From Gammaproteobacteria bacterium (GTDB lineage: Bacteria; Pseudomonadota; Gammaproteobacteria; JAADJB01): a DNA stretch of 47,615 nt. The stretch is from positions 1 through 47,615 of the forward strand of contig JAADJB010000034.1 in NCBI GenBank assembly GCA_013151035.1. Reading direction: 5' to 3'. Below the pieces are notes generated by a model. That model did not search any database. It was given only the letters and a program-made list of their open reading frames with translations, and had not been told where the DNA came from. Of this stretch, positions 1 through 47,615 are shown piece by piece; the first letter of the stretch is position 1, and every line of letters begins with the position of its first letter. The translations under genes and the position numbers were made by a program.

Positions 1-14
1 GTTAAGGAGTAAAG
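1..14. repeat. 14-bp inverted repeat, left copy
   Basis: GTTAAGGAGTAAAG at 1-14 is repeated exactly in inverted orientation at 347-360, where it forms the ribosome-binding leader of the small minus-strand gene at 117-344. On the plus strand the left copy is followed by ATG at 17 and a 40-codon open frame ending at 139. That frame runs antisense over the terminator and the end of the minus-strand gene, so I doubt that it is a gene. The window edge prevents seeing whether the repeat is longer. Confidence 0.5.
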
Positions 15-65
15 TCATGACCATTAGTCAATATCTTACCTTCCAGGGTCACCAGAACAACAGGC

Positions 66-91
66 AAAAAAAAGGTAGCTTAACAGCTACC
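66..91 (-). terminator. Rho-independent terminator of the PEP-CTERM-like gene
   Basis: On the minus strand, GGTAGCT (91-85) pairs with AGCTACC (80-74) around a 4-base loop and is followed directly by eight T residues (complement of 66-73). It lies 26 bp past the stop codon of the gene at 117-344 and is a textbook intrinsic terminator. Confidence 0.85.
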
Positions 92-116
92 CCCAAATAT
101 GATGTCCTACGTAAAA

Positions 117-344
117 CTATACAGATTTTCGGCATTTAGCCAGTGCCAGTAAACCAACCATGCCTAAACCAAATGACCAAATAATAGGTGGTACAGGTTT
201 TGATAATGGTGGTAATGATACCTGTGATACAACAACCTCGGAATCAAAGGCAATAGCCTGATTGTAAGGTGAAGCAACACTATCATCCGCTTGGGATAAA
301 GGGGCAAGCCCCAGTGCTATAACAAATAAGATTCCTTTTTTCAT
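117..344 (-). CDS. Small secreted protein with PEP-CTERM-like sorting tail
   Basis: This is a 75-residue protein of unknown function. It starts with a signal peptide (MKKGILFVIALGLAPLSQA), has about 30 polar residues, and ends with a tripartite tail: a proline motif (KPVPP, near residue 50), a hydrophobic segment of about 17 residues (IIWSFGLGMVGLLALA) and a basic end (KCRK). This resembles PEP-CTERM/VPxPA sorting signals handled by exosortases, although the exact P-E-P triplet is replaced by P-V-P-P. The start is supported by an AAGGAG site 9 bases upstream. A strong terminator follows, so the gene is probably transcribed alone. No exosortase gene is visible here. The mature chain is unusually short for this class. 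Sorting is inferred; the signal peptide and tail are visible. Confidence 0.7.
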   Translation of the reverse strand: MKKGILFVIALGLAPLSQADDSVASPYNQAIAFDSEVVVSQVSLPPLSKPVPPIIWSFGLGMVGLLALAKCRKSV

Positions 345-570
345 CGCTTTACTCCTTAACTTCTACATCTTGAAAAAATATACTATAAACTTACACATAA
401 GAAAGTAAGCAACATTGATGCCAAAAAAATAAATGCATTTATTATTAATGAGTTATGATTTTAAGAAAAGAATCAAGCGTTAAATAATGGGCAAAAGTGT
501 AAAAATAACTTAACGGTTTTATCTGATTTTTTACAGAAATCACCTGAATAATTTCCTTAGAACGCATATA

Positions 571-870
571 TCACATATGTTTCATTGCATCCATACTACC
601 ATGCAAAATTCTGATTATAGTCACACCATTCGATGCTTGTATGTAATACAAAATATGACTTTCATAAGGGAAACTAAAAAGGCCTGCTGATAACGTATCG
701 CGTTTTATTCCAATGGAAGAGTTTTCAGCCAGCATTTGTATGCATTTCTGAAGTTGATCCAAATACTTGAGTGTTTGAGATACCCCCCAACGACTTACAC
801 CAAAATCTATAATTCCTTCCAGGTCAGATTCTGCTTTTCGTGTTAATGTATATTGCATATATACTGACAT
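571..870 (-). CDS. ParE/RelE-family toxin
   Basis: This 99-residue protein has the typical ParE start (YTLTRKAESDLEGI, near residues 7-20), with helices around FGVSRWG and a C-terminal IIRILHG strand as in the RelE/ParE fold. ParE members poison DNA gyrase and RelE members cleave mRNA on the ribosome; sequence alone does not say which applies, though the N-terminal pattern is ParE-like. Its ATG shares one base with the stop of the upstream antitoxin gene (TAATG), implying translational coupling. An alternative start is Met5. The antitoxin-first order is the usual one for this class. Confidence 0.85.
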   Translation of the reverse strand: MSVYMQYTLTRKAESDLEGIIDFGVSRWGVSQTLKYLDQLQKCIQMLAENSSIGIKRDTLSAGLFSFPYESHILYYIQASNGVTIIRILHGSMDAMKHM

Positions 871-1127
871 TAAGAAATTTGATCGCGTAACCTTTTAAAT
901 ATCGCAGCACCATCAGTAATACGCCCCGTTTCGATATCAGCAATCCCCTCCTCAATCGCTAATTTCAACTGTGCTTCACGTAACAACGCCAATTGTTCAT
1001 ACTCCGCAATAGATAATACAACAGCAACAGGTTTGCCATTTTTATTTATCCTCACCGGTGTCTTTTGAACCTTTAATAACATCTCACCAAATTCACGCTT
1101 AGCATCACTCGCATTTAAAACATCCAT
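870..1127 (-). CDS. Phd/YefM-family antitoxin
   Basis: This 85-residue protein begins MDVLNASDAKREFGEML and continues with PVRINKNGKPVAVVLSIAEYEQL, the Phd/YefM DNA-binding fold. Its C-terminal part (about residues 50-85) should wrap the toxin encoded directly downstream. Family members neutralise the toxin and repress their own operon by binding palindromes in the promoter. A matching AT-rich inverted repeat lies just upstream (1143-1181). The pair sits in an accessory region next to the lipoprotein array. Confidence 0.87.
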   Translation of the reverse strand: MDVLNASDAKREFGEMLLKVQKTPVRINKNGKPVAVVLSIAEYEQLALLREAQLKLAIEEGIADIETGRITDGAAIFKRLRDQIS

Positions 1128-1142
1128 AAAACACCTATCTAA

Positions 1143-1181
1143 TTTTGATTAAAACGATTAATTTAATCAATTTAATCAAAA
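1143..1181 (-). promoter_or_regulatory. Putative autoregulatory operator of the Phd/ParE operon
   Basis: An 11-bp perfect inverted repeat (TTTTGATTAAA at 1143-1153 and TTTAATCAAAA at 1171-1181) encloses a smaller one (GATTAA at 1156-1161, TTAATC at 1163-1168). It lies about 15 bp upstream of the antitoxin start. Phd-family antitoxins bind such nested palindromes; the assignment is by position and symmetry. Confidence 0.6.
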
Positions 1182-1204
1182 TCAAGCATAATGTCCAGAA
1201 AACA

Positions 1205-1657
1205 TTACTGCTGCGTCACACCCAACGCCTTCCATACCACTGGATCATCAGTCATATAAAAAACAGGCTCCATTTTTCTCAATTCAATAACATCTGTTAT
1301 TTCATTTATTGTTACAACTTTATATCGTGGATAGCCCCTTGGAAATCCTTCAAGTTGATCTTTCAACCACATAGTTCTAATTCCAGGTTGATCCTCTGTT
1401 GTCACCGTATATTCTTTAATGCTTAATATTTTTCCTGACTTATTTAACGCAAACACTGCTTTTCCACCACTAAAAGTACTATACAAGTCCATCTTCACAG
1501 ATAACTCTGATCGCATGGTGTCTTGTGATAAATGAAACCACCGCGGTAATCTCGATTCATCTGCAAGCTCAAAACTTGATTCAAGACACCCGGAAAGATT
1601 GATTAAAAAAACTGATAACATCAATCTTAATAAAAAAAATTTATTGACGGATGCCAA
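1205..1657 (-). CDS. Small lipoprotein, paralog 1 of 4 (candidate immunity protein)
   Basis: This 150-residue lipoprotein has a type II signal with lipobox LSGC (Cys24). The residue after Cys is Leu, not Asp, so outer-membrane anchoring facing the periplasm is expected. After the Cys all four paralogs share ESSF/EARF-like starts, a SRLPRWF motif, a YY/YS-FNL beta core, and an end near VFYMTDDPVVWKALGV. The start overlaps the end of paralog 2 by 17 bp, so the two are co-transcribed. No named family is recognised. The proposed role, protection against the phospholipase-like tail of the Rhs protein encoded upstream, is inferred from order, location and paralogy. Confidence 0.8.
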   Translation of the reverse strand: MASVNKFFLLRLMLSVFLINLSGCLESSFELADESRLPRWFHLSQDTMRSELSVKMDLYSTFSGGKAVFALNKSGKILSIKEYTVTTEDQPGIRTMWLKDQLEGFPRGYPRYKVVTINEITDVIELRKMEPVFYMTDDPVVWKALGVTQQ

Positions 1658-2069
1658 ATTCTTCCAAAATAGCCGGTTCGTTAGTCATATGAAAAATATT
1701 ACTTCTCTCTCGATGCTCAATAACATCAGTTACACCATCAACAATAACAATCTCATACATCGGATAATTTTCCGGTGAACCTTCCGGTGGATTTTTAAGC
1801 TGGAGAGGATAAATGCCCATTTCTCCTTTTACTTTTTTAAGCCTCGTACCATTATCACCATACAATTTAAAAACCGCTTCTCCGCCACTAGATTTAATAT
1901 AGTAATCAACTGTTACCCTAAGTTCATCTCGTGACATACCTTCTGGTATATCAAACCATTTTGGCAGTCTACTTTCAGAGCTGAGTTCAAACCTTGCTTC
2001 CACACATCCTGATAAGTTACAGGATAAAACAACAATTAAAACCGCTAATGTAAAAAAATGCTTTAACAT
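1641..2069 (-). CDS. Small lipoprotein, paralog 2 of 4 (candidate immunity protein)
   Basis: This 142-residue lipoprotein has lipobox LSGC (Cys22). It shares with its neighbours the SRLPKWFDIPEG segment, the DYYIKSSGGEAVF core, a PPEGSPENYPMYEIV segment and the C-terminal HMTNEPAILEEFGI ending. It is the most divergent of the four at the C-terminus, where the conserved Trp of DPAVWK is lost. It overlaps paralog 1 by 17 bp and sits 75 bp downstream of paralog 3. As for the others, the family is unknown and the immunity role is an inference. Confidence 0.8.
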   Translation of the reverse strand: MLKHFFTLAVLIVVLSCNLSGCVEARFELSSESRLPKWFDIPEGMSRDELRVTVDYYIKSSGGEAVFKLYGDNGTRLKKVKGEMGIYPLQLKNPPEGSPENYPMYEIVIVDGVTDVIEHRERSNIFHMTNEPAILEEFGIRQ

Positions 2070-2144
2070 AATTGTCTCTTTATCCCGCTAAAGTTAAAAA
2101 GCACTATTGCATCGTTAACAACTAAAAACAATAAATGTCCATTA

Positions 2145-2579
2145 TTATCTCTGCTCTACTCCCAACGTCTTCCATACCGCTGGGTCATCCGTAATATAAA
2201 AAACAGACTCCATTTTTCTGTGTTCAATTATCTCGGTAATTCCATTAATTGTAATTACTTGATACATGGGATAATGCTTAGGATACCCTGCTGGTGGATT
2301 TTTCAATTTAAGCGGCCCATTTTTCAATGTATCACCCGATAGTTTTTCTCGGATAAATGTTTTTTCCTGAAGAGCCAAAAAATTAAAAACAGCCTCACCA
2401 TCTGTATAGTAATCAAGCGTTACCTTCACATCACTCCGGGATACTCCTTCAGGAATTGAAAACCATCGTGGCAGCCTTGATTCATCCGATAAATCAAAGC
2501 TTGATTCAAGACACCCCGTTAAAATCAATGCCAAATATACAATAACTATCCTTGATAATATTTTCATATAACTACTCAT
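2145..2579 (-). CDS. Small lipoprotein, paralog 3 of 4 (candidate immunity protein)
   Basis: This 144-residue lipoprotein has lipobox LTGC (Cys23); Met5 is an alternative start. The core motifs are SRLPRWFSIPEGVSR, YYTDGEAVFNF and a C-terminal third (YPKHYPMYQVITINGI... to VFYITD) that is identical in protein sequence to paralog 4, while the N-terminal halves differ clearly. The nucleotide sequence is also nearly identical there (about 2190-2310 versus 3090-3225), pointing to recent duplication or gene conversion. The palindromic element at 2591-2722 lies immediately upstream, as it does for paralog 4. Confidence 0.82.
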   Translation of the reverse strand: MSSYMKILSRIVIVYLALILTGCLESSFDLSDESRLPRWFSIPEGVSRSDVKVTLDYYTDGEAVFNFLALQEKTFIREKLSGDTLKNGPLKLKNPPAGYPKHYPMYQVITINGITEIIEHRKMESVFYITDDPAVWKTLGVEQR

Positions 2580-2590
2580 TACTGCTCTGT

Positions 2591-2722
2591 TAACTCAAGA
2601 GACAGGGATTGCGCTTCTCTATCAGAGACCCTTGCCCGCATGGACGCGGGCATGGAGCCTACACGGATGTATTCACGGCGTGTCTCTGGTAGAGAAGCGT
2701 GATTCATGTCTCGAACTTACCA
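2591..2722. repeat. 132-bp imperfect palindromic element, copy 1
   Basis: Nearly the whole element is self-complementary: the left arm (CGCTTCTCTATCAGAGAC, 2612-2629) matches the right arm (GTCTCTGGTAGAGAAGCG, 2682-2699) and weaker pairing extends to both outer ends. The centre holds a 6-bp hairpin (GCCCGC/GCGGGC). Copy 2 (3481-3612) has a centre of about 60 bp that is almost identical, but arms of different sequence that are still complementary to each other. It lies directly before the start of lipoprotein paralog 3. It may be a small non-autonomous mobile palindrome or a structured RNA. Confidence 0.75.
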
Positions 2723-2760
2723 GGCATATTTTTTCGATGAATATCATATTATTATATTGA

Positions 2761-3054
2761 TTAACTAAACCCGGAAATAGACCACAAAATCACAGCTAAA
2801 AACCCCTCCAACCAGGGTAACAATAATAATATAAATGAGGGTAGACAATACCAAAACCACCGCTGTTTCCAACCCTGTTGATAAATCACATAACTAAAAC
2901 ACGCAAATCACAATAACAGCAAGACAAGCAGATAAAACAATCGATATTCAAGCTGCCAGGTATATTGCGGCCAGAGATAGATCAGACCTGCGAATAGATA
3001 ACAGCCCAGGCACAACAGCCATGATGATCCATTGCTTTTTACTTGAAGAACCAT
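2761..3054 (-). pseudogene. Broken small membrane-protein gene (in-frame TGA)
   Basis: A start codon at 3054, one base past the stop of lipoprotein paralog 4 and with an AGGAG site five bases upstream, opens a hydrophobic frame (MVLQVKSNGSSWLLCLGCYL...). It runs 48 codons to a TGA at 2908-2910. The same frame then stays open for another 48 codons of similar Trp-rich hydrophobic sequence (FACFSYVIYQQGWKQRWFWY...LWSISGFS) to TAA at 2761-2763. Read through, it would be about 97 residues with three to four membrane segments. I do not recognise the family. Either the gene is decayed by one nonsense mutation or the first half is a 48-residue membrane peptide. No hairpin typical of a selenocysteine signal is evident after the TGA. 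Confidence 0.6.
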
Positions 3055-3055
3055 A

Positions 3056-3475
3056 TTACTCCTGCACCACACCCAACGCCTTCCACACCGCTGGGGCATC
3101 CGTAATATAAAAAACAGACTCCATTTTTCTGTGTTCAATTATCTCAGTAATTCCATTAATTGTAATTACTTGATACATAGGATAATGCTTAGGGTACCCT
3201 GTTGGTGAATTTTTCAATTTAAGCGGTATCCTGGAAATATCAGATCGTAATTTAGATAATTCATTCCCATCCTTCCCATATAATGTAAAAATCACTTCCG
3301 CTTCCCATGGATTAAGGTAATAGTCCATAGTTAACTTCAACTCCTCACGAGAAACATTACTGTTAACATGAAACCAACCGGGAAGCCGAGAACCCAATGA
3401 CAATGTAAAACTTGACTCTTTGCATCCGAAAATACTAATAGCTAATATAAAAACAACAAACGCCTTCATTACCAT
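3056..3475 (-). CDS. Small lipoprotein, paralog 4 of 4, nearest the Rhs gene (candidate immunity protein)
   Basis: This 139-residue lipoprotein has lipobox IFGC (Cys18; Lys follows). It has the shared SRLPGWFHVNSNVSREEL segment, the DYYLNPWEAEVIFTLYG core, and the C-terminal third identical to that of paralog 3. It is the first gene downstream of the giant Rhs-type gene (208 bp away), the place where cognate immunity genes of polymorphic toxins normally sit, with one palindromic element between them. Immunity lipoproteins in tandem copies are known for phospholipase effectors of type VI secretion systems (Tle/Tli pairs). The analogy supports, but does not prove, the role here. Confidence 0.82.
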   Translation of the reverse strand: MVMKAFVVFILAISIFGCKESSFTLSLGSRLPGWFHVNSNVSREELKLTMDYYLNPWEAEVIFTLYGKDGNELSKLRSDISRIPLKLKNSPTGYPKHYPMYQVITINGITEIIEHRKMESVFYITDAPAVWKALGVVQE

Positions 3476-3480
3476 CTCAC

Positions 3481-3612
3481 TAACTCAAGAGGGATGCATT
3501 GCTCTCCTCTAACAGAGACCGTTGCCCGCATGGACGCGGGCATGGAGCCTACACGGATGTATTCACGGCGTGTCTCAGTTAGAGGAGAGTGATTCATATC
3601 TCGATCTCACCA
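3481..3612. repeat. 132-bp imperfect palindromic element, copy 2
   Basis: It has the same architecture as 2591-2722. The inner arms GCTCTCCTCTAACAGAGAC (3501-3519) and GTCTCAGTTAGAGGAGAGT (3572-3590) pair with each other, although they differ from the arms of copy 1. The centre, with the GCCCGC/GCGGGC hairpin, is almost unchanged. It lies between the Rhs-type gene and lipoprotein paralog 4, immediately before the latter's start. Confidence 0.75.
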
Positions 3613-3683
3613 TACATAGGGCCACCTAAACCAAAAAATAATTAACATGATAACAATGAAGCAATATTCACTTAGATAATGGT

Positions 3684-6600
3684 CTACTGAAAAAAACCAC
3701 TATTGCATTTATTACAAGACTTGGAACCACCCAAACCAGAAGATATCCATGATGATAAATTACAGGAATTATTATCGTAACAAACATCATGCTTCTGACA
3801 TCGCCCTGAAAAACATGAATCACCAATAGGTCCTAATGGCCACGGGAGAGAACATTTTCCGCCATCTTGGGAGGTATAACCATCCCATACATTCCCATTA
3901 TCATCACTAATCAAATCCCCCGCCTCAGACACATAAAGGAAGCTCCAAAGAAGAATAACTCCCGTAACAGGATCAACCTCTCCTGTAGGGTCGATATGCA
4001 TAAGCGGATTATTATCAACATAGTTATAACTATGGTTTAAATAAGCAATACCTTTACTTGCAGGTATTGCAATCCCTGTCATAGTTGCAACTTGTCGCAT
4101 GGGATCAGAAAAATCAAGCGATTGGCCGCGCGGATCAGCTGTCAAATAGCGACCTGATTCAGGTTCATAATAACGATAATGGTTATAGTGCAGAGCGGTC
4201 TCCGCATCAAAATACTGCCCCGGATAACGCAAATTACAGATGGGTGCATTCACCGAAAAATCATTGACAATAGCTTCTCCAAAAGCCCAATAATCTATCC
4301 GTGATACTACGTTGGCCTGTTCATCCGTCAACACAAGCGGGGCACCAATATGATTGGTATGGATATAATAAATCGAGCCATAAGAATTTGTTGCGGCATG
4401 AACGCTGTCTGGCATCAACCATGAAAGTGATGATGACACCCAATCCTTAACTCTGGACAGATCCAGCAGGCGTGTTGTTAATAACAGCATATCCTGTAGA
4501 TCAATCACCCCATCGAGGTTGATATCAGCATGCAGATAATCGCTTTTGTCCGGCACACGATCACTCATAATAATATCGACCAGCAACAGATAATCACCCA
4601 CATCAATACTGGCATTACCATTCATATCACCATCACCGGGATATTGATTACCCGCTAATGGATTGGTGCCCTGATCAATCTCCAGACCGTCATTAAACCC
4701 GTCCTGGTCGCTATCTTCCTGATTAACATCGGAGCCAATAACAAACCATTCATCATTATTTGAAACACTATCATGGTCATTATCGGCAAATACCATCACT
4801 GTTTGTTCATTTACATCATCCAGACCATTGGCATCGCTATCAACCTGATACTGCGCCAACAGGCGATCACCCACATAGATATATTCACGCAATACCCGTC
4901 CCCATAAATCAGCCTCTGCTACCAGATGGCCAGCCGGATCATAAAAATATTGATAACCATCAGCCCCAGACAGGGTCTTTTTAACACGCTGCCCCATAGC
5001 GTTATAGGCATATTCAACGATCAGACCACCGGCCTGATACACCTCACGCAACTGGGCATGAGCGTTATACAAAAAATCATACTGCGTATTATTCAACTGA
5101 TTACCATAGGCATCATAACTAACCGCAATACCATCAATAAAAAGCAGATGATTGCTATCGTTTGCATACGCAAGCGATTGAACAGACTCTCCTAACCCAT
5201 CTTTAACGGTTAAACGATTCCCCGATTGATCATAGCCATAGACACGCTGACCCAGGCGGGTCTGCTCTGATAGTAACCGACTCAATCCATCATATTGATA
5301 TTCATCGATGGTTCCCTGCAACAAGTTCGATTGAACTAAAATATGACCGTTCGCATCATAGCGATCATACTGTTTGTTATACACGCTTGATAATTGCTCA
5401 GATACCACTCGATAGGCCCTATCATAATCACGTTGCATCAATAGACCATTGCCATATTTAACCTGACGAATACCACCGTAGGGGATATGCTGAATCGAAT
5501 AAGCCAGAACTTCCTGACCCGCACCCCGATCAACTGATACCGAGCTAACCTGCCCACTCATATCATAGCTATAAAAAACGATAAGCCCGGAAGGATAGAC
5601 TGATTTAATCAAGCGATCGGCATCATCGTAATAGTAATAAAGGCCTTGGTACTGACTCACCCGACCCAGGGAATCATACTGATAAAACAGACTATTCCCT
5701 GCCTGAACAATGCGACACAAACGACCCTGCCCATTTTCACACTCATCATAGATATAAACAATGTCGTCACTAATACCCATGGCATCAACCTGTATCAGAC
5801 GATTACGCACATCATATAAATAAGTAATCTCATCACCTTGCACATCCATTCCCAGCACACGATTACCCGCCTCATCATATCGCCATAAATGATCACCTTT
5901 ATCAGCTGATTTATCCTCCAGCAGATTACCCAGATCATCATAAACCCGTGTAGTCATAACCTGTCGTTCAGGCGTTGACAACGTCCGTCTGCTACCAACA
6001 TCATAGCGATACTCACGCTCTGCATAAGGGATTAGCCGATCATCCCCTGCTAGGATCGTTTCACCTACTAACTGTTGTAGCAAATCATAACGATATACAC
6101 GTTCCAGATTATTCCCATCAATCGTTTTTTCAAGTAAGCCAAGTGAATCATATGAAAAGGATTTTATCTCATTCTCCTGTGTACGCTGTAGCACCTGATT
6201 AACCCGATTATAGGCATACGATAACTGTTTCCATTGCCTTCCATCAGAATCATTAACCGTCAATACAGTGCGATTACCTTCTTCATCCAACACATAATCA
6301 ATACGCTCTCCGGCATCATTACTTAACCCTGTCAATCGTCGGGCATCATCATAGCTAAAATAAATACTGCTCTGTGATGGACTCTCATAGGAAAATTCAA
6401 TCGATTTAACCTCACCTGTAGCCAGATAACGCCAACGAGTCTTACGCATATTACCTGCCGTTCTTTCTATCAATAACTCAAGACGGTCGCTTAATAATGA
6501 ATAACGATATTCCAGTGCCAGGCCATTCGTCCGTTTTTCGGATAACAACTGACCTGATGCGGTATATTGAATGTCATCCCTCAGCAACATCCCATCCTCG

Positions 6601-8804
6601 GCAATTACCCGACGTAGACGCGCCCGGTTATTCCCGACAATCTCATCGTCCGGATAATATTCAAAATAGCGTATATCTGTAACATCTGTACGTGCCCCAT
6701 CGCGTTGACTGACCTGATGCAAAGGCCCCTGATATTGCGCACTATAATGGCGTTGAACGATTTCTCCCTGCGGGGTAAAACCTGTTACGCCCCATGCCAG
6801 GAGATTGGCATAGTCATCATAATCATATTGCAGCACCCGACGCGCTGATGAATCCAGCTGATTAACCGATGGCTCCGAGCGCATGCCTAGCCGCTGAAAG
6901 AAACGTCTATCATATTGATAATCTGTACGCCGTGACTGAGCAGAACCTGCCGCCTCAATTTGATAACCGGGATTACCATGCGCATCAAACCCACCCCGAG
7001 TTAGCAACACACCACGCCCATCACGAATACCCACAATATTATTACTTACATCATAGTCATAATCCCTGACTGTCCCATCACAGGACTGACAGGCCTGTCC
7101 TTCGATATGATTAACAACAAAGATACCGTTACGCCGTTCCGTACCATATTCACTGCGATAGCCCCTTGCATTAGTCACATAACGCACACCATCAGCACGG
7201 TATTCAATATCAATACGATCAGCATTTTGTGCATGATAGCTCGATATAACCCGACCCACCGAATCATAGTCATACCAGGAAAAACGAAGATCACGTTGAT
7301 CGGTAATACCGGTCAGGGCACTCGGAAACAAATTATTCTCATAATGATATTGTTTCACCGTAGCATCAGGATAGCGTAAAAATTGCAGATTATTAATTGC
7401 ATCATATTCAAATGACCAGGCACGTTGCGTCTTGTCCTGAATCATGGAGGGTCGTCCCTGTTGGTCATAGCTGATCACCATGAAAAACCCCAGGTTGTTC
7501 TCTACCCGCAATAACTGACCATTAGCCGAATAATTCAGTGACTGATAATTTCCTTTAATATCCACAATGAGGATCAAACGCCCGAAATAATCATAATATT
7601 CACGACTATCATTCTCTCGATAAAGCACCCAACCCATCAGATTACCCGCAGCACTCACCTGTGCCATAAGTTTGCCAATAAAACCGGTATCATTGACCCA
7701 TTCATCATCCGGTTGTTGATGAAACAGCACTTGCTTACCATCAGCCCGTGTCAATACTACCCTTGCACCGGCAGCCGCTACTTCATAAGGCAAACCCGTT
7801 GTTGCCATACGCACAGGGAAATCACCCCAAACCTTGTCACTAATACCATAGCGTATCTGACAACGCCCATTATCCAGTAAGACTGCTGACGATTCAGTAG
7901 CCCAGGCTAATGAGTAACCGGCCTTGATCTGACCCCAACCATTAATACAGGCCGCCTCTGCGGTATCAAACTTAAGATCATTTTTTGCGGGAAAGCGTTC
8001 TTGTTCAGTGCTGGAGGCGAGTGCTATTGACGAGGAAAAGGAATGCCTCCAACCTTGCCCAAGACCACGATCAACATCATCCATCTTATTATAAAAAAGA
8101 TTAAACGACATTGCAGCAGGGCCATAACTCATCCTGATCGTTTCTTGATGAAATTTATTCCCGCTAGCTGGATTAACCGGGTTACCGATAAACCCGCTCC
8201 CTTTCGGGCAACGACCCAGACTCTCTCCCGCAGGTTCTAATACATCTTTTGCTAACAAATAATACTGCTGTTTACAAAGACTACGCCTCGCCTCATCCAT
8301 CCCCCACTCAGAACCGGGTGGACAATAAGACCAATTAACCTTTATAAAGTTATGAACGACTGAAGACTTAACTATATCGCAACCAGGGTCATCTGGACGA
8401 TTGCCCATATAAGTAAAATAGCTTGCATCATAGGCTATCTCTTGTATGCGTAATTTCCCCCACACATCATCAAAGCTTATCCCCAACGACTCCCAGGCCT
8501 TACATGAATACGAGAAATCTATGAAGTTAAAAATTGTTGCTGAACGAGAGGAGGCAGAAAAACCGGTCGACCCATCATCGCTGATATCACATAACCCACT
8601 TAAGGATAGATCATAAGCCTTGTAGGCACTCACAGCCTCCCCCCTTGACTCAAAACAACCGATAGACGGCCAATAATTGCTATGTGAATAATAATCCTTT
8701 GTTTTCAGCATAGGCACCTCGACATAAGCCGATAGATCAACCGTAAAGATCATTAAACCCATCATTAAAGAATAATGAACAAAATAAAAAACATCCTTGT
8801 ACAT
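3684..8804 (-). CDS. Secreted Rhs/YD-repeat protein with TSP3- and dockerin-like insertions and a phospholipase A2-like C-terminal tip
   Basis: This is a 1706-residue protein from ATG 8804, chosen for its AAGGA site and a plausible signal peptide ([20 protein letters not shown]...); the open frame extends 55 codons further without signal or ribosome site. Around residue 205 is the Rhs opening motif [11 protein letters not shown], followed by about 1100 residues of YD repeats (YxYDxxGN...). Residues about 1330-1388 carry Asp-rich TSP3-like repeats ([12 protein letters not shown]). Residues about 1391-1448 hold two dockerin-type EF-hand-like repeats ([24 protein letters not shown]). The conserved Rhs core ([14 protein letters not shown] to YLTADP) ends with DPTG at 1608. 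The 98-residue tail is Cys-rich and contains CQKHDVCY (His1672, Asp1673), like the catalytic His/Ca-binding Asp of phospholipase A2. It is short for a full PLA2 domain. The toxin role is inferred; Sec export rather than type VI loading is suggested. Confidence 0.85.
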
Positions 8805-8927
8805 AATGCATTCCTTTGCATAATTCTCGTCACAAGCTTCTCCCTGCCTGGTATAACTTAACCAACAAGAGTCGCTTGAACAATCATCATATCGCTCTTT
8901 ATTTTGTAAGAAAAATCTTAAGTTTTC

Positions 8928-8936
8928 TGGTAGAAT
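8928..8936 (+). promoter_or_regulatory. Extended -10 promoter of the SulP gene
   Basis: TGG followed by TAGAAT (8931-8936) fits an extended -10 element. It lies 38 bp upstream of the ATG at 8975, with no good -35 hexamer at the standard distance. The 170-bp gap to the divergent Rhs-type gene must hold both promoters; I cannot place the minus-strand one. Confidence 0.5.
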
Positions 8937-8974
8937 ACGCGCCTTTCCATGATTCCATATAAAGAGCACATGCT

Positions 8975-10504
8975 ATGTTTCAGCTTGGTTGCGTCAATCG
9001 CGCCTGTTTTCAAAATGAGATTTTATCTGGCCTAACCGTTGCACTGGCACTGGTTCCCGAGGCTGTTGCCTTTGCCTTTGTTGCTGGCGTGGAGCCACTG
9101 GTTGGCCTATATGCCGCCTTCATGGTGGGTCTGCTGGCAGCCATCTTTGGTGGTCGCCCTGGTATGATCTCCGGGGCAACCGGTGCCATGGCGGTGGTCA
9201 TGGTGGCACTGGTTGCAGAGCATGGTGTCGAATACCTTTTTGCTACCGTGGTACTGACAGGACTCATCCAGATCTCTGCCGGATTATTGCATCTGGGCAA
9301 ATATATTCGTATCGTGCCACATCCGGTCATGCTCGGTTTCGTCAATGGTCTCGCTATTGTCATCTTTCTTGCTCAATTAAATGGTTTTCAGATCACTGAT
9401 GAATACGGTGTCAATCAATGGATGCAAGGTGAAGCACTGTGGATATTGTTAGGTCTGATTGCAATGACGATGGCTATTATTCATTACCTACCAAAATTAA
9501 CCACTCGTTTCCCCTCTTCATTGGCCGCTATTCTCACCGTCAGTCTGCTAGTGATTTTCATGAACATTGATACCAAGACAGTAGGTGATATGGCCTCTAT
9601 TGAAGGTGGCTTCCCTCAATTTCATATCCCTGAGGTTCCCCTAACGATGGAGACCCTGTTTATCATCTTGCCCTATGCCATCATCCTGGCGGCCATCGGC
9701 CTGATTGAATCTCTGCTAACCCTGAGCCTGATTGACGAACTCACCAATACCCGTGGTCGTGGTAATCGGGAATGTATTGGTCAGGGTATCGCCAACACAG
9801 CAACCGGCTTATTTGGTGGCATGGGTGGTTGTGCCATGATTGGTCAGAGTATGATTAATGTAAATTCTGGTGGTCGTCAACGTCTGTCCGGTATCTCGGC
9901 AGCTCTGTTCCTACTGTCTTTCATCCTGTTTGCTTCACCCTTGATTGAGATGATCCCGATGGCGGCCTTGATTGGTGTCATGTTCATCGTTGTTGTGGGC
10001 ACCTTCGAGTGGTCCAGTCTGCGTATTATCAACAAGATCCCACGCTCGGATGCCTTTGTTCTAATCCTGGTATCGGGGGTCACGGTAGCCACTGATCTGG
10101 CTATTGCTGTTATTGTCGGGGTCATCGTATCGGCACTGGTATTTTCCTGGGAACATGCCAAACACATCAGTGTTCATGGTTACAATGATGAAAATGGTTC
10201 GCGTATTTATGAACTCAGCGGCCCTTTGTTTTTTGGCTCAGCCAAGAATTTTCTGGAGCTGTTCCACCCTGAGCAGGATCCTGATGATGTCATTATTGAA
10301 TTTCAGAATTCGCGGGTTGTTGATCACTCAGCCATTGAGATTATTGATACCCTGGCAGAGCGTTATATTGCCGCAGGAAAGAAACTCCATCTACGTCACC
10401 TAAGCCCTGAATGTAGGGAACTCTTACATAAGGCGGGTGATCTGGTTGAGGTTAATATGATGGAAGATCCAACCTATCATATCGCCGATGATGAGTTAGC
10501 CTGA
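8975..10504 (+). CDS. SulP-family inorganic anion transporter with STAS domain
   Basis: This 509-residue protein starts with the SulP signature [31 protein letters not shown] and has about 10-12 membrane segments up to residue 400. A cytoplasmic STAS domain follows (about 415-505; [23 protein letters not shown]). SulP proteins carry sulfate, bicarbonate or other anions, usually by Na+ or H+ symport. Its short N-terminus and overall pattern resemble the bacterial SulP group often annotated as sulfate or bicarbonate transporters, and the substrate cannot be fixed from sequence. It stands alone on the plus strand, divergent from the Rhs-type gene and convergent with the hemerythrin gene, with a strong palindromic terminator region after it. 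Confidence 0.9.
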
Positions 10505-10519
10505 GCTGGAGCTGGAGCT

Positions 10520-10574
10520 GGTGCGCAATGCGCACCCTACCAATGATGTTTGGGTAGGGTGTGTATTACACACC
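10520..10574. terminator. Double-hairpin palindrome between convergent genes
   Basis: Two hairpins (GGTGCGC/GCGCACC at 10520-10536 and GGTGTGT/ACACACC at 10558-10574) are joined by arms that also pair with each other (CACCCTACC with GGTAGGGTG). The element fills the 73-bp gap between the convergent SulP and hemerythrin genes and probably ends transcription from both sides. A GAGCTG triplet repeat (10503-10520) precedes it. It resembles a REP-type intergenic element. Confidence 0.6.
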
Positions 10575-10577
10575 AAT

Positions 10578-11009
10578 CTACGCACCAATATTGCTTAAGA
10601 AAAAATCAGCAAACTCCTTATCATCACTGATGATATGTGAGATAAACCAGATTTTTAATGAAGCCAGGGTTTCCATATCAACATTACCTTTTTCCTCTTC
10701 AATATGTTTAATCTGCTGCTTCAATTCCACACGCAACATCAAATGATTGCGTGCATGTTCAGCATGCCCTGGATAATTGACCTTAAGCATTAAGTCCTCT
10801 TCATCACTAAAATGCTCTTTGATTTTCTCATAGAAAATATCTAACTGTTCATACAGTTGGGTTAGTCGCTGTGCCGAATCTATCTGATCATCCTTTACAA
10901 TAGACAACACAGCTATTTTATTAAATATCACCACAAGCTGACGGTGTTGTTTATCTATGAGTTCGATCCCCAGAGACCACTCATCTCGCCATTCCAGAAA
11001 TGCCTTCAT
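10578..11009 (-). CDS. Bacteriohemerythrin
   Basis: This 143-residue single-domain protein binds O2 at a non-heme di-iron centre. The ligand pattern of the family is visible: WRDEWSLGIELIDKQH (first His), HFSDEEDLM (His and Glu), YPGHAEHARNH (two His), then WFISHIISDDKEF (His and Asp). Its roles in other bacteria include O2 storage or delivery and oxygen sensing. It has no fused signalling domain. It is transcribed alone: an intrinsic terminator separates it from trhP upstream, and a palindrome separates it from SulP downstream. Confidence 0.93.
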   Translation of the reverse strand: MKAFLEWRDEWSLGIELIDKQHRQLVVIFNKIAVLSIVKDDQIDSAQRLTQLYEQLDIFYEKIKEHFSDEEDLMLKVNYPGHAEHARNHLMLRVELKQQIKHIEEEKGNVDMETLASLKIWFISHIISDDKEFADFFLSNIGA

Positions 11010-11038
11010 GAAAACCTCATTTATTGAAAACCCAGATT

Positions 11039-11063
11039 AAAACCGGGGTCTGTCCCCGGTTTT
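11039..11063 (-). terminator. Intrinsic terminator of trhP
   Basis: AAAACCGGGG and CCCCGGTTTT form a perfect 10-bp stem around a 5-base loop, with T-rich flanks on both strands. The structure overlaps the trhP stop codon and precedes the hemerythrin gene. Confidence 0.8.
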
Positions 11064-12369
11064 ACAGATTCCGAGCCAACAATGCCAGATCATAATCGAT
11101 ACCTTGTGGTAATGGAATCCTGACCTGATAGCCGCCACCGGGTGCCTCATTCATCAAGCCACCTTTGAGATCCTGCATCTCACCCAGGGTAATCTGTTGA
11201 TTACCCTGTGCGGTAATCAACTCAATGGAATCACCCACGACAAACTTGTTCTTGACTTCAATATCGGCCCAGCCACTATCATTATTATAGGATATAATCT
11301 CGCCGACAAACTGTTGCTTACGACTACCCGAATAATTATCAATATAATTTTGGTATTCATGGGTATGATGACGCTCAAAGAAACCATCGGTGTAACCCCG
11401 GTTGGCAAGGTTTTCCAGTTCACCCAGACTGTTTGGATCAAACGGGCGGCCAGCCACCGCATCATCAATCGCACGCCGATAGATCTGGGCGGTACGGGCA
11501 ACATAATAATGTGATTTGGTACGTCCTTCTATCTTCAAACTATCCACACCCATCTTCACCAAACGTTCGACATGCTCAATCGCACGCAAATCCTTTGAGT
11601 TCATAATATAAGTGCCGTGCTCATCCTCTTCAATCGGCATCATCTCACCCGGACGTTTTTCCTCTTCCAGCAGATAAGGTTTATCCGCATCCGGATGACG
11701 CGGCGCATTGCCACACTCCGACATCGAAATCTTCACCTCTTCACTGTTGTCATCCTTTACCTTGTAATCCCAACGACAGGCATTAGTACAGGAACCCTGA
11801 TTGGCATCCCGATGATTCATATAACCGGATAACAAACACCGCCCGGAATACGCCATACACAAGGCACCATGCACAAAGACCTCCAGCTCCATATCCGGGC
11901 ATTCATTACGAATCACTTCGACCTCATCCAGTGATAACTCGCGCGACAAAATAATGCGTGAAATACCGATACTCTGCCAAAATTTCACTGCTGCACTATT
12001 CATGGTATTGGCCTGCACCGAGAGATGAATAATCTGTTCAGGCCAACGCTCACGCACCATCATAATCAAACCCGGATCCGCCATAATCAGGGCATCCGGC
12101 TTAAGTGCAATCACCGGCTCCATATCCCTTATGTAGGTCTTAACCTTGGTCTCATGCGGTAATAGATTACTTGCCAGAAAAAAGGCCTTACCCGCCGCAT
12201 GAACATGAGCCATACCTTGTTCAAGCTGTTCCAGACTAGAGAAATCATTGTTACGCACACGCAGGGAATAACGCGGAATACCCGCATAAACCGCATCCGC
12301 GCCATAGGCAATGGCATATTTCAGGTTACGCATAGTGCCCGCAGGGGCCAGTAGTTCAGGTGTTTTCAT
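11062..12369 (-). CDS. trhP: Peptidase U32-family tRNA hydroxylation protein TrhP (YegQ)
   Basis: This 435-residue protein begins KTPELLAPAGTMRNLKYAIAYGADAVYAGIP, the U32 signature. It has the Cys-rich segment GALCMAYSGRCLLSGY...GSCTNACRW (about 168-200) expected to hold an iron-sulfur cluster, and SLKIEGRTKSHYYVA (about 280). TrhP (old name YegQ) takes part in prephenate-dependent 5-hydroxyuridine formation at tRNA position 34. Length is close to E. coli YegQ. Its ATG overlaps the stop of the AbiEii-like gene by 4 bp (ATGA), so this core gene is now translationally coupled to a toxin-antitoxin operon. Confidence 0.9.
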   Translation of the reverse strand: MKTPELLAPAGTMRNLKYAIAYGADAVYAGIPRYSLRVRNNDFSSLEQLEQGMAHVHAAGKAFFLASNLLPHETKVKTYIRDMEPVIALKPDALIMADPGLIMMVRERWPEQIIHLSVQANTMNSAAVKFWQSIGISRIILSRELSLDEVEVIRNECPDMELEVFVHGALCMAYSGRCLLSGYMNHRDANQGSCTNACRWDYKVKDDNSEEVKISMSECGNAPRHPDADKPYLLEEEKRPGEMMPIEEDEHGTYIMNSKDLRAIEHVERLVKMGVDSLKIEGRTKSHYYVARTAQIYRRAIDDAVAGRPFDPNSLGELENLANRGYTDGFFERHHTHEYQNYIDNYSGSRKQQFVGEIISYNNDSGWADIEVKNKFVVGDSIELITAQGNQQITLGEMQDLKGGLMNEAPGGGYQVRIPLPQGIDYDLALLARNL

Positions 12370-13106
12370 AAAAAATAATCGCGTGCAAATGTTGTCTCAT
12401 ATTCATCTATCTCATGACTAAAGTAACCGTATATCTGATTGTAATTTGCTACCAGATTGACCGCATCAAGCCCTTCATCATCCTTGTCTAAAGGGATCTC
12501 ACCACGCATGATGGACTTATAATATTCTGGATCATCTACACTACCCAGTGTTTTGACTGTAGTGAATAAATTCTCCAACGAATAATCATAATCGCGCATT
12601 AATATATAAAGGTCATACAGATCCCGCGACCGAACCCTATCAGCAAGTACAAGCGTCTTAGCCACCTTCAGTCCCTCAATGCCCAGAACATCAAAACTCA
12701 TACCCACTTTACACACCTTTTCTGTCGATTGGTAAAAGGCCTCTTGTTCATTATTCTTCCCATGAACAAAAAATGTGACCTTAACACCATCAATGACGTA
12801 ATCACGTGCATGATCAAGTAAATTCATACCGTAATTAATCTTGAAGCGAGAAATCATATCCGGGCTGGTGATCATCTGAGTCTGATGCCCTTCTCGCTTC
12901 AGACGCGAGATCAACTGGTCGATTAAAAAACCGGAAAGGACACCGCCAAATTGGGCAAAATCAAAATCAAGACTGGTACGGTGGCCGATCTGTAAGGCTA
13001 AAGCAGGACCGCCAACAAGGGTTAACCCTTCCATTTCTGATGCCCGTCCAAGCACATCCAGGAGCGCATTGGCTTCAGGGCGCAAGAGACTATAATGCAG
13101 GGTCAT
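12366..13106 (-). CDS. AbiEii-type nucleotidyltransferase toxin
   Basis: This 246-residue protein has the AbiEii/DUF1814 nucleotidyltransferase signature: LVGGPALALQIGHRTSLDFDF (residues 30-50), with Asp47 and Asp49 as likely metal ligands, then a GIEGLKVAKTLVLADRVRSRDLYDLY segment (about 143-168). AbiEii-type proteins act as toxins that transfer nucleotides, with tRNA as the target in characterised members. The 17-bp overlap with the upstream XRE-type gene indicates a two-gene operon. It could be a type IV-like abortive infection module. The downstream overlap with trhP is unusual. Confidence 0.85.
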   Translation of the reverse strand: MTLHYSLLRPEANALLDVLGRASEMEGLTLVGGPALALQIGHRTSLDFDFAQFGGVLSGFLIDQLISRLKREGHQTQMITSPDMISRFKINYGMNLLDHARDYVIDGVKVTFFVHGKNNEQEAFYQSTEKVCKVGMSFDVLGIEGLKVAKTLVLADRVRSRDLYDLYILMRDYDYSLENLFTTVKTLGSVDDPEYYKSIMRGEIPLDKDDEGLDAVNLVANYNQIYGYFSHEIDEYETTFARDYFL

Positions 13107-13611
13107 GACGCTGACAACAAGCTAATAAGAATCCCTTCTGTATACGCAGTAGCATTGAAACCATCTTGCTACTGACCACTGTATCTTGTAAACAGGACAA
13201 CTCATTGCTCACCTTGTCAAAACCAAAATAGGATACTATCTTCAATACATCATTAAAGCGAGCAGCCTTAAGCACCTTGCGAATAAAAACGCCTTCCTCC
13301 ATCTGACTATTCGACCAGTCGTATGGAAACTCTGTATCTAAAGACCTTGAATAATAACCAGACTGATCACCATCAACCCCATCAGTTATGGGACGTTCAA
13401 CCACTGCTAAATCCAGACCTGCAATATGCACCGCAGCCATTACCTTGGCAAACTCTGCCGTTGGCTTCCCACGCTCAAACTCAGACAGGAACCTAGGGCC
13501 TACCTTGGCCTGTGGTGCAGCGACACGCAATGCCAAGCCTTGTGACTCTCGCCCAAGACGCGCCAGTTTCCCAAGCTCATCCGGTGTCTGAAAAACCGTA
13601 TACTGCCTCAT
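13090..13611 (-). CDS. XRE/HipB-type regulator, antitoxin partner of the AbiEii-type gene
   Basis: The protein is 173 residues from ATG 13611 (MRQYTVFQTPDELGKLARLGRE). The open frame extends 20 codons upstream, but a consensus promoter (TTGTTT, 17 bp, TATAAT) places the transcript start near 13636, and GGGTGG lies before the chosen ATG. Residues about 10-75 form a helix-turn-helix domain (LALRVAAPQAKVGPRFLSEFERGKPTAEFAKVM). The C-terminal part, unlike HipB, has no domain I recognise and may hold the toxin-neutralising function. A perfect palindrome over its promoter suggests autorepression. Confidence 0.8.
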   Translation of the reverse strand: MRQYTVFQTPDELGKLARLGRESQGLALRVAAPQAKVGPRFLSEFERGKPTAEFAKVMAAVHIAGLDLAVVERPITDGVDGDQSGYYSRSLDTEFPYDWSNSQMEEGVFIRKVLKAARFNDVLKIVSYFGFDKVSNELSCLQDTVVSSKMVSMLLRIQKGFLLACCQRHDPAL

Positions 13612-13623
13612 TACGCCACCCAA

Positions 13624-13647
13624 ATAATATCCCGTACGGGATATTAT
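13624..13647 (-). promoter_or_regulatory. Perfect 24-bp palindromic operator over the promoter of the XRE/AbiEii operon
   Basis: The half-site ATAATATCCCGT (13624-13635) is followed directly by its exact complement (13636-13647). On the minus strand the -10 hexamer TATAAT (13648-13643) lies within the distal arm, and the -35 TTGTTT (13671-13666) is 17 bp further out. The centre coincides with the expected transcription start, so binding would block initiation. The palindrome is 13 bp upstream of the ATG at 13611. Confidence 0.85.
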
Positions 13648-13715
13648 AGGACTAAAATACAGATAAAACAAACATAAATTACCCGTACCAGCAGCAATAG
13701 CAATAGGGCCGCACT

Positions 13716-13784
13716 AATGGGGGTCATTCAGCAGGTAATCGGCTGTTACTTCCTGCACAAGGGTCTCTTCTGTCATTGCCATAA
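13716..13784 (-). pseudogene. Short stub resembling the N-terminus of a type I restriction HsdR subunit
   Basis: An ATG near 13784, preceded by AAAGGGG and 11 bp past the DprA-like stop, opens a frame of 22 codons, MAMTEETLVQEVTADYLLND, then PH and a stop. From memory, TEETLVQ...TADYL matches the start of a group of type I restriction R subunits, where ELGW normally follows. Here the frame ends at once and no further HsdR sequence is seen before the XRE operon. I read it as the scar of a deleted restriction gene; it could also be an independent small peptide. Confidence 0.35.
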
Positions 13785-13794
13785 CGATTCCCCT

Positions 13795-15078
13795 TTAAGC
13801 CCGGTTCTTGATGTATTGATAACGAACCGGGCGATATAGCTTCTTAATATAACCATCATCAATCGCTCGCTTTAGCCAGTCAGTGACTTGCGTCTTGTGC
13901 AAACCCATTTTTTCAGGCAAGTCCGCACCACTTATCGGTTCAATCGCATATTGTGATAGTTCCTTGATAAATAGTTGGTAAAAATCAACGGGGGTGTCAA
14001 CAGTCTCTAAACCATGATCTTTAACTGGCTCTTCAACCTCTTTTACTGCATCTAATGTTTGAACATAATTGGTTTCAATCTCAAGCTCCTGAACCCGAAT
14101 GGAGAATAAATCTTCTTGTTTATCTGTTTGTAAGGATGCGTAGGATTGTTCCGCAGCGGCTAACAGCGAAGCTATATCGAGGTGCTGAATATCCGAGTCA
14201 CTCCAACGTCCACCTTTTTTTACCAGCATTTCATTGGCGGCTTCTTTGTCTTGTGTTGGCTTTACCCAGAGCGGCACCCATTGTTTCTTCAGATTTTCTT
14301 CTGCGCCATTCAATGTACCGCCTTTTTTGCCGGAATGAACCACAAATGACGTATCCGCCATGCAGTAAATATACTTATTCCGCGCCATAGCATTCCCCGC
14401 ATTAAATCCTGCTTCAGGATAGAAGGGCGATACAAGGACTGTATTTCCAGCCATTAAACCTTTTCGCCATTTAACGCCTGTCGCGGCTCTTAGAAGACTA
14501 TCAGCCATAATGCCAATCACATTCCCCCCCGCCTGCATTGCACCCTGCATTGCTGTTTCATCGACACCTCTAGCACCGCCTGAAACAATTCCTATACCTT
14601 GAGCTGCCGCTTTAGCGCCAAGCTGTTTAGTAAACAATAAGTCAGCATCACTGGCATTACGTGAGCCAACCACCGCGATACCCCCCCCATTCAGCAAAGC
14701 CTTGTTGCCACAACCGAATAACACCGGAGGAGAATTTGTTTGTAGTCGGGATTTCAATCGTTTGGGATACTCAGGATCAGAGCGCGTCACTACCCAGAGT
14801 CCCGCCCTGTGCCATTTTTCAATAGCTAACGCCAGGCTATGACCTCGGCTCAATAAAGCCAGGATGCGCTTCTCACCGATCTGAGCATCATACCACCCCA
14901 TTAACAATGGCTTCGGGTCAGAAACCAATAATTCTGCAGGTGTTATATTTTTATCTTTTAACCATAACGCAAAGCGACCCCATTCCACATTCGTGAGTGG
15001 TTTAGCCTTTTCGTTACTCGCCTTACTGAAATAACAGGTCAACAGTAAAGTGGCCTGTGCGGTTGCTGATAAATTCAT
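13795..15078 (-). CDS. DprA-like protein of a DprA/PRTase pair (ShosA-like)
   Basis: This 427-residue protein has the DprA Rossmann core: PPVLFGCG (about 116-123), IAVVGSRNASDADL (about 134-147) and GIVSGGARGVDETAMQGA (about 163-180). A basic linker and a C-terminal winged helix (ISGADLPEKMGLHKTQVTDWLKRAI) follow. Housekeeping DprA loads RecA on incoming DNA. This copy is more distant and overlaps the RecQ/phosphoribosyltransferase gene by 4 bp. DprA-family proteins paired with phosphoribosyltransferases are known as ShosTA, a toxin-antitoxin defence module with the DprA protein as antitoxin. Assignment to that system is inferred from pairing, not from a match to a described sequence. Confidence 0.8.
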   Translation of the reverse strand: MNLSATAQATLLLTCYFSKASNEKAKPLTNVEWGRFALWLKDKNITPAELLVSDPKPLLMGWYDAQIGEKRILALLSRGHSLALAIEKWHRAGLWVVTRSDPEYPKRLKSRLQTNSPPVLFGCGNKALLNGGGIAVVGSRNASDADLLFTKQLGAKAAAQGIGIVSGGARGVDETAMQGAMQAGGNVIGIMADSLLRAATGVKWRKGLMAGNTVLVSPFYPEAGFNAGNAMARNKYIYCMADTSFVVHSGKKGGTLNGAEENLKKQWVPLWVKPTQDKEAANEMLVKKGGRWSDSDIQHLDIASLLAAAEQSYASLQTDKQEDLFSIRVQELEIETNYVQTLDAVKEVEEPVKDHGLETVDTPVDFYQLFIKELSQYAIEPISGADLPEKMGLHKTQVTDWLKRAIDDGYIKKLYRPVRYQYIKNRA

Positions 15079-16932
15079 GAACCCTTTACCGATGTTGAGG
15101 CCAGGGTAACTGGAAATACCACACCGCTCCCTGCCTGTTGTAATAATGCGGCCAATACAGTAAGCGTCCAGCCTGAATCAACAATATCGTCAACGAACAA
15201 CACGGGCTGGTCTTTATGAAGTTGCTTTACAGCAAAGACACCATCCAGATTGTGACACTGGTGAAAACTATTTTGCTGACCTTTTTGCGGTTGATTATCT
15301 TTAACTTTTTCCACCGCATCCAAAAATGGCAGCCCTAATCTGTTGGCAAGACGTTTGGCAAAATCAGGTACCAAGTCTGGGTGATTACGTGACGGCACAC
15401 AACATACCCATGTTGGCGAAGGGCCGGGTTGCCAGCGCTGTTGAATCATCTCAGCCATGGCTTCAACTAAATCATCACCAAAGTAATTAGCATGCTTACC
15501 ATCCGCGACAACCTTACCCCAACCAGCATCTCCCCAGCGTGATAGTACACGTCCGTCTTGAGCCACCAATTTGCCTAAAAGACGAGGAAACTGGTAAGCA
15601 GGAAAGGCCCTTTCAGTTTCAGCATTCGATGGTGCAACTTGTTTTCTAGGGGAGATAACTATTTCAGCTTGCTTCAAAAAACTCGCAGCACGATGAACGA
15701 GCAGAGCATTCACCTCAATATTAATCAGCAACTGGCCAAGGCAGGAAGAACACTTTCCACAGGGAGTTGGTGCTGAATCATCCAGCGCACGGCGTAAGTA
15801 GCTCATTTTACAGCCGGCATCCGCTATGTAGGCTTGCACCTCAGCCCACTCCTGTTCACGCTGGCCGGTCAGGTGCGCAATGCGGGCATGATCCATCACA
15901 TAAGGAACCGCTGTTCTACGCCACTGACTGCCCACTTTAATAACCGGTGCCGGGTTTTCTACGCTGAGTAGTTTTAAAACCTTTTCTATTTGCCCATGAC
16001 GAAGGTTCGTCTGCTCTTCGATAGCACGAAGCGATAGACCATCACACTGTGCTAAAAGCACCAGAATTTCATTCACATGGGCTTCAGAGGGAAAGGCCGA
16101 CTCACGGAAAAAATTATGAATATCCCCATCTTCCACCCCCGACATCAACACACCCAGCGCATGGTCGATACCTCTCCCGGCACGACCAACTTGCTGGTAG
16201 TAGGCAACAATAGAACCGGGTGCCTGATAGTGAATAACAAAGCTCAGGTCAGGTTTATCGTAGCCCATACCCAGGGCAGTTGTTGCAACCAATACTTTTA
16301 GCTGATTATTCAACAATAATTCTTCAAGATACAGGCGATAGGAATGACTGTTATCAAAATCATCTGCCTGAACACTGCCATGATAGGCTTTGGCATCAAT
16401 ACCGTTTTGCGTTAACCAATTAGCGACCTGTTCGGCATCCCGCACCGTCAGGGTGTAGACAATACCAGTCCCTTGCAAGCCTGGAATCACCTGTGCCAGC
16501 CAGGCCAAACGCGAAGCCTGGTCGGGTAAAACCAGGGCTTGCAGGCCAAGACTATCTCGCCCAAGAGATCCACGTTGAACCTGGATATTACCCAACTGCT
16601 GTTGAATATCTTCTACCACACGGTTATTGGCAGTGGCAGTTGTGCCCAATACCGGTGTATTGGCAGGCAACTGGCGCAGTATGTTCAAAACACGCTCAGT
16701 TACCGCTTGCCAATCGGCTGTATTGCTGGAGTTCATTGTCGCGGAAAACTCGAGTACTGATAAAGTAAACCGAACTTTTCCCCCAGCCGGTACGCTGCAC
16801 CACCAATAGTTTTTGCTGTTGATTAATCAGCGCAGCTATCGCTTCCCACTGGCCCTCACGAAACTGTGCCGCAGGATTTCCCAACGCGGTTTGCAGTAAT
16901 TGTTCGGCTTGGTTTCGATTCATGGTGTTCAT
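15075..16932 (-). pseudogene. RecQ-type helicase fused to phosphoribosyltransferase, with internal deletions
   Basis: Two overlapping frames form one damaged gene. The 5' part (16932 down to about 16740) starts MNTMNRNQAEQLLQTALGN and has the Walker A region VVQRTGWGKSSVYFI, then shifts frame. The 3' part (from about 16736, 553 codons) resumes at NSSNTADWQAVTERVLN and jumps to ILRQLPANTPVLGTTATAN (motif III). Motif Ia and the DEAH box expected between are absent, so at least two deletions have removed them. After that come helicase motifs to VGRAGRGID, a zinc-binding Cys cluster (CGKCSSC), and a C-terminal phosphoribosyltransferase domain with PRPP loop VLFVDDIVDSGWTLT. ATP-driven unwinding must be lost. 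The zinc and PRTase parts plus the intact DprA-like partner could still work. Confidence 0.82.
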
Positions 16933-17300
16933 ATTTGAGTATTCCAGCTCAGGGAAAGGCTTTCGGCCACCTGATGTAGTCGCTTATCCCGTGTCCAGAT
17001 GTTTGCCGTTCCGTCCAATGCAACCGCAGCCAATAAATGCGTATCAATATAACCAATGCCCTTACCCATTAATAAGCGCTGCTCGATAAAAAAATGCACT
17101 TCTGTATCCAGCGCGGTTGTAATCTGGGGGAGTGCAGCCAGCAAATGCAGCAGCTCAACACGGTTTGTCAGGTTGCCACAGGCCAGTTCCCCTGAAATAT
17201 ACGGGTGCATTAACACCTGGCTATTATTCAATAAAGCCGCCAGCGTATCGTCATGATGGCGCAGATGATCAATCCACACCGATGTATCCACCAGAATCAT
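16929..17300 (-). CDS. vapC: VapC-type PIN-domain toxin
   Basis: This 123-residue PIN-domain ribonuclease starts MILVDTSVWIDHLR (Asp5 first acidic ligand). It has Glu38 in SGELACG and later acidic residues in GYIDTHLLAA and TRDKRLHQ, the metal-binding set of the family. VapC toxins cut tRNA or rRNA. The upstream neighbour is a VapB-like antitoxin, 6 bp away. Its stop overlaps the start of the RecQ/PRTase pseudogene (ATGA), so the pair heads a coupled cluster. Confidence 0.92.
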   Translation of the reverse strand: MILVDTSVWIDHLRHHDDTLAALLNNSQVLMHPYISGELACGNLTNRVELLHLLAALPQITTALDTEVHFFIEQRLLMGKGIGYIDTHLLAAVALDGTANIWTRDKRLHQVAESLSLSWNTQI

Positions 17301-17306
17301 GCGAGA

Positions 17307-17504
17307 TTATTTCCTGTTAGATTGACGGCGACTAATGGAATCCAGCTCCGGCTCAGTGCCCCCCAGTTTGGCCAGACGGCGAGCACTTTCCCGCTCAATC
17401 AGGGCATGTAAACCTTCACGCACCAGCGCCACTTTCTCGGTTAAATGGCTCACCCGCTGCGCTTCTGCCAGCAAATCATCATCTATATTTAGTGTTGTGC
17501 GCAT
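17307..17504 (-). CDS. vapB: VapB-type ribbon-helix-helix antitoxin
   Basis: This 65-residue protein begins MRTTLNIDDDLLAEAQRVSH, the ribbon-helix-helix start common to VapB antitoxins, followed by TEKVALVREGLHALIERESARRLAKLGG, the arm that usually contacts VapC. A strong AAGGAGG site stands 6 bases before the ATG. It should repress the vapBC operon from the AT-rich 17505-17560 region, where no clear palindrome was found. Confidence 0.9.
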   Translation of the reverse strand: MRTTLNIDDDLLAEAQRVSHLTEKVALVREGLHALIERESARRLAKLGGTEPELDSISRRQSNRK

Positions 17505-17575
17505 AATACGCCTCCTTATTTTGATTAAGACACATCTAAATATACATCATTTGATGCGCTTTTTCATGCTTTCTC

Positions 17576-17602
17576 ATTCCCACGGAGGAGCGCGGGAACG
17601 AA
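17576..17602. repeat. REP-like palindrome, single divergent copy
   Basis: ATTCCCACGGAGG...GCGGGAACG is a diverged member of the repeat family seen at 28667-28733, 39011-39075 and 46111-46243. It lies between purT and vapB on the minus strand, just past the purT stop, and may help terminate or stabilise that transcript. Confidence 0.7.
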
Positions 17603-17624
17603 TAAAATGGGGACGGAGGGATTA

Positions 17625-18803
17625 TTATTTAATGCCCACCGCAGCCGAGGCCATCTCTGCCTTCTCAACCGCCGCCTCAATCGAATCTGCACGCGCCAGC
17701 ACCACGCCCATGCGCCGTTGCCCTTGCACTTCCGGTTTTCCAAACAGGCGTAATTGAGTATCCGGCTGTTCCAGGGCTTTTTGTAGATTGCCAAATACAG
17801 GTTGCGTAGACACACCCTCGGCAAGAATAACACTGGATGCTGAGGGGCCAAGCTGTCGAATAGCAGGAATGGGTAAACCCAGTATGGCACGGGCATGCAG
17901 GGCAAACTGGGAGAGATCCTGTGAGATCATAGTCACCATACCGGTATCATGCGGACGAGGAGAAACTTCGCTAAAAATCACCTCATCACCACGGATAAAC
18001 AACTCTACACCAAAAACACCATAGCCACCCAGCGCATCCGTTACCTTATGTGCAATCTCTCTTGCCATTGCCAGCGCCTGTTCTGTCATCGCCTGAGGTT
18101 GCCAGGAACTACGGTAATCACCATCCACCTGAATATGGCCAATGGGTTCACAGAAATGGGTACCACCAATATGACGCACTGTTAGTTGAGTGATTTCATA
18201 ATCAAATTCAACAAAACCTTCAACAATCACTCGCCCTGCCCCGGTACGCCCACCCTCTTGTGCATACGTCCAGGCTTGATCAATATCCGTCTCACTACGA
18301 ATGGTGCTTTGTCCCTTGCCGGATGAACTCATAATCGGTTTGACTACACAGGGAATACCAATATCAATAACCGCCTGATCAAAGGCAGCCCGATCATCGG
18401 CAAAACGATAAGGTGAGGTCTTTATACCTAGATCCTCTGCTGCCAAACACCGTATCCCTTCACGGTTCATCGTTAACTGTGCCGCACGCGCAGTCGGTAT
18501 CACGTTAAAACCTTCCTGTTCCAGATCAACCAGGGTACTTGTGGCTATTGCCTCAATCTCGGGGACGATATAATCCGGTTGCTCCTGCTCAATCACTGCT
18601 CGCAATGCCACTGCATCCTGCATTGAGATAACATGGCTACGATGTGCCAGCTGCATCGCTGGCGCATTGGCATAACGATCCACCACAATCACCTCAACCC
18701 CATAGCGTTGCAGTTCGATAACAAGTTCTTTACCGAGCTCTCCACCGCCACATAACAGGACACGCGTTGCCGTTTTTGATAAAGGAGTACCAATAGATGT
18801 CAT
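17625..18803 (-). CDS. purT: Formate-dependent phosphoribosylglycinamide formyltransferase (GAR transformylase 2)
   Basis: This 392-residue ATP-grasp enzyme converts GAR, formate and ATP to FGAR in purine synthesis. The start [30 protein letters not shown], the EIEAIAT motif, the ATP-grasp [12 protein letters not shown] (about 156-167) and [14 protein letters not shown] (about 277-290) are the standard PurT features, and length equals that of E. coli PurT. It starts 3 bp past the end of the PAS/GGDEF/EAL gene, so the two are probably co-transcribed. It marks the right border of the toxin/defence island. Confidence 0.96.
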
Positions 18804-18806
18804 CGC

Positions 18807-21800
18807 TTACTTCTCTTGCGCCTGCAATAATTCTGTCAGCCCATCAGCAGGTAATGGTCGACTAAACAGATAACCTTGAATAAGCGTGCATTGACATTTC
18901 TTAAGAAAATCCAGTTGTTGTTGTGTCTCAACACCTTCGGCAATAACCTTGAGTTTCAGGCTTTGAGCCATAGCGATAATCGCCGAAGTAATGGCGGCAT
19001 CATCCGCATCGTCAATAACATCGCGTACAAAAGAACGATCAACCTTCAAGGTATCAATATTAAAACGGCGTAAATAACTGAGTGATGAATAGCCTGTTCC
19101 GAAGTCATCAATCGCTATCTTAAAACCGATTGCCTCCAACATCTCCAATGCAGTAATGGTATTGCTCTGATTCTCCATCAATACACTCTCGGTAATCTCC
19201 ATCTCTATCATTTCAGGTGAGCAAGCAATATCATTAATAATCCCTTCCACTGTCTTGATAAAATCCGTGGCATTAAATTGTCGACTTGAAATATTGATCG
19301 ACATCATCAATTCTGGAAAGCCCATTTCATGCCATAGCTTCATTTGTCGGCAGGCTGAAGCAATAACCCAATAGCCTACCGGAATAATAAGCCCCGTTTC
19401 CTCCAGCAGAGATATAAAATCATTCGGTGCGACCAGACCAAGATCGGGATGTTGCCAGCGTATCAATGCCTCTACGCCAACAATCCTGTTGCTTTCAATA
19501 TCAACCTGTGGCTGATAGAACAGTACAAATTCCTCTCGTTCCAGTGCATGACGCAGACTACTTTCCATAGTCAGAGACTGGAATGCCCGCGCACTCATAT
19601 CTGTTGAATAAAACTGATGATTATTCTTGCCCAGATCCTTGGCTCGATACATGGCAATATCCGCGTTTTTCAACAATGTCCCGGCATCTTCGCCATCATT
19701 GGGAAACAGACTCACGCCAATACTGGCACTAATAAATAATTCGCGCTGATTCAGTTCCAGCGGGGCCTCCAGACTCTGCAAGATCTTTTTTGCCAACACG
19801 GTGGCACACTGTTCGGTTTCAATATCGGTCAGCAAGACAGCAAACTCATCACCACCCAGACGCGCAATGGTATCTTCCTGCCGAATATTTTTCCTCAGGC
19901 GATCAGCAACTTGTGTCAACATAAGGTCACCCGTCTCATGCCCCAGGGTATCATTAATGTTTTTAAAGCGATCAAGATCAATAAATAAAACAGCTACTTT
20001 TTTTGTATAACGTCGGGCATGAGCCAGAGATTGTTTCAAGCGATCCATAAATAAAATACGATTGGGCAATTTGGTGAGTGCATCATGATGCGCCATAAAG
20101 CTCAGCCGCTCTTCATTCTCCATGCGTTCGGTGATATCACGACCGGTCGCAACAAAACTGGTAATCTCACCCTGATCATTTCTTATCGGGGTAATACTTT
20201 TTTCCTCGTAATAGAGATCACCACTCTTCTTACAGTTAACCATAACATCAAAGAACACCTCCCCCGACAAAATAGTGTCCCATAAATTTCGGTAAAAACT
20301 CTCGCTTTGTTTACCTGATTTCAGAAACTGAGGGGTCTTGCCAAGAACATCTTCGCGACGATAACCTGTTGTCCTTTCGAAAGAGGGGTTGACGTATTCC
20401 ACTCGACCCTGGGCATCTGTAACCATCACCAGATCAGCAGTCTGTTCCAGCGCGCTGGACATCTTTCGCATCTGCAATTCAGCCTCATAATGCTGACACA
20501 TATCCCGGGTTACGCCTTCGACACCAAGAATATTCCCAGAGGAATCCTTATAATATTGCGCATTAGTAGCAACCCATGCCACCGAACCATCTTTACGTCT
20601 CAAACCGGCACTAAAATCCTGAACGGAGCCATTGCCTTTATCCAGTTGTTCAAGAAACACCTGTCGCCTGTCAGGGTCTATATAAAAATCACCAATCTTC
20701 ATACCGATCAGATCATCTATTTTATAACCGAGTAATTGTTCAACAGAGTCTGAAATCTTAATAACCCTGCCTTCATTATCTGTACGATAAAAGGTATCTT
20801 GCATATTATGAAAGATATTACGCAACTCCGCCTCAGAGCTGGCAATCTTTTCACTCGCCTGTTTGCCTTCAATATATGAAGCAATACGCTGAGCAAATAA
20901 ATCCAGCACCGGCTCTGTCCAGGAGATAATCTCCATCGGATTAATATCCAGAACAGCGATAATACCCATCTTATGACCCGAAGCCGAGATCATCGGTGCG
21001 CCAAAATAACTTTCCACACTCATATCAACCAACATCGTATCTTCCGGATACAATCTGGCGGCATCCCTGGCGATCAACTCAGCCTTTCTATCAAGGACAT
21101 CGGCACAGGGCGTGCCTTTTAATTCATATTCGAAATTATCGACAAATTGACCATTCGCCCATACGGCCTGGGTTTTTATACGTTGCTTCGAGTCATCAGA
21201 AAAAATACCAATAAAGGCATAAGGCGTATTATAGATACGAACAATATTTTCTACACATGAACGGCAGTATTCTACAATATTCATAGATGAAGAGAGATGA
21301 GTGATAGCCGTAAGCGCATTTTCAAGATATTTTCTTTCCGAAATATCCTGAATAGTACCGATCATACGCAACGGCTGATTTGTATCATCGTAATAGACCT
21401 GTCCCTGTCCATGAACATAACGCACCTCACCGTTTGCCAATACAATACGATGATCCATGTTATAGTTATTCTTACTGAAGGCATCATTAACTGTTGCCAC
21501 CCATTTATCCCTGTCATCAGGATGAATGAAATCAAGAAAGACTTCATAACCAGGTGTAATCGTCCCGGGTGCAACACCACAGAGACGATAATGTTCATCC
21601 GACCAGAACAAGGTATTATTAATAATATCCCAGTCCCAATGTCCTAGTTGTGCAATCTGTTGTGATTCAAGTAACCGTTGTTGACTTAATGCCAGGGCAT
21701 CTTCCTTTTGTTTCTGATCTGTGACATCGAACATAAACCCGCGCAATATAGTCGATCTTACTGCCCCGTCAATGATATCAATATTATCAATGACATTAAC

Positions 21801-22481
21801 ACTGTCACGTATCCATAGCAGACGTCCGTCTTTGGCATATATACGATATTCAAAATCATGATTTTCCCTTCTACCGATTGATTCCTGACAGAAGCGTGGT
21901 GCCCATTCACGATCATCCGGATGCATGTATTTCAACCAGAACCCTTCTTCATACCACTCTGCCTGTGAATAACCCAACATCGCTTCAGCCTGCGGGCCTA
22001 CATAGGTAAAGCGCAGGGTTGATATATCCATTTCCCAGGGCAACGCCTGAGCTGATTCAACCAGCCAACGGTAGTGATTTTCATTGGCTTGCAATGTAGC
22101 CTCAGTTTGCTTGCGTGCAGTGATATCACGATCAACACCCCGATAACCGCAAAACTGACCTTGCTCATCGAATACGGGAACACCACTGGTCTCCAATATG
22201 ACCTCATGGCCATCACGATGCCTATTAATATTTTCAGTGTTACTAAAGGCTCGCTGTGCCTGTACAATCTCGCTAAATTTAGCCGACACGCGTTCTGCCT
22301 CATCAGTGGGCATCAGATCAAACGGGGTTTTACCAATAATGTCCTCGGGCTCATAGCCCAGCAGTTCCCGAACCTTGGGATTGGAGTAGGTATAAACTGC
22401 ATTAGCATCGACTTCCCAGATCCAGTCACTGGTGGCTTCAACCAACGCCCGGAAACGCTTATCATTATTGTCAGATTTCAA
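18807..22481 (-). CDS. Multi-PAS/GAF diguanylate cyclase-phosphodiesterase (GGDEF-EAL)
   Basis: This 1224-residue soluble regulator has no membrane segment. The order is three N-terminal PAS/PAC units (about 8-385), a GAF domain (about 390-550), two more PAS units (about 555-800), GGDEF (about 810-970) and EAL (about 980-1220). The GGDEF site RLGGDEFAVLL is intact and the EAL domain has VEALIRWQH, EITESVL, DDFGTGYSS and KVDRSF, so both c-di-GMP synthesis and hydrolysis are possible. Signals for the PAS and GAF domains are unknown. A decayed relative of its last third lies at 46809-47441. Confidence 0.95.
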   Translation of the reverse strand: MKSDNNDKRFRALVEATSDWIWEVDANAVYTYSNPKVRELLGYEPEDIIGKTPFDLMPTDEAERVSAKFSEIVQAQRAFSNTENINRHRDGHEVILETSGVPVFDEQGQFCGYRGVDRDITARKQTEATLQANENHYRWLVESAQALPWEMDISTLRFTYVGPQAEAMLGYSQAEWYEEGFWLKYMHPDDREWAPRFCQESIGRRENHDFEYRIYAKDGRLLWIRDSVNVIDNIDIIDGAVRSTILRGFMFDVTDQKQKEDALALSQQRLLESQQIAQLGHWDWDIINNTLFWSDEHYRLCGVAPGTITPGYEVFLDFIHPDDRDKWVATVNDAFSKNNYNMDHRIVLANGEVRYVHGQGQVYYDDTNQPLRMIGTIQDISERKYLENALTAITHLSSSMNIVEYCRSCVENIVRIYNTPYAFIGIFSDDSKQRIKTQAVWANGQFVDNFEYELKGTPCADVLDRKAELIARDAARLYPEDTMLVDMSVESYFGAPMISASGHKMGIIAVLDINPMEIISWTEPVLDLFAQRIASYIEGKQASEKIASSEAELRNIFHNMQDTFYRTDNEGRVIKISDSVEQLLGYKIDDLIGMKIGDFYIDPDRRQVFLEQLDKGNGSVQDFSAGLRRKDGSVAWVATNAQYYKDSSGNILGVEGVTRDMCQHYEAELQMRKMSSALEQTADLVMVTDAQGRVEYVNPSFERTTGYRREDVLGKTPQFLKSGKQSESFYRNLWDTILSGEVFFDVMVNCKKSGDLYYEEKSITPIRNDQGEITSFVATGRDITERMENEERLSFMAHHDALTKLPNRILFMDRLKQSLAHARRYTKKVAVLFIDLDRFKNINDTLGHETGDLMLTQVADRLRKNIRQEDTIARLGGDEFAVLLTDIETEQCATVLAKKILQSLEAPLELNQRELFISASIGVSLFPNDGEDAGTLLKNADIAMYRAKDLGKNNHQFYSTDMSARAFQSLTMESSLRHALEREEFVLFYQPQVDIESNRIVGVEALIRWQHPDLGLVAPNDFISLLEETGLIIPVGYWVIASACRQMKLWHEMGFPELMMSINISSRQFNATDFIKTVEGIINDIACSPEMIEMEITESVLMENQSNTITALEMLEAIGFKIAIDDFGTGYSSLSYLRRFNIDTLKVDRSFVRDVIDDADDAAITSAIIAMAQSLKLKVIAEGVETQQQLDFLKKCQCTLIQGYLFSRPLPADGLTELLQAQEK

Positions 22482-22571
22482 AATAAATCGCTCAATATAT
22501 TTACCGATATCAGCAGTATACCGAAATTACTACAGGAGAGTGGATTGAATTCAGATGCTATTAATGCGACA

Positions 22572-22895
22572 ATGAAGACAATGCGTAAATTGATCACTTT
22601 ATTATTGCTTGCCAGCACTTTATTCGCCAACCTTTCATGGGCAGCGGATACCGATGCCGAGATCTATTTTGGTCACGCATCATCACAGTGGTCGCAGGAT
22701 CCATCATCCTCTCCCGATAGCCATAGCAATAGCGATAGTTGCGATCATTGCTGTCATAGCCTGAGTCATCTAACAGGTCTAATAGAACAATCCCATATCT
22801 CATACAGCCCATCGGGATATTCATATCTTGCGCTGTTAACACCGTATTATCGCACCCATACCCAGTCACCACCGACGCCACCACCCAACGCCTGA
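22572..22895 (+). CDS. CzcI-like small secreted metal-resistance protein
   Basis: This is a 107-residue protein from ATG 22572 (MKTMRKLITLLLLASTLFANLSWA signal peptide; Met at 22581 is an alternative). The mature part is rich in His, Ser and Asp with AEIYFGHASSQ, a metal-ligand-like cluster DSCDHCCHSLSH, and a Pro-rich end. Order and composition match CzcI-type proteins that precede czcCBA operons (a short His-rich periplasmic protein with a Cys-xx-Cys cluster). The open frame runs much further upstream but is antisense to the GGDEF gene there, so I use the start with a signal peptide. A hairpin follows the gene. Confidence 0.65.
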   Translation: MKTMRKLITLLLLASTLFANLSWAADTDAEIYFGHASSQWSQDPSSSPDSHSNSDSCDHCCHSLSHLTGLIEQSHISYSPSGYSYLALLTPYYRTHTQSPPTPPPNA

Positions 22896-22914
22896 TTCTT
22901 AAATATCATAAAAA

Positions 22915-22951
22915 ACCATACGTCATTAGTGTGTACGTTATGGTATTTTTT
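22915..22951 (+). terminator. Attenuator-like hairpin between the CzcI-like and CzcC-like genes
   Basis: ACCATA-CGT (22915-22923) pairs with ACG-T-TATGGT (22935-22944) with one bulge, and a T-rich run follows (22946-22951). It stands 20 bp past the CzcI-like stop and 21 bp before the CzcC-like ATG. It could reduce transcription into the efflux genes; the stem is AT-rich and weak. Confidence 0.4.
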
Positions 22952-22972
22952 ATTATTCAAAGGATCAAGTCT

Positions 22973-24238
22973 ATGTACAAACGATTTTCAATAGTAGCCT
23001 TACTATCAGGCTGCATGCTATTCATCCCGGTACCCGCTATAAGTACCGAAACATCCGTTGCACCTCTGGCTAATTTTGTAGCCCAGGTCATCGACAATCA
23101 TCCACGCATACGTTCTATGGATGCCGCACTGAAGGCATCATCTGCCCGCTATCAGGCAGCGGATCAGGCACTCTATAACCCGGAACTGGAATTTGATACA
23201 GAACGCACCGATATCAACACGACCAGTCTGGGTATTAGTCAAACCATCGACTGGAGTGACAAGCGTGGGGCGCGCGCCAAAACGGCACAACAAACCTATA
23301 ACGCCAATGCTGCCGATGCTAACAGCCTGCGTCAACAACTGGCGAGGAATCTACTCAATGCGCTGAGCGAATATAATACGGCAGATACGCTCAATAGACT
23401 GGGACAACAAAGCCTGCAACTGATGCAACAATTTGTCGACATTGCCGAACAGCGTTTACAGGCCGGAGATCTGAATCAGGTAGAACTGGATCTGGCAAAA
23501 CTGGCCGCACTAGAGGCTGATCTTGAATCCTCTGAACTTGCTGCCCGATTGAGTGATGCAGAACAAGCCTTGTTCAGCCTGTTAGGTGATCGACCTGCCC
23601 CCCGTGTCTGGCCAGGTCTACCACAGACACTACCCGTCATACAGAGCGATAGACTGGATATTGAGGATCTAATCAAGACGCATCCCGTATTCCAGGCTAA
23701 ACAAGCTCAGATTAATGCCGCACGTGCCCTGGTTAGTTTACGTCAACGCGAGGCAAAGCCCGACCCTACCATCGGCATAAGAGCTGGACGTGAGGACAAT
23801 AATACCCTTACCGGTCTGACCCTGTCGCTACCCCTATTTGTACGCAACACCTATCAGGCTGAGGTCACAGAGGCTCATGCGCAACTGACACAGACCGAGT
23901 TTGATGCTCGTTCCACCTGGCTGGATCTGAAAAATCGAATCCTCACGGCTCGACAACGCTATATCCTGACACGCAACACGTGGACAAACTGGCAGCAACG
24001 TGGAACCAGCTCGATCAAACGACGCATTGATTTGTTAAAGCAACTTTGGCAAGTCGGTGAATTAAGTTCTACCGACTATCTGATTCAGCTCAAACAAACT
24101 CTGGACACACAAAGTGCCGGTATTGAATTACGCGGTCGCCTGTGGCACAACTGGTCCAACTGGCTCATGGCCAGTGCCAGTATTTTCCAATGGCTTGAAA
24201 TTGATGAGCGCACTTCTAGCACTGATATTCAGCACTAA
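22973..24238 (+). CDS. CzcC-type outer-membrane factor (TolC family)
   Basis: The protein is 421 residues from ATG 22973, preceded by AAAGGATC; an upstream in-frame Met lies in the hairpin region and is rejected. A signal peptide (MYKRFSIVALLSGCMLFIPVPA) is followed by two outer-membrane-efflux repeats rich in Gln and Ala (for example VIDNHPRIRSMDAALKAS and NQVELDLAKLAALEADLES). Such proteins form the trimeric outer-membrane duct of a heavy-metal RND pump. It is first of the three pump genes and 41 bp before the adaptor gene. Confidence 0.88.
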   Translation: MYKRFSIVALLSGCMLFIPVPAISTETSVAPLANFVAQVIDNHPRIRSMDAALKASSARYQAADQALYNPELEFDTERTDINTTSLGISQTIDWSDKRGARAKTAQQTYNANAADANSLRQQLARNLLNALSEYNTADTLNRLGQQSLQLMQQFVDIAEQRLQAGDLNQVELDLAKLAALEADLESSELAARLSDAEQALFSLLGDRPAPRVWPGLPQTLPVIQSDRLDIEDLIKTHPVFQAKQAQINAARALVSLRQREAKPDPTIGIRAGREDNNTLTGLTLSLPLFVRNTYQAEVTEAHAQLTQTEFDARSTWLDLKNRILTARQRYILTRNTWTNWQQRGTSSIKRRIDLLKQLWQVGELSSTDYLIQLKQTLDTQSAGIELRGRLWHNWSNWLMASASIFQWLEIDERTSSTDIQH

Positions 24239-24249
24239 TTTTTTTTAGA

Positions 24250-24267
24250 GAGACCATCAATGGTCTC
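24250..24267 (+). other. Intercistronic hairpin in the efflux operon
   Basis: GAGACCA/TGGTCTC is a perfect 7-bp stem with a TCAA loop, between the CzcC-like and CzcB-like genes and just before the CzcB-like ribosome site. The T-run precedes rather than follows it, so it is not a terminator. A role in mRNA stability or in modulating translation is possible. Confidence 0.45.
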
Positions 24268-24279
24268 GGAGATATTCCT

Positions 24280-25449
24280 ATGAAAACATTTTTAAAAATT
24301 CCTTTATTTATACTGATCCTATCCGTCTTATCCATCCCTGCCAAGGCCGAGACAGGACATGATCATGACACTGAAAAACATCAGGAAACATCACCTGCTG
24401 AACATGGTGATGAGCATGGTGGTGATGAAGACGGCGGCATTAAGCTCAGTGACACACAACTAAAGATGGCCGGCATTGTTGTCGAGGCGTTGCGAGAGCG
24501 TGATCTTGCCGCTGAGATACAGGCACCGGGTGAGGTTAGACTCAATGCCTACCGCACCACCAAGGTTACCTCACGCATCACTGCACAGGTGATTAAACGT
24601 CATGTCACTCTCGGTGAACGTGTTAACAGTAAACAGGTTCTGGTTACTTTATCCAGTGTAGAAATGGCCGATGCCCAGGGCGCATTAATGGTTGCCGACA
24701 GGGAGTGGCAGCGTGTTCAGAAACTGGGAGCCAAGGTTATATCTGACCGTCGTTACACCGGGGCGCGTGTTGCCCATCAACTGGCCTACGCCAAGGTCGC
24801 TGCATTTGGCATGACCCGACAGGAGATTAGTAATCTGCTCAAATCAGCCGATGCCTCGAAAGCCAATGGTGAGTTTCAATTACTGGCATCCCGTGCTGGA
24901 ACAGTAGTACAGGATGACTTTATCGAAGGGGCTGTTATTGAACCGGGTTATGTCTTAATGATCCTCTCTGATGAAAGTTCATTATGGATTGAGGCACGCC
25001 TCACACCCCAACAGTTATCACAAGTTAATCAAGGCAGCATTGCCCGTATACAGACTGCCGATGGCTGGTTAACAGGGAAAATAACCCAGTTACATCATAA
25101 CCTGGATGAAGATACGCGCACCATTGCTGCACGGATTACTGTTGCCAACCCGGATGATCGTTTACATCCGGGAGAGTTTGTCGAAGTTCGTCTACAAAGC
25201 AGCCGACATCAATCCGCCCTTGCCATACCTGAGACCGCCGTAGTGCGAAGCCCGGATGGTGACTGGCAAATCATGGTTGAACAGGATAAACCGGGGGAAT
25301 TTAATGGTGTTGAAGTCGAGGTCAAAACCATCATTAATGGTATGGCCGTGATTGAGGGTGTCCCGGTGGGTACTCGTGTCGTTACCCAGGGTGCATTTTT
25401 TGTCCAGTCTGAACTGGCAAAAAGTGGCTTCTCCGTTCATAACCATTAA
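24280..25449 (+). CDS. CzcB-type periplasmic adaptor of heavy-metal RND pump
   Basis: This 389-residue HlyD-family adaptor has a signal peptide (KIPLFILILSVLSIPAKA). A His/Asp/Glu-rich segment (GHDHDTEKHQ...EHGDEHGGDEDGG, about 26-52) likely binds metal. Then come the barrel-sandwich and hairpin regions (APGEVRLNAYRTTKVTSRI; LGERVNSKQVLVTLSS) and the C-terminal beta-barrel and membrane-proximal parts. It links the inner-membrane pump to the outer-membrane duct and may deliver metal from the periplasm. The next gene starts 11 bp later. Confidence 0.9.
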   Translation: MKTFLKIPLFILILSVLSIPAKAETGHDHDTEKHQETSPAEHGDEHGGDEDGGIKLSDTQLKMAGIVVEALRERDLAAEIQAPGEVRLNAYRTTKVTSRITAQVIKRHVTLGERVNSKQVLVTLSSVEMADAQGALMVADREWQRVQKLGAKVISDRRYTGARVAHQLAYAKVAAFGMTRQEISNLLKSADASKANGEFQLLASRAGTVVQDDFIEGAVIEPGYVLMILSDESSLWIEARLTPQQLSQVNQGSIARIQTADGWLTGKITQLHHNLDEDTRTIAARITVANPDDRLHPGEFVEVRLQSSRHQSALAIPETAVVRSPDGDWQIMVEQDKPGEFNGVEVEVKTIINGMAVIEGVPVGTRVVTQGAFFVQSELAKSGFSVHNH

Positions 25450-25460
25450 GGAATGCACCT

Positions 25461-28400
25461 ATGTTAAATTCTATTATTAGCTGGTCCGTTAAGAACCGTC
25501 TGCTGGTTGTGCTTGCCTTGATTGCCATCACTGTTGGTGGTGTTCTAATCTTGCCGAAACTCAACCTGGATGCCTTCCCCGATGTCACCAACGTACAGGT
25601 ACAGATCAATACCGAAGCACGCGGTCTGGCGGCTGAAGAAGTTGAGCAACTGATTACCTTTCCTATTGAGGCGGTGATGTATGCACTGCCTGATGTAGAA
25701 GAGGTTCGTTCAATATCCAAGACTGGTCTATCCGTGATTACCGTAGTATTCAATGAAGGCACTGATATCTATTTTGCACGACAACTGGTATTTGAACGTC
25801 TGCAAACAGCGCGCGAAGAAATCCCTGATGGCATCGGTACTCCGGGAATTGGGCCTAACAGCTCAGGATTAGGACAGGTCTATCAGTACATCTTACGTGC
25901 TGATGACCCGCAAAAATATGATGCCATTACTCTGCGTAGTTATAACGACTGGATTGTTAAACTATTATTGATGCCTGTTGGTGGTGTCACCGAGGTATTG
26001 TCCTTTGGTGGTGAAGTGCGCCAGTATCAGGTACAACTCGATCCACAACGTCTGCTGGCATACAAGTTGACTGGCAATGATGTTGCCTTGGCAATTGAGG
26101 ATAATAATCGCAATGCCGGTGGCTGGTATATGGATCGTGGTGCCGAGCAACTGGTGGTGCGTGGTGTAGGTTGGGTACGCAGTGGTAACGATGGTCTGCG
26201 CGACATCAGTAACATCCCGTTAAAAGACGAGGATGGTGTCGTGGTCAGTGTTAAGGATGTCGCTCAGGTCAGCTTTGGCCCTGAGATCCGACAAGGTGCT
26301 GTCTCTATAACCCGCCGTGATGCCGAAGGCAATCCAGAACCACTGGGCGAGGTCGTTGCCGGTGTCGTGCTTAAACGTCTGGGTGCCAACACCAAGGCAA
26401 CCATTGAAGGCATTAAGTCTCGTCTAGGCGCAATACAAACCGCTCTACCAGACGGCGTTACACTGGAACCTTTTTATGATCAGGCTAGTCTGGTTGACCA
26501 GGCAGTAGAGACCGTATCCAAGGCATTACTGGAGGCCTTTGTGCTGATTATTATTGTCCTGATGTTGTTTCTGGTTAATGTCCGCGCGACCTTTCTGGTA
26601 CTGATCTCGGTGCCAATCTCGATTGGCATGGCGCTCATCGCCATGGCACATTGGGGTATCTCTGCCAACTTGATGTCACTGGGTGGATTGGCAATTGCTA
26701 TCGGCATGATGGTCGATGGTTCTGTGGTGATGATGGAACATATCTTTAGTCATCTCACCCATGCCGATGCCCGCCATGGTGAACAACAAAGGCAACAACA
26801 GGGTGTCGAACACCCCTATGACTCAGCGCATGATAGCCACGGTATCGCGCTACGCATCAAGGAAGCCGCGTGTGAGGTTGGGCGACCGGTATTCTTTGCC
26901 GTGCTGATCATTATCATCGTGTTTGCACCTCTGTTCAGTCTTGAGGGTGTTGAAGGCAAGCTCTTCCAGCCCATGGCAATATCCATTGTGCTCGCCATGC
27001 TGGCCTCGTTGCTGGTCGCCCTGATTGTGGTGCCCGCACTCGCTACTTACCTATTTAAAAAGGGTGTGGAACATAAACATGGCTACGTCATGCCACCGCT
27101 GGAGTCGTTCTACCGCAAGACACTGCCCTGGGCTCAGAACAAGCGTAAAATCGTCGTCGGCATTGCTGTCAGCCTGTTTCTTGGCTCACTGGCACTGGTA
27201 CCTTTCCTCGGCACCGAATTTGTTCCTGAACTAGAGGAAGGCACCCTGAATATCCGCATCACCCTCGCCCCCTCATCCAGTCTGGCGACCTCACTGGAGG
27301 TTGCAGGGAAACTGGAAGGTGCACTACTCACTTTTCCCGAGGTCATCTATGCCACCAGTCGAATCGGTAGACCCGAGATTGGTGGTGACCCGGAACCAGT
27401 ATCTAATGTTGAGATCTTCGTTGGCTTAAAACCCGTCGATGAATGGACCAGCGCGACTAACCGTCAGGCACTGCAAAAACTGATGGAGGCGAAGATGTCG
27501 GAACACCCCGGTCTGTTATTCTCATTCTCACAGCCGATTGCAACCCGTGTTGATGAGTTACTCTCCGGTGTTCGTGCGCAACTAGCAATCAAGCTATTTG
27601 GCTCAGACCTCGACATGCTGGCAAAGAAAGGCAGCGAGATCGAGACCCTGGTGAAGAAGATCGAAGGAACCCGTGGTGTTGCGATGGAACAGATTGGTGG
27701 CGAAGCACAACTCGCCATCCGCCCTGATCGTGACAAACTGGCACGCTACGGCATACCCGTTGCCCAGGTCATGGATCTGGTCGCCGACGCCATTGGTGGT
27801 CGTGCTGCCGGACAGGTCATCAACGGCAATGAACGCTATGATATCTATGTGCGTCTGGCTAAGGAATATCGTGATAATGTAGATACCATTCGCAATCTGA
27901 TATTGCAGGCGCCCAATGGTGCCTGGGTACGTGTCGGTGATATCGCAGAGGTTGCCATTGAGTCCGGCCCACCACAAATTCGACGTGATGATGTACAACG
28001 CCGAGTGGTTATTCAGACCAATGTCGAGGGCAGGGATATGGGTGGCCTGGTGGCTGAACTACAACAACGGATTGATGATGAAATTGATTTGCCGGCAGGC
28101 TATACCATAGTCTTTGGTGGACAATTTGAAAATCAGCAACGCGCACAGGCACGTCTAATGATTGTTGTTCCATTATCTCTCGGTCTCATCTTCCTGCTCC
28201 TGTACTTCGCTTTTAACTCCGTGGGTCAGGCCTTGTTGATTATGCTCAATGTCCCCCTCGCCCTGATTGGTGGTATTGCTGCCCTGTTTTTCTCAGGTCA
28301 ATATCTCTCAGTACCCGGATCAATCGGCTTTATTGCCCTGTTTGGTGTCGCGGTATTAAACGGAGTAGTGATGGTGAATGCCATCAATCAGCGTGTTGAA

Positions 28401-28646
28401 GATGGTGTCGAGGTCTATAGCGCTATATTCACAGGAGCACTGTCACGCCTGCGCCCAGTATTGATGACCGCCTTCATCGCTGCATTAGGGCTCATCCCGA
28501 TGTTATTGGCAACCGGTGTCGGTTCCGAGGTACAGCGACCCCTTGCCACCGTAGTTGTTGGTGGGCTATTCTCTTCAACACTACTCACCCTGTTTGTGTT
28601 ACCGGTGCTTTATCCGATGTTTTCCAAACAAATAATAGAGAAATAA
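25461..28646 (+). CDS. CzcA/CusA-type heavy-metal efflux RND pump
   Basis: This 1061-residue RND transporter of the heavy-metal (HME) family has 12 membrane segments and two large periplasmic loops, beginning LNSIISWSVKNRLLVVLALIA and with LNLDAFPDVTNVQVQI. The helix-4 motif reads AIAIGMMVDGSVVMMEH. The DFG...DGA...VEN form typical of CzcA-like Zn/Co/Cd pumps is absent, and the motif is closer to the AIG form seen in CusA-like proteins, so the metal cannot be assigned. Directly after it is a His/Gln-rich cytoplasmic insertion of about 35 residues (HADARHGEQQRQQQ...DSAHDSHG) not usual at this place. REP-like elements follow the stop. Confidence 0.93.
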   Translation: MLNSIISWSVKNRLLVVLALIAITVGGVLILPKLNLDAFPDVTNVQVQINTEARGLAAEEVEQLITFPIEAVMYALPDVEEVRSISKTGLSVITVVFNEGTDIYFARQLVFERLQTAREEIPDGIGTPGIGPNSSGLGQVYQYILRADDPQKYDAITLRSYNDWIVKLLLMPVGGVTEVLSFGGEVRQYQVQLDPQRLLAYKLTGNDVALAIEDNNRNAGGWYMDRGAEQLVVRGVGWVRSGNDGLRDISNIPLKDEDGVVVSVKDVAQVSFGPEIRQGAVSITRRDAEGNPEPLGEVVAGVVLKRLGANTKATIEGIKSRLGAIQTALPDGVTLEPFYDQASLVDQAVETVSKALLEAFVLIIIVLMLFLVNVRATFLVLISVPISIGMALIAMAHWGISANLMSLGGLAIAIGMMVDGSVVMMEHIFSHLTHADARHGEQQRQQQGVEHPYDSAHDSHGIALRIKEAACEVGRPVFFAVLIIIIVFAPLFSLEGVEGKLFQPMAISIVLAMLASLLVALIVVPALATYLFKKGVEHKHGYVMPPLESFYRKTLPWAQNKRKIVVGIAVSLFLGSLALVPFLGTEFVPELEEGTLNIRITLAPSSSLATSLEVAGKLEGALLTFPEVIYATSRIGRPEIGGDPEPVSNVEIFVGLKPVDEWTSATNRQALQKLMEAKMSEHPGLLFSFSQPIATRVDELLSGVRAQLAIKLFGSDLDMLAKKGSEIETLVKKIEGTRGVAMEQIGGEAQLAIRPDRDKLARYGIPVAQVMDLVADAIGGRAAGQVINGNERYDIYVRLAKEYRDNVDTIRNLILQAPNGAWVRVGDIAEVAIESGPPQIRRDDVQRRVVIQTNVEGRDMGGLVAELQQRIDDEIDLPAGYTIVFGGQFENQQRAQARLMIVVPLSLGLIFLLLYFAFNSVGQALLIMLNVPLALIGGIAALFFSGQYLSVPGSIGFIALFGVAVLNGVVMVNAINQRVEDGVEVYSAIFTGALSRLRPVLMTAFIAALGLIPMLLATGVGSEVQRPLATVVVGGLFSSTLLTLFVLPVLYPMFSKQIIEK

Positions 28647-28666
28647 CAAGTCATCTTTGGATGTAT

Positions 28667-28733
28667 GCATTCCCACGCAGGAGCATGGGAACGAGAACGA
28701 GCTATCTAGTTCCCATGCTCCTGCGTGGGAACT
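28667..28733. repeat. REP-like palindrome, inverted pair
   Basis: Two copies of the TTCCCACGCAGG...TGGGAAC unit face each other (28670-28691 and 28709-28732) around a 17-bp spacer, so the pair can fold into one long hairpin. It lies 20 bp past the RND pump stop. The same unit occurs at 17576, 39011 and 46111. Confidence 0.85.
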
Positions 28734-28752
28734 AAATTAAGCCAAAAACATA

Positions 28753-28841
28753 AACCACAGGGGGCACAGAGGTACACAGAGAAAATAATGGATACAAAAA
28801 AAACATAAAAACCTCTGTGCTCCTCCACGTCCCCTGTGGTT
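28753..28841 (+). repeat. Inverted-repeat element (AACCACAGGGG type) with terminator-like end
   Basis: AACCACAGGGGGCACAGAGG (28753-28772) is matched by an inverted copy at 28811-28841 with a short insertion, followed by ATTTTTTATT. Sequences of this AACCACAGAGG type are common intergenic repeats in proteobacteria. With its T-run it could end transcription of the efflux operon before the CDF gene. Confidence 0.6.
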
Positions 28842-28873
28842 CAATATTTTTTATTAATCAGAGAATACAACCC

Positions 28874-29761
28874 GTGTCCGATCATCACCACCATAATATT
28901 GATGCCTCAGTTGGCGACCGCCGTTTAGGTCTCGCCATTGCCATCAATATGCTACTAACCCTGGCTCAGATTATTGGTGGTCTTATGTCGGGTAGCCTGT
29001 CGCTAATTGCTGATGCACTGCACAACTTCAGTGATGCCGCCTCGTTATGGATTGCCTGGGCTGCACGTAAGATCAGCCGAAGACCAGCGGATCACTTCAA
29101 GACCTTTGGTTATAAACGTGCCGAGATAATTGCCACACTGATTAATCTAGTCACCCTGGTCATCATTGGACTCTATCTGATCTATGAAGCTCTGTGGCGT
29201 ATCCACGAGCCACAGATTATCGAAGGCTGGATCGTAATAATCGTTGCCGCTGTGGCACTGATTATTGATATTGCCACCGCCATATTAACCTTCAGCATGT
29301 CAAAAGGCAGTATGAACATCCGTGCCGCCTTTCTGCATAATGTCTCTGATGCACTCGCTTCGGTGGGTGTTATTATTGCCGGTAGCCTGATCTTGCTGTA
29401 CCAATGGTATTGGGTGGATACCTTAATCACCCTGCTGATTGCTGGCTATGTACTCTACCAGGCCTCGACACTATTACCCGAGACGATTCATATCCTGATG
29501 CAAGGCACACCCAAAAACATTGTTATTGATGATGTCATTACTCACATAGAGAATATTAACGGCGTATTAAATATTCATCATGTTCACATCTGGCAACTGG
29601 ATGAACAGCGTAATGCGCTGGAGGCACATATCGTCATTGAACGATTTGATCAAATAAACGAAATAAAGGGTGCAATAAAAACCGATCTGTTACAACGCTA
29701 TGCAATAGATCATTCCACATTGGAGTTCGAAGAGGCACATTGTGAGCAGCGCGACTGTTGA
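28874..29761 (+). CDS. Cation diffusion facilitator (CDF) transporter
   Basis: The protein is 295 residues from GTG 28874 (SDHHHHNIDASVGDRRLGL). An ATG at 28817 lies inside the inverted repeat and is rejected. Six membrane segments carry the CDF metal sites: LIADALHNFSDAASLW in helix 2 (His, Asp) and AFLHNVSDALASVGV in helix 5. The C-terminal cytoplasmic domain holds VLNIHHVHIWQLDE and ALEAHIVI. These proteins export Zn2+, Co2+ or related ions by proton exchange and often accompany CzcCBA. The start has a His4 run. It overlaps the next gene by 20 bp. Confidence 0.92.
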   Translation: MSDHHHHNIDASVGDRRLGLAIAINMLLTLAQIIGGLMSGSLSLIADALHNFSDAASLWIAWAARKISRRPADHFKTFGYKRAEIIATLINLVTLVIIGLYLIYEALWRIHEPQIIEGWIVIIVAAVALIIDIATAILTFSMSKGSMNIRAAFLHNVSDALASVGVIIAGSLILLYQWYWVDTLITLLIAGYVLYQASTLLPETIHILMQGTPKNIVIDDVITHIENINGVLNIHHVHIWQLDEQRNALEAHIVIERFDQINEIKGAIKTDLLQRYAIDHSTLEFEEAHCEQRDC

Positions 29762-30935
29762 GCAACAATATGATGTCGTCATCATCGGTGCTGGCGCGGC
29801 AGGTCTCATGTGTGCCATCAGTGCCGGGCAGCGTGGCCGCAAGGTGCTGGTGCTCGATCATGCTGAAAAGGTCGGTAAGAAGATCCTGATTGCGGGTGGT
29901 GGTCGTTGTAATTTCACCAACCTGTGGGTTGATGCCGAGAACTATATCTCGGGCAACGCCCATTTCTGTAAATCAGCCCTCAGCCGTTTTAGTCAATATG
30001 ACTTTCTTAACCTGATCGACAAATACCAAATCCGCTATGAAGAACGCGCCCATGGGCAACTATTCTGCCGTGACAAGGCCAGCGTCATCGTTGACCTGTT
30101 ACTGGATGAATGTAGCCTCGCCGGGGTTGATATCCACACCGAACAAGACATTCAATCGGTACACAAGAATGAATCATTCCAGATACAGACACAAAACAAT
30201 CACTATTGTGCTAATTCATTAGTCATCGCCAGTGGTGGTCTATCAATCCCGAAGATGGGCGCGACTGATATCGGTCATCGAATTGCCGAACAATTTGGTA
30301 TTGCTTGCACTGCTCTGCGTCCCGGCCTGGTATCACTCACCTTAAACAGCAGCGAGCTGAACAATTATGCTAGCCTGTCAGGGATCTCGGTCGATGCCAG
30401 TGTCAGCCACAAAACACAATTCTTTCGTGAGGCAGTGCTATTCACTCACAAAGGACTCAGTGGCCCCGCTATCCTGCAAATCTCCAACTACTGGACCCCA
30501 GGAGATCACATCGAGATCAATCTGTTACCCGATACCGATCTGCAACAACAAATTGAACAATGGCAACAGGATAAACCCAATACTGAACTCAAGACCCTGA
30601 TGAGCACCCTGCTCAGCAAACGCCTGGTGGAATGGTTAATATCACTTTATCTGGAGAATAAACCCATCCGTCAATATCAAAAAACCGAGATACAAAAGAT
30701 TATTAATAGCTTCCAACACTGGCAGATCATGCCCTCAGGCACCACCGGCTACAGCAAGGCCGAAGTCACCCTGGGCGGTATTGATACCCATGAGTTATCC
30801 TCCAGAACCTTCGAGGCAAAAAAACAACCAGGGCTCTATTTTATTGGTGAGGTCATTGATGTCACTGGCTGGCTGGGGGGATACAACCTGCAATGGGCCT
30901 GGGCATCCGGCTATTGTGCCGGTCAGGCGGTTTGA
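29742..30935 (+). CDS. HI0933-family flavoprotein (YhiN/BaiN-like)
   Basis: This 397-residue protein from GTG 29742 has an FAD-binding motif near the N-terminus (YDVVIIGAGAAGLMCAISAG), then KKILIAGGGRCNFTN, GHRIAEQFG, FTHKGLSGPAILQIS and the C-terminal GGYNLQWAWASGY, the signature set of the HI0933/YhiN family. Members are NAD(P)/FAD-dependent oxidoreductases of poorly defined function. The start overlaps the CDF gene, implying co-expression, although a metabolic link to metal export is not established. It converges with the MATE gene with no gap. Confidence 0.93.
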   Translation: MSSATVEQQYDVVIIGAGAAGLMCAISAGQRGRKVLVLDHAEKVGKKILIAGGGRCNFTNLWVDAENYISGNAHFCKSALSRFSQYDFLNLIDKYQIRYEERAHGQLFCRDKASVIVDLLLDECSLAGVDIHTEQDIQSVHKNESFQIQTQNNHYCANSLVIASGGLSIPKMGATDIGHRIAEQFGIACTALRPGLVSLTLNSSELNNYASLSGISVDASVSHKTQFFREAVLFTHKGLSGPAILQISNYWTPGDHIEINLLPDTDLQQQIEQWQQDKPNTELKTLMSTLLSKRLVEWLISLYLENKPIRQYQKTEIQKIINSFQHWQIMPSGTTGYSKAEVTLGGIDTHELSSRTFEAKKQPGLYFIGEVIDVTGWLGGYNLQWAWASGYCAGQAV

Positions 30936-32255
30936 TCAAAGTGCTTGCTGTCTGTGCCTGAAACGCCGATACAATAACACGGCAGCAACCGTTAAACCAA
31001 GGATGAGTCCCCACCAAATACCTTCAGCACCATAGGCGAATGTGATACCTAGCAAATACCCGCCGGGGATACCGATAAGCCAATAAGCAATGATGGTATA
31101 AACCATAGGAATACGCGTGTCCTTCAGCCCTCTTAATGCCCCTGCTGAAACCACCTGAATACCGTCCGGGATCTGAAATACAGCCGCCAGAAACAGAAAC
31201 TGTAGTGCGATATTAATAACCACAAGATCGTCGGTATAAAGTGAAGCAATATTATCAGCAAACAACAGGATTAATGAAGCTGATAGTATCTGAGTACACA
31301 GCACAATAATAAACCCTGCCCTGGCAGCATCACGGATGCCTTGCTGATCACCACGACCATAGGCCTCTCCGACACGAATGGTAACCACCGTGCTAATACC
31401 TAAGGGCACCATAAATAACAGACCCGAAAAATTGATTGCCACCTGATGAGCTGCGACAACATTAATACCAAACGAACCCAGTAACAAAGCAACCATGCCA
31501 AACAGACTCCCTTCGATAAAAACAGCGATACCAATCGGCAACCCAAGATGTAATAACTCACCTATTCTAGACCAATCAGGTAATGCCAGAGATTCATATA
31601 TCCGGGTACCACGGAAGGCAATCCGCCCCCACAGATACAAGGCGATCAACTGTACCCACTGCACCACACTGGTCGCAAAACCAGCACCTTCTGCCCCCAG
31701 TTGTGGAAAACCCAGATGACCAAAGATCAGGATATAGTTGCTCGGAATATTAATCAGCAAGCCCAGTATGCCAAAGGCCATACTGGTACGCGTCATCGCC
31801 AGACCCTCACTGGTCATCCGCAACATCAAAAACACGGTAAAGGCCGGTGCCCCCCAGGAGGTTGCCCGTAAATAACGCATCGTTACTTCGATAATATCGG
31901 GGGCAATATTCAGGACATTCAATACCGGTTCGCAGGAACGTAGAGCCAGGGTCAGCAAGATACCGAGCACCAGGGCAATATAAAAGGCCTGATGAACAAC
32001 ATAACCCACCTTGTCACGACGATCTTCACCGATCAGATGAGAAATTGTCGGGGGTAACATCATTAATACCCCGATCACAAATAGCGCCAGGGTTAGCCAC
32101 ACTGCCCCACCAATACCCACGGCAGACAATTCCAACGCGCCCAGACGACCCACCATAACGGTATCGACAAAGCCCATCGAAAGCATGGCTAATTGACCAA
32201 AAATCAAGGGGATGGAGAGACTGAGGGTCTGCCGGATATGAGCGCCTGTATTCAC
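30936..32255 (-). CDS. MATE-family multidrug/Na+ antiporter (NorM-like)
   Basis: This 439-residue protein with 12 membrane segments begins HIRQTLSLSIPLIFGQLAMLSMGFVDTVMVGRLG, the classic NorM-type start, and has a repeat half in the second bundle (HLGLPIGIAVFIEGSLFGMVALLLGSFG). MATE proteins expel cationic drugs or metabolites using Na+ or H+. It lies 55 bp downstream of the thioredoxin-like gene on the same strand and may be the last gene of the TonB-receptor operon, or have its own promoter in the gap. Confidence 0.93.
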   Translation of the reverse strand: MNTGAHIRQTLSLSIPLIFGQLAMLSMGFVDTVMVGRLGALELSAVGIGGAVWLTLALFVIGVLMMLPPTISHLIGEDRRDKVGYVVHQAFYIALVLGILLTLALRSCEPVLNVLNIAPDIIEVTMRYLRATSWGAPAFTVFLMLRMTSEGLAMTRTSMAFGILGLLINIPSNYILIFGHLGFPQLGAEGAGFATSVVQWVQLIALYLWGRIAFRGTRIYESLALPDWSRIGELLHLGLPIGIAVFIEGSLFGMVALLLGSFGINVVAAHQVAINFSGLLFMVPLGISTVVTIRVGEAYGRGDQQGIRDAARAGFIIVLCTQILSASLILLFADNIASLYTDDLVVINIALQFLFLAAVFQIPDGIQVVSAGALRGLKDTRIPMVYTIIAYWLIGIPGGYLLGITFAYGAEGIWWGLILGLTVAAVLLYRRFRHRQQAL

Positions 32256-32310
32256 TCGTCAATTGACTTGCTGTGTAATTTCATCTGCCTGATTATAGGC
32301 TATTTACGAC

Positions 32311-32844
32311 CTACCGATGTAGCATATTATTTTCATTCAGCCACTTCATCAGATAGGCATGTGATAAACGTCCACTTACAGCATGCCTCGGCTGATTTTT
32401 TGAAAAGAAATAACTGCGTGGTAATTCACCATACCAGTATTTATCAACCTCAAATCGGAGTCGTTCTGAAAGACTATCGGTAAAAATCCAGGACTCCAGC
32501 CCGGTCAATCCCTTCTCCGATATCAATACTTCAACCTCTGTACGAACATCCAGACCATCGGTTGATACCAGCACTACCGGTAACACAGGATACTGCTTGT
32601 ACAATCCACCTAACATCGTTAATTCTTCATAACAGGGTGGACAATCAATTGACCAGAATACCAGTATAAAAGAGGAGTTCTGATAGCGTAATACAATATC
32701 TGAATAACTACCCGACACAAAATGACGCAATTGATCCTGTGTCCCTGATATTACCGGCAGTGATAAAAATATACAGAGCAAAGCTGCCAGCATGGTTCTT
32801 CTACAACGAATCTGATTTCCCATTGCCATTATGCTACTCAGCAT
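32311..32844 (-). CDS. TlpA/thioredoxin-like secreted protein
   Basis: This 177-residue protein has a basic start and a hydrophobic segment (about 17-34, TMLAALLCIFLSLPVISG) that serves as signal or anchor. A thioredoxin-fold core follows with FILVFWSIDCPPCYEELTML (CPPC active site) and the cis-Pro-like ELPRSYFF. It is expected in the periplasm, reducing or carrying thiols. Its start overlaps the end of the Asp-box lipoprotein gene by 11 bp, so the two are coupled. The CPPC site next to a CECC-bearing partner suggests a thiol-maintenance role for that protein, an inference. Confidence 0.82.
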   Translation of the reverse strand: MLSSIMAMGNQIRCRRTMLAALLCIFLSLPVISGTQDQLRHFVSGSYSDIVLRYQNSSFILVFWSIDCPPCYEELTMLGGLYKQYPVLPVVLVSTDGLDVRTEVEVLISEKGLTGLESWIFTDSLSERLRFEVDKYWYGELPRSYFFSKNQPRHAVSGRLSHAYLMKWLNENNMLHR

Positions 32845-34078
32845 CCAGTGCTAACAGACGATAAGCCTGTCCTGAAATATGCCATGACACATAAACCTGA
32901 CCCTCTTTATCCAACAGAAAGGGGACATCACTTGCCATTGTGGTCTCTGCCAGCCTGCGCGGAATTGACCATTCCCAGCCACCATCGACTGAAATCATCA
33001 CAAAGAGCTGACTCTGTTCCCCGTTAAATTCTCTCCAGGTAATATAAACCTGATCGCCCTGACTCAACACATCTGCATGAGCGGCACTATTATCATAATT
33101 ACCAATACTCACAGCCTTCGAAAAGTGACGTCCCTTATCCTCAGAGTGCGCATAAAACAGGCCATGTCGTTGTGGTGCATTATTAAACCAGGCTAGATGA
33201 TAAATACCATCTGCTGCAATCGAGATGGCAGGGCCATGATGGGGGCAGGCATCAATCTGCCACTGGTCATAACTGACCCGCTCTGGAACACCGGCAGTCA
33301 CCCGATCAATAAATTTTGTTAAGGCATGATCACGGATATTATCACCATAAATATGACGCCACATCACTACTGGTAGCTGATCTGAATCAAAGGCCATTAC
33401 CACTCGACAACACTCACAGGTATGATCCATCACCTTCCTGTTGGGTATAAAACTTTTACCCCCGTCATCAGACATCGTGTAATAAAGTGCTGCACCGGTA
33501 TAGCGACGTCCTTCCTGCTCTGCCCTGAGCCGATCACGCTTATCAAGCCAGGCGATATAAATATCACCCCTGTTATTAACGGCCAGAGCCTCAAAGCGGT
33601 GACCTGTTATATCAAGATTATCATTGACTATAATGGGTTCGGAAAAATGTTCCCCCTGGTCAATAGATCGAGCAAAGCGGACATGTCCACTAAATCGATT
33701 TGCCAGCGGGGTGACCCAGGAAACATAGATATCCCCCTTGTCTGCCAGTACGATTTTAGGCCGATTCTCCCCTCCTGCCGAGATTGCTTCAGGAACCCGA
33801 TTGACGACCACTGGTCTACTGAGTGTCTGACCATCATCATCTGAATGATTAACATAGACATGCCCGGCATAAGACCATACCAACCACAATCTTCCCTGAT
33901 AATCAAAGGCTGCTGTGACCGTCATAGCACATTGCAGTGATGGCAATATCTTTACACCTGCACAGGGATCTCTGGCACCAACCTCCTTACGATCGGTATT
34001 AAGCGTATGCAAAGAACAACCGCTCACTACTATAAATAATACCAATATAACAAAGCTCTTAATCAATCTATCCAACAT
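32834..34078 (-). CDS. Asp-box (BNR/sialidase-like fold) lipoprotein with CECC motif
   Basis: This 414-residue lipoprotein has lipobox VSGC (Cys21). It has at least five Asp-box repeats: SDDDGQTLS, SIDQGEHFS, SDDGGKSFI, SEDKGRHFS and SVDGGWEW, giving a six-bladed propeller of sialidase type. I see no sialidase active-site arginine triad, so an enzymatic role is doubtful. DHTCECCRVVM (about 221-231) and nearby His residues could bind metal. It sits 2 bp after the TonB-receptor gene and overlaps the thioredoxin-like gene. Annotation as 'exo-alpha-sialidase' would be a fold-based over-call. Confidence 0.78.
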   Translation of the reverse strand: MLDRLIKSFVILVLFIVVSGCSLHTLNTDRKEVGARDPCAGVKILPSLQCAMTVTAAFDYQGRLWLVWSYAGHVYVNHSDDDGQTLSRPVVVNRVPEAISAGGENRPKIVLADKGDIYVSWVTPLANRFSGHVRFARSIDQGEHFSEPIIVNDNLDITGHRFEALAVNNRGDIYIAWLDKRDRLRAEQEGRRYTGAALYYTMSDDGGKSFIPNRKVMDHTCECCRVVMAFDSDQLPVVMWRHIYGDNIRDHALTKFIDRVTAGVPERVSYDQWQIDACPHHGPAISIAADGIYHLAWFNNAPQRHGLFYAHSEDKGRHFSKAVSIGNYDNSAAHADVLSQGDQVYITWREFNGEQSQLFVMISVDGGWEWSIPRRLAETTMASDVPFLLDKEGQVYVSWHISGQAYRLLALDAE

Positions 34079-34080
34079 AA

Positions 34081-36156
34081 TTAAAACCTGTAATTCATAC
34101 CGGCATAGACTGTTCGCGGCATACCAGGTGCATATTCAAACTTTTCTGGATTACCCCAGGCAGCCGCCTTATATGAAGCGGCTGTTGCATATCGTTTATC
34201 GCTCAGATTAACAACTCGAGCATAAAACTCCAGGCCATTACCCAGATGATAGTTAGCACGCAGATTAAAGACATCATGCCCAGGATATTTAGTGGTATTA
34301 TTTGCATCCATCCAGTATTCACCCAGATGCGTCCACTCCAGTTCTATACGACCACCATTCAGTATCGGGGGGCGATAAGCAAGACGTGTATTAGCAACGG
34401 TTCGAGGTGCAGATTCCATTTCATTACCACTATAATCAACTGTGCCCTTTGGCACCCATTTTTCATATTGATGAATAGCATAACTGTAGGCAACATCCAG
34501 ACTGATATACTCGGCAAACTTCGTACCAAGCCCCAACTCAATACCGCGATGTGATGTCTCACCAGCATTAAGTGTTTCACGTGTCCCATCAGAATATTGG
34601 TAGGTCAGAATATCATCTTCTTTTATCATACGATATACAGCAAACTCATAGCTTGCTACCTGCCCCAGGTTGCCACGCACACCCAACTCATAACTATCCA
34701 CCTTGATTGGTTTCAGATCGACAGTACTCACCGCCTTACCCTGACGGAATAACTGTCCCTCCGAAGGTGCTCGAAAGGCGTGTCGGTAAGAGGCATAAGC
34801 ATTAATACCCGGATTAAAGCGATAGGTTATACCCAGCTTGGGACTGAGATGACTAAAGTCCACCTTGATATCTGCCGGACGATTATGAGGATCACCTGTT
34901 AATACAGAAAGCTTGTTATCATAATCATAACTCATCATGTCATAGCGCAAACCACCTGTCAGACGAATACGTTCACTCAGTGATGTCTCTACATGAACAT
35001 AGGGAGAGACGCCCTGATAGGTCACATCATAATCATAGATATCACCAACCACAGTATAGGACGTATAGACATTACCCACCCTGGTTGGACTAATCTCCTT
35101 CTCAAGACGCCTACCAGGACTATGGTCTATATCAGCCCCCAGCACCAGGCGGGTTCGGTTCGGTTTAAAGTCCTGACGATATTTTACTAACATACCGATA
35201 GAACGGTTATCTGTTTTATAGGTTACAGGATCATAACTCAGCGACCAGTTTGGCAACAACTCCATGGTGTTATCACGAACATAGGGTGTAATACTCAGCA
35301 ATGAATCAACATCCTCTTTTTCATAAGCTACCGATGCACGCAGCGCTGTCACCTTACGAAACGAGATTGGCGTATAGTTAAGAGTAGGATTTGTTTCATA
35401 GTCATTCTTCAATAACCTGGAAGAACCTGCCGTATTCTGATCAATATTTGAGCTGGAAATCAAAGTCTTCAATGATGCACCATTATCAAAAAAATGATCC
35501 CAACGTAATGTTTCGCTCTGACGATCATAGCTGGTACCCTCACGCCAACCATCAGTATGCGTAATATTCAGATCAACACGCACACCTTCATCATCCCAAC
35601 TATTACCACCACTCAATAACAACCTGCGCCAACCGAATTCACCCAGCTCCAGATTTGCTTCAGCTTCAGCCTCAGCGGGTGCAGAACGCGTCATAACATT
35701 GATCACACCACCGATGGCATCACTACCATAGAGCGAGGTGCCCGGACCTTTAAAGACCTCGACACCACCTGACTGAGGCACATTGACCTCATAAAATGCA
35801 TTATGATTAAAAAATCCGGTTGAACGCGTCGGAATACCATCTTCCAGGTAAAGATAAAGTGCCTTGGTTGTTATTGGCTGACGAATGGCTGTCATATGAC
35901 CTTCACCACCGGTAACGTTCACATGGACGCCAGGGATCTGATTCATGATCTCAGAGGGATGTGAGGGTCGAAGCTCTTCAATCTGTCTTTCAGTAACAGA
36001 ACCTATTGATGCAGGGATCTCTGCCTTTAGTGCCTCTTCACGTGTCCCGGTAACCGTGATATCCCCCAGATTGATTCCTTCTGCATAAGCTGTATTCCCC
36101 ATAGCAAGCATAATTATCGTTGTTGAAAATAGCGTATTTAATCCAGATATTTTCAT
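34081..36156 (-). CDS. TonB-dependent outer-membrane receptor
   Basis: This 691-residue protein has a signal peptide (about 1-25, ending AYA), a plug domain with GDITVTGTREEA (TonB-box/plug start) and IMNQIPGVHVNVTGGEGH, GPGTSLYGSDAIGGVINVMTR, then a 22-strand barrel ending in Phe (RTVYAGMNYRF). Substrate is not evident; the plug resembles ferric-siderophore or metal-chelate receptors. It is the first gene of an operon with an Asp-box lipoprotein and a thioredoxin-like protein. No Fur-box-like sequence or cobalamin riboswitch was seen in its 221-bp upstream gap, which it shares with the divergent arsM. Confidence 0.92.
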   Translation of the reverse strand: MKISGLNTLFSTTIIMLAMGNTAYAEGINLGDITVTGTREEALKAEIPASIGSVTERQIEELRPSHPSEIMNQIPGVHVNVTGGEGHMTAIRQPITTKALYLYLEDGIPTRSTGFFNHNAFYEVNVPQSGGVEVFKGPGTSLYGSDAIGGVINVMTRSAPAEAEAEANLELGEFGWRRLLLSGGNSWDDEGVRVDLNITHTDGWREGTSYDRQSETLRWDHFFDNGASLKTLISSSNIDQNTAGSSRLLKNDYETNPTLNYTPISFRKVTALRASVAYEKEDVDSLLSITPYVRDNTMELLPNWSLSYDPVTYKTDNRSIGMLVKYRQDFKPNRTRLVLGADIDHSPGRRLEKEISPTRVGNVYTSYTVVGDIYDYDVTYQGVSPYVHVETSLSERIRLTGGLRYDMMSYDYDNKLSVLTGDPHNRPADIKVDFSHLSPKLGITYRFNPGINAYASYRHAFRAPSEGQLFRQGKAVSTVDLKPIKVDSYELGVRGNLGQVASYEFAVYRMIKEDDILTYQYSDGTRETLNAGETSHRGIELGLGTKFAEYISLDVAYSYAIHQYEKWVPKGTVDYSGNEMESAPRTVANTRLAYRPPILNGGRIELEWTHLGEYWMDANNTTKYPGHDVFNLRANYHLGNGLEFYARVVNLSDKRYATAASYKAAAWGNPEKFEYAPGMPRTVYAGMNYRF

Positions 36157-36289
36157 ATAAACTACCCTTTATTCTGTTGTCATCCCCTCTCCCTCACATC
36201 CTGTGAGTTCATCTGAAGGATCAAGTAATATTCCATTGACTCCCAATACCAGCCAATGGCAAAAGAATACTTGATTGTTCATAATCCGT

Positions 36290-36324
36290 GAATGTGACAT
36301 AGTGTCGCACCGTAGTGCGCATTC
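36290..36324. promoter_or_regulatory. Imperfect palindromes in the TonB receptor/arsM divergent gap
   Basis: GAATG...CATTC (36290-36324) encloses TGTGACA-TAG-TGTCGCA (36294-36310), an imperfect operator-like palindrome. Further on, TGTAAA and TTTACA (about 36329-36349) flank an AT-rich segment with a possible -10 (TATATT) for arsM. A regulator shared by both directions is possible; which one is unknown. Confidence 0.35.
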
Positions 36325-36377
36325 CACGTGTAAAAATGATATATTTACAACGGAGATTCCCTAAAGAGATATAAACA

Positions 36378-37217
36378 ATGAGTGATTCCTGTAAAGACCA
36401 ATCCAGTCATGATGAACATCGCCAGTCGGTACGTGATGCCTATGCTGATGTAGCCCGTGCTGAAAACAATGATGAATGTTGTGGCATCGAATCCAGTTGT
36501 TGTGGCGTTTCTGATGATGCGGCTATCAATACACTGATCTCAACCCGCCTGGGTTACAGTGAAGAAGATCTGGATAAGGTACCCGGTGGCGCGGACATGG
36601 GGCTGGGCTGTGGTAATCCACGTGCCATTGCCTCACTCAAACCCGGCGAGGTGGTACTGGATCTTGGTGCGGGTGGTGGTTTTGATTGCTTCCTGGCAGC
36701 CCATGAGGTTGGTAGCGAAGGCAAGGTAATTGGTGTCGATATGACGCCTGACATGCTCAGCAAGGCACGCAATAATGCCATCAAAGGACAGTATGCCAAT
36801 GTGGAATTCCGTCTTGGTGAGATCGAATACCTGCCTGTTGCCGATGCCAGCATTGATGTCATCATCTCCAACTGTGTCATCAACCTGTCACCTGATAAGG
36901 CACAGGTATTCAGGGATGCCTTTCGTGCATTAAGACCCGGTGGCAGACTGGCCATCTCTGATGTCGTTGCCACCGTCGAATTACCCCAGGAGATGCGTGA
37001 AGATGCCGCACTCATTGCCGGTTGTATGGGTAATGCCTCACTGATTGAAGATCTCAAGGCCATCATGGCTACTGCCGGTTTTACCGCTATCCGTATTGAA
37101 CCGAAAGATGAATCCAAAGAATTTATTCGTGATTGGGCACCCGATCATAATGTAACGGATTATGTCGTCTCTGCGACTATTGAGGCAATCAAACCAACCG
37201 CTGGTGGATGCTGCTAG
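36378..37217 (+). CDS. arsM: Arsenite methyltransferase ArsM
   Basis: This 279-residue SAM-dependent methyltransferase turns As(III) into methylated arsenicals. Its features are a Cys-rich N-terminus (DECCGIESSCCGV), PGGADMGLGCGNPRAIASLKPGEVVLDLGAGGGFDCFLAA (SAM motif I), and the conserved Cys residues in ISNCVINLSPDK and AGCMGNA that bind As(III). The C-terminus ends GGCC, as in many ArsM proteins. There is no arsR next to it, which is unusual, and control may come from the palindromes upstream. The GAF gene follows 17 bp after the stop. Confidence 0.95.
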   Translation: MSDSCKDQSSHDEHRQSVRDAYADVARAENNDECCGIESSCCGVSDDAAINTLISTRLGYSEEDLDKVPGGADMGLGCGNPRAIASLKPGEVVLDLGAGGGFDCFLAAHEVGSEGKVIGVDMTPDMLSKARNNAIKGQYANVEFRLGEIEYLPVADASIDVIISNCVINLSPDKAQVFRDAFRALRPGGRLAISDVVATVELPQEMREDAALIAGCMGNASLIEDLKAIMATAGFTAIRIEPKDESKEFIRDWAPDHNVTDYVVSATIEAIKPTAGGCC

Positions 37218-37234
37218 ACAATCAGGGATTTTAT

Positions 37235-37822
37235 ATGAGCACAAACTCTTTAATGGAACGCCTGGATGATCTACGCAGCCGGCAAAAAAAGATTGATGAC
37301 ACCTGGAAGAACACCGGTAACAAGCCCCTGTTGGAATTCTTTATCGAACTCATCCCACGGGTACTGGATTGTGAGCGCTGTAGCATCTTTATCCTGGATC
37401 CAGAAGCCAATGATATCTGGTTACAATGCGGAACTGGATTGGAGGAGCGTGCGGTTAGCGTCCATCTTGATGACTCCATGGTCGGACGCGTTATCTCAAG
37501 CGCAAGCCCCCTGTTTGAGCATAATATGAATCAACGTGCAGGGGTGCATGAGTGGATAGATATACAAACCGGATTTGTGACACATAATGCACTCTGCGTC
37601 CCGGTAAAAGGCAGTTCAGAAAACACCGTAACAGGAGCCATTCAGGTATTAAATAAACAACCGGGGTCTGAATTCACCCATGATGACTGCGAGATCCTGG
37701 AAAAACTTGCTTCACATATGCAAATGAATATCGAAAATATCTTCTTGCGCCAGCAACTGGCAAAACTGCTGGATGATGTCGGCGTTGCCATCAAAAAGAT
37801 TGAAGGTCATCTGGATCAATAG
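37235..37822 (+). CDS. Stand-alone GAF-domain protein
   Basis: The protein is 195 residues from ATG 37235, chosen because AGGGA lies 5 bases before it; an ATG at 37208 would overlap arsM. One GAF domain spans about residues 25-180 (CERCSIFILDPEANDIWLQCGTGL; VGRVISSASPLFEHNM; LCVPVKGSSENTVTGAIQVLNK), with a C-terminal helix that could dimerise. There is no output domain, so it may sense a ligand and act on a partner. Cys residues in DCERCSIF could matter for redox or metal sensing, but this is speculative. Confidence 0.85.
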   Translation: MSTNSLMERLDDLRSRQKKIDDTWKNTGNKPLLEFFIELIPRVLDCERCSIFILDPEANDIWLQCGTGLEERAVSVHLDDSMVGRVISSASPLFEHNMNQRAGVHEWIDIQTGFVTHNALCVPVKGSSENTVTGAIQVLNKQPGSEFTHDDCEILEKLASHMQMNIENIFLRQQLAKLLDDVGVAIKKIEGHLDQ

Positions 37823-37831
37823 GCTCTCTTA

Positions 37832-38995
37832 ATGTCTGTCGAATGGTACGTCTATATCCTGCAATGCGCCGATCACAGTTTTTATACCGGCATCACCACA
37901 GATGTTAATCGACGTTTTGAGGAACACAATAACAATAACCGCCTAGCGGCAAAATACACTCGATCACGCCGCCCGGTGACACTGTTATATCAGGAAACAG
38001 TGGATAGTAAATCAGCTGCATTAAAAAGAGAATTGGCGATAAAGGCCCTTAACCGACAACAAAAAAAAGCCCTGATACAGAAAAACGATGGTCTTCAGGA
38101 TAAACTGGAGAGACTACGCCCGATCTATCATGCCGCCCTCATTGAACAGACAATAGAAACAAGTCCTGAACTGGAACAGATGCTGGAGACTATCTATCTA
38201 CCATTAGCGTCCTGGTGTCTGGCACAAAAAAAGAATGGATGCCTTATTATTGGCATCAATGGTGCCCAAGGATCAGGCAAGAGTACACTCTGTCATATTC
38301 TGGCATCGTTACTTGAACAGGGGTTTTCACAACGCACCCTGATACTGTCGATTGATGATCTCTACAAGACACATACCGAACGAAAACAACTGGCAAGAGA
38401 TATTCATCCCCTGTTACAGACCCGCGGGGTACCCGGAACCCACGACACCCGACTTGGCATACAGATCCTTGAACAATTAAAACAGGCACAGAATACATCT
38501 CTGCTAATACCTCGCTTCAACAAGGCAATAGATGATCTATACCATAGAGATCAATGGACTCAACTGCGTGGCAATATTGATATTATTCTATTCGAGGGTT
38601 GGTGTGTAGGCGCTACCGCTGAGGATGAAGCCAACCTGATACAACCGATAAACACCCTGGAGCAAGACGAAGACCCTGACCATAGCTGGCGTCAATTCAT
38701 CAATCAGCAATTAGCAGGATCCTATGCTGAATTATTCAGTTATATTGATCAACAGGTCTACTTACAGATACCCGGTTTTTTTCAAAGTATTGAGTGGCGC
38801 ATGTTGCAAGAACAGAAACTCAGGACGGCAAATGATAGCCCTTCATCACGCATCATGTCTGACCAGGAAATTCAGCGATTTATGATGCATTATGAACGCA
38901 TTAGCCGTCATTGCATGAAAACACTTCCAAAAACGGCAGATCTGGTGCTGAAGATAAATGAGCAACATGATATTACCGAGATAATCAGGCCTTGA
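37832..38995 (+). CDS. Fusion of GIY-YIG nuclease domain and D-glycerate 3-kinase-like P-loop kinase
   Basis: Of 387 residues, residues 1-85 are a UPF0213/YhbQ-type GIY-YIG domain: WYVYILQCADHSFYTGITTDVNRR, EHN, then ALKRELAIKALNRQQKKALI. Residues about 95-387 are a kinase of the YggC/Tda10/plant glycerate kinase group, with Walker A GINGAQGSGKST, LSIDDLYKT, LLQTRGVPGTHD and LIPRFNKA...DIILFEGWCVGA. The two parts are normally separate genes. The reading frame is continuous with no sign of a frameshift. The kinase part probably phosphorylates glycerate or a related hydroxy acid. Why a nuclease domain is attached is unclear. Confidence 0.88.
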   Translation: MSVEWYVYILQCADHSFYTGITTDVNRRFEEHNNNNRLAAKYTRSRRPVTLLYQETVDSKSAALKRELAIKALNRQQKKALIQKNDGLQDKLERLRPIYHAALIEQTIETSPELEQMLETIYLPLASWCLAQKKNGCLIIGINGAQGSGKSTLCHILASLLEQGFSQRTLILSIDDLYKTHTERKQLARDIHPLLQTRGVPGTHDTRLGIQILEQLKQAQNTSLLIPRFNKAIDDLYHRDQWTQLRGNIDIILFEGWCVGATAEDEANLIQPINTLEQDEDPDHSWRQFINQQLAGSYAELFSYIDQQVYLQIPGFFQSIEWRMLQEQKLRTANDSPSSRIMSDQEIQRFMMHYERISRHCMKTLPKTADLVLKINEQHDITEIIRP

Positions 38996-39010
38996 TAGCT
39001 TCAAGCAGAG

Positions 39011-39075
39011 GTTCCCACGCAGGAGCATGGGAACCAGGAAAGACTATATCCCGTTCCCATGCTCCTGCGTGGGAA
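39011..39075. repeat. REP-like palindrome, inverted pair
   Basis: GTTCCCACGCAGG...GGGAACC (39011-39035) and its inverted copy (39053-39075) are separated by 17 bp, giving the same arrangement as 28667-28733. It lies between the fusion gene and the MoxR operon. Confidence 0.85.
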
Positions 39076-39169
39076 TGCATACAAATCAGTAATCACTACC
39101 ACTCGGCATGAACTTTTATTAAAATAACAAGTCTCTACTCCAACTTAATAGCAACAGGCAACAGGTATT

Positions 39170-40147
39170 ATGATTGACACCCCGGCACGACAGGCCATCC
39201 TGACACTCAAGCAACAGGTCGCTCAACAGATCCTGGGGCAGGAATACCTTATTGATCGTTTAATGATTGCACTACTGGCGGATGGTCATCTATTAGTAGA
39301 AGGCGCTCCCGGTCTGGCTAAAACACGATCAATCAAGGCACTGAGCGAGGGTATCGAGGGTGATTTTCACCGCATACAATTCACCCCCGACCTGTTACCT
39401 GCTGATCTTACCGGTACGGATATATTTCGTCCCCAGGACAGTTCATTTCAGTTTCAGAAAGGTCCTCTGTTTCATAACCTGATCCTTGCTGATGAGATTA
39501 ACCGAGCACCTGCCAAGGTACAATCCGCCCTGCTTGAGGCCATGGGTGAACGCCAGATTACCGTGGGTAGCAAGACCTATCACTTACCCGATCTATTCCT
39601 GGTCATGGCGACACAGAACCCGATTGAACAGGAGGGCACCTACCCCTTACCCGAGGCACAACTGGATCGCTTCCTGCTACACGTCAAGATTGATTATCCC
39701 CAGGCAGAGACCGAACAGGCTATCCTGCATCTGGCACGTAATGAGGCATTGGGTATCAGTAGCGCAAATAACGAAGCCCTTACCCAGCTGAACCAGAAAA
39801 CCCTGTTTGATGCCCGCAAGGAGGTATTAAACATACACATGGAAGATAATCTCGAACGCTATCTCATCGAGATCGTACTCACCACTCGTAACCCGGCACC
39901 CTATCACGACGAGCTGGCGCGCTGGATACAATGGGGAGCTAGTCCTAGAGCTACCATTGCACTGGATCGTTGCGCCAGAGCCCATGCCTGGCTGGCAGGA
40001 CGCGACTTTGTTACACCGGAAGATATACAAGCCCTTGCCTACGATGTCCTACGTCACCGCATACTGCTAAGCTACGAGGCCGAGGCGGATGGTATTGATA
40101 CCGATCAATGCATTGCCCACCTGATCCAGCACATCCCGGTACCCTGA
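39170..40147 (+). CDS. MoxR-family AAA+ ATPase
   Basis: This 325-residue protein has Walker A GAPGLAKTRS (about 45-54), Walker B LILADEINRAPAK (about 104-116), sensor 1 ATQNPIEQEGTYPLPEAQLDRF and an AAA lid with GASPRATIALDRCARA. MoxR ATPases act as chaperones that mature or activate VWA-domain partners, which are encoded just downstream here. TGATG joins its stop to the DUF58 start. It is the first gene of a six-gene Bat-type operon with a promoter presumably in 39076-39169. Confidence 0.94.
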   Translation: MIDTPARQAILTLKQQVAQQILGQEYLIDRLMIALLADGHLLVEGAPGLAKTRSIKALSEGIEGDFHRIQFTPDLLPADLTGTDIFRPQDSSFQFQKGPLFHNLILADEINRAPAKVQSALLEAMGERQITVGSKTYHLPDLFLVMATQNPIEQEGTYPLPEAQLDRFLLHVKIDYPQAETEQAILHLARNEALGISSANNEALTQLNQKTLFDARKEVLNIHMEDNLERYLIEIVLTTRNPAPYHDELARWIQWGASPRATIALDRCARAHAWLAGRDFVTPEDIQALAYDVLRHRILLSYEAEADGIDTDQCIAHLIQHIPVP

Positions 40148-41112
40148 TGTTTCAACGCTGGTTTAAATCTTCAGGTTCAGCGCCACAAACAACAACTGAC
40201 AATGGTGAAGGGCTGACCCATATTTCTACCGATCAATTGATTGGCATGCACCATGATGCCGAACGCATACAACTCGGAGTATCAAAAATACGTTCCTTAC
40301 AGAGCGGTAGTTATCGCTCCCACCTGCGTGGGCGCGGCATGGAATTTGATGAGGTACGCCCCTATCAACCAGGCGATGATATCCGCAGCATCGAGTGGCG
40401 CGTCACTGCCCGTACCGGTAAACCACACACCAAACTCTTTTGTGAAGAACGTGAACGATCCGTACTACTCTGTGTTGATCTACGCGACAATATGATGTTT
40501 GCCACCCAGGGTGCCTTTAAATCAGTGCGCGCCTGTGTCTCGGCGGCTTTATTAGGATGGAGCGCAGAACATAGTGGTGATCGTGTTGGTGGTCTGTTAT
40601 TCAGCAATCATCAACATCAGGAATTTCGTCCTGGCAATGGTAAACCGGCACTTATCCATCTACTCAAACAATTAGCCGAACACCCCGCCTGGCAAGATGG
40701 AACAACCTCGTCAGAACAATCTGCCAACGCCCTAACCGAGGCACTGACACGGATACGACGGGTTGCCTCATCCGGCAGCCTGATCTTTATAATTAGTGAC
40801 TTTTCACATCTACAAGAAAAGAATCACGCCCAGATTGCCCAGTTATCCAGACACAATGAATTAATACTGATCTTTATCTACGACCCGATTGAACAACAGC
40901 TCCCTCCTGCAGGACAATATCGAATCCAGCAAGCGGGGCAAGAGCTTATGCTTGATACAAGCTCCGATACTCAACGTAAGGCTCACCAGCAACACTTTGA
41001 ACAACGGCTACAAACTCTCAAACGCTTTGCCAAACGTCCTGGTGTTCATCTACTGCCGATGACTACCAGTGATAATCCAGCAACGATACTAAGTCGGTAT
41101 TTCCGGGGTTGA
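40147..41112 (+). CDS. DUF58-domain protein of the MoxR/Bat operon
   Basis: The protein is 321 residues from ATG 40147, overlapping the moxR stop (TGATG). It contains the DUF58 signature GRGMEFDEVRPYQPGDDIRSIEWRVTARTGKPHTKLFCEERE (about 66-107), followed by a VWA-like beta strand LLCVDLRDNM. DUF58 proteins are constant partners of MoxR and VWA proteins; their biochemical role is unproven. It is cytoplasmic, with no membrane segment seen. The downstream gene overlaps by one base. Confidence 0.92.
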   Translation: MFQRWFKSSGSAPQTTTDNGEGLTHISTDQLIGMHHDAERIQLGVSKIRSLQSGSYRSHLRGRGMEFDEVRPYQPGDDIRSIEWRVTARTGKPHTKLFCEERERSVLLCVDLRDNMMFATQGAFKSVRACVSAALLGWSAEHSGDRVGGLLFSNHQHQEFRPGNGKPALIHLLKQLAEHPAWQDGTTSSEQSANALTEALTRIRRVASSGSLIFIISDFSHLQEKNHAQIAQLSRHNELILIFIYDPIEQQLPPAGQYRIQQAGQELMLDTSSDTQRKAHQQHFEQRLQTLKRFAKRPGVHLLPMTTSDNPATILSRYFRG

Positions 41113-41582
41113 TGATGCCAGCCGATCCGTTACGTGATATTCATCTACCTGATGCCATCGGCTGGTGGCCACCCGCTATTGGTTGGTGGCTACTGCTGGC
41201 AGGCCTGTTGATTTTAATTATTGTTCTACGTCTTATTTACTCCCGGCGAATAAAAAACCGCTGGCGTCAAAGCGCATTACAGGAATGGCGTGAGATACAG
41301 GTATTACAGGATGATCCACAACGACAGACTGAGATAATTAGCAGAATATCCATACTGCTACGCCGTGTTGCCATCACGCGTTTTCCACAACAGGAGGTAG
41401 CTGGATTAACCGGAGAGGCATGGTTGCAATTCCTTGATCAGACTATGGACCAAGAAAAACCCTTTCAACAGGGCGAGGGGCGACTGTTAATCACGGCCCC
41501 CTACCAGCAGACCACTGTAACAGACACTCATGTCCTGCTAGCGCTATGCCAACGCTGGTTACAACAGGTACAGGGAGAGTAA
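41112..41582 (+). CDS. DUF4381-domain membrane protein of the Bat operon
   Basis: The 156-residue protein starts at ATG 41112 (TGATG overlap with the DUF58 gene; ATG 41115 is also possible). A short periplasmic lead (DIHLPDAIGWWPPAIGWWLL) is followed by one membrane segment (about 27-47), then a cytoplasmic helical part with RISILLRRVAITRFPQQEVAGLTGEAWLQFLD, typical of DUF4381. The VWA gene starts 3 bp after its stop. The role is structural within the MoxR/VWA complex, by association. Confidence 0.9.
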   Translation: MMPADPLRDIHLPDAIGWWPPAIGWWLLLAGLLILIIVLRLIYSRRIKNRWRQSALQEWREIQVLQDDPQRQTEIISRISILLRRVAITRFPQQEVAGLTGEAWLQFLDQTMDQEKPFQQGEGRLLITAPYQQTTVTDTHVLLALCQRWLQQVQGE

Positions 41583-41584
41583 TA

Positions 41585-42580
41585 ATGATCGAGTTCCAAT
41601 GGCCCTGGTTACTGTTATTACTGCCAATCCCAGTGATTCTTTATCGCTGGCTACCCGCTGCTGCAAATAATAATGAAGCCGCCTTGCGAGTCCCTGACGC
41701 AGATTTGTTTCACAGTAATACTGGCCCTGAAAATACAGCACATATTTCTTCTCGTAGCCGGCTGTTACTGATCTGGATCGCATGGGCATTACTACTACTG
41801 GCAGCAGCACGTCCGGTATGGGTCGGAGACCCTATTGAGCTCCCTGTCAGTGGTCGCGACCTAATGTTAGCAGTCGACCTCTCCGGCAGCATGGAGGTTG
41901 AAGACTTTATTTATCAGGGGCAGGCCATTAATCGGCTACAGGCCACTCAAATGGTCGCTGGTGAATTTATTAAGCGTCGTATTGGTGATCGTCTGGGCCT
42001 GATTCTGTTTGGTCGTAATGCCTATCTGCAGACACCACTTACCTTTGATCGCACCACGGTACGTGCCTTACTGGATGAGGCTGTTATTGGTCTAGCAGGT
42101 CAGGAGACCGCTATTGGTGATGCCATCGGTCTGGCGGTTAAACATCTACGCGCTGAAGATATCAATAATCAAGTTCTTGTCCTGCTCACTGATGGTGCCA
42201 ATACTGCTGGTGAGGTGACCCCGCTCAAGGCCGCTGAACTGGCCGCTGAATCAGGTCTGAAGATCTATACCATTGGCATTGGTGCCGATGAAATGATAGT
42301 GCGCTCATTTTTTGGTAGGCAGCGTATTAACCCATCACGTGACCTGGACGAAACCACCCTGCGCAAGATTGCCGAGTCTACCGGAGGACGTTATTTTCGT
42401 GCCCGTGATACCGATGATCTCAATCAGATTTATGATCTACTCGATGAGATTGAACCTGTTAGCAAAGAACAAAAGACCTACCGTCCTCAACAGAGCATCT
42501 TCTACTGGCCGTTGGCTGCTGCACTGTTAATCAGCAGTATTTTGTTACTCATTCGATATTCCAGAGGATATCGTCAATGA
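41585..42580 (+). CDS. VWA-domain membrane protein (BatA-like)
   Basis: The protein is 331 residues from ATG 41585 (MIEFQWPWLLLLLPIPVILYRWLP). It has an N-terminal membrane anchor, a second segment before the VWA domain (about 60-78), a VWA domain with an intact MIDAS (VDLSGSMEVEDF; LILFGRNAYLQTPLT; LLTDGANTAGEV), and a final membrane segment (about 302-322). The metal-ion site suggests a divalent-cation-dependent protein contact, probably regulated by MoxR. It overlaps the next gene by 4 bp. Confidence 0.93.
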   Translation: MIEFQWPWLLLLLPIPVILYRWLPAAANNNEAALRVPDADLFHSNTGPENTAHISSRSRLLLIWIAWALLLLAAARPVWVGDPIELPVSGRDLMLAVDLSGSMEVEDFIYQGQAINRLQATQMVAGEFIKRRIGDRLGLILFGRNAYLQTPLTFDRTTVRALLDEAVIGLAGQETAIGDAIGLAVKHLRAEDINNQVLVLLTDGANTAGEVTPLKAAELAAESGLKIYTIGIGADEMIVRSFFGRQRINPSRDLDETTLRKIAESTGGRYFRARDTDDLNQIYDLLDEIEPVSKEQKTYRPQQSIFYWPLAAALLISSILLLIRYSRGYRQ

Positions 42581-44376
42581 ATGAGTTCCTGCAACAATTT
42601 CACTTCCTGCGCCCTTACTGGTTCTGGGCACTGTTACCATTGGCAGGGCTGTTCTGGCTATTGCTTAAACAACAGTTACAGAGCCGTTCATGGCAACAGG
42701 TGATTGACCCTGCGCTGATGCCTTATCTGTTAACCGACAGTAAAAAGGAAAAAAGTTTATGGTCACCTATAGCCTTTCTTATCAGTGGACTTTTGCTTGT
42801 TACGGCACTGGCAGGCCCGGTCTGGACACAACTGGAACAACCGGTATTCCGTGAACAATCAGCGTTGGTCGTCATCCTTGATCTATCCTGGTCGATGCAT
42901 GCTAGCGACATTAAACCCAGCCGCCTTGAGCGGGCACGTCTTAAACTCAGAGATATTCTTGATCGCCGCAAGGAGGGGAATACTGCTCTGATCGTCTATG
43001 CAGGCACCTCATTTGTTGTAACCCCACTCACCGAGGATACCCACACCATTACCAGCCAACTGAGCGGGCTTGATAGTGAACTCATGCCTAGCCAGGGGTC
43101 AAGGGCGGATCGTGCCCTGGCGCAGGCGATAAAGCTGTTACAACAGGCCGCCGTCCATCAAGGCAGCATTCTATTAATTACCGATGGCATTGATGCTGTC
43201 GATAACCCGGAACTGGATCAGCAACTGAAGTTACTCCGCAAGCAGGGGCATCAATTATTAATCCTGGGTGTCGGTAGTCAACAAGGTGCACCGATACCAC
43301 AAACTGGAGGCGGCTTTCTCAAGGATGCCCAGGGTAGCATTGTGATTCCAGTAATGAATCCAGGGCAACTCACCCGAATTAGCCAACAAGGCAATGGCAT
43401 CTTCAGCGAGATTACTGCCAATGATAGCGATATCAACCGTCTGCTTGTCGCTATAGATAACCATCAACAACCCCAGCAGGAACAACAGGCTGAATCCATC
43501 AAGAGTGATCAATGGCAGGAACAGGGCCCCTGGTTACTACTCCCTGTTATTCTGTTGTCTCTACTGATATTCCGCCGGGGTTATCTGGTCATATTGATTG
43601 TCGCAGGTATCGCACAACCACAACCAGCACAGGCCATCGACTGGGATCAACTATGGTTACGCGAGGATCAACAGGCACAAAGATTACTCGATGCAGGTCA
43701 GCCAGAACAGGCTGCACAACAATTTCAGAACCCGCAATGGCGTGCCAGTGCATACTATAAGGCGAAAGATTATGAAGCCAGCCTTGAGGCACTGAAGGGG
43801 TTGGATAGTGCCGAGGACCTATACAACCGAGGTAACGCACTGGCGCAACTGGAGCGCCTACCCGAGGCAATACAGGCCTACGATGAGGCCCTCAAAAAAC
43901 AACCGGAGATGCCCGATGCCCTCTATAATCGTGAGTTATTAAAGAAACAGATGCAACAACAGGAAGAACAGAAAAAACAGGGCAAGAAGGATAAGCAGGA
44001 CGCTGGCGAAGGTTCTGATGAACAATCCGGCGAACAACAGGATTCAGATCAGGAGCGTCAACCTGACGGTGACAAGCCGGTACAAAAGGATCAGAATAAG
44101 CGCTCAGAATCATCCGATAATCAAAAGGATAACGAATCAGAACCCGATCAAACACAACAAGAATCAGATCAATCCAGCGAGGAAGATAGCGAGCAGAAAG
44201 AAAGGAGACAGGAAAACAAGCTGACCGAGACCAGCAGTGAGCACGATGAATCAAAACAGGCGACTGAACAATGGTTACGCCGCATCCCGGATGACCCAGC
44301 TGGTCTATGGCGTAGAAAATTCCTTTATCAATACCAGCAACAAAAACAACAGGGCGATGAAAAACGATCATGGTAA
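42577..44376 (+). CDS. VWA- and TPR-domain membrane protein (BatB/BatC fusion type)
   Basis: This 599-residue protein has N-terminal membrane segments (FLRPYWFWALLPLAGLFWLLL; WSPIAFLISGLLLVTALAG), then a VWA domain with DLSWSMHASDI (MIDAS kept) and LLITDGIDAV. A membrane segment around 315-350 is followed by TPR units (YKAKDYEASLEALKG; LYNRGNALAQLERLPEAIQAYDEAL). The last 130 residues are a highly charged Gln/Lys/Glu/Asp-rich, probably disordered tail. BatB and BatC are separate in some bacteria and fused in many gammaproteobacteria. It overlaps batD by 7 bp. Confidence 0.93.
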   Translation: MNEFLQQFHFLRPYWFWALLPLAGLFWLLLKQQLQSRSWQQVIDPALMPYLLTDSKKEKSLWSPIAFLISGLLLVTALAGPVWTQLEQPVFREQSALVVILDLSWSMHASDIKPSRLERARLKLRDILDRRKEGNTALIVYAGTSFVVTPLTEDTHTITSQLSGLDSELMPSQGSRADRALAQAIKLLQQAAVHQGSILLITDGIDAVDNPELDQQLKLLRKQGHQLLILGVGSQQGAPIPQTGGGFLKDAQGSIVIPVMNPGQLTRISQQGNGIFSEITANDSDINRLLVAIDNHQQPQQEQQAESIKSDQWQEQGPWLLLPVILLSLLIFRRGYLVILIVAGIAQPQPAQAIDWDQLWLREDQQAQRLLDAGQPEQAAQQFQNPQWRASAYYKAKDYEASLEALKGLDSAEDLYNRGNALAQLERLPEAIQAYDEALKKQPEMPDALYNRELLKKQMQQQEEQKKQGKKDKQDAGEGSDEQSGEQQDSDQERQPDGDKPVQKDQNKRSESSDNQKDNESEPDQTQQESDQSSEEDSEQKERRQENKLTETSSEHDESKQATEQWLRRIPDDPAGLWRRKFLYQYQQQKQQGDEKRSW

Positions 44377-46103
44377 ATAAATCTTATATACGATTACTGC
44401 TAATGACCCTGTTCCTCTTTACATTTTCTGCACAGGCCACACTCACCAGCACTATCGACCGCACTACCTTATCGATCAATGAATCCTTCACTCTCACATT
44501 GAGTAGCGATCAAAGTCTTGATGGGCAACCCGATTTTTCTGTGCTGGAAAAAGATTTTGACATCCTCAACCGCCAACAGAGTAATAGTATTCAGATGATC
44601 AATGGACGAACCACACGCTCCATACAATGGCAGCTGACCTTGATAGCAAAGCACAGCGGTCAACTGTTCATCCCTGTCATCCATGCCGGTATAGAACATA
44701 GCCAGGCCATAGCGGTTCTCATTACTAAAACCCGATCCATCAATAACAGCGTGAATACAACAGCCGATATATTCATGCAGGTTGCGGTTGATAATAATAG
44801 CGTCTATGTGCAACAGCAGATTATTTATATCATCAAAATATTCCAGAATCGTAGTGCCGGCATCACTATTGCAAATGGCAGTACCCTGTCAGAACCCGTA
44901 CTCAGTCATACCGATGCCGTCATTCAACGCCTGGGAGATGACCGGCAATATCAAGTGACACAGCGGGGACGACACTACAATGTCATCGAACGACGTTATA
45001 GTATCTACCCGCAACAAAGCGGTACTATTGATATTCAACCATTACTTTTTGATGCACGACTAGTGACACAAAGTCGTAATCGTCGTTTCTCTCCTTTTGC
45101 CAACCTCCAGCAAAAAACAAAGATTAAGCGTATCCGTTCCAGGGGCATCAATGTTGAGGTAAAACCTGTACCCACCCGATTCAAGGGCAAGCACTGGCTA
45201 CCCGCCAGTGACCTTAGTCTGCAAGAGGCCTGGTCAGGGGATATCATACAACTCAAAACAGGTGAGCCCATCACCCAGACTCTGACCATCGAGGTCGCTG
45301 GCCTAAGCTCTGCCCAGATACCTGTCATTGAATACAAGGTATCCGCCGATCTCAAACAATACCCCGATCAGGCAGTATTGAATGATGAACCCGGCTACGA
45401 TGGAATACACGCATCACGACAACAAAAACTAGCTCTAATTGCCAATAAAACCGGCACTATCCAGCTACCAGCCATTGAAATCATCTGGTGGAATACCAGC
45501 ACTGATCGACAGGAAACAGCACGTATCCCGACAAGAGCATTACAGATAACTGCAAGTGACACAAACATGGGTCAAGTCACACCCATAATGACAGAACCTG
45601 AACAAGTGCTGGCACAAAAAAAACCAGACACCCCGTCACAGCCCGCCCTCAAAAACCCGCTCAAGGCAGCCTGGTGGCCCTGGCTTACTCTGTTATTCGC
45701 CCTGCTCTGGCTAGGCACCCTGATCCTGTGGCGACGAGGACATCAACAATCTAATAATCCTGTACCAACATCAAAACCTGAACAACAGGGCTCATCAATA
45801 AAACAACTCAAACAGGCCTGCCAGACAGACGATAACAAGCAGGCAAGTGCAGCCCTGATTGACTGGGGCAGACAACAGTGGTCGGATCAAAATATCAACA
45901 ACCTGGGACAACTTGCCTCTTGTTGTAATAACGCATTGGCAGAACAGATTTATACACTGGAAAAATCCCTGTATAATCGAGAAGACCTTCACTGGCAAGG
46001 TCAGGTGCTATGGCAGGCCTTTAAACAACAGACTCCCGTCAAGCACAGAGGACAACCGCAACAGCCGGTCTTGAACAGCCTTTTTCGGCATCAGGAGTTA
46101 TAA
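44370..46103 (+). CDS. batD: BatD-like (oxygen tolerance) protein
   Basis: This 577-residue protein has a signal peptide (about 1-23, FTFSAQA), a periplasmic beta-rich BatD region of about 400 residues (STIDRTTLSINESFTLTLSSD; FDILNRQQSNSIQMINGR; RRYSIYPQQSGTIDIQPL), one membrane segment near 430-450 (WWPWLTLLFALLWLGTLILW) and a cytoplasmic helical tail. It is the last gene of the MoxR/Bat operon. The name 'aerotolerance' comes from Bacteroides; in this group the operon more likely serves envelope stress or complex assembly. REP elements follow at once. Confidence 0.92.
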   Translation: MVNKSYIRLLLMTLFLFTFSAQATLTSTIDRTTLSINESFTLTLSSDQSLDGQPDFSVLEKDFDILNRQQSNSIQMINGRTTRSIQWQLTLIAKHSGQLFIPVIHAGIEHSQAIAVLITKTRSINNSVNTTADIFMQVAVDNNSVYVQQQIIYIIKIFQNRSAGITIANGSTLSEPVLSHTDAVIQRLGDDRQYQVTQRGRHYNVIERRYSIYPQQSGTIDIQPLLFDARLVTQSRNRRFSPFANLQQKTKIKRIRSRGINVEVKPVPTRFKGKHWLPASDLSLQEAWSGDIIQLKTGEPITQTLTIEVAGLSSAQIPVIEYKVSADLKQYPDQAVLNDEPGYDGIHASRQQKLALIANKTGTIQLPAIEIIWWNTSTDRQETARIPTRALQITASDTNMGQVTPIMTEPEQVLAQKKPDTPSQPALKNPLKAAWWPWLTLLFALLWLGTLILWRRGHQQSNNPVPTSKPEQQGSSIKQLKQACQTDDNKQASAALIDWGRQQWSDQNINNLGQLASCCNNALAEQIYTLEKSLYNREDLHWQGQVLWQAFKQQTPVKHRGQPQQPVLNSLFRHQEL

Positions 46104-46110
46104 TGTATGC

Positions 46111-46243
46111 GTTCCCACGCAGGAGCGTGGGAACGAGAGCCGCCGGGAGCCTAACTGTTCCGATATTGCATTCCCATGCAGGAGCGTGGGAACGAGATTA
46201 AATGCAAGAGCGTAACCTGGTTCCCATGCTCCTGCGTGGGAAC
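46111..46243. repeat. REP-like palindrome cluster (three copies)
   Basis: Three copies of the TTCCCACGCAGG/GTGGGAAC unit lie at 46111-46135 and 46171-46194 (same orientation) and 46220-46243 (inverted). They fill the 163-bp gap between batD and the oxygenase-like gene. Spacers are 35 and 25 bp and unrelated. This is the largest of four loci in the window. Confidence 0.85.
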
Positions 46244-46266
46244 CCGAAACTCAAGAGACCGCAATA

Positions 46267-46797
46267 ATGCCCGTCCAAAAATTCAACCAGCACTGGATCG
46301 CATCCTTCACCAATGCAACTGATATCAACCCGGTTATTATTGCCGATTATCTGAGTATACGGGACGATACAGCGATTAAAAAAACCCACCTGTTTGATGG
46401 TCGCTATGAAAACATCTATGTCCCACTCGATAGAATCCCGACACTGAAACCAGTCCTGTTACAGGTCAAACATTATGCCGCAGAAATCCTGAACATCAAC
46501 ATTGAACAACTAAAAATCGGTTTCTGGTTTAATGAAATGCAGCCTGGACATACCACAACCCTGCATCGCCATGACGATGATGATGAATTATTATCCTGCG
46601 CCTATTATCTTCAGGTGCCGAAACAATCAGGACAATTAATTCTTGAAGACGGAAAAAACCAACAAAAGATTACCCCGATTGAGGGCAATGCTATTTTTTT
46701 TAGTCCATCACTACCTCACGCTGTTAGTGAAAACAGAAGCGACAAGATGCGACTCTCCATTGGTATTAATATAGGGCCAAACCGAGGACAAATTTAA
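46267..46797 (+). CDS. Putative 2OG-Fe(II) oxygenase-like protein
   Basis: This 176-residue protein has a double-stranded beta-helix pattern with a possible iron triad: HRHDDDDE (about 100-107; His-x-Asp), a distal His in SPSLPHAVSEN (about 150-160) and an Arg for 2-oxoglutarate in KMRLSIGINIG. FWFNEMQPGHTTTLHRH recalls the 'putative 2OG-Fe(II) oxygenase' family. The substrate is unknown. It has no operon partners: a REP cluster is upstream and a converging pseudogene is downstream. Confidence 0.72.
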   Translation: MPVQKFNQHWIASFTNATDINPVIIADYLSIRDDTAIKKTHLFDGRYENIYVPLDRIPTLKPVLLQVKHYAAEILNINIEQLKIGFWFNEMQPGHTTTLHRHDDDDELLSCAYYLQVPKQSGQLILEDGKNQQKITPIEGNAIFFSPSLPHAVSENRSDKMRLSIGINIGPNRGQI

Positions 46798-46808
46798 GGG
46801 AACTGACC

Positions 46809-47441
46809 TTAGGTCTGCCCCACAGCCTGTTCCAATAACAAAGCGGTTACTTCTTCTGCGGGTAAAGGACGACTGAATAAATAACCCTGCACATGGTAAC
46901 AATTATTTGAATGAAGAAAATCCAGTTGTTGCCGGGTCTCGACACCTTCTGCAATAATATGCATATTCAGACTATGCCCCATAACAATAATAGCGGTAGT
47001 AATTGCCGCAGCATCAGAGTTATCAACGACATCATCAATAAAGTTCACCATTCTTTTTTCTATTGACAAAAACATCACTGAACACCTCACCTGACAGAAT
47101 GGTGTCCCACACCTTACAGTAAAAATCAGAATCCTGTTTACCTGATTTCAAAATTCCAGGCGAACCACCAATCACCTCATCGATACTGTAACCCGTTATC
47201 TTTTCAAAGGCAGGGTTAATATATTCCACTACGCCCTCACAATCTGTGATCAAGACCATATCTGCAGATTGCTGTAATGCCTTGGACATAATATGTATCT
47301 GTAAGCGGGATTCTTTGAACTCTGTAACATCCCTGATCATCCCTTCGACGCCAAGAATTCTGCCCTCTTTATTACGATAATAATGTGCGTTAATAGAACC
47401 CCATACAACAGATCCATCCTTATGCCTCAGGGCAACCTCTT
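46809..47441 (-). pseudogene. Decayed PAS/EAL gene, paralog of the gene at 18807-22481
   Basis: The 5' part (47441 to about 47050) encodes the end of one PAS unit (LRHKDGSVVWGSINAHYY), then a full PAS (ALQQSADMVLITDCEGVVEYINPAFEKITGY) up to FVNRKKNGELY. The frame then jumps to the end of an EAL domain (NFIDDVVDNSDAAAITTAI...IIAEGVETRQQLDF...GYLFSRPLP) ending at 46809. The whole GGDEF domain and most of EAL are missing, with a joint near 47050 around TTTAT, and the 5' part is cut by an IS3 fragment. The match to residues about 650-770 and 1140-1220 of the intact gene is close. Confidence 0.85.
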
Positions 47442-47534
47442 GGCATCCAGACTGTTACTAAGCCGCCAGCTCAACACTTTGCGACTGTACCAATCGATGA
47501 TGGCAACCAGGTAGGCGAAGCCGCGCCAATCGAA
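47442..47534 (-). mobile_element. IS3-family transposase (OrfB) fragment
   Basis: The minus strand reads GFAYLVAIIDWYSRKVLSWRLSNSLDA, the integrase-core stretch around the second half of the DDE domain in IS3-family OrfB. Only about 31 codons remain. Downstream the frame is cut where the PAS pseudogene begins (near 47441), and upstream it is interrupted by a group II intron end. It may be the scar of an insertion followed by deletion. Confidence 0.8.
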
Positions 47535-47615
47535 GTAGAGTAAGAAGCAGGACGTAGTCGCACTATTTCCCTGCTTCTCCTCCCCGAACCGTACGTGCAC
47601 CTTTCAGCGCATACG
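47535..47615 (-). mobile_element. 3' end of a group II intron (domains V and VI), continuing beyond the window
   Basis: On the minus strand from the window edge, CGTATGCGCTGAAAGGTGCA followed by CGTACGG folds as domain V: CGTA/TACG and TGC/GCA stems, a 2-nt CG bulge and a GAAA loop. Next, GAAGCAGG pairs with CCTGCTTC as a domain VI hairpin, followed by TTACTCTAC, with an A seven bases from the end as the likely branch point and AC as the terminus. The sequence then passes directly into the IS3 transposase frame at 47534. The intron-encoded reverse transcriptase would lie outside. Confidence 0.75.

Follow-up and report, generated by a model that had tools for sequence, protein, structure and literature searches.

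The window analyzed here is a 47,615-nt stretch of gammaproteobacterial DNA. Four small paralogous lipoprotein genes lie in a row (1205–3475, − strand) beside the gene for a 1761-aa RHS/YD-repeat protein with dockerin and TSP3 repeats (3684–8969, − strand). The C-terminus of the RHS protein is cysteine-rich, and its C-KHDVCY motif resembles phospholipase A2 when compared by eye. The four lipoproteins show no significant Pfam family and are possibly duplicated immunity proteins. A ParE/Phd-YefM-type toxin–antitoxin pair is located at 571–1127 (− strand), and a match to a group II intron RNA family sits at the window edge (47535–47615, − strand).

Two palindromes, at 2599–2712 and 3489–3602, adjoin two of the lipoprotein genes. 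Each consists of a 31-nt left arm, a 52-nt center, and a 31-nt right arm. The original prediction described two palindromes of 132 bp with near-identical centers and arms that differ between the copies yet still pair. The palindromes are real: center identity between the copies is 98% and arm identity 81%, and the arms are 84 and 81% complementary, respectively. Their size, however, is 114 bp each, and the figure of 132 bp takes in flanking sequence. The features of the locus are as follows:

2145..2579, − strand: lipoprotein gene adjoining copy 1; a neighbor, outside the element
2577..2593, + strand: copy 1, left terminal repeat, CATTACTGCTCTGTTAA, diverged from CACTGCTGTCCCGTTAA, which is the family terminal repeat and the identical end of an IS4 relic
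2599..2629, + strand: copy 1, stem P1, left arm
2630..2655, + strand: copy 1, hairpin P2, with loop AUGGAC at 2640–2645, of the CsrA-type ANGGA
2657..2679, + strand: copy 1, hairpin P3, GCC-UACA-CGGA-UGUA-UUCAC-GGC, fitting [AU]CANGGANG[UA]
2682..2712, + strand: copy 1, stem P1, right arm
3056..3475, − strand: lipoprotein gene adjoining copy 2; a neighbor, outside the element
3489..3519, + strand: copy 2, stem P1, left arm
3520..3545, + strand: copy 2, hairpin P2, with loop AUGGAC at 3530–3535
3547..3569, + strand: copy 2, hairpin P3, with loop CGGA at 3554–3557
3572..3602, + strand: copy 2, stem P1, right arm

The left terminal repeat of copy 1 overlaps the predicted start codon of the lipoprotein gene. 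On the + strand, the two palindromes fold with energies of −70 and −57 kcal/mol (z = −8.5 and −5.6), and none of 200 shuffles folded equally well. Eight arm pairs differ between the two copies; three of them are clean compensatory changes (GC to TA, TA to CG, and TG to AT), and two lose their pairing in copy 2. Neither palindrome matches an Rfam family at its gathering score.

The conserved center, to which the original prediction drew attention, recurs throughout the 2.4-Mb genome of origin. A search with copy 1 gave 45 matches and the 25-nt core pattern 66, with none for the reversed-pattern control; 76 distinct places were extracted, and we count about 75 copies, dispersed over many contigs. 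Unrelated loci carry copies that are up to 97% alike. Sixty-six copies align without gaps, each exactly 114 bp long. In this alignment, 95.5% of the pair cells hold standard pairs, compared with 35–50% in slid controls, and compensatory double changes occur at 39 of the 47 fold pairs, including 30 of the 31 in the long stem P1. The predicted covariation of the arms thus holds across the family.

Mispairs within the fold are strongly asymmetric. A first count gave 135 G·T against 30 A·C, and a stricter one gave 87 to 15 in the same genome and 101 to 15 in other genomes. Because G·T pairs outnumber A·C pairs by about 6:1, we assign the + strand as the folding strand, and the bias points to this strand folding as a single strand, whether RNA or DNA. 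Simple arm-to-arm correction would not produce such a bias, nor would a symmetric mutation process. Judged by covariation and the G·T excess together, the fold is under selection, as the original prediction had proposed, and on one strand. In 49 copies, the folding strand runs antisense to both neighboring genes, compared with 10 copies in which it runs sense (p = 3e-7), so that in this genome it usually lies outside the mRNA of its neighbors; in other genomes the orientation looks mixed.

The idea that element and lipoprotein gene form one cassette does not survive comparison with the other copies. Using simple longest-ORF gene calls, a lipobox was present in 2 of 51 genes downstream of copies, both of them in the window, compared with 6 of 120 background genes (Fisher p = 1). 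Elsewhere, copies adjoin housekeeping genes, among them genes for MetH-, HemE-, LpxB-, IspD-, and LspA-like proteins, as judged by their N-termini. A cassette built around Rhs genes was likewise rejected. Copies scattered in this way, without relation to lipoprotein genes, indicate a mobile palindrome, although its core is not generic. Within the window, the lipoprotein genes do adjoin the palindromes, but the claim that each palindrome stands immediately upstream of a lipoprotein start needs correction, as the genes lie on the − strand and the best-folding strand is therefore antisense to both. Tandem duplication of element plus gene is also disfavored: the two window copies are 89% identical to each other but 97 and 91% identical to their best counterparts elsewhere, and are therefore probably independent insertions.

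Some copies in the genome of origin are bounded by CACTGCTGTCCCGTTAA and its complement, forming 17-bp terminal inverted repeats around a unit of 156–212 bp. Direct repeats of 6–11 bp flank four of eight complete copies (p = 0.0005 against shuffled flanks). The element is thus a multicopy unit with terminal inverted repeats and target duplications that contains no gene, the characteristic features of a MITE. The same genome holds a relic of an IS4-type transposase (DUF4372, E = 1.3e-22), which is interrupted and contains one stop. The 17-bp element end plus a G, CACTGCTGTCCCGTTAAG, precedes the start of the relic gene, so that a transposase with matching ends, suggested as something to look for in the original prediction, is indeed present in decayed form. 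The second end of the relic was not found, nor was an empty site for any copy in this genome, and no other carrier tested encodes a DUF4372 transposase. That the element is a mobile fold is close to certain, and the shared ends suggest that an IS4-family transposase, since decayed, would have moved the copies in this genome by acting on their terminal repeats.

A second arrangement occurs in genome G202, where the element around the same core measures 139 bp and its ends differ, appearing by eye to be TA-CTAAGG...CATTAG-TA. Here, the core can be inverted relative to the ends or be absent. This exchange of ends around a constant core is the main indication that the transposase probably does not bind the core. 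Solo half elements (L220–L225) consist of the left end and one arm, without the core and right end, and mostly terminate near the stem–core border, as if insertion or copying had stopped at the hairpin; two core-less palindromes (L217 and L218) have the same ends and arms. No autonomous element was found behind the solo ends, and in an empty-site comparison with the congener G095 the flank was not conserved.

The core extends far beyond a single genome. A three-way-junction model detects it in 46 of 276 sampled gammaproteobacterial genomes, a lower bound, as at most 16 candidates per genome were scored, and single genomes searched alone yielded at least 150 copies in one case and 43 in another. 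An exact pattern scan located it in Microbulbifer, Cellvibrio, Marinobacter, Marinimicrobium, Methylococcaceae, and others. In these other lineages, the arms are unrelated in sequence yet complementary, usually over 24–31 bp. We aligned 38 sequences across lineages, including the RU-2 repeat of Yersinia (PMC2759123). Pairing holds in 96.1% of its cells, both sides have changed at 26 of 30 pairs, and covariation scores 0.651, compared with 0.10–0.12 in slid controls. The consensus fold is a three-way junction formed by stem P1 and hairpins P2 and P3. P2 comprises two outer pairs, an internal mismatch, and seven inner pairs, while P3 comprises 3 bp and 4 bp with a TTYAC bulge. Stem P1 is free in sequence and fixed in pairing, and the only strongly fixed letters are those of the P2 and P3 loops and a few at the junction. 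By this distribution and conservation, the core is old and widespread. Carriage by phages or plasmids was considered and rejected: phages gave no match and viral contigs a single exact match, and the window element is absent from plasmids, some enterobacterial plasmids carrying a YPAL-like copy.

The fixed loops resemble the binding sites of CsrA/RsmA proteins. In a set of 161 copies whose selection ignored the loop letters, the apex of P3 reads CANGGANG in 158, and P2 contains ANGGA in 154, with the N free. Both hairpins show (C)ANGGA(NG), fitting the CsrA/RsmA/RsmE consensus [AU]CANGGANG[UA] (PMC6849547), and the core loops are close to the CsrA SELEX sequence RUACARGGAUGU (PMC7652899). A CsrA dimer bridges sites 10–63 nt apart, best above 18 nt (PMC7652899); in the core, the two GGA motifs are about 20 nt apart, so that ANGGA occurs in hairpin loops at a spacing within this range. 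The P2 and P3 loops may descend from one duplicated hairpin, in which case the motif match carries less weight than two independent matches would. Of the 46 element-positive genomes, 45 gave a CsrA hit (the exception being G176), as did 197 of 230 negative ones (p = 0.02), a co-occurrence that lends weak support and may follow genome size. From the loops and their spacing, we infer that the core, as RNA, would bind CsrA.

A related architecture is found in the TwoAYGGAY RNA (RF01731), in which an outer stem likewise encloses two hairpins with NGGA loops. TwoAYGGAY belongs to the clan CL00106, “Csr-Rsm protein binding” (PMC5753348), and was earlier suggested to bind CsrA (PMC4333381). Its model aligns, with both loops in register, to the strand of the element that folds, scoring 20.2 bits for window copy 2 and 30.3 bits (E = 0.0035) for the copy L128, both below the gathering cut-off of 43 bits; for a Microbulbifer copy, the best Rfam match is another family. 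By the gathering-score test, the element is a look-alike of TwoAYGGAY and not a member. Unlike the element, TwoAYGGAY has been described from human gut, gamma-proteobacteria, and Clostridiales and not as a mobile repeat. Paired GGA hairpin loops are also shared with the sponge RNAs CsrB, RsmY, and RsmZ, from which the element differs in having two sites per copy and in its many dispersed copies.

A close known relative is the YPAL/RU-2 repeat of Yersinia (167–168 bp), whose core hairpin has an AGGA loop followed by GAGCCTACATGGATGTATTTACGGCGTC (RU-2: PMC2759123, Table 1b); the 25-nt core of the element is identical to, or a few mismatches from, that of RU-2. As far as PMC2229807 and, for mobility, reviews describe it, YPAL is dispersed and intergenic with variable target duplications of 3–26 bp, and variable duplication on insertion is shared with our element (6–11 bp). 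The arms and ends, by contrast, are unrelated, and the unit of 156–212 bp with terminal repeat CACTGCTGTCCCGTTAA differs from the approximately 168 bp of YPAL/RU-2. In the papers cited here, YPAL/RU-2 is described for Yersinia and Erwinia only, and they mention neither the three-way junction nor the CsrA-type loops nor the wider family. The MITEs ERIC, NEMIS/Correia, and RUP are similar in their length of 100–200 bp, lack of genes, terminal repeats, target duplications, and long hairpin, but differ in that the three-way-junction core of the element is common to lineages with different terminal repeats. Integron attC sites were rejected, as the GTTAACT ends misfit the R'/R'' sites GTTRRRY/RYYYAAC (by eye) and the copies are dispersed and form no cassette array.

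Taken together, the family is best described as a non-autonomous MITE of the YPAL type that carries a conserved, putative CsrA-binding RNA module with two sites, a reading to which we assign a probability of roughly 0.55. The + strand, when transcribed, would form an RNA in which two CsrA/RsmA sites, spaced by about 20 nt, are offered to a single CsrA dimer, much as is supposed for TwoAYGGAY. We further infer that the element is transcribed and of some benefit; transcripts carrying it could be protected, or its many copies could titrate CsrA. The antisense bias, which weighs against the CsrA reading, might reflect the purging of sense copies, since those would bring CsrA sites into leaders, directly ahead of start codons, but this is a guess. 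More tentatively, and with somewhat less confidence than an even chance would warrant, a transposon family spanning many gammaproteobacterial families may carry a deeply conserved two-site CsrA-binding RNA that is independent of the transposase ends.

Covariation and a G·T excess fit any folding single strand, DNA as well as RNA. The core of the same mobile element could accordingly be a + strand ssDNA hairpin recognized by a recombinase, an HUH transposase, or a replication protein, with transposition selecting the copies that fold. The usual antisense placement of the folding strand in the genome of origin and the half elements of G202 that stop at the stem–core border agree with this account. 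We nevertheless consider it unlikely, since the same core sits on different ends between lineages and the letters fixed in its loops match those that a known RNA-binding protein recognizes. A Y1/HUH transposase is also unneeded, as two rich carriers (G065 and G212, at least 16 copies each) have no Y1_Tnp match. This bears equally on REP/BIME repeats with their RAYT transposases, which are likewise dispersed intergenic palindromes: the element lacks a GTAG or CGTC head at the palindrome end, no core lies beside the four Y1_Tnp loci of its own genome, and the association with Y1 transposases is weak (39 of 46 element-positive and 150 of 230 negative genomes, p = 0.009).

A cis-acting RNA element that governs the stability or RNase III processing of neighboring mRNAs, as proposed for ERIC and YPAL and without CsrA, appears similarly doubtful. 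Many copies do occupy the gap from one stop codon to the following start (median distances 21 and 37 bp), and the Yersinia sRNA family Ysr224 in Rfam matches the opposite strand of several copies (L146, L131, L132, and L149; E = 0.003–0.008). Ysr224 looks like a transcribed YPAL copy, which makes transcription of YPAL copies in Yersinia probable. However, orientation is inconsistent between genomes, and a generic hairpin would not need fixed loop letters. Least probable is a selfish or neutral MITE whose core and arms have no selected function and whose palindrome was perfected by template switching between the arms during replication. Template switching is known to correct quasi-palindromes, and a coding-free MITE requires no function; yet this process predicts Watson–Crick arms without strand bias, which the roughly sixfold excess of G·T over A·C already disfavors, and leaves the fixed loops, the junction letters, and the covarying short P2 and P3 stems across families unexplained.

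If a transposon family does carry a conserved CsrA-binding RNA independently of its ends, mobile elements would distribute CsrA sites, as decoys or leader controls, with as many as 150 or more in a single genome, and could load or rewire the Csr/Rsm network. Provided that the copies are transcribed and bound, many gammaproteobacteria would harbor a large set of CsrA targets that has so far gone unrecognized, the YPAL repeats of Yersinia among them, and transposon biology would be linked to a global RNA regulator. The extreme conservation of the YPAL core would then have an explanation, and TwoAYGGAY-like RNAs a ligand that can be tested. Should CsrA not be involved, the element is still a compact three-way-junction fold, clearly selected on one strand, whose ends differ between lineages.

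Several copies carry an additional segment within or close to the central hairpins, three in the genome of origin (L027, L084, and L252) and three in other species (L099, L118, and L108). The segment, which is common to distant species, contains another NGGA hairpin and a piece resembling GGTAGAGCAACGCAGGAGCAGTTGCCGA.

Follow-up and report, generated by a model that had tools for sequence, protein, structure and literature searches.

A degraded PsyrTA (RqlHI) locus beside a remnant of hsdR in a gammaproteobacterium, and the occurrence of its relatives in type I restriction operons

RqlHI of E. coli is a toxin–antitoxin pair in which a DNA-damaging effector, consisting of a PsyrT-type RecQ helicase and a phosphoribosyltransferase (PRTase), is bound and restrained by a DprA-like partner (Russell and Mulvey, PMC4670107). 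The toxicity of the effector, RqlH, requires the PRTase domain and is held in check by RqlI. RqlH proteins carrying the helicase point mutations K49A or D148A still lower viability and induce SOS, so that the harm done does not depend on helicase activity. In Shigella, rqlH is split by an insertion (PMC4670107), and E. coli K-12 MG1655 lacks rqlHI. Under the name PsyrTA, the same family is listed as a defence system described by Millman 2022. A toxin that is harmful on its own, its neutralisation by the antitoxin and defence against phages are known for E. coli RqlHI (PMC4670107) and for PsyrTA (Millman 2022 and Sberro 2013, as cited in PMC10121019 and PMC8790059). In one native-host study no protection by PsyrTA could be detected with the phages tested. 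A related pairing of a PRTase toxin with a DprA-like antitoxin is found in ShosTA, where the PRTase stands alone and is not fused to a helicase.

The stretch of DNA considered here, referred to as the window, comprises 47,615 nucleotides of a contig from a gammaproteobacterial genome. Between purT (17625–18803) on one side and trhP (11062–12369) on the other lies a small cluster of toxin–antitoxin-like genes, within which is an ordinary, degraded member of the PsyrTA family of toxin–antitoxin and defence systems. Gene identities were assigned from Pfam, NCBIfam and PADLOC profile scans. All of the genes in the cluster are on the minus strand. Transcription would pass first through vapB and vapC, next through psyrT, now in two fragments, and psyrA, and then through what is left of hsdR to an Xre-type regulator and an AbiEii-like gene. 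An earlier note on this DNA had described VapBC, a DprA-like gene and an HsdR-like stub between purT and trhP, all of which are borne out by the profile scans and alignments. It had also described 4-bp overlaps throughout. Such an overlap is firm only at the psyrT/psyrA boundary, where the two genes share ATGA (15075–15078); vapB and vapC are separated by 6 nt, and the overlap of vapC with psyrT depends on the use of a psyrT ATG located 9 nt ahead of the start conserved in relatives (MNRNQ..., 16923). psyrA has a Shine–Dalgarno sequence of its own, AAAGG. Promoter and terminator scans gave counts no higher than those from shuffled sequences and were not used as evidence.

The DprA-like gene, psyrA or rqlI (13795–15078, minus strand), is whole and encodes a protein of 427 amino acids matching the PADLOC PsyrA profile over nearly its full length with E=1e-171, and the Pfam DNA_processg_A family with E=4.8e-43. 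Upstream, psyrT fragment 1 (16696–16932, minus strand) encodes the helicase N-terminus including Walker A (GWGKS), as identified by alignment and by a match to positions 1–64 of the 689 in the PADLOC PsyrT profile (E=1.4e-24). Fragment 2 (15075–16736, minus strand), an open reading frame of 553 amino acids, matches positions 166–687 of the same profile (E=2.1e-215), together with Pfam Helicase_C and Pribosyltran (PF00156). Both fragments therefore match a single PsyrT profile, although they are encoded in two frames. These profile matches identify the RecQ–PRTase and DprA pair as the described PsyrTA, RqlHI in E. coli, to whose copies the window genes have approximately 69% DNA identity. The arrangement is also that of PsyrTA: a RecQ-type helicase fused to a C-terminal PRTase, a 4-bp overlap, and then a same-strand DprA-like gene with a C-terminal extension.

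The pair had previously been likened to ShosTA. The PRTase–DprA logic of that comparison and the toxin–antitoxin or defence nature which it implied both stand, and the window PsyrA does match the solved ShosA 9vzo (E=1.6e-08). The family is a different one, however, described separately: the window PRTase forms the C-terminus of a RecQ-like helicase, and the antitoxin is far closer to PsyrA than to the ShosA profile, which it matches with an E-value of only 1e-27. ShosTA membership was rejected on these grounds. Nor does the fusion of RecQ and PRTase represent a departure from known modules, as had been proposed, since it is the normal toxin of PsyrTA. A search for PsyrA in phages gave weak DprA-like matches only.

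The window differs from intact PsyrTA in the state of its toxin gene, which retains Walker A and the PRTase motif VDDIVDSGWT but has no intact frame bearing motif I, the DEAH box and the PRTase motif together. Alignment of the DNA with intact copies (L020, L025, L044 and those of E. coli) resolves psyrT into three collinear blocks, indicating two separate deletions, the junctions of which were placed from blastn offsets and the junction sequences. The first (junction at 16735–16740, minus strand) falls shortly past Walker A and removes 95 bp relative to L020 and L025, eliminating motif Ia and shifting the frame. Its junction has 0–1 nt of microhomology, the window reading CGCGACA followed directly by ATGAACTCC, where L020 has CGCGACAGGGG...GAAACCATGAACTCC. 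The second deletion (junction at 16682–16694, minus strand) removes 171 bp in frame, taking with it the DEAH box region, and is bounded by imperfect direct repeats (GTATTTTAAAT and GTATTGTGAAT in L020). About 56 bp survive between the two. Past the first deletion, fragment 1 is read out of frame and terminates at 16696, leaving a stub of 78 amino acids, so that psyrT is now two open reading frames and not one RecQ–PRTase protein. The RecQ–PRTase gene of the earlier note is thus sound as a fusion encoded in the DNA, but not as a single frame. The note's remark that motif Ia and the DEAH box are missing is confirmed against four intact relatives, and alignment and profile coverage likewise agree with it that the zinc/PRTase part and the DprA-like gene are whole. 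Fragment 2 keeps lobe 2 of the helicase with motifs III–VI, the CGKC..C zinc/RQC region and the PRTase loop, matching the E. coli copies. A programmed frameshift joining the fragments was considered and rejected: the only candidate is a G5A4 run in the Walker A codons, and it is of equal length in relatives. Judged on sequence, then, the window pair is a PsyrTA member by descent, degraded rather than working.

Directly after psyrA is a remnant of hsdR (13716–13782, minus strand), made up of a ribosome-binding site and the first 22 codons (MAMTEETLVQEVTADYLLNDPH), beyond which the gene is cut off. It has 94.7% amino-acid identity over 19 residues with HsdR of L026, and 82–85% DNA identity over about 57–67 nt with several operons. 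The stub is genuine: its alignment score of 92 is far above chance, none of 200 shuffles having scored more than 38. No meaningful match to HsdM or HsdS was found in the window by tblastn, and there is no 3′ scrap of hsdS upstream of psyrT (score 22, shuffle maximum 30). As a type I restriction–modification system, the locus therefore amounts to 22 codons of hsdR, with neither hsdM nor hsdS.

In a number of relatives, by contrast, psyrTA is found within operons of the form hsdM-hsdS-psyrT-psyrA-hsdR, with a whole hsdR beginning 13–36 nt after psyrA. This layout occurs in 14 of 50 relatives, namely L026, in which HsdM, HsdS, PsyrT, PsyrA and HsdR were typed in full, and 13 others, including L019, whose hsdM is cut by the end of the contig, and L041, whose hsdR is shortened. 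The downstream neighbour is HsdR in 15/47 relatives and the upstream neighbour HsdS in 14/49; the defence association of homologs, suggested earlier as a check, is supported by their position inside type I restriction operons. The five-gene operon is annotated on a conjugative plasmid of E. coli and on an E. coli chromosome, and free psyrTA is present in other E. coli. Eight further relatives have hsd scraps alone beside psyrTA. These are decayed hsdR starts in L021, L022 and L024, and hsdS ends in L034, L036, L042, L043 and L061, the weakest being that of L034 (score 47, shuffle maximum 34). That hsd genes have been lost repeatedly from around psyrTA is therefore well supported. The PsyrA tree, in which the window groups with the free copies L020 and L025 (97/80) and then with the embedded L019 (100/96), does not settle which of the embedded and free states is the older. 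No description of PsyrTA within restriction operons was found in the open-licence papers that were searched, so the arrangement cannot be claimed as unreported. Elsewhere in the same genome, contig C19 carries a different type I hsdR (39% identity).

We consider it probable that the window contains a decaying PsyrTA which once resided within a type I restriction operon, and in which the toxin has been broken and the antitoxin kept. The ancestral pair would have been embedded in the five-gene operon; hsdM and hsdS would then have been lost from the locus and hsdR truncated after its 22nd codon. An unrelated vapBC pair would have come to abut psyrT, and the two deletions would have disrupted psyrT whilst psyrA stayed whole. 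The events may have followed one another in this order. By analogy with the intact copies described in the literature, the pair would have worked through the mechanism established for those. In its present form, with psyrT broken, the copy is probably inactive, no functional toxin would be expected from psyrT, and PsyrA would be a leftover.

A less favoured view, which seems unlikely, is that the 553-residue fragment is still translated, by reinitiation at the ATG at 16736 or by frameshifting, and that the intact PsyrA restrains its product, a helicase-free effector. The reading frame is long and unbroken, its PRTase motif is intact and psyrA is whole, and the harm caused in E. coli by RqlH K49A and D148A (PMC4670107) is consistent with such an effector, as is L056, where the psyrT frame likewise starts after lobe 1. 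Nor does the residual PsyrT show any weakening of constraint, which counts against the favoured reading as well. Relaxed selection was sought from changes at invariant sites and from a distance ratio, and was not detected by either. There are 11 unique changes at otherwise invariant columns, but 7 of these come from misalignment at the deletion junction, and the remaining 4 equal the level of the highest other rows (L046, L048 and L052). The PsyrT/PsyrA amino-acid distance ratio of 0.672 is mid-range among 25 rows. It follows that either the break in psyrT is recent or the remnant is still in use, of which the former is the more likely, given that the gene is frameshifted and lacks a ribosome-binding site for its second part. 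In relatives the ATG at 16736 corresponds to a methionine codon inside the gene, no Shine–Dalgarno sequence is visible before it, and a frameshifting 95-bp deletion is not expected in a gene whose 553-residue product is under selection.

The same want of relaxation could be accommodated if the deletions were an artefact of assembly or strain mixing, the genome being a 54-contig assembly, and the real organism had an intact PsyrTA. This is very unlikely, however, since the two deletions look like real ones, their junctions being of different kinds (an imperfect direct repeat in one case, almost no homology in the other), and the missing psyrT segment is not found elsewhere in the assembly. Nor does the assembly contain a second copy of psyrT.

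Decay of the toxin ahead of the antitoxin, as proposed for the window, would be expected, since loss of the antitoxin before the toxin would do harm. When relatives with psyrT interrupted by the end of a contig are set aside, 48 remain, of which 6 have a broken psyrT with a whole psyrA (L045, L048, L056, L061, L064 and L066), whilst a clearly broken psyrA beside an intact psyrT was seen in none. The nearest case, L046, has a shortened PsyrA C-terminus, and the C-terminal HTH of the RqlI antitoxin is dispensable (PMC4670107). The asymmetry is small and suggestive only, being partly expected from the greater length of psyrT, and a share of the frameshifts may be sequencing or assembly errors of draft genomes.

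Taken by itself, the window contributes a single degraded copy to a family that is already known. Of more interest is the broader tendency of PsyrTA to lie within restriction operons. It recurs in type I operons of widely separated gammaproteobacteria, a conjugative plasmid of E. coli carries it in such an operon too, and orphan copies keep hsd scraps. It is tempting to speculate that PsyrTA has a function within one class of these operons, perhaps that of a guard or backup which damages the cell's own DNA when restriction fails or is inhibited. Copies like that of the window would then be what remains after loss of the restriction genes and disarming of the toxin. This proposal is tentative, and we regard it as possible rather than probable. 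With the intact five-gene operon, a role in guarding or addiction can be put to the test in laboratory E. coli. Furthermore, the natural break in psyrT bears on a question raised by RqlHI, that of whether the PRTase is toxic without the helicase.

The vapBC pair next to psyrT has the usual order of a VapB-type antitoxin followed by a PIN-domain toxin, and both products score above their Pfam cutoffs, so that on sequence grounds it appears to be a VapBC module with nothing unusual about it other than its adjacency to psyrT. vapB (17307–17504, minus strand; 65 amino acids) matches VapB_antitoxin (PF09957) with E=1.2e-16 and has a strong Shine–Dalgarno sequence, AAGGAGG. vapC (16929–17300, minus strand; 123 amino acids) matches PIN (PF01850) with E=2.3e-08 and the NCBIfam VapC model with E=2e-08, the latter under its curated cutoff. 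VapB or VapC lies upstream of psyrT in none of the 50 relatives, the sole VapB match among them being in L037, downstream of psyrA and convergent. A conserved vapBC–psyrT operon was accordingly discarded, and VapBC, which the earlier note had placed in one compact island with RecQ–PRTase/DprA, is best regarded as a neighbour with no part in the module. To extend that note's reading to a new composite defence system, with VapBC and RecQ–PRTase/DprA acting as one functional operon, is scarcely credible given this lack of recurrence and the broken psyrT, despite the tight, same-strand packing of vapBC against the toxin gene.

A further, separate pair of genes (12366–13611), overlooked in the earlier note, shares the gap between purT and trhP. 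It consists of an Xre/HipB-like antitoxin-type regulator (13090–13611, minus strand; NCBIfam couple_hipB, E=2.9e-09, under the cutoff) and an AbiEii-like nucleotidyltransferase (12366–13106, minus strand; Pfam AbiEii, E=8.6e-09).

Some relatives of the window's psyrTA pair, which consists of a RecQ helicase–PRTase toxin gene (psyrT) and a DprA-like antitoxin gene (psyrA), carry it within type I restriction operons. The arrangement hsdM-hsdS-psyrT-psyrA-hsdR is intact in loci L026, L027, L028, L030, L032, L049–L052, L062, L063, L065, L088 and L090, and restriction operons with PsyrTA inside them range across gammaproteobacteria and a conjugative E. coli plasmid. Elsewhere, scraps of the hsdR 5' end or the hsdS 3' end adjoin the pair, lying downstream of psyrA in L021, L022 and L024 and upstream of psyrT in L034, L036, L042, L043 and L061. 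These scraps show that the restriction genes surrounding psyrTA have been lost repeatedly.

Natural truncation of psyrT next to a whole psyrA is also seen in two relatives. The L056 reading frame (about 7992–9605) starts after helicase lobe 1, and the L064 psyrT (514–1827) has lost its PRTase part. In L037, from a Methylococcaceae MAG, a VapB gene (5365–5553, minus strand; 59% identity to the window VapB) lies convergent to psyrA at the contig end, probably by coincidence.

Separate from psyrTA in the window is a minus-strand pair encoding an Xre/HipB-like regulator and an AbiEii-like nucleotidyltransferase (12366–13611). Immediately 5' of the regulator gene lies a perfect 24-bp palindrome, ATAATATCCCGTACGGGATATTAT (13624–13647), possibly its operator.

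Sequence inspection also revealed a large minus-strand gene for an Rhs-repeat protein (3684–8969) that ends in a stretch similar to a phospholipase A2-like motif. It is followed by four related lipoprotein-like genes in tandem (1205–3475, minus strand; ~140 aa each), which could be immunity genes.
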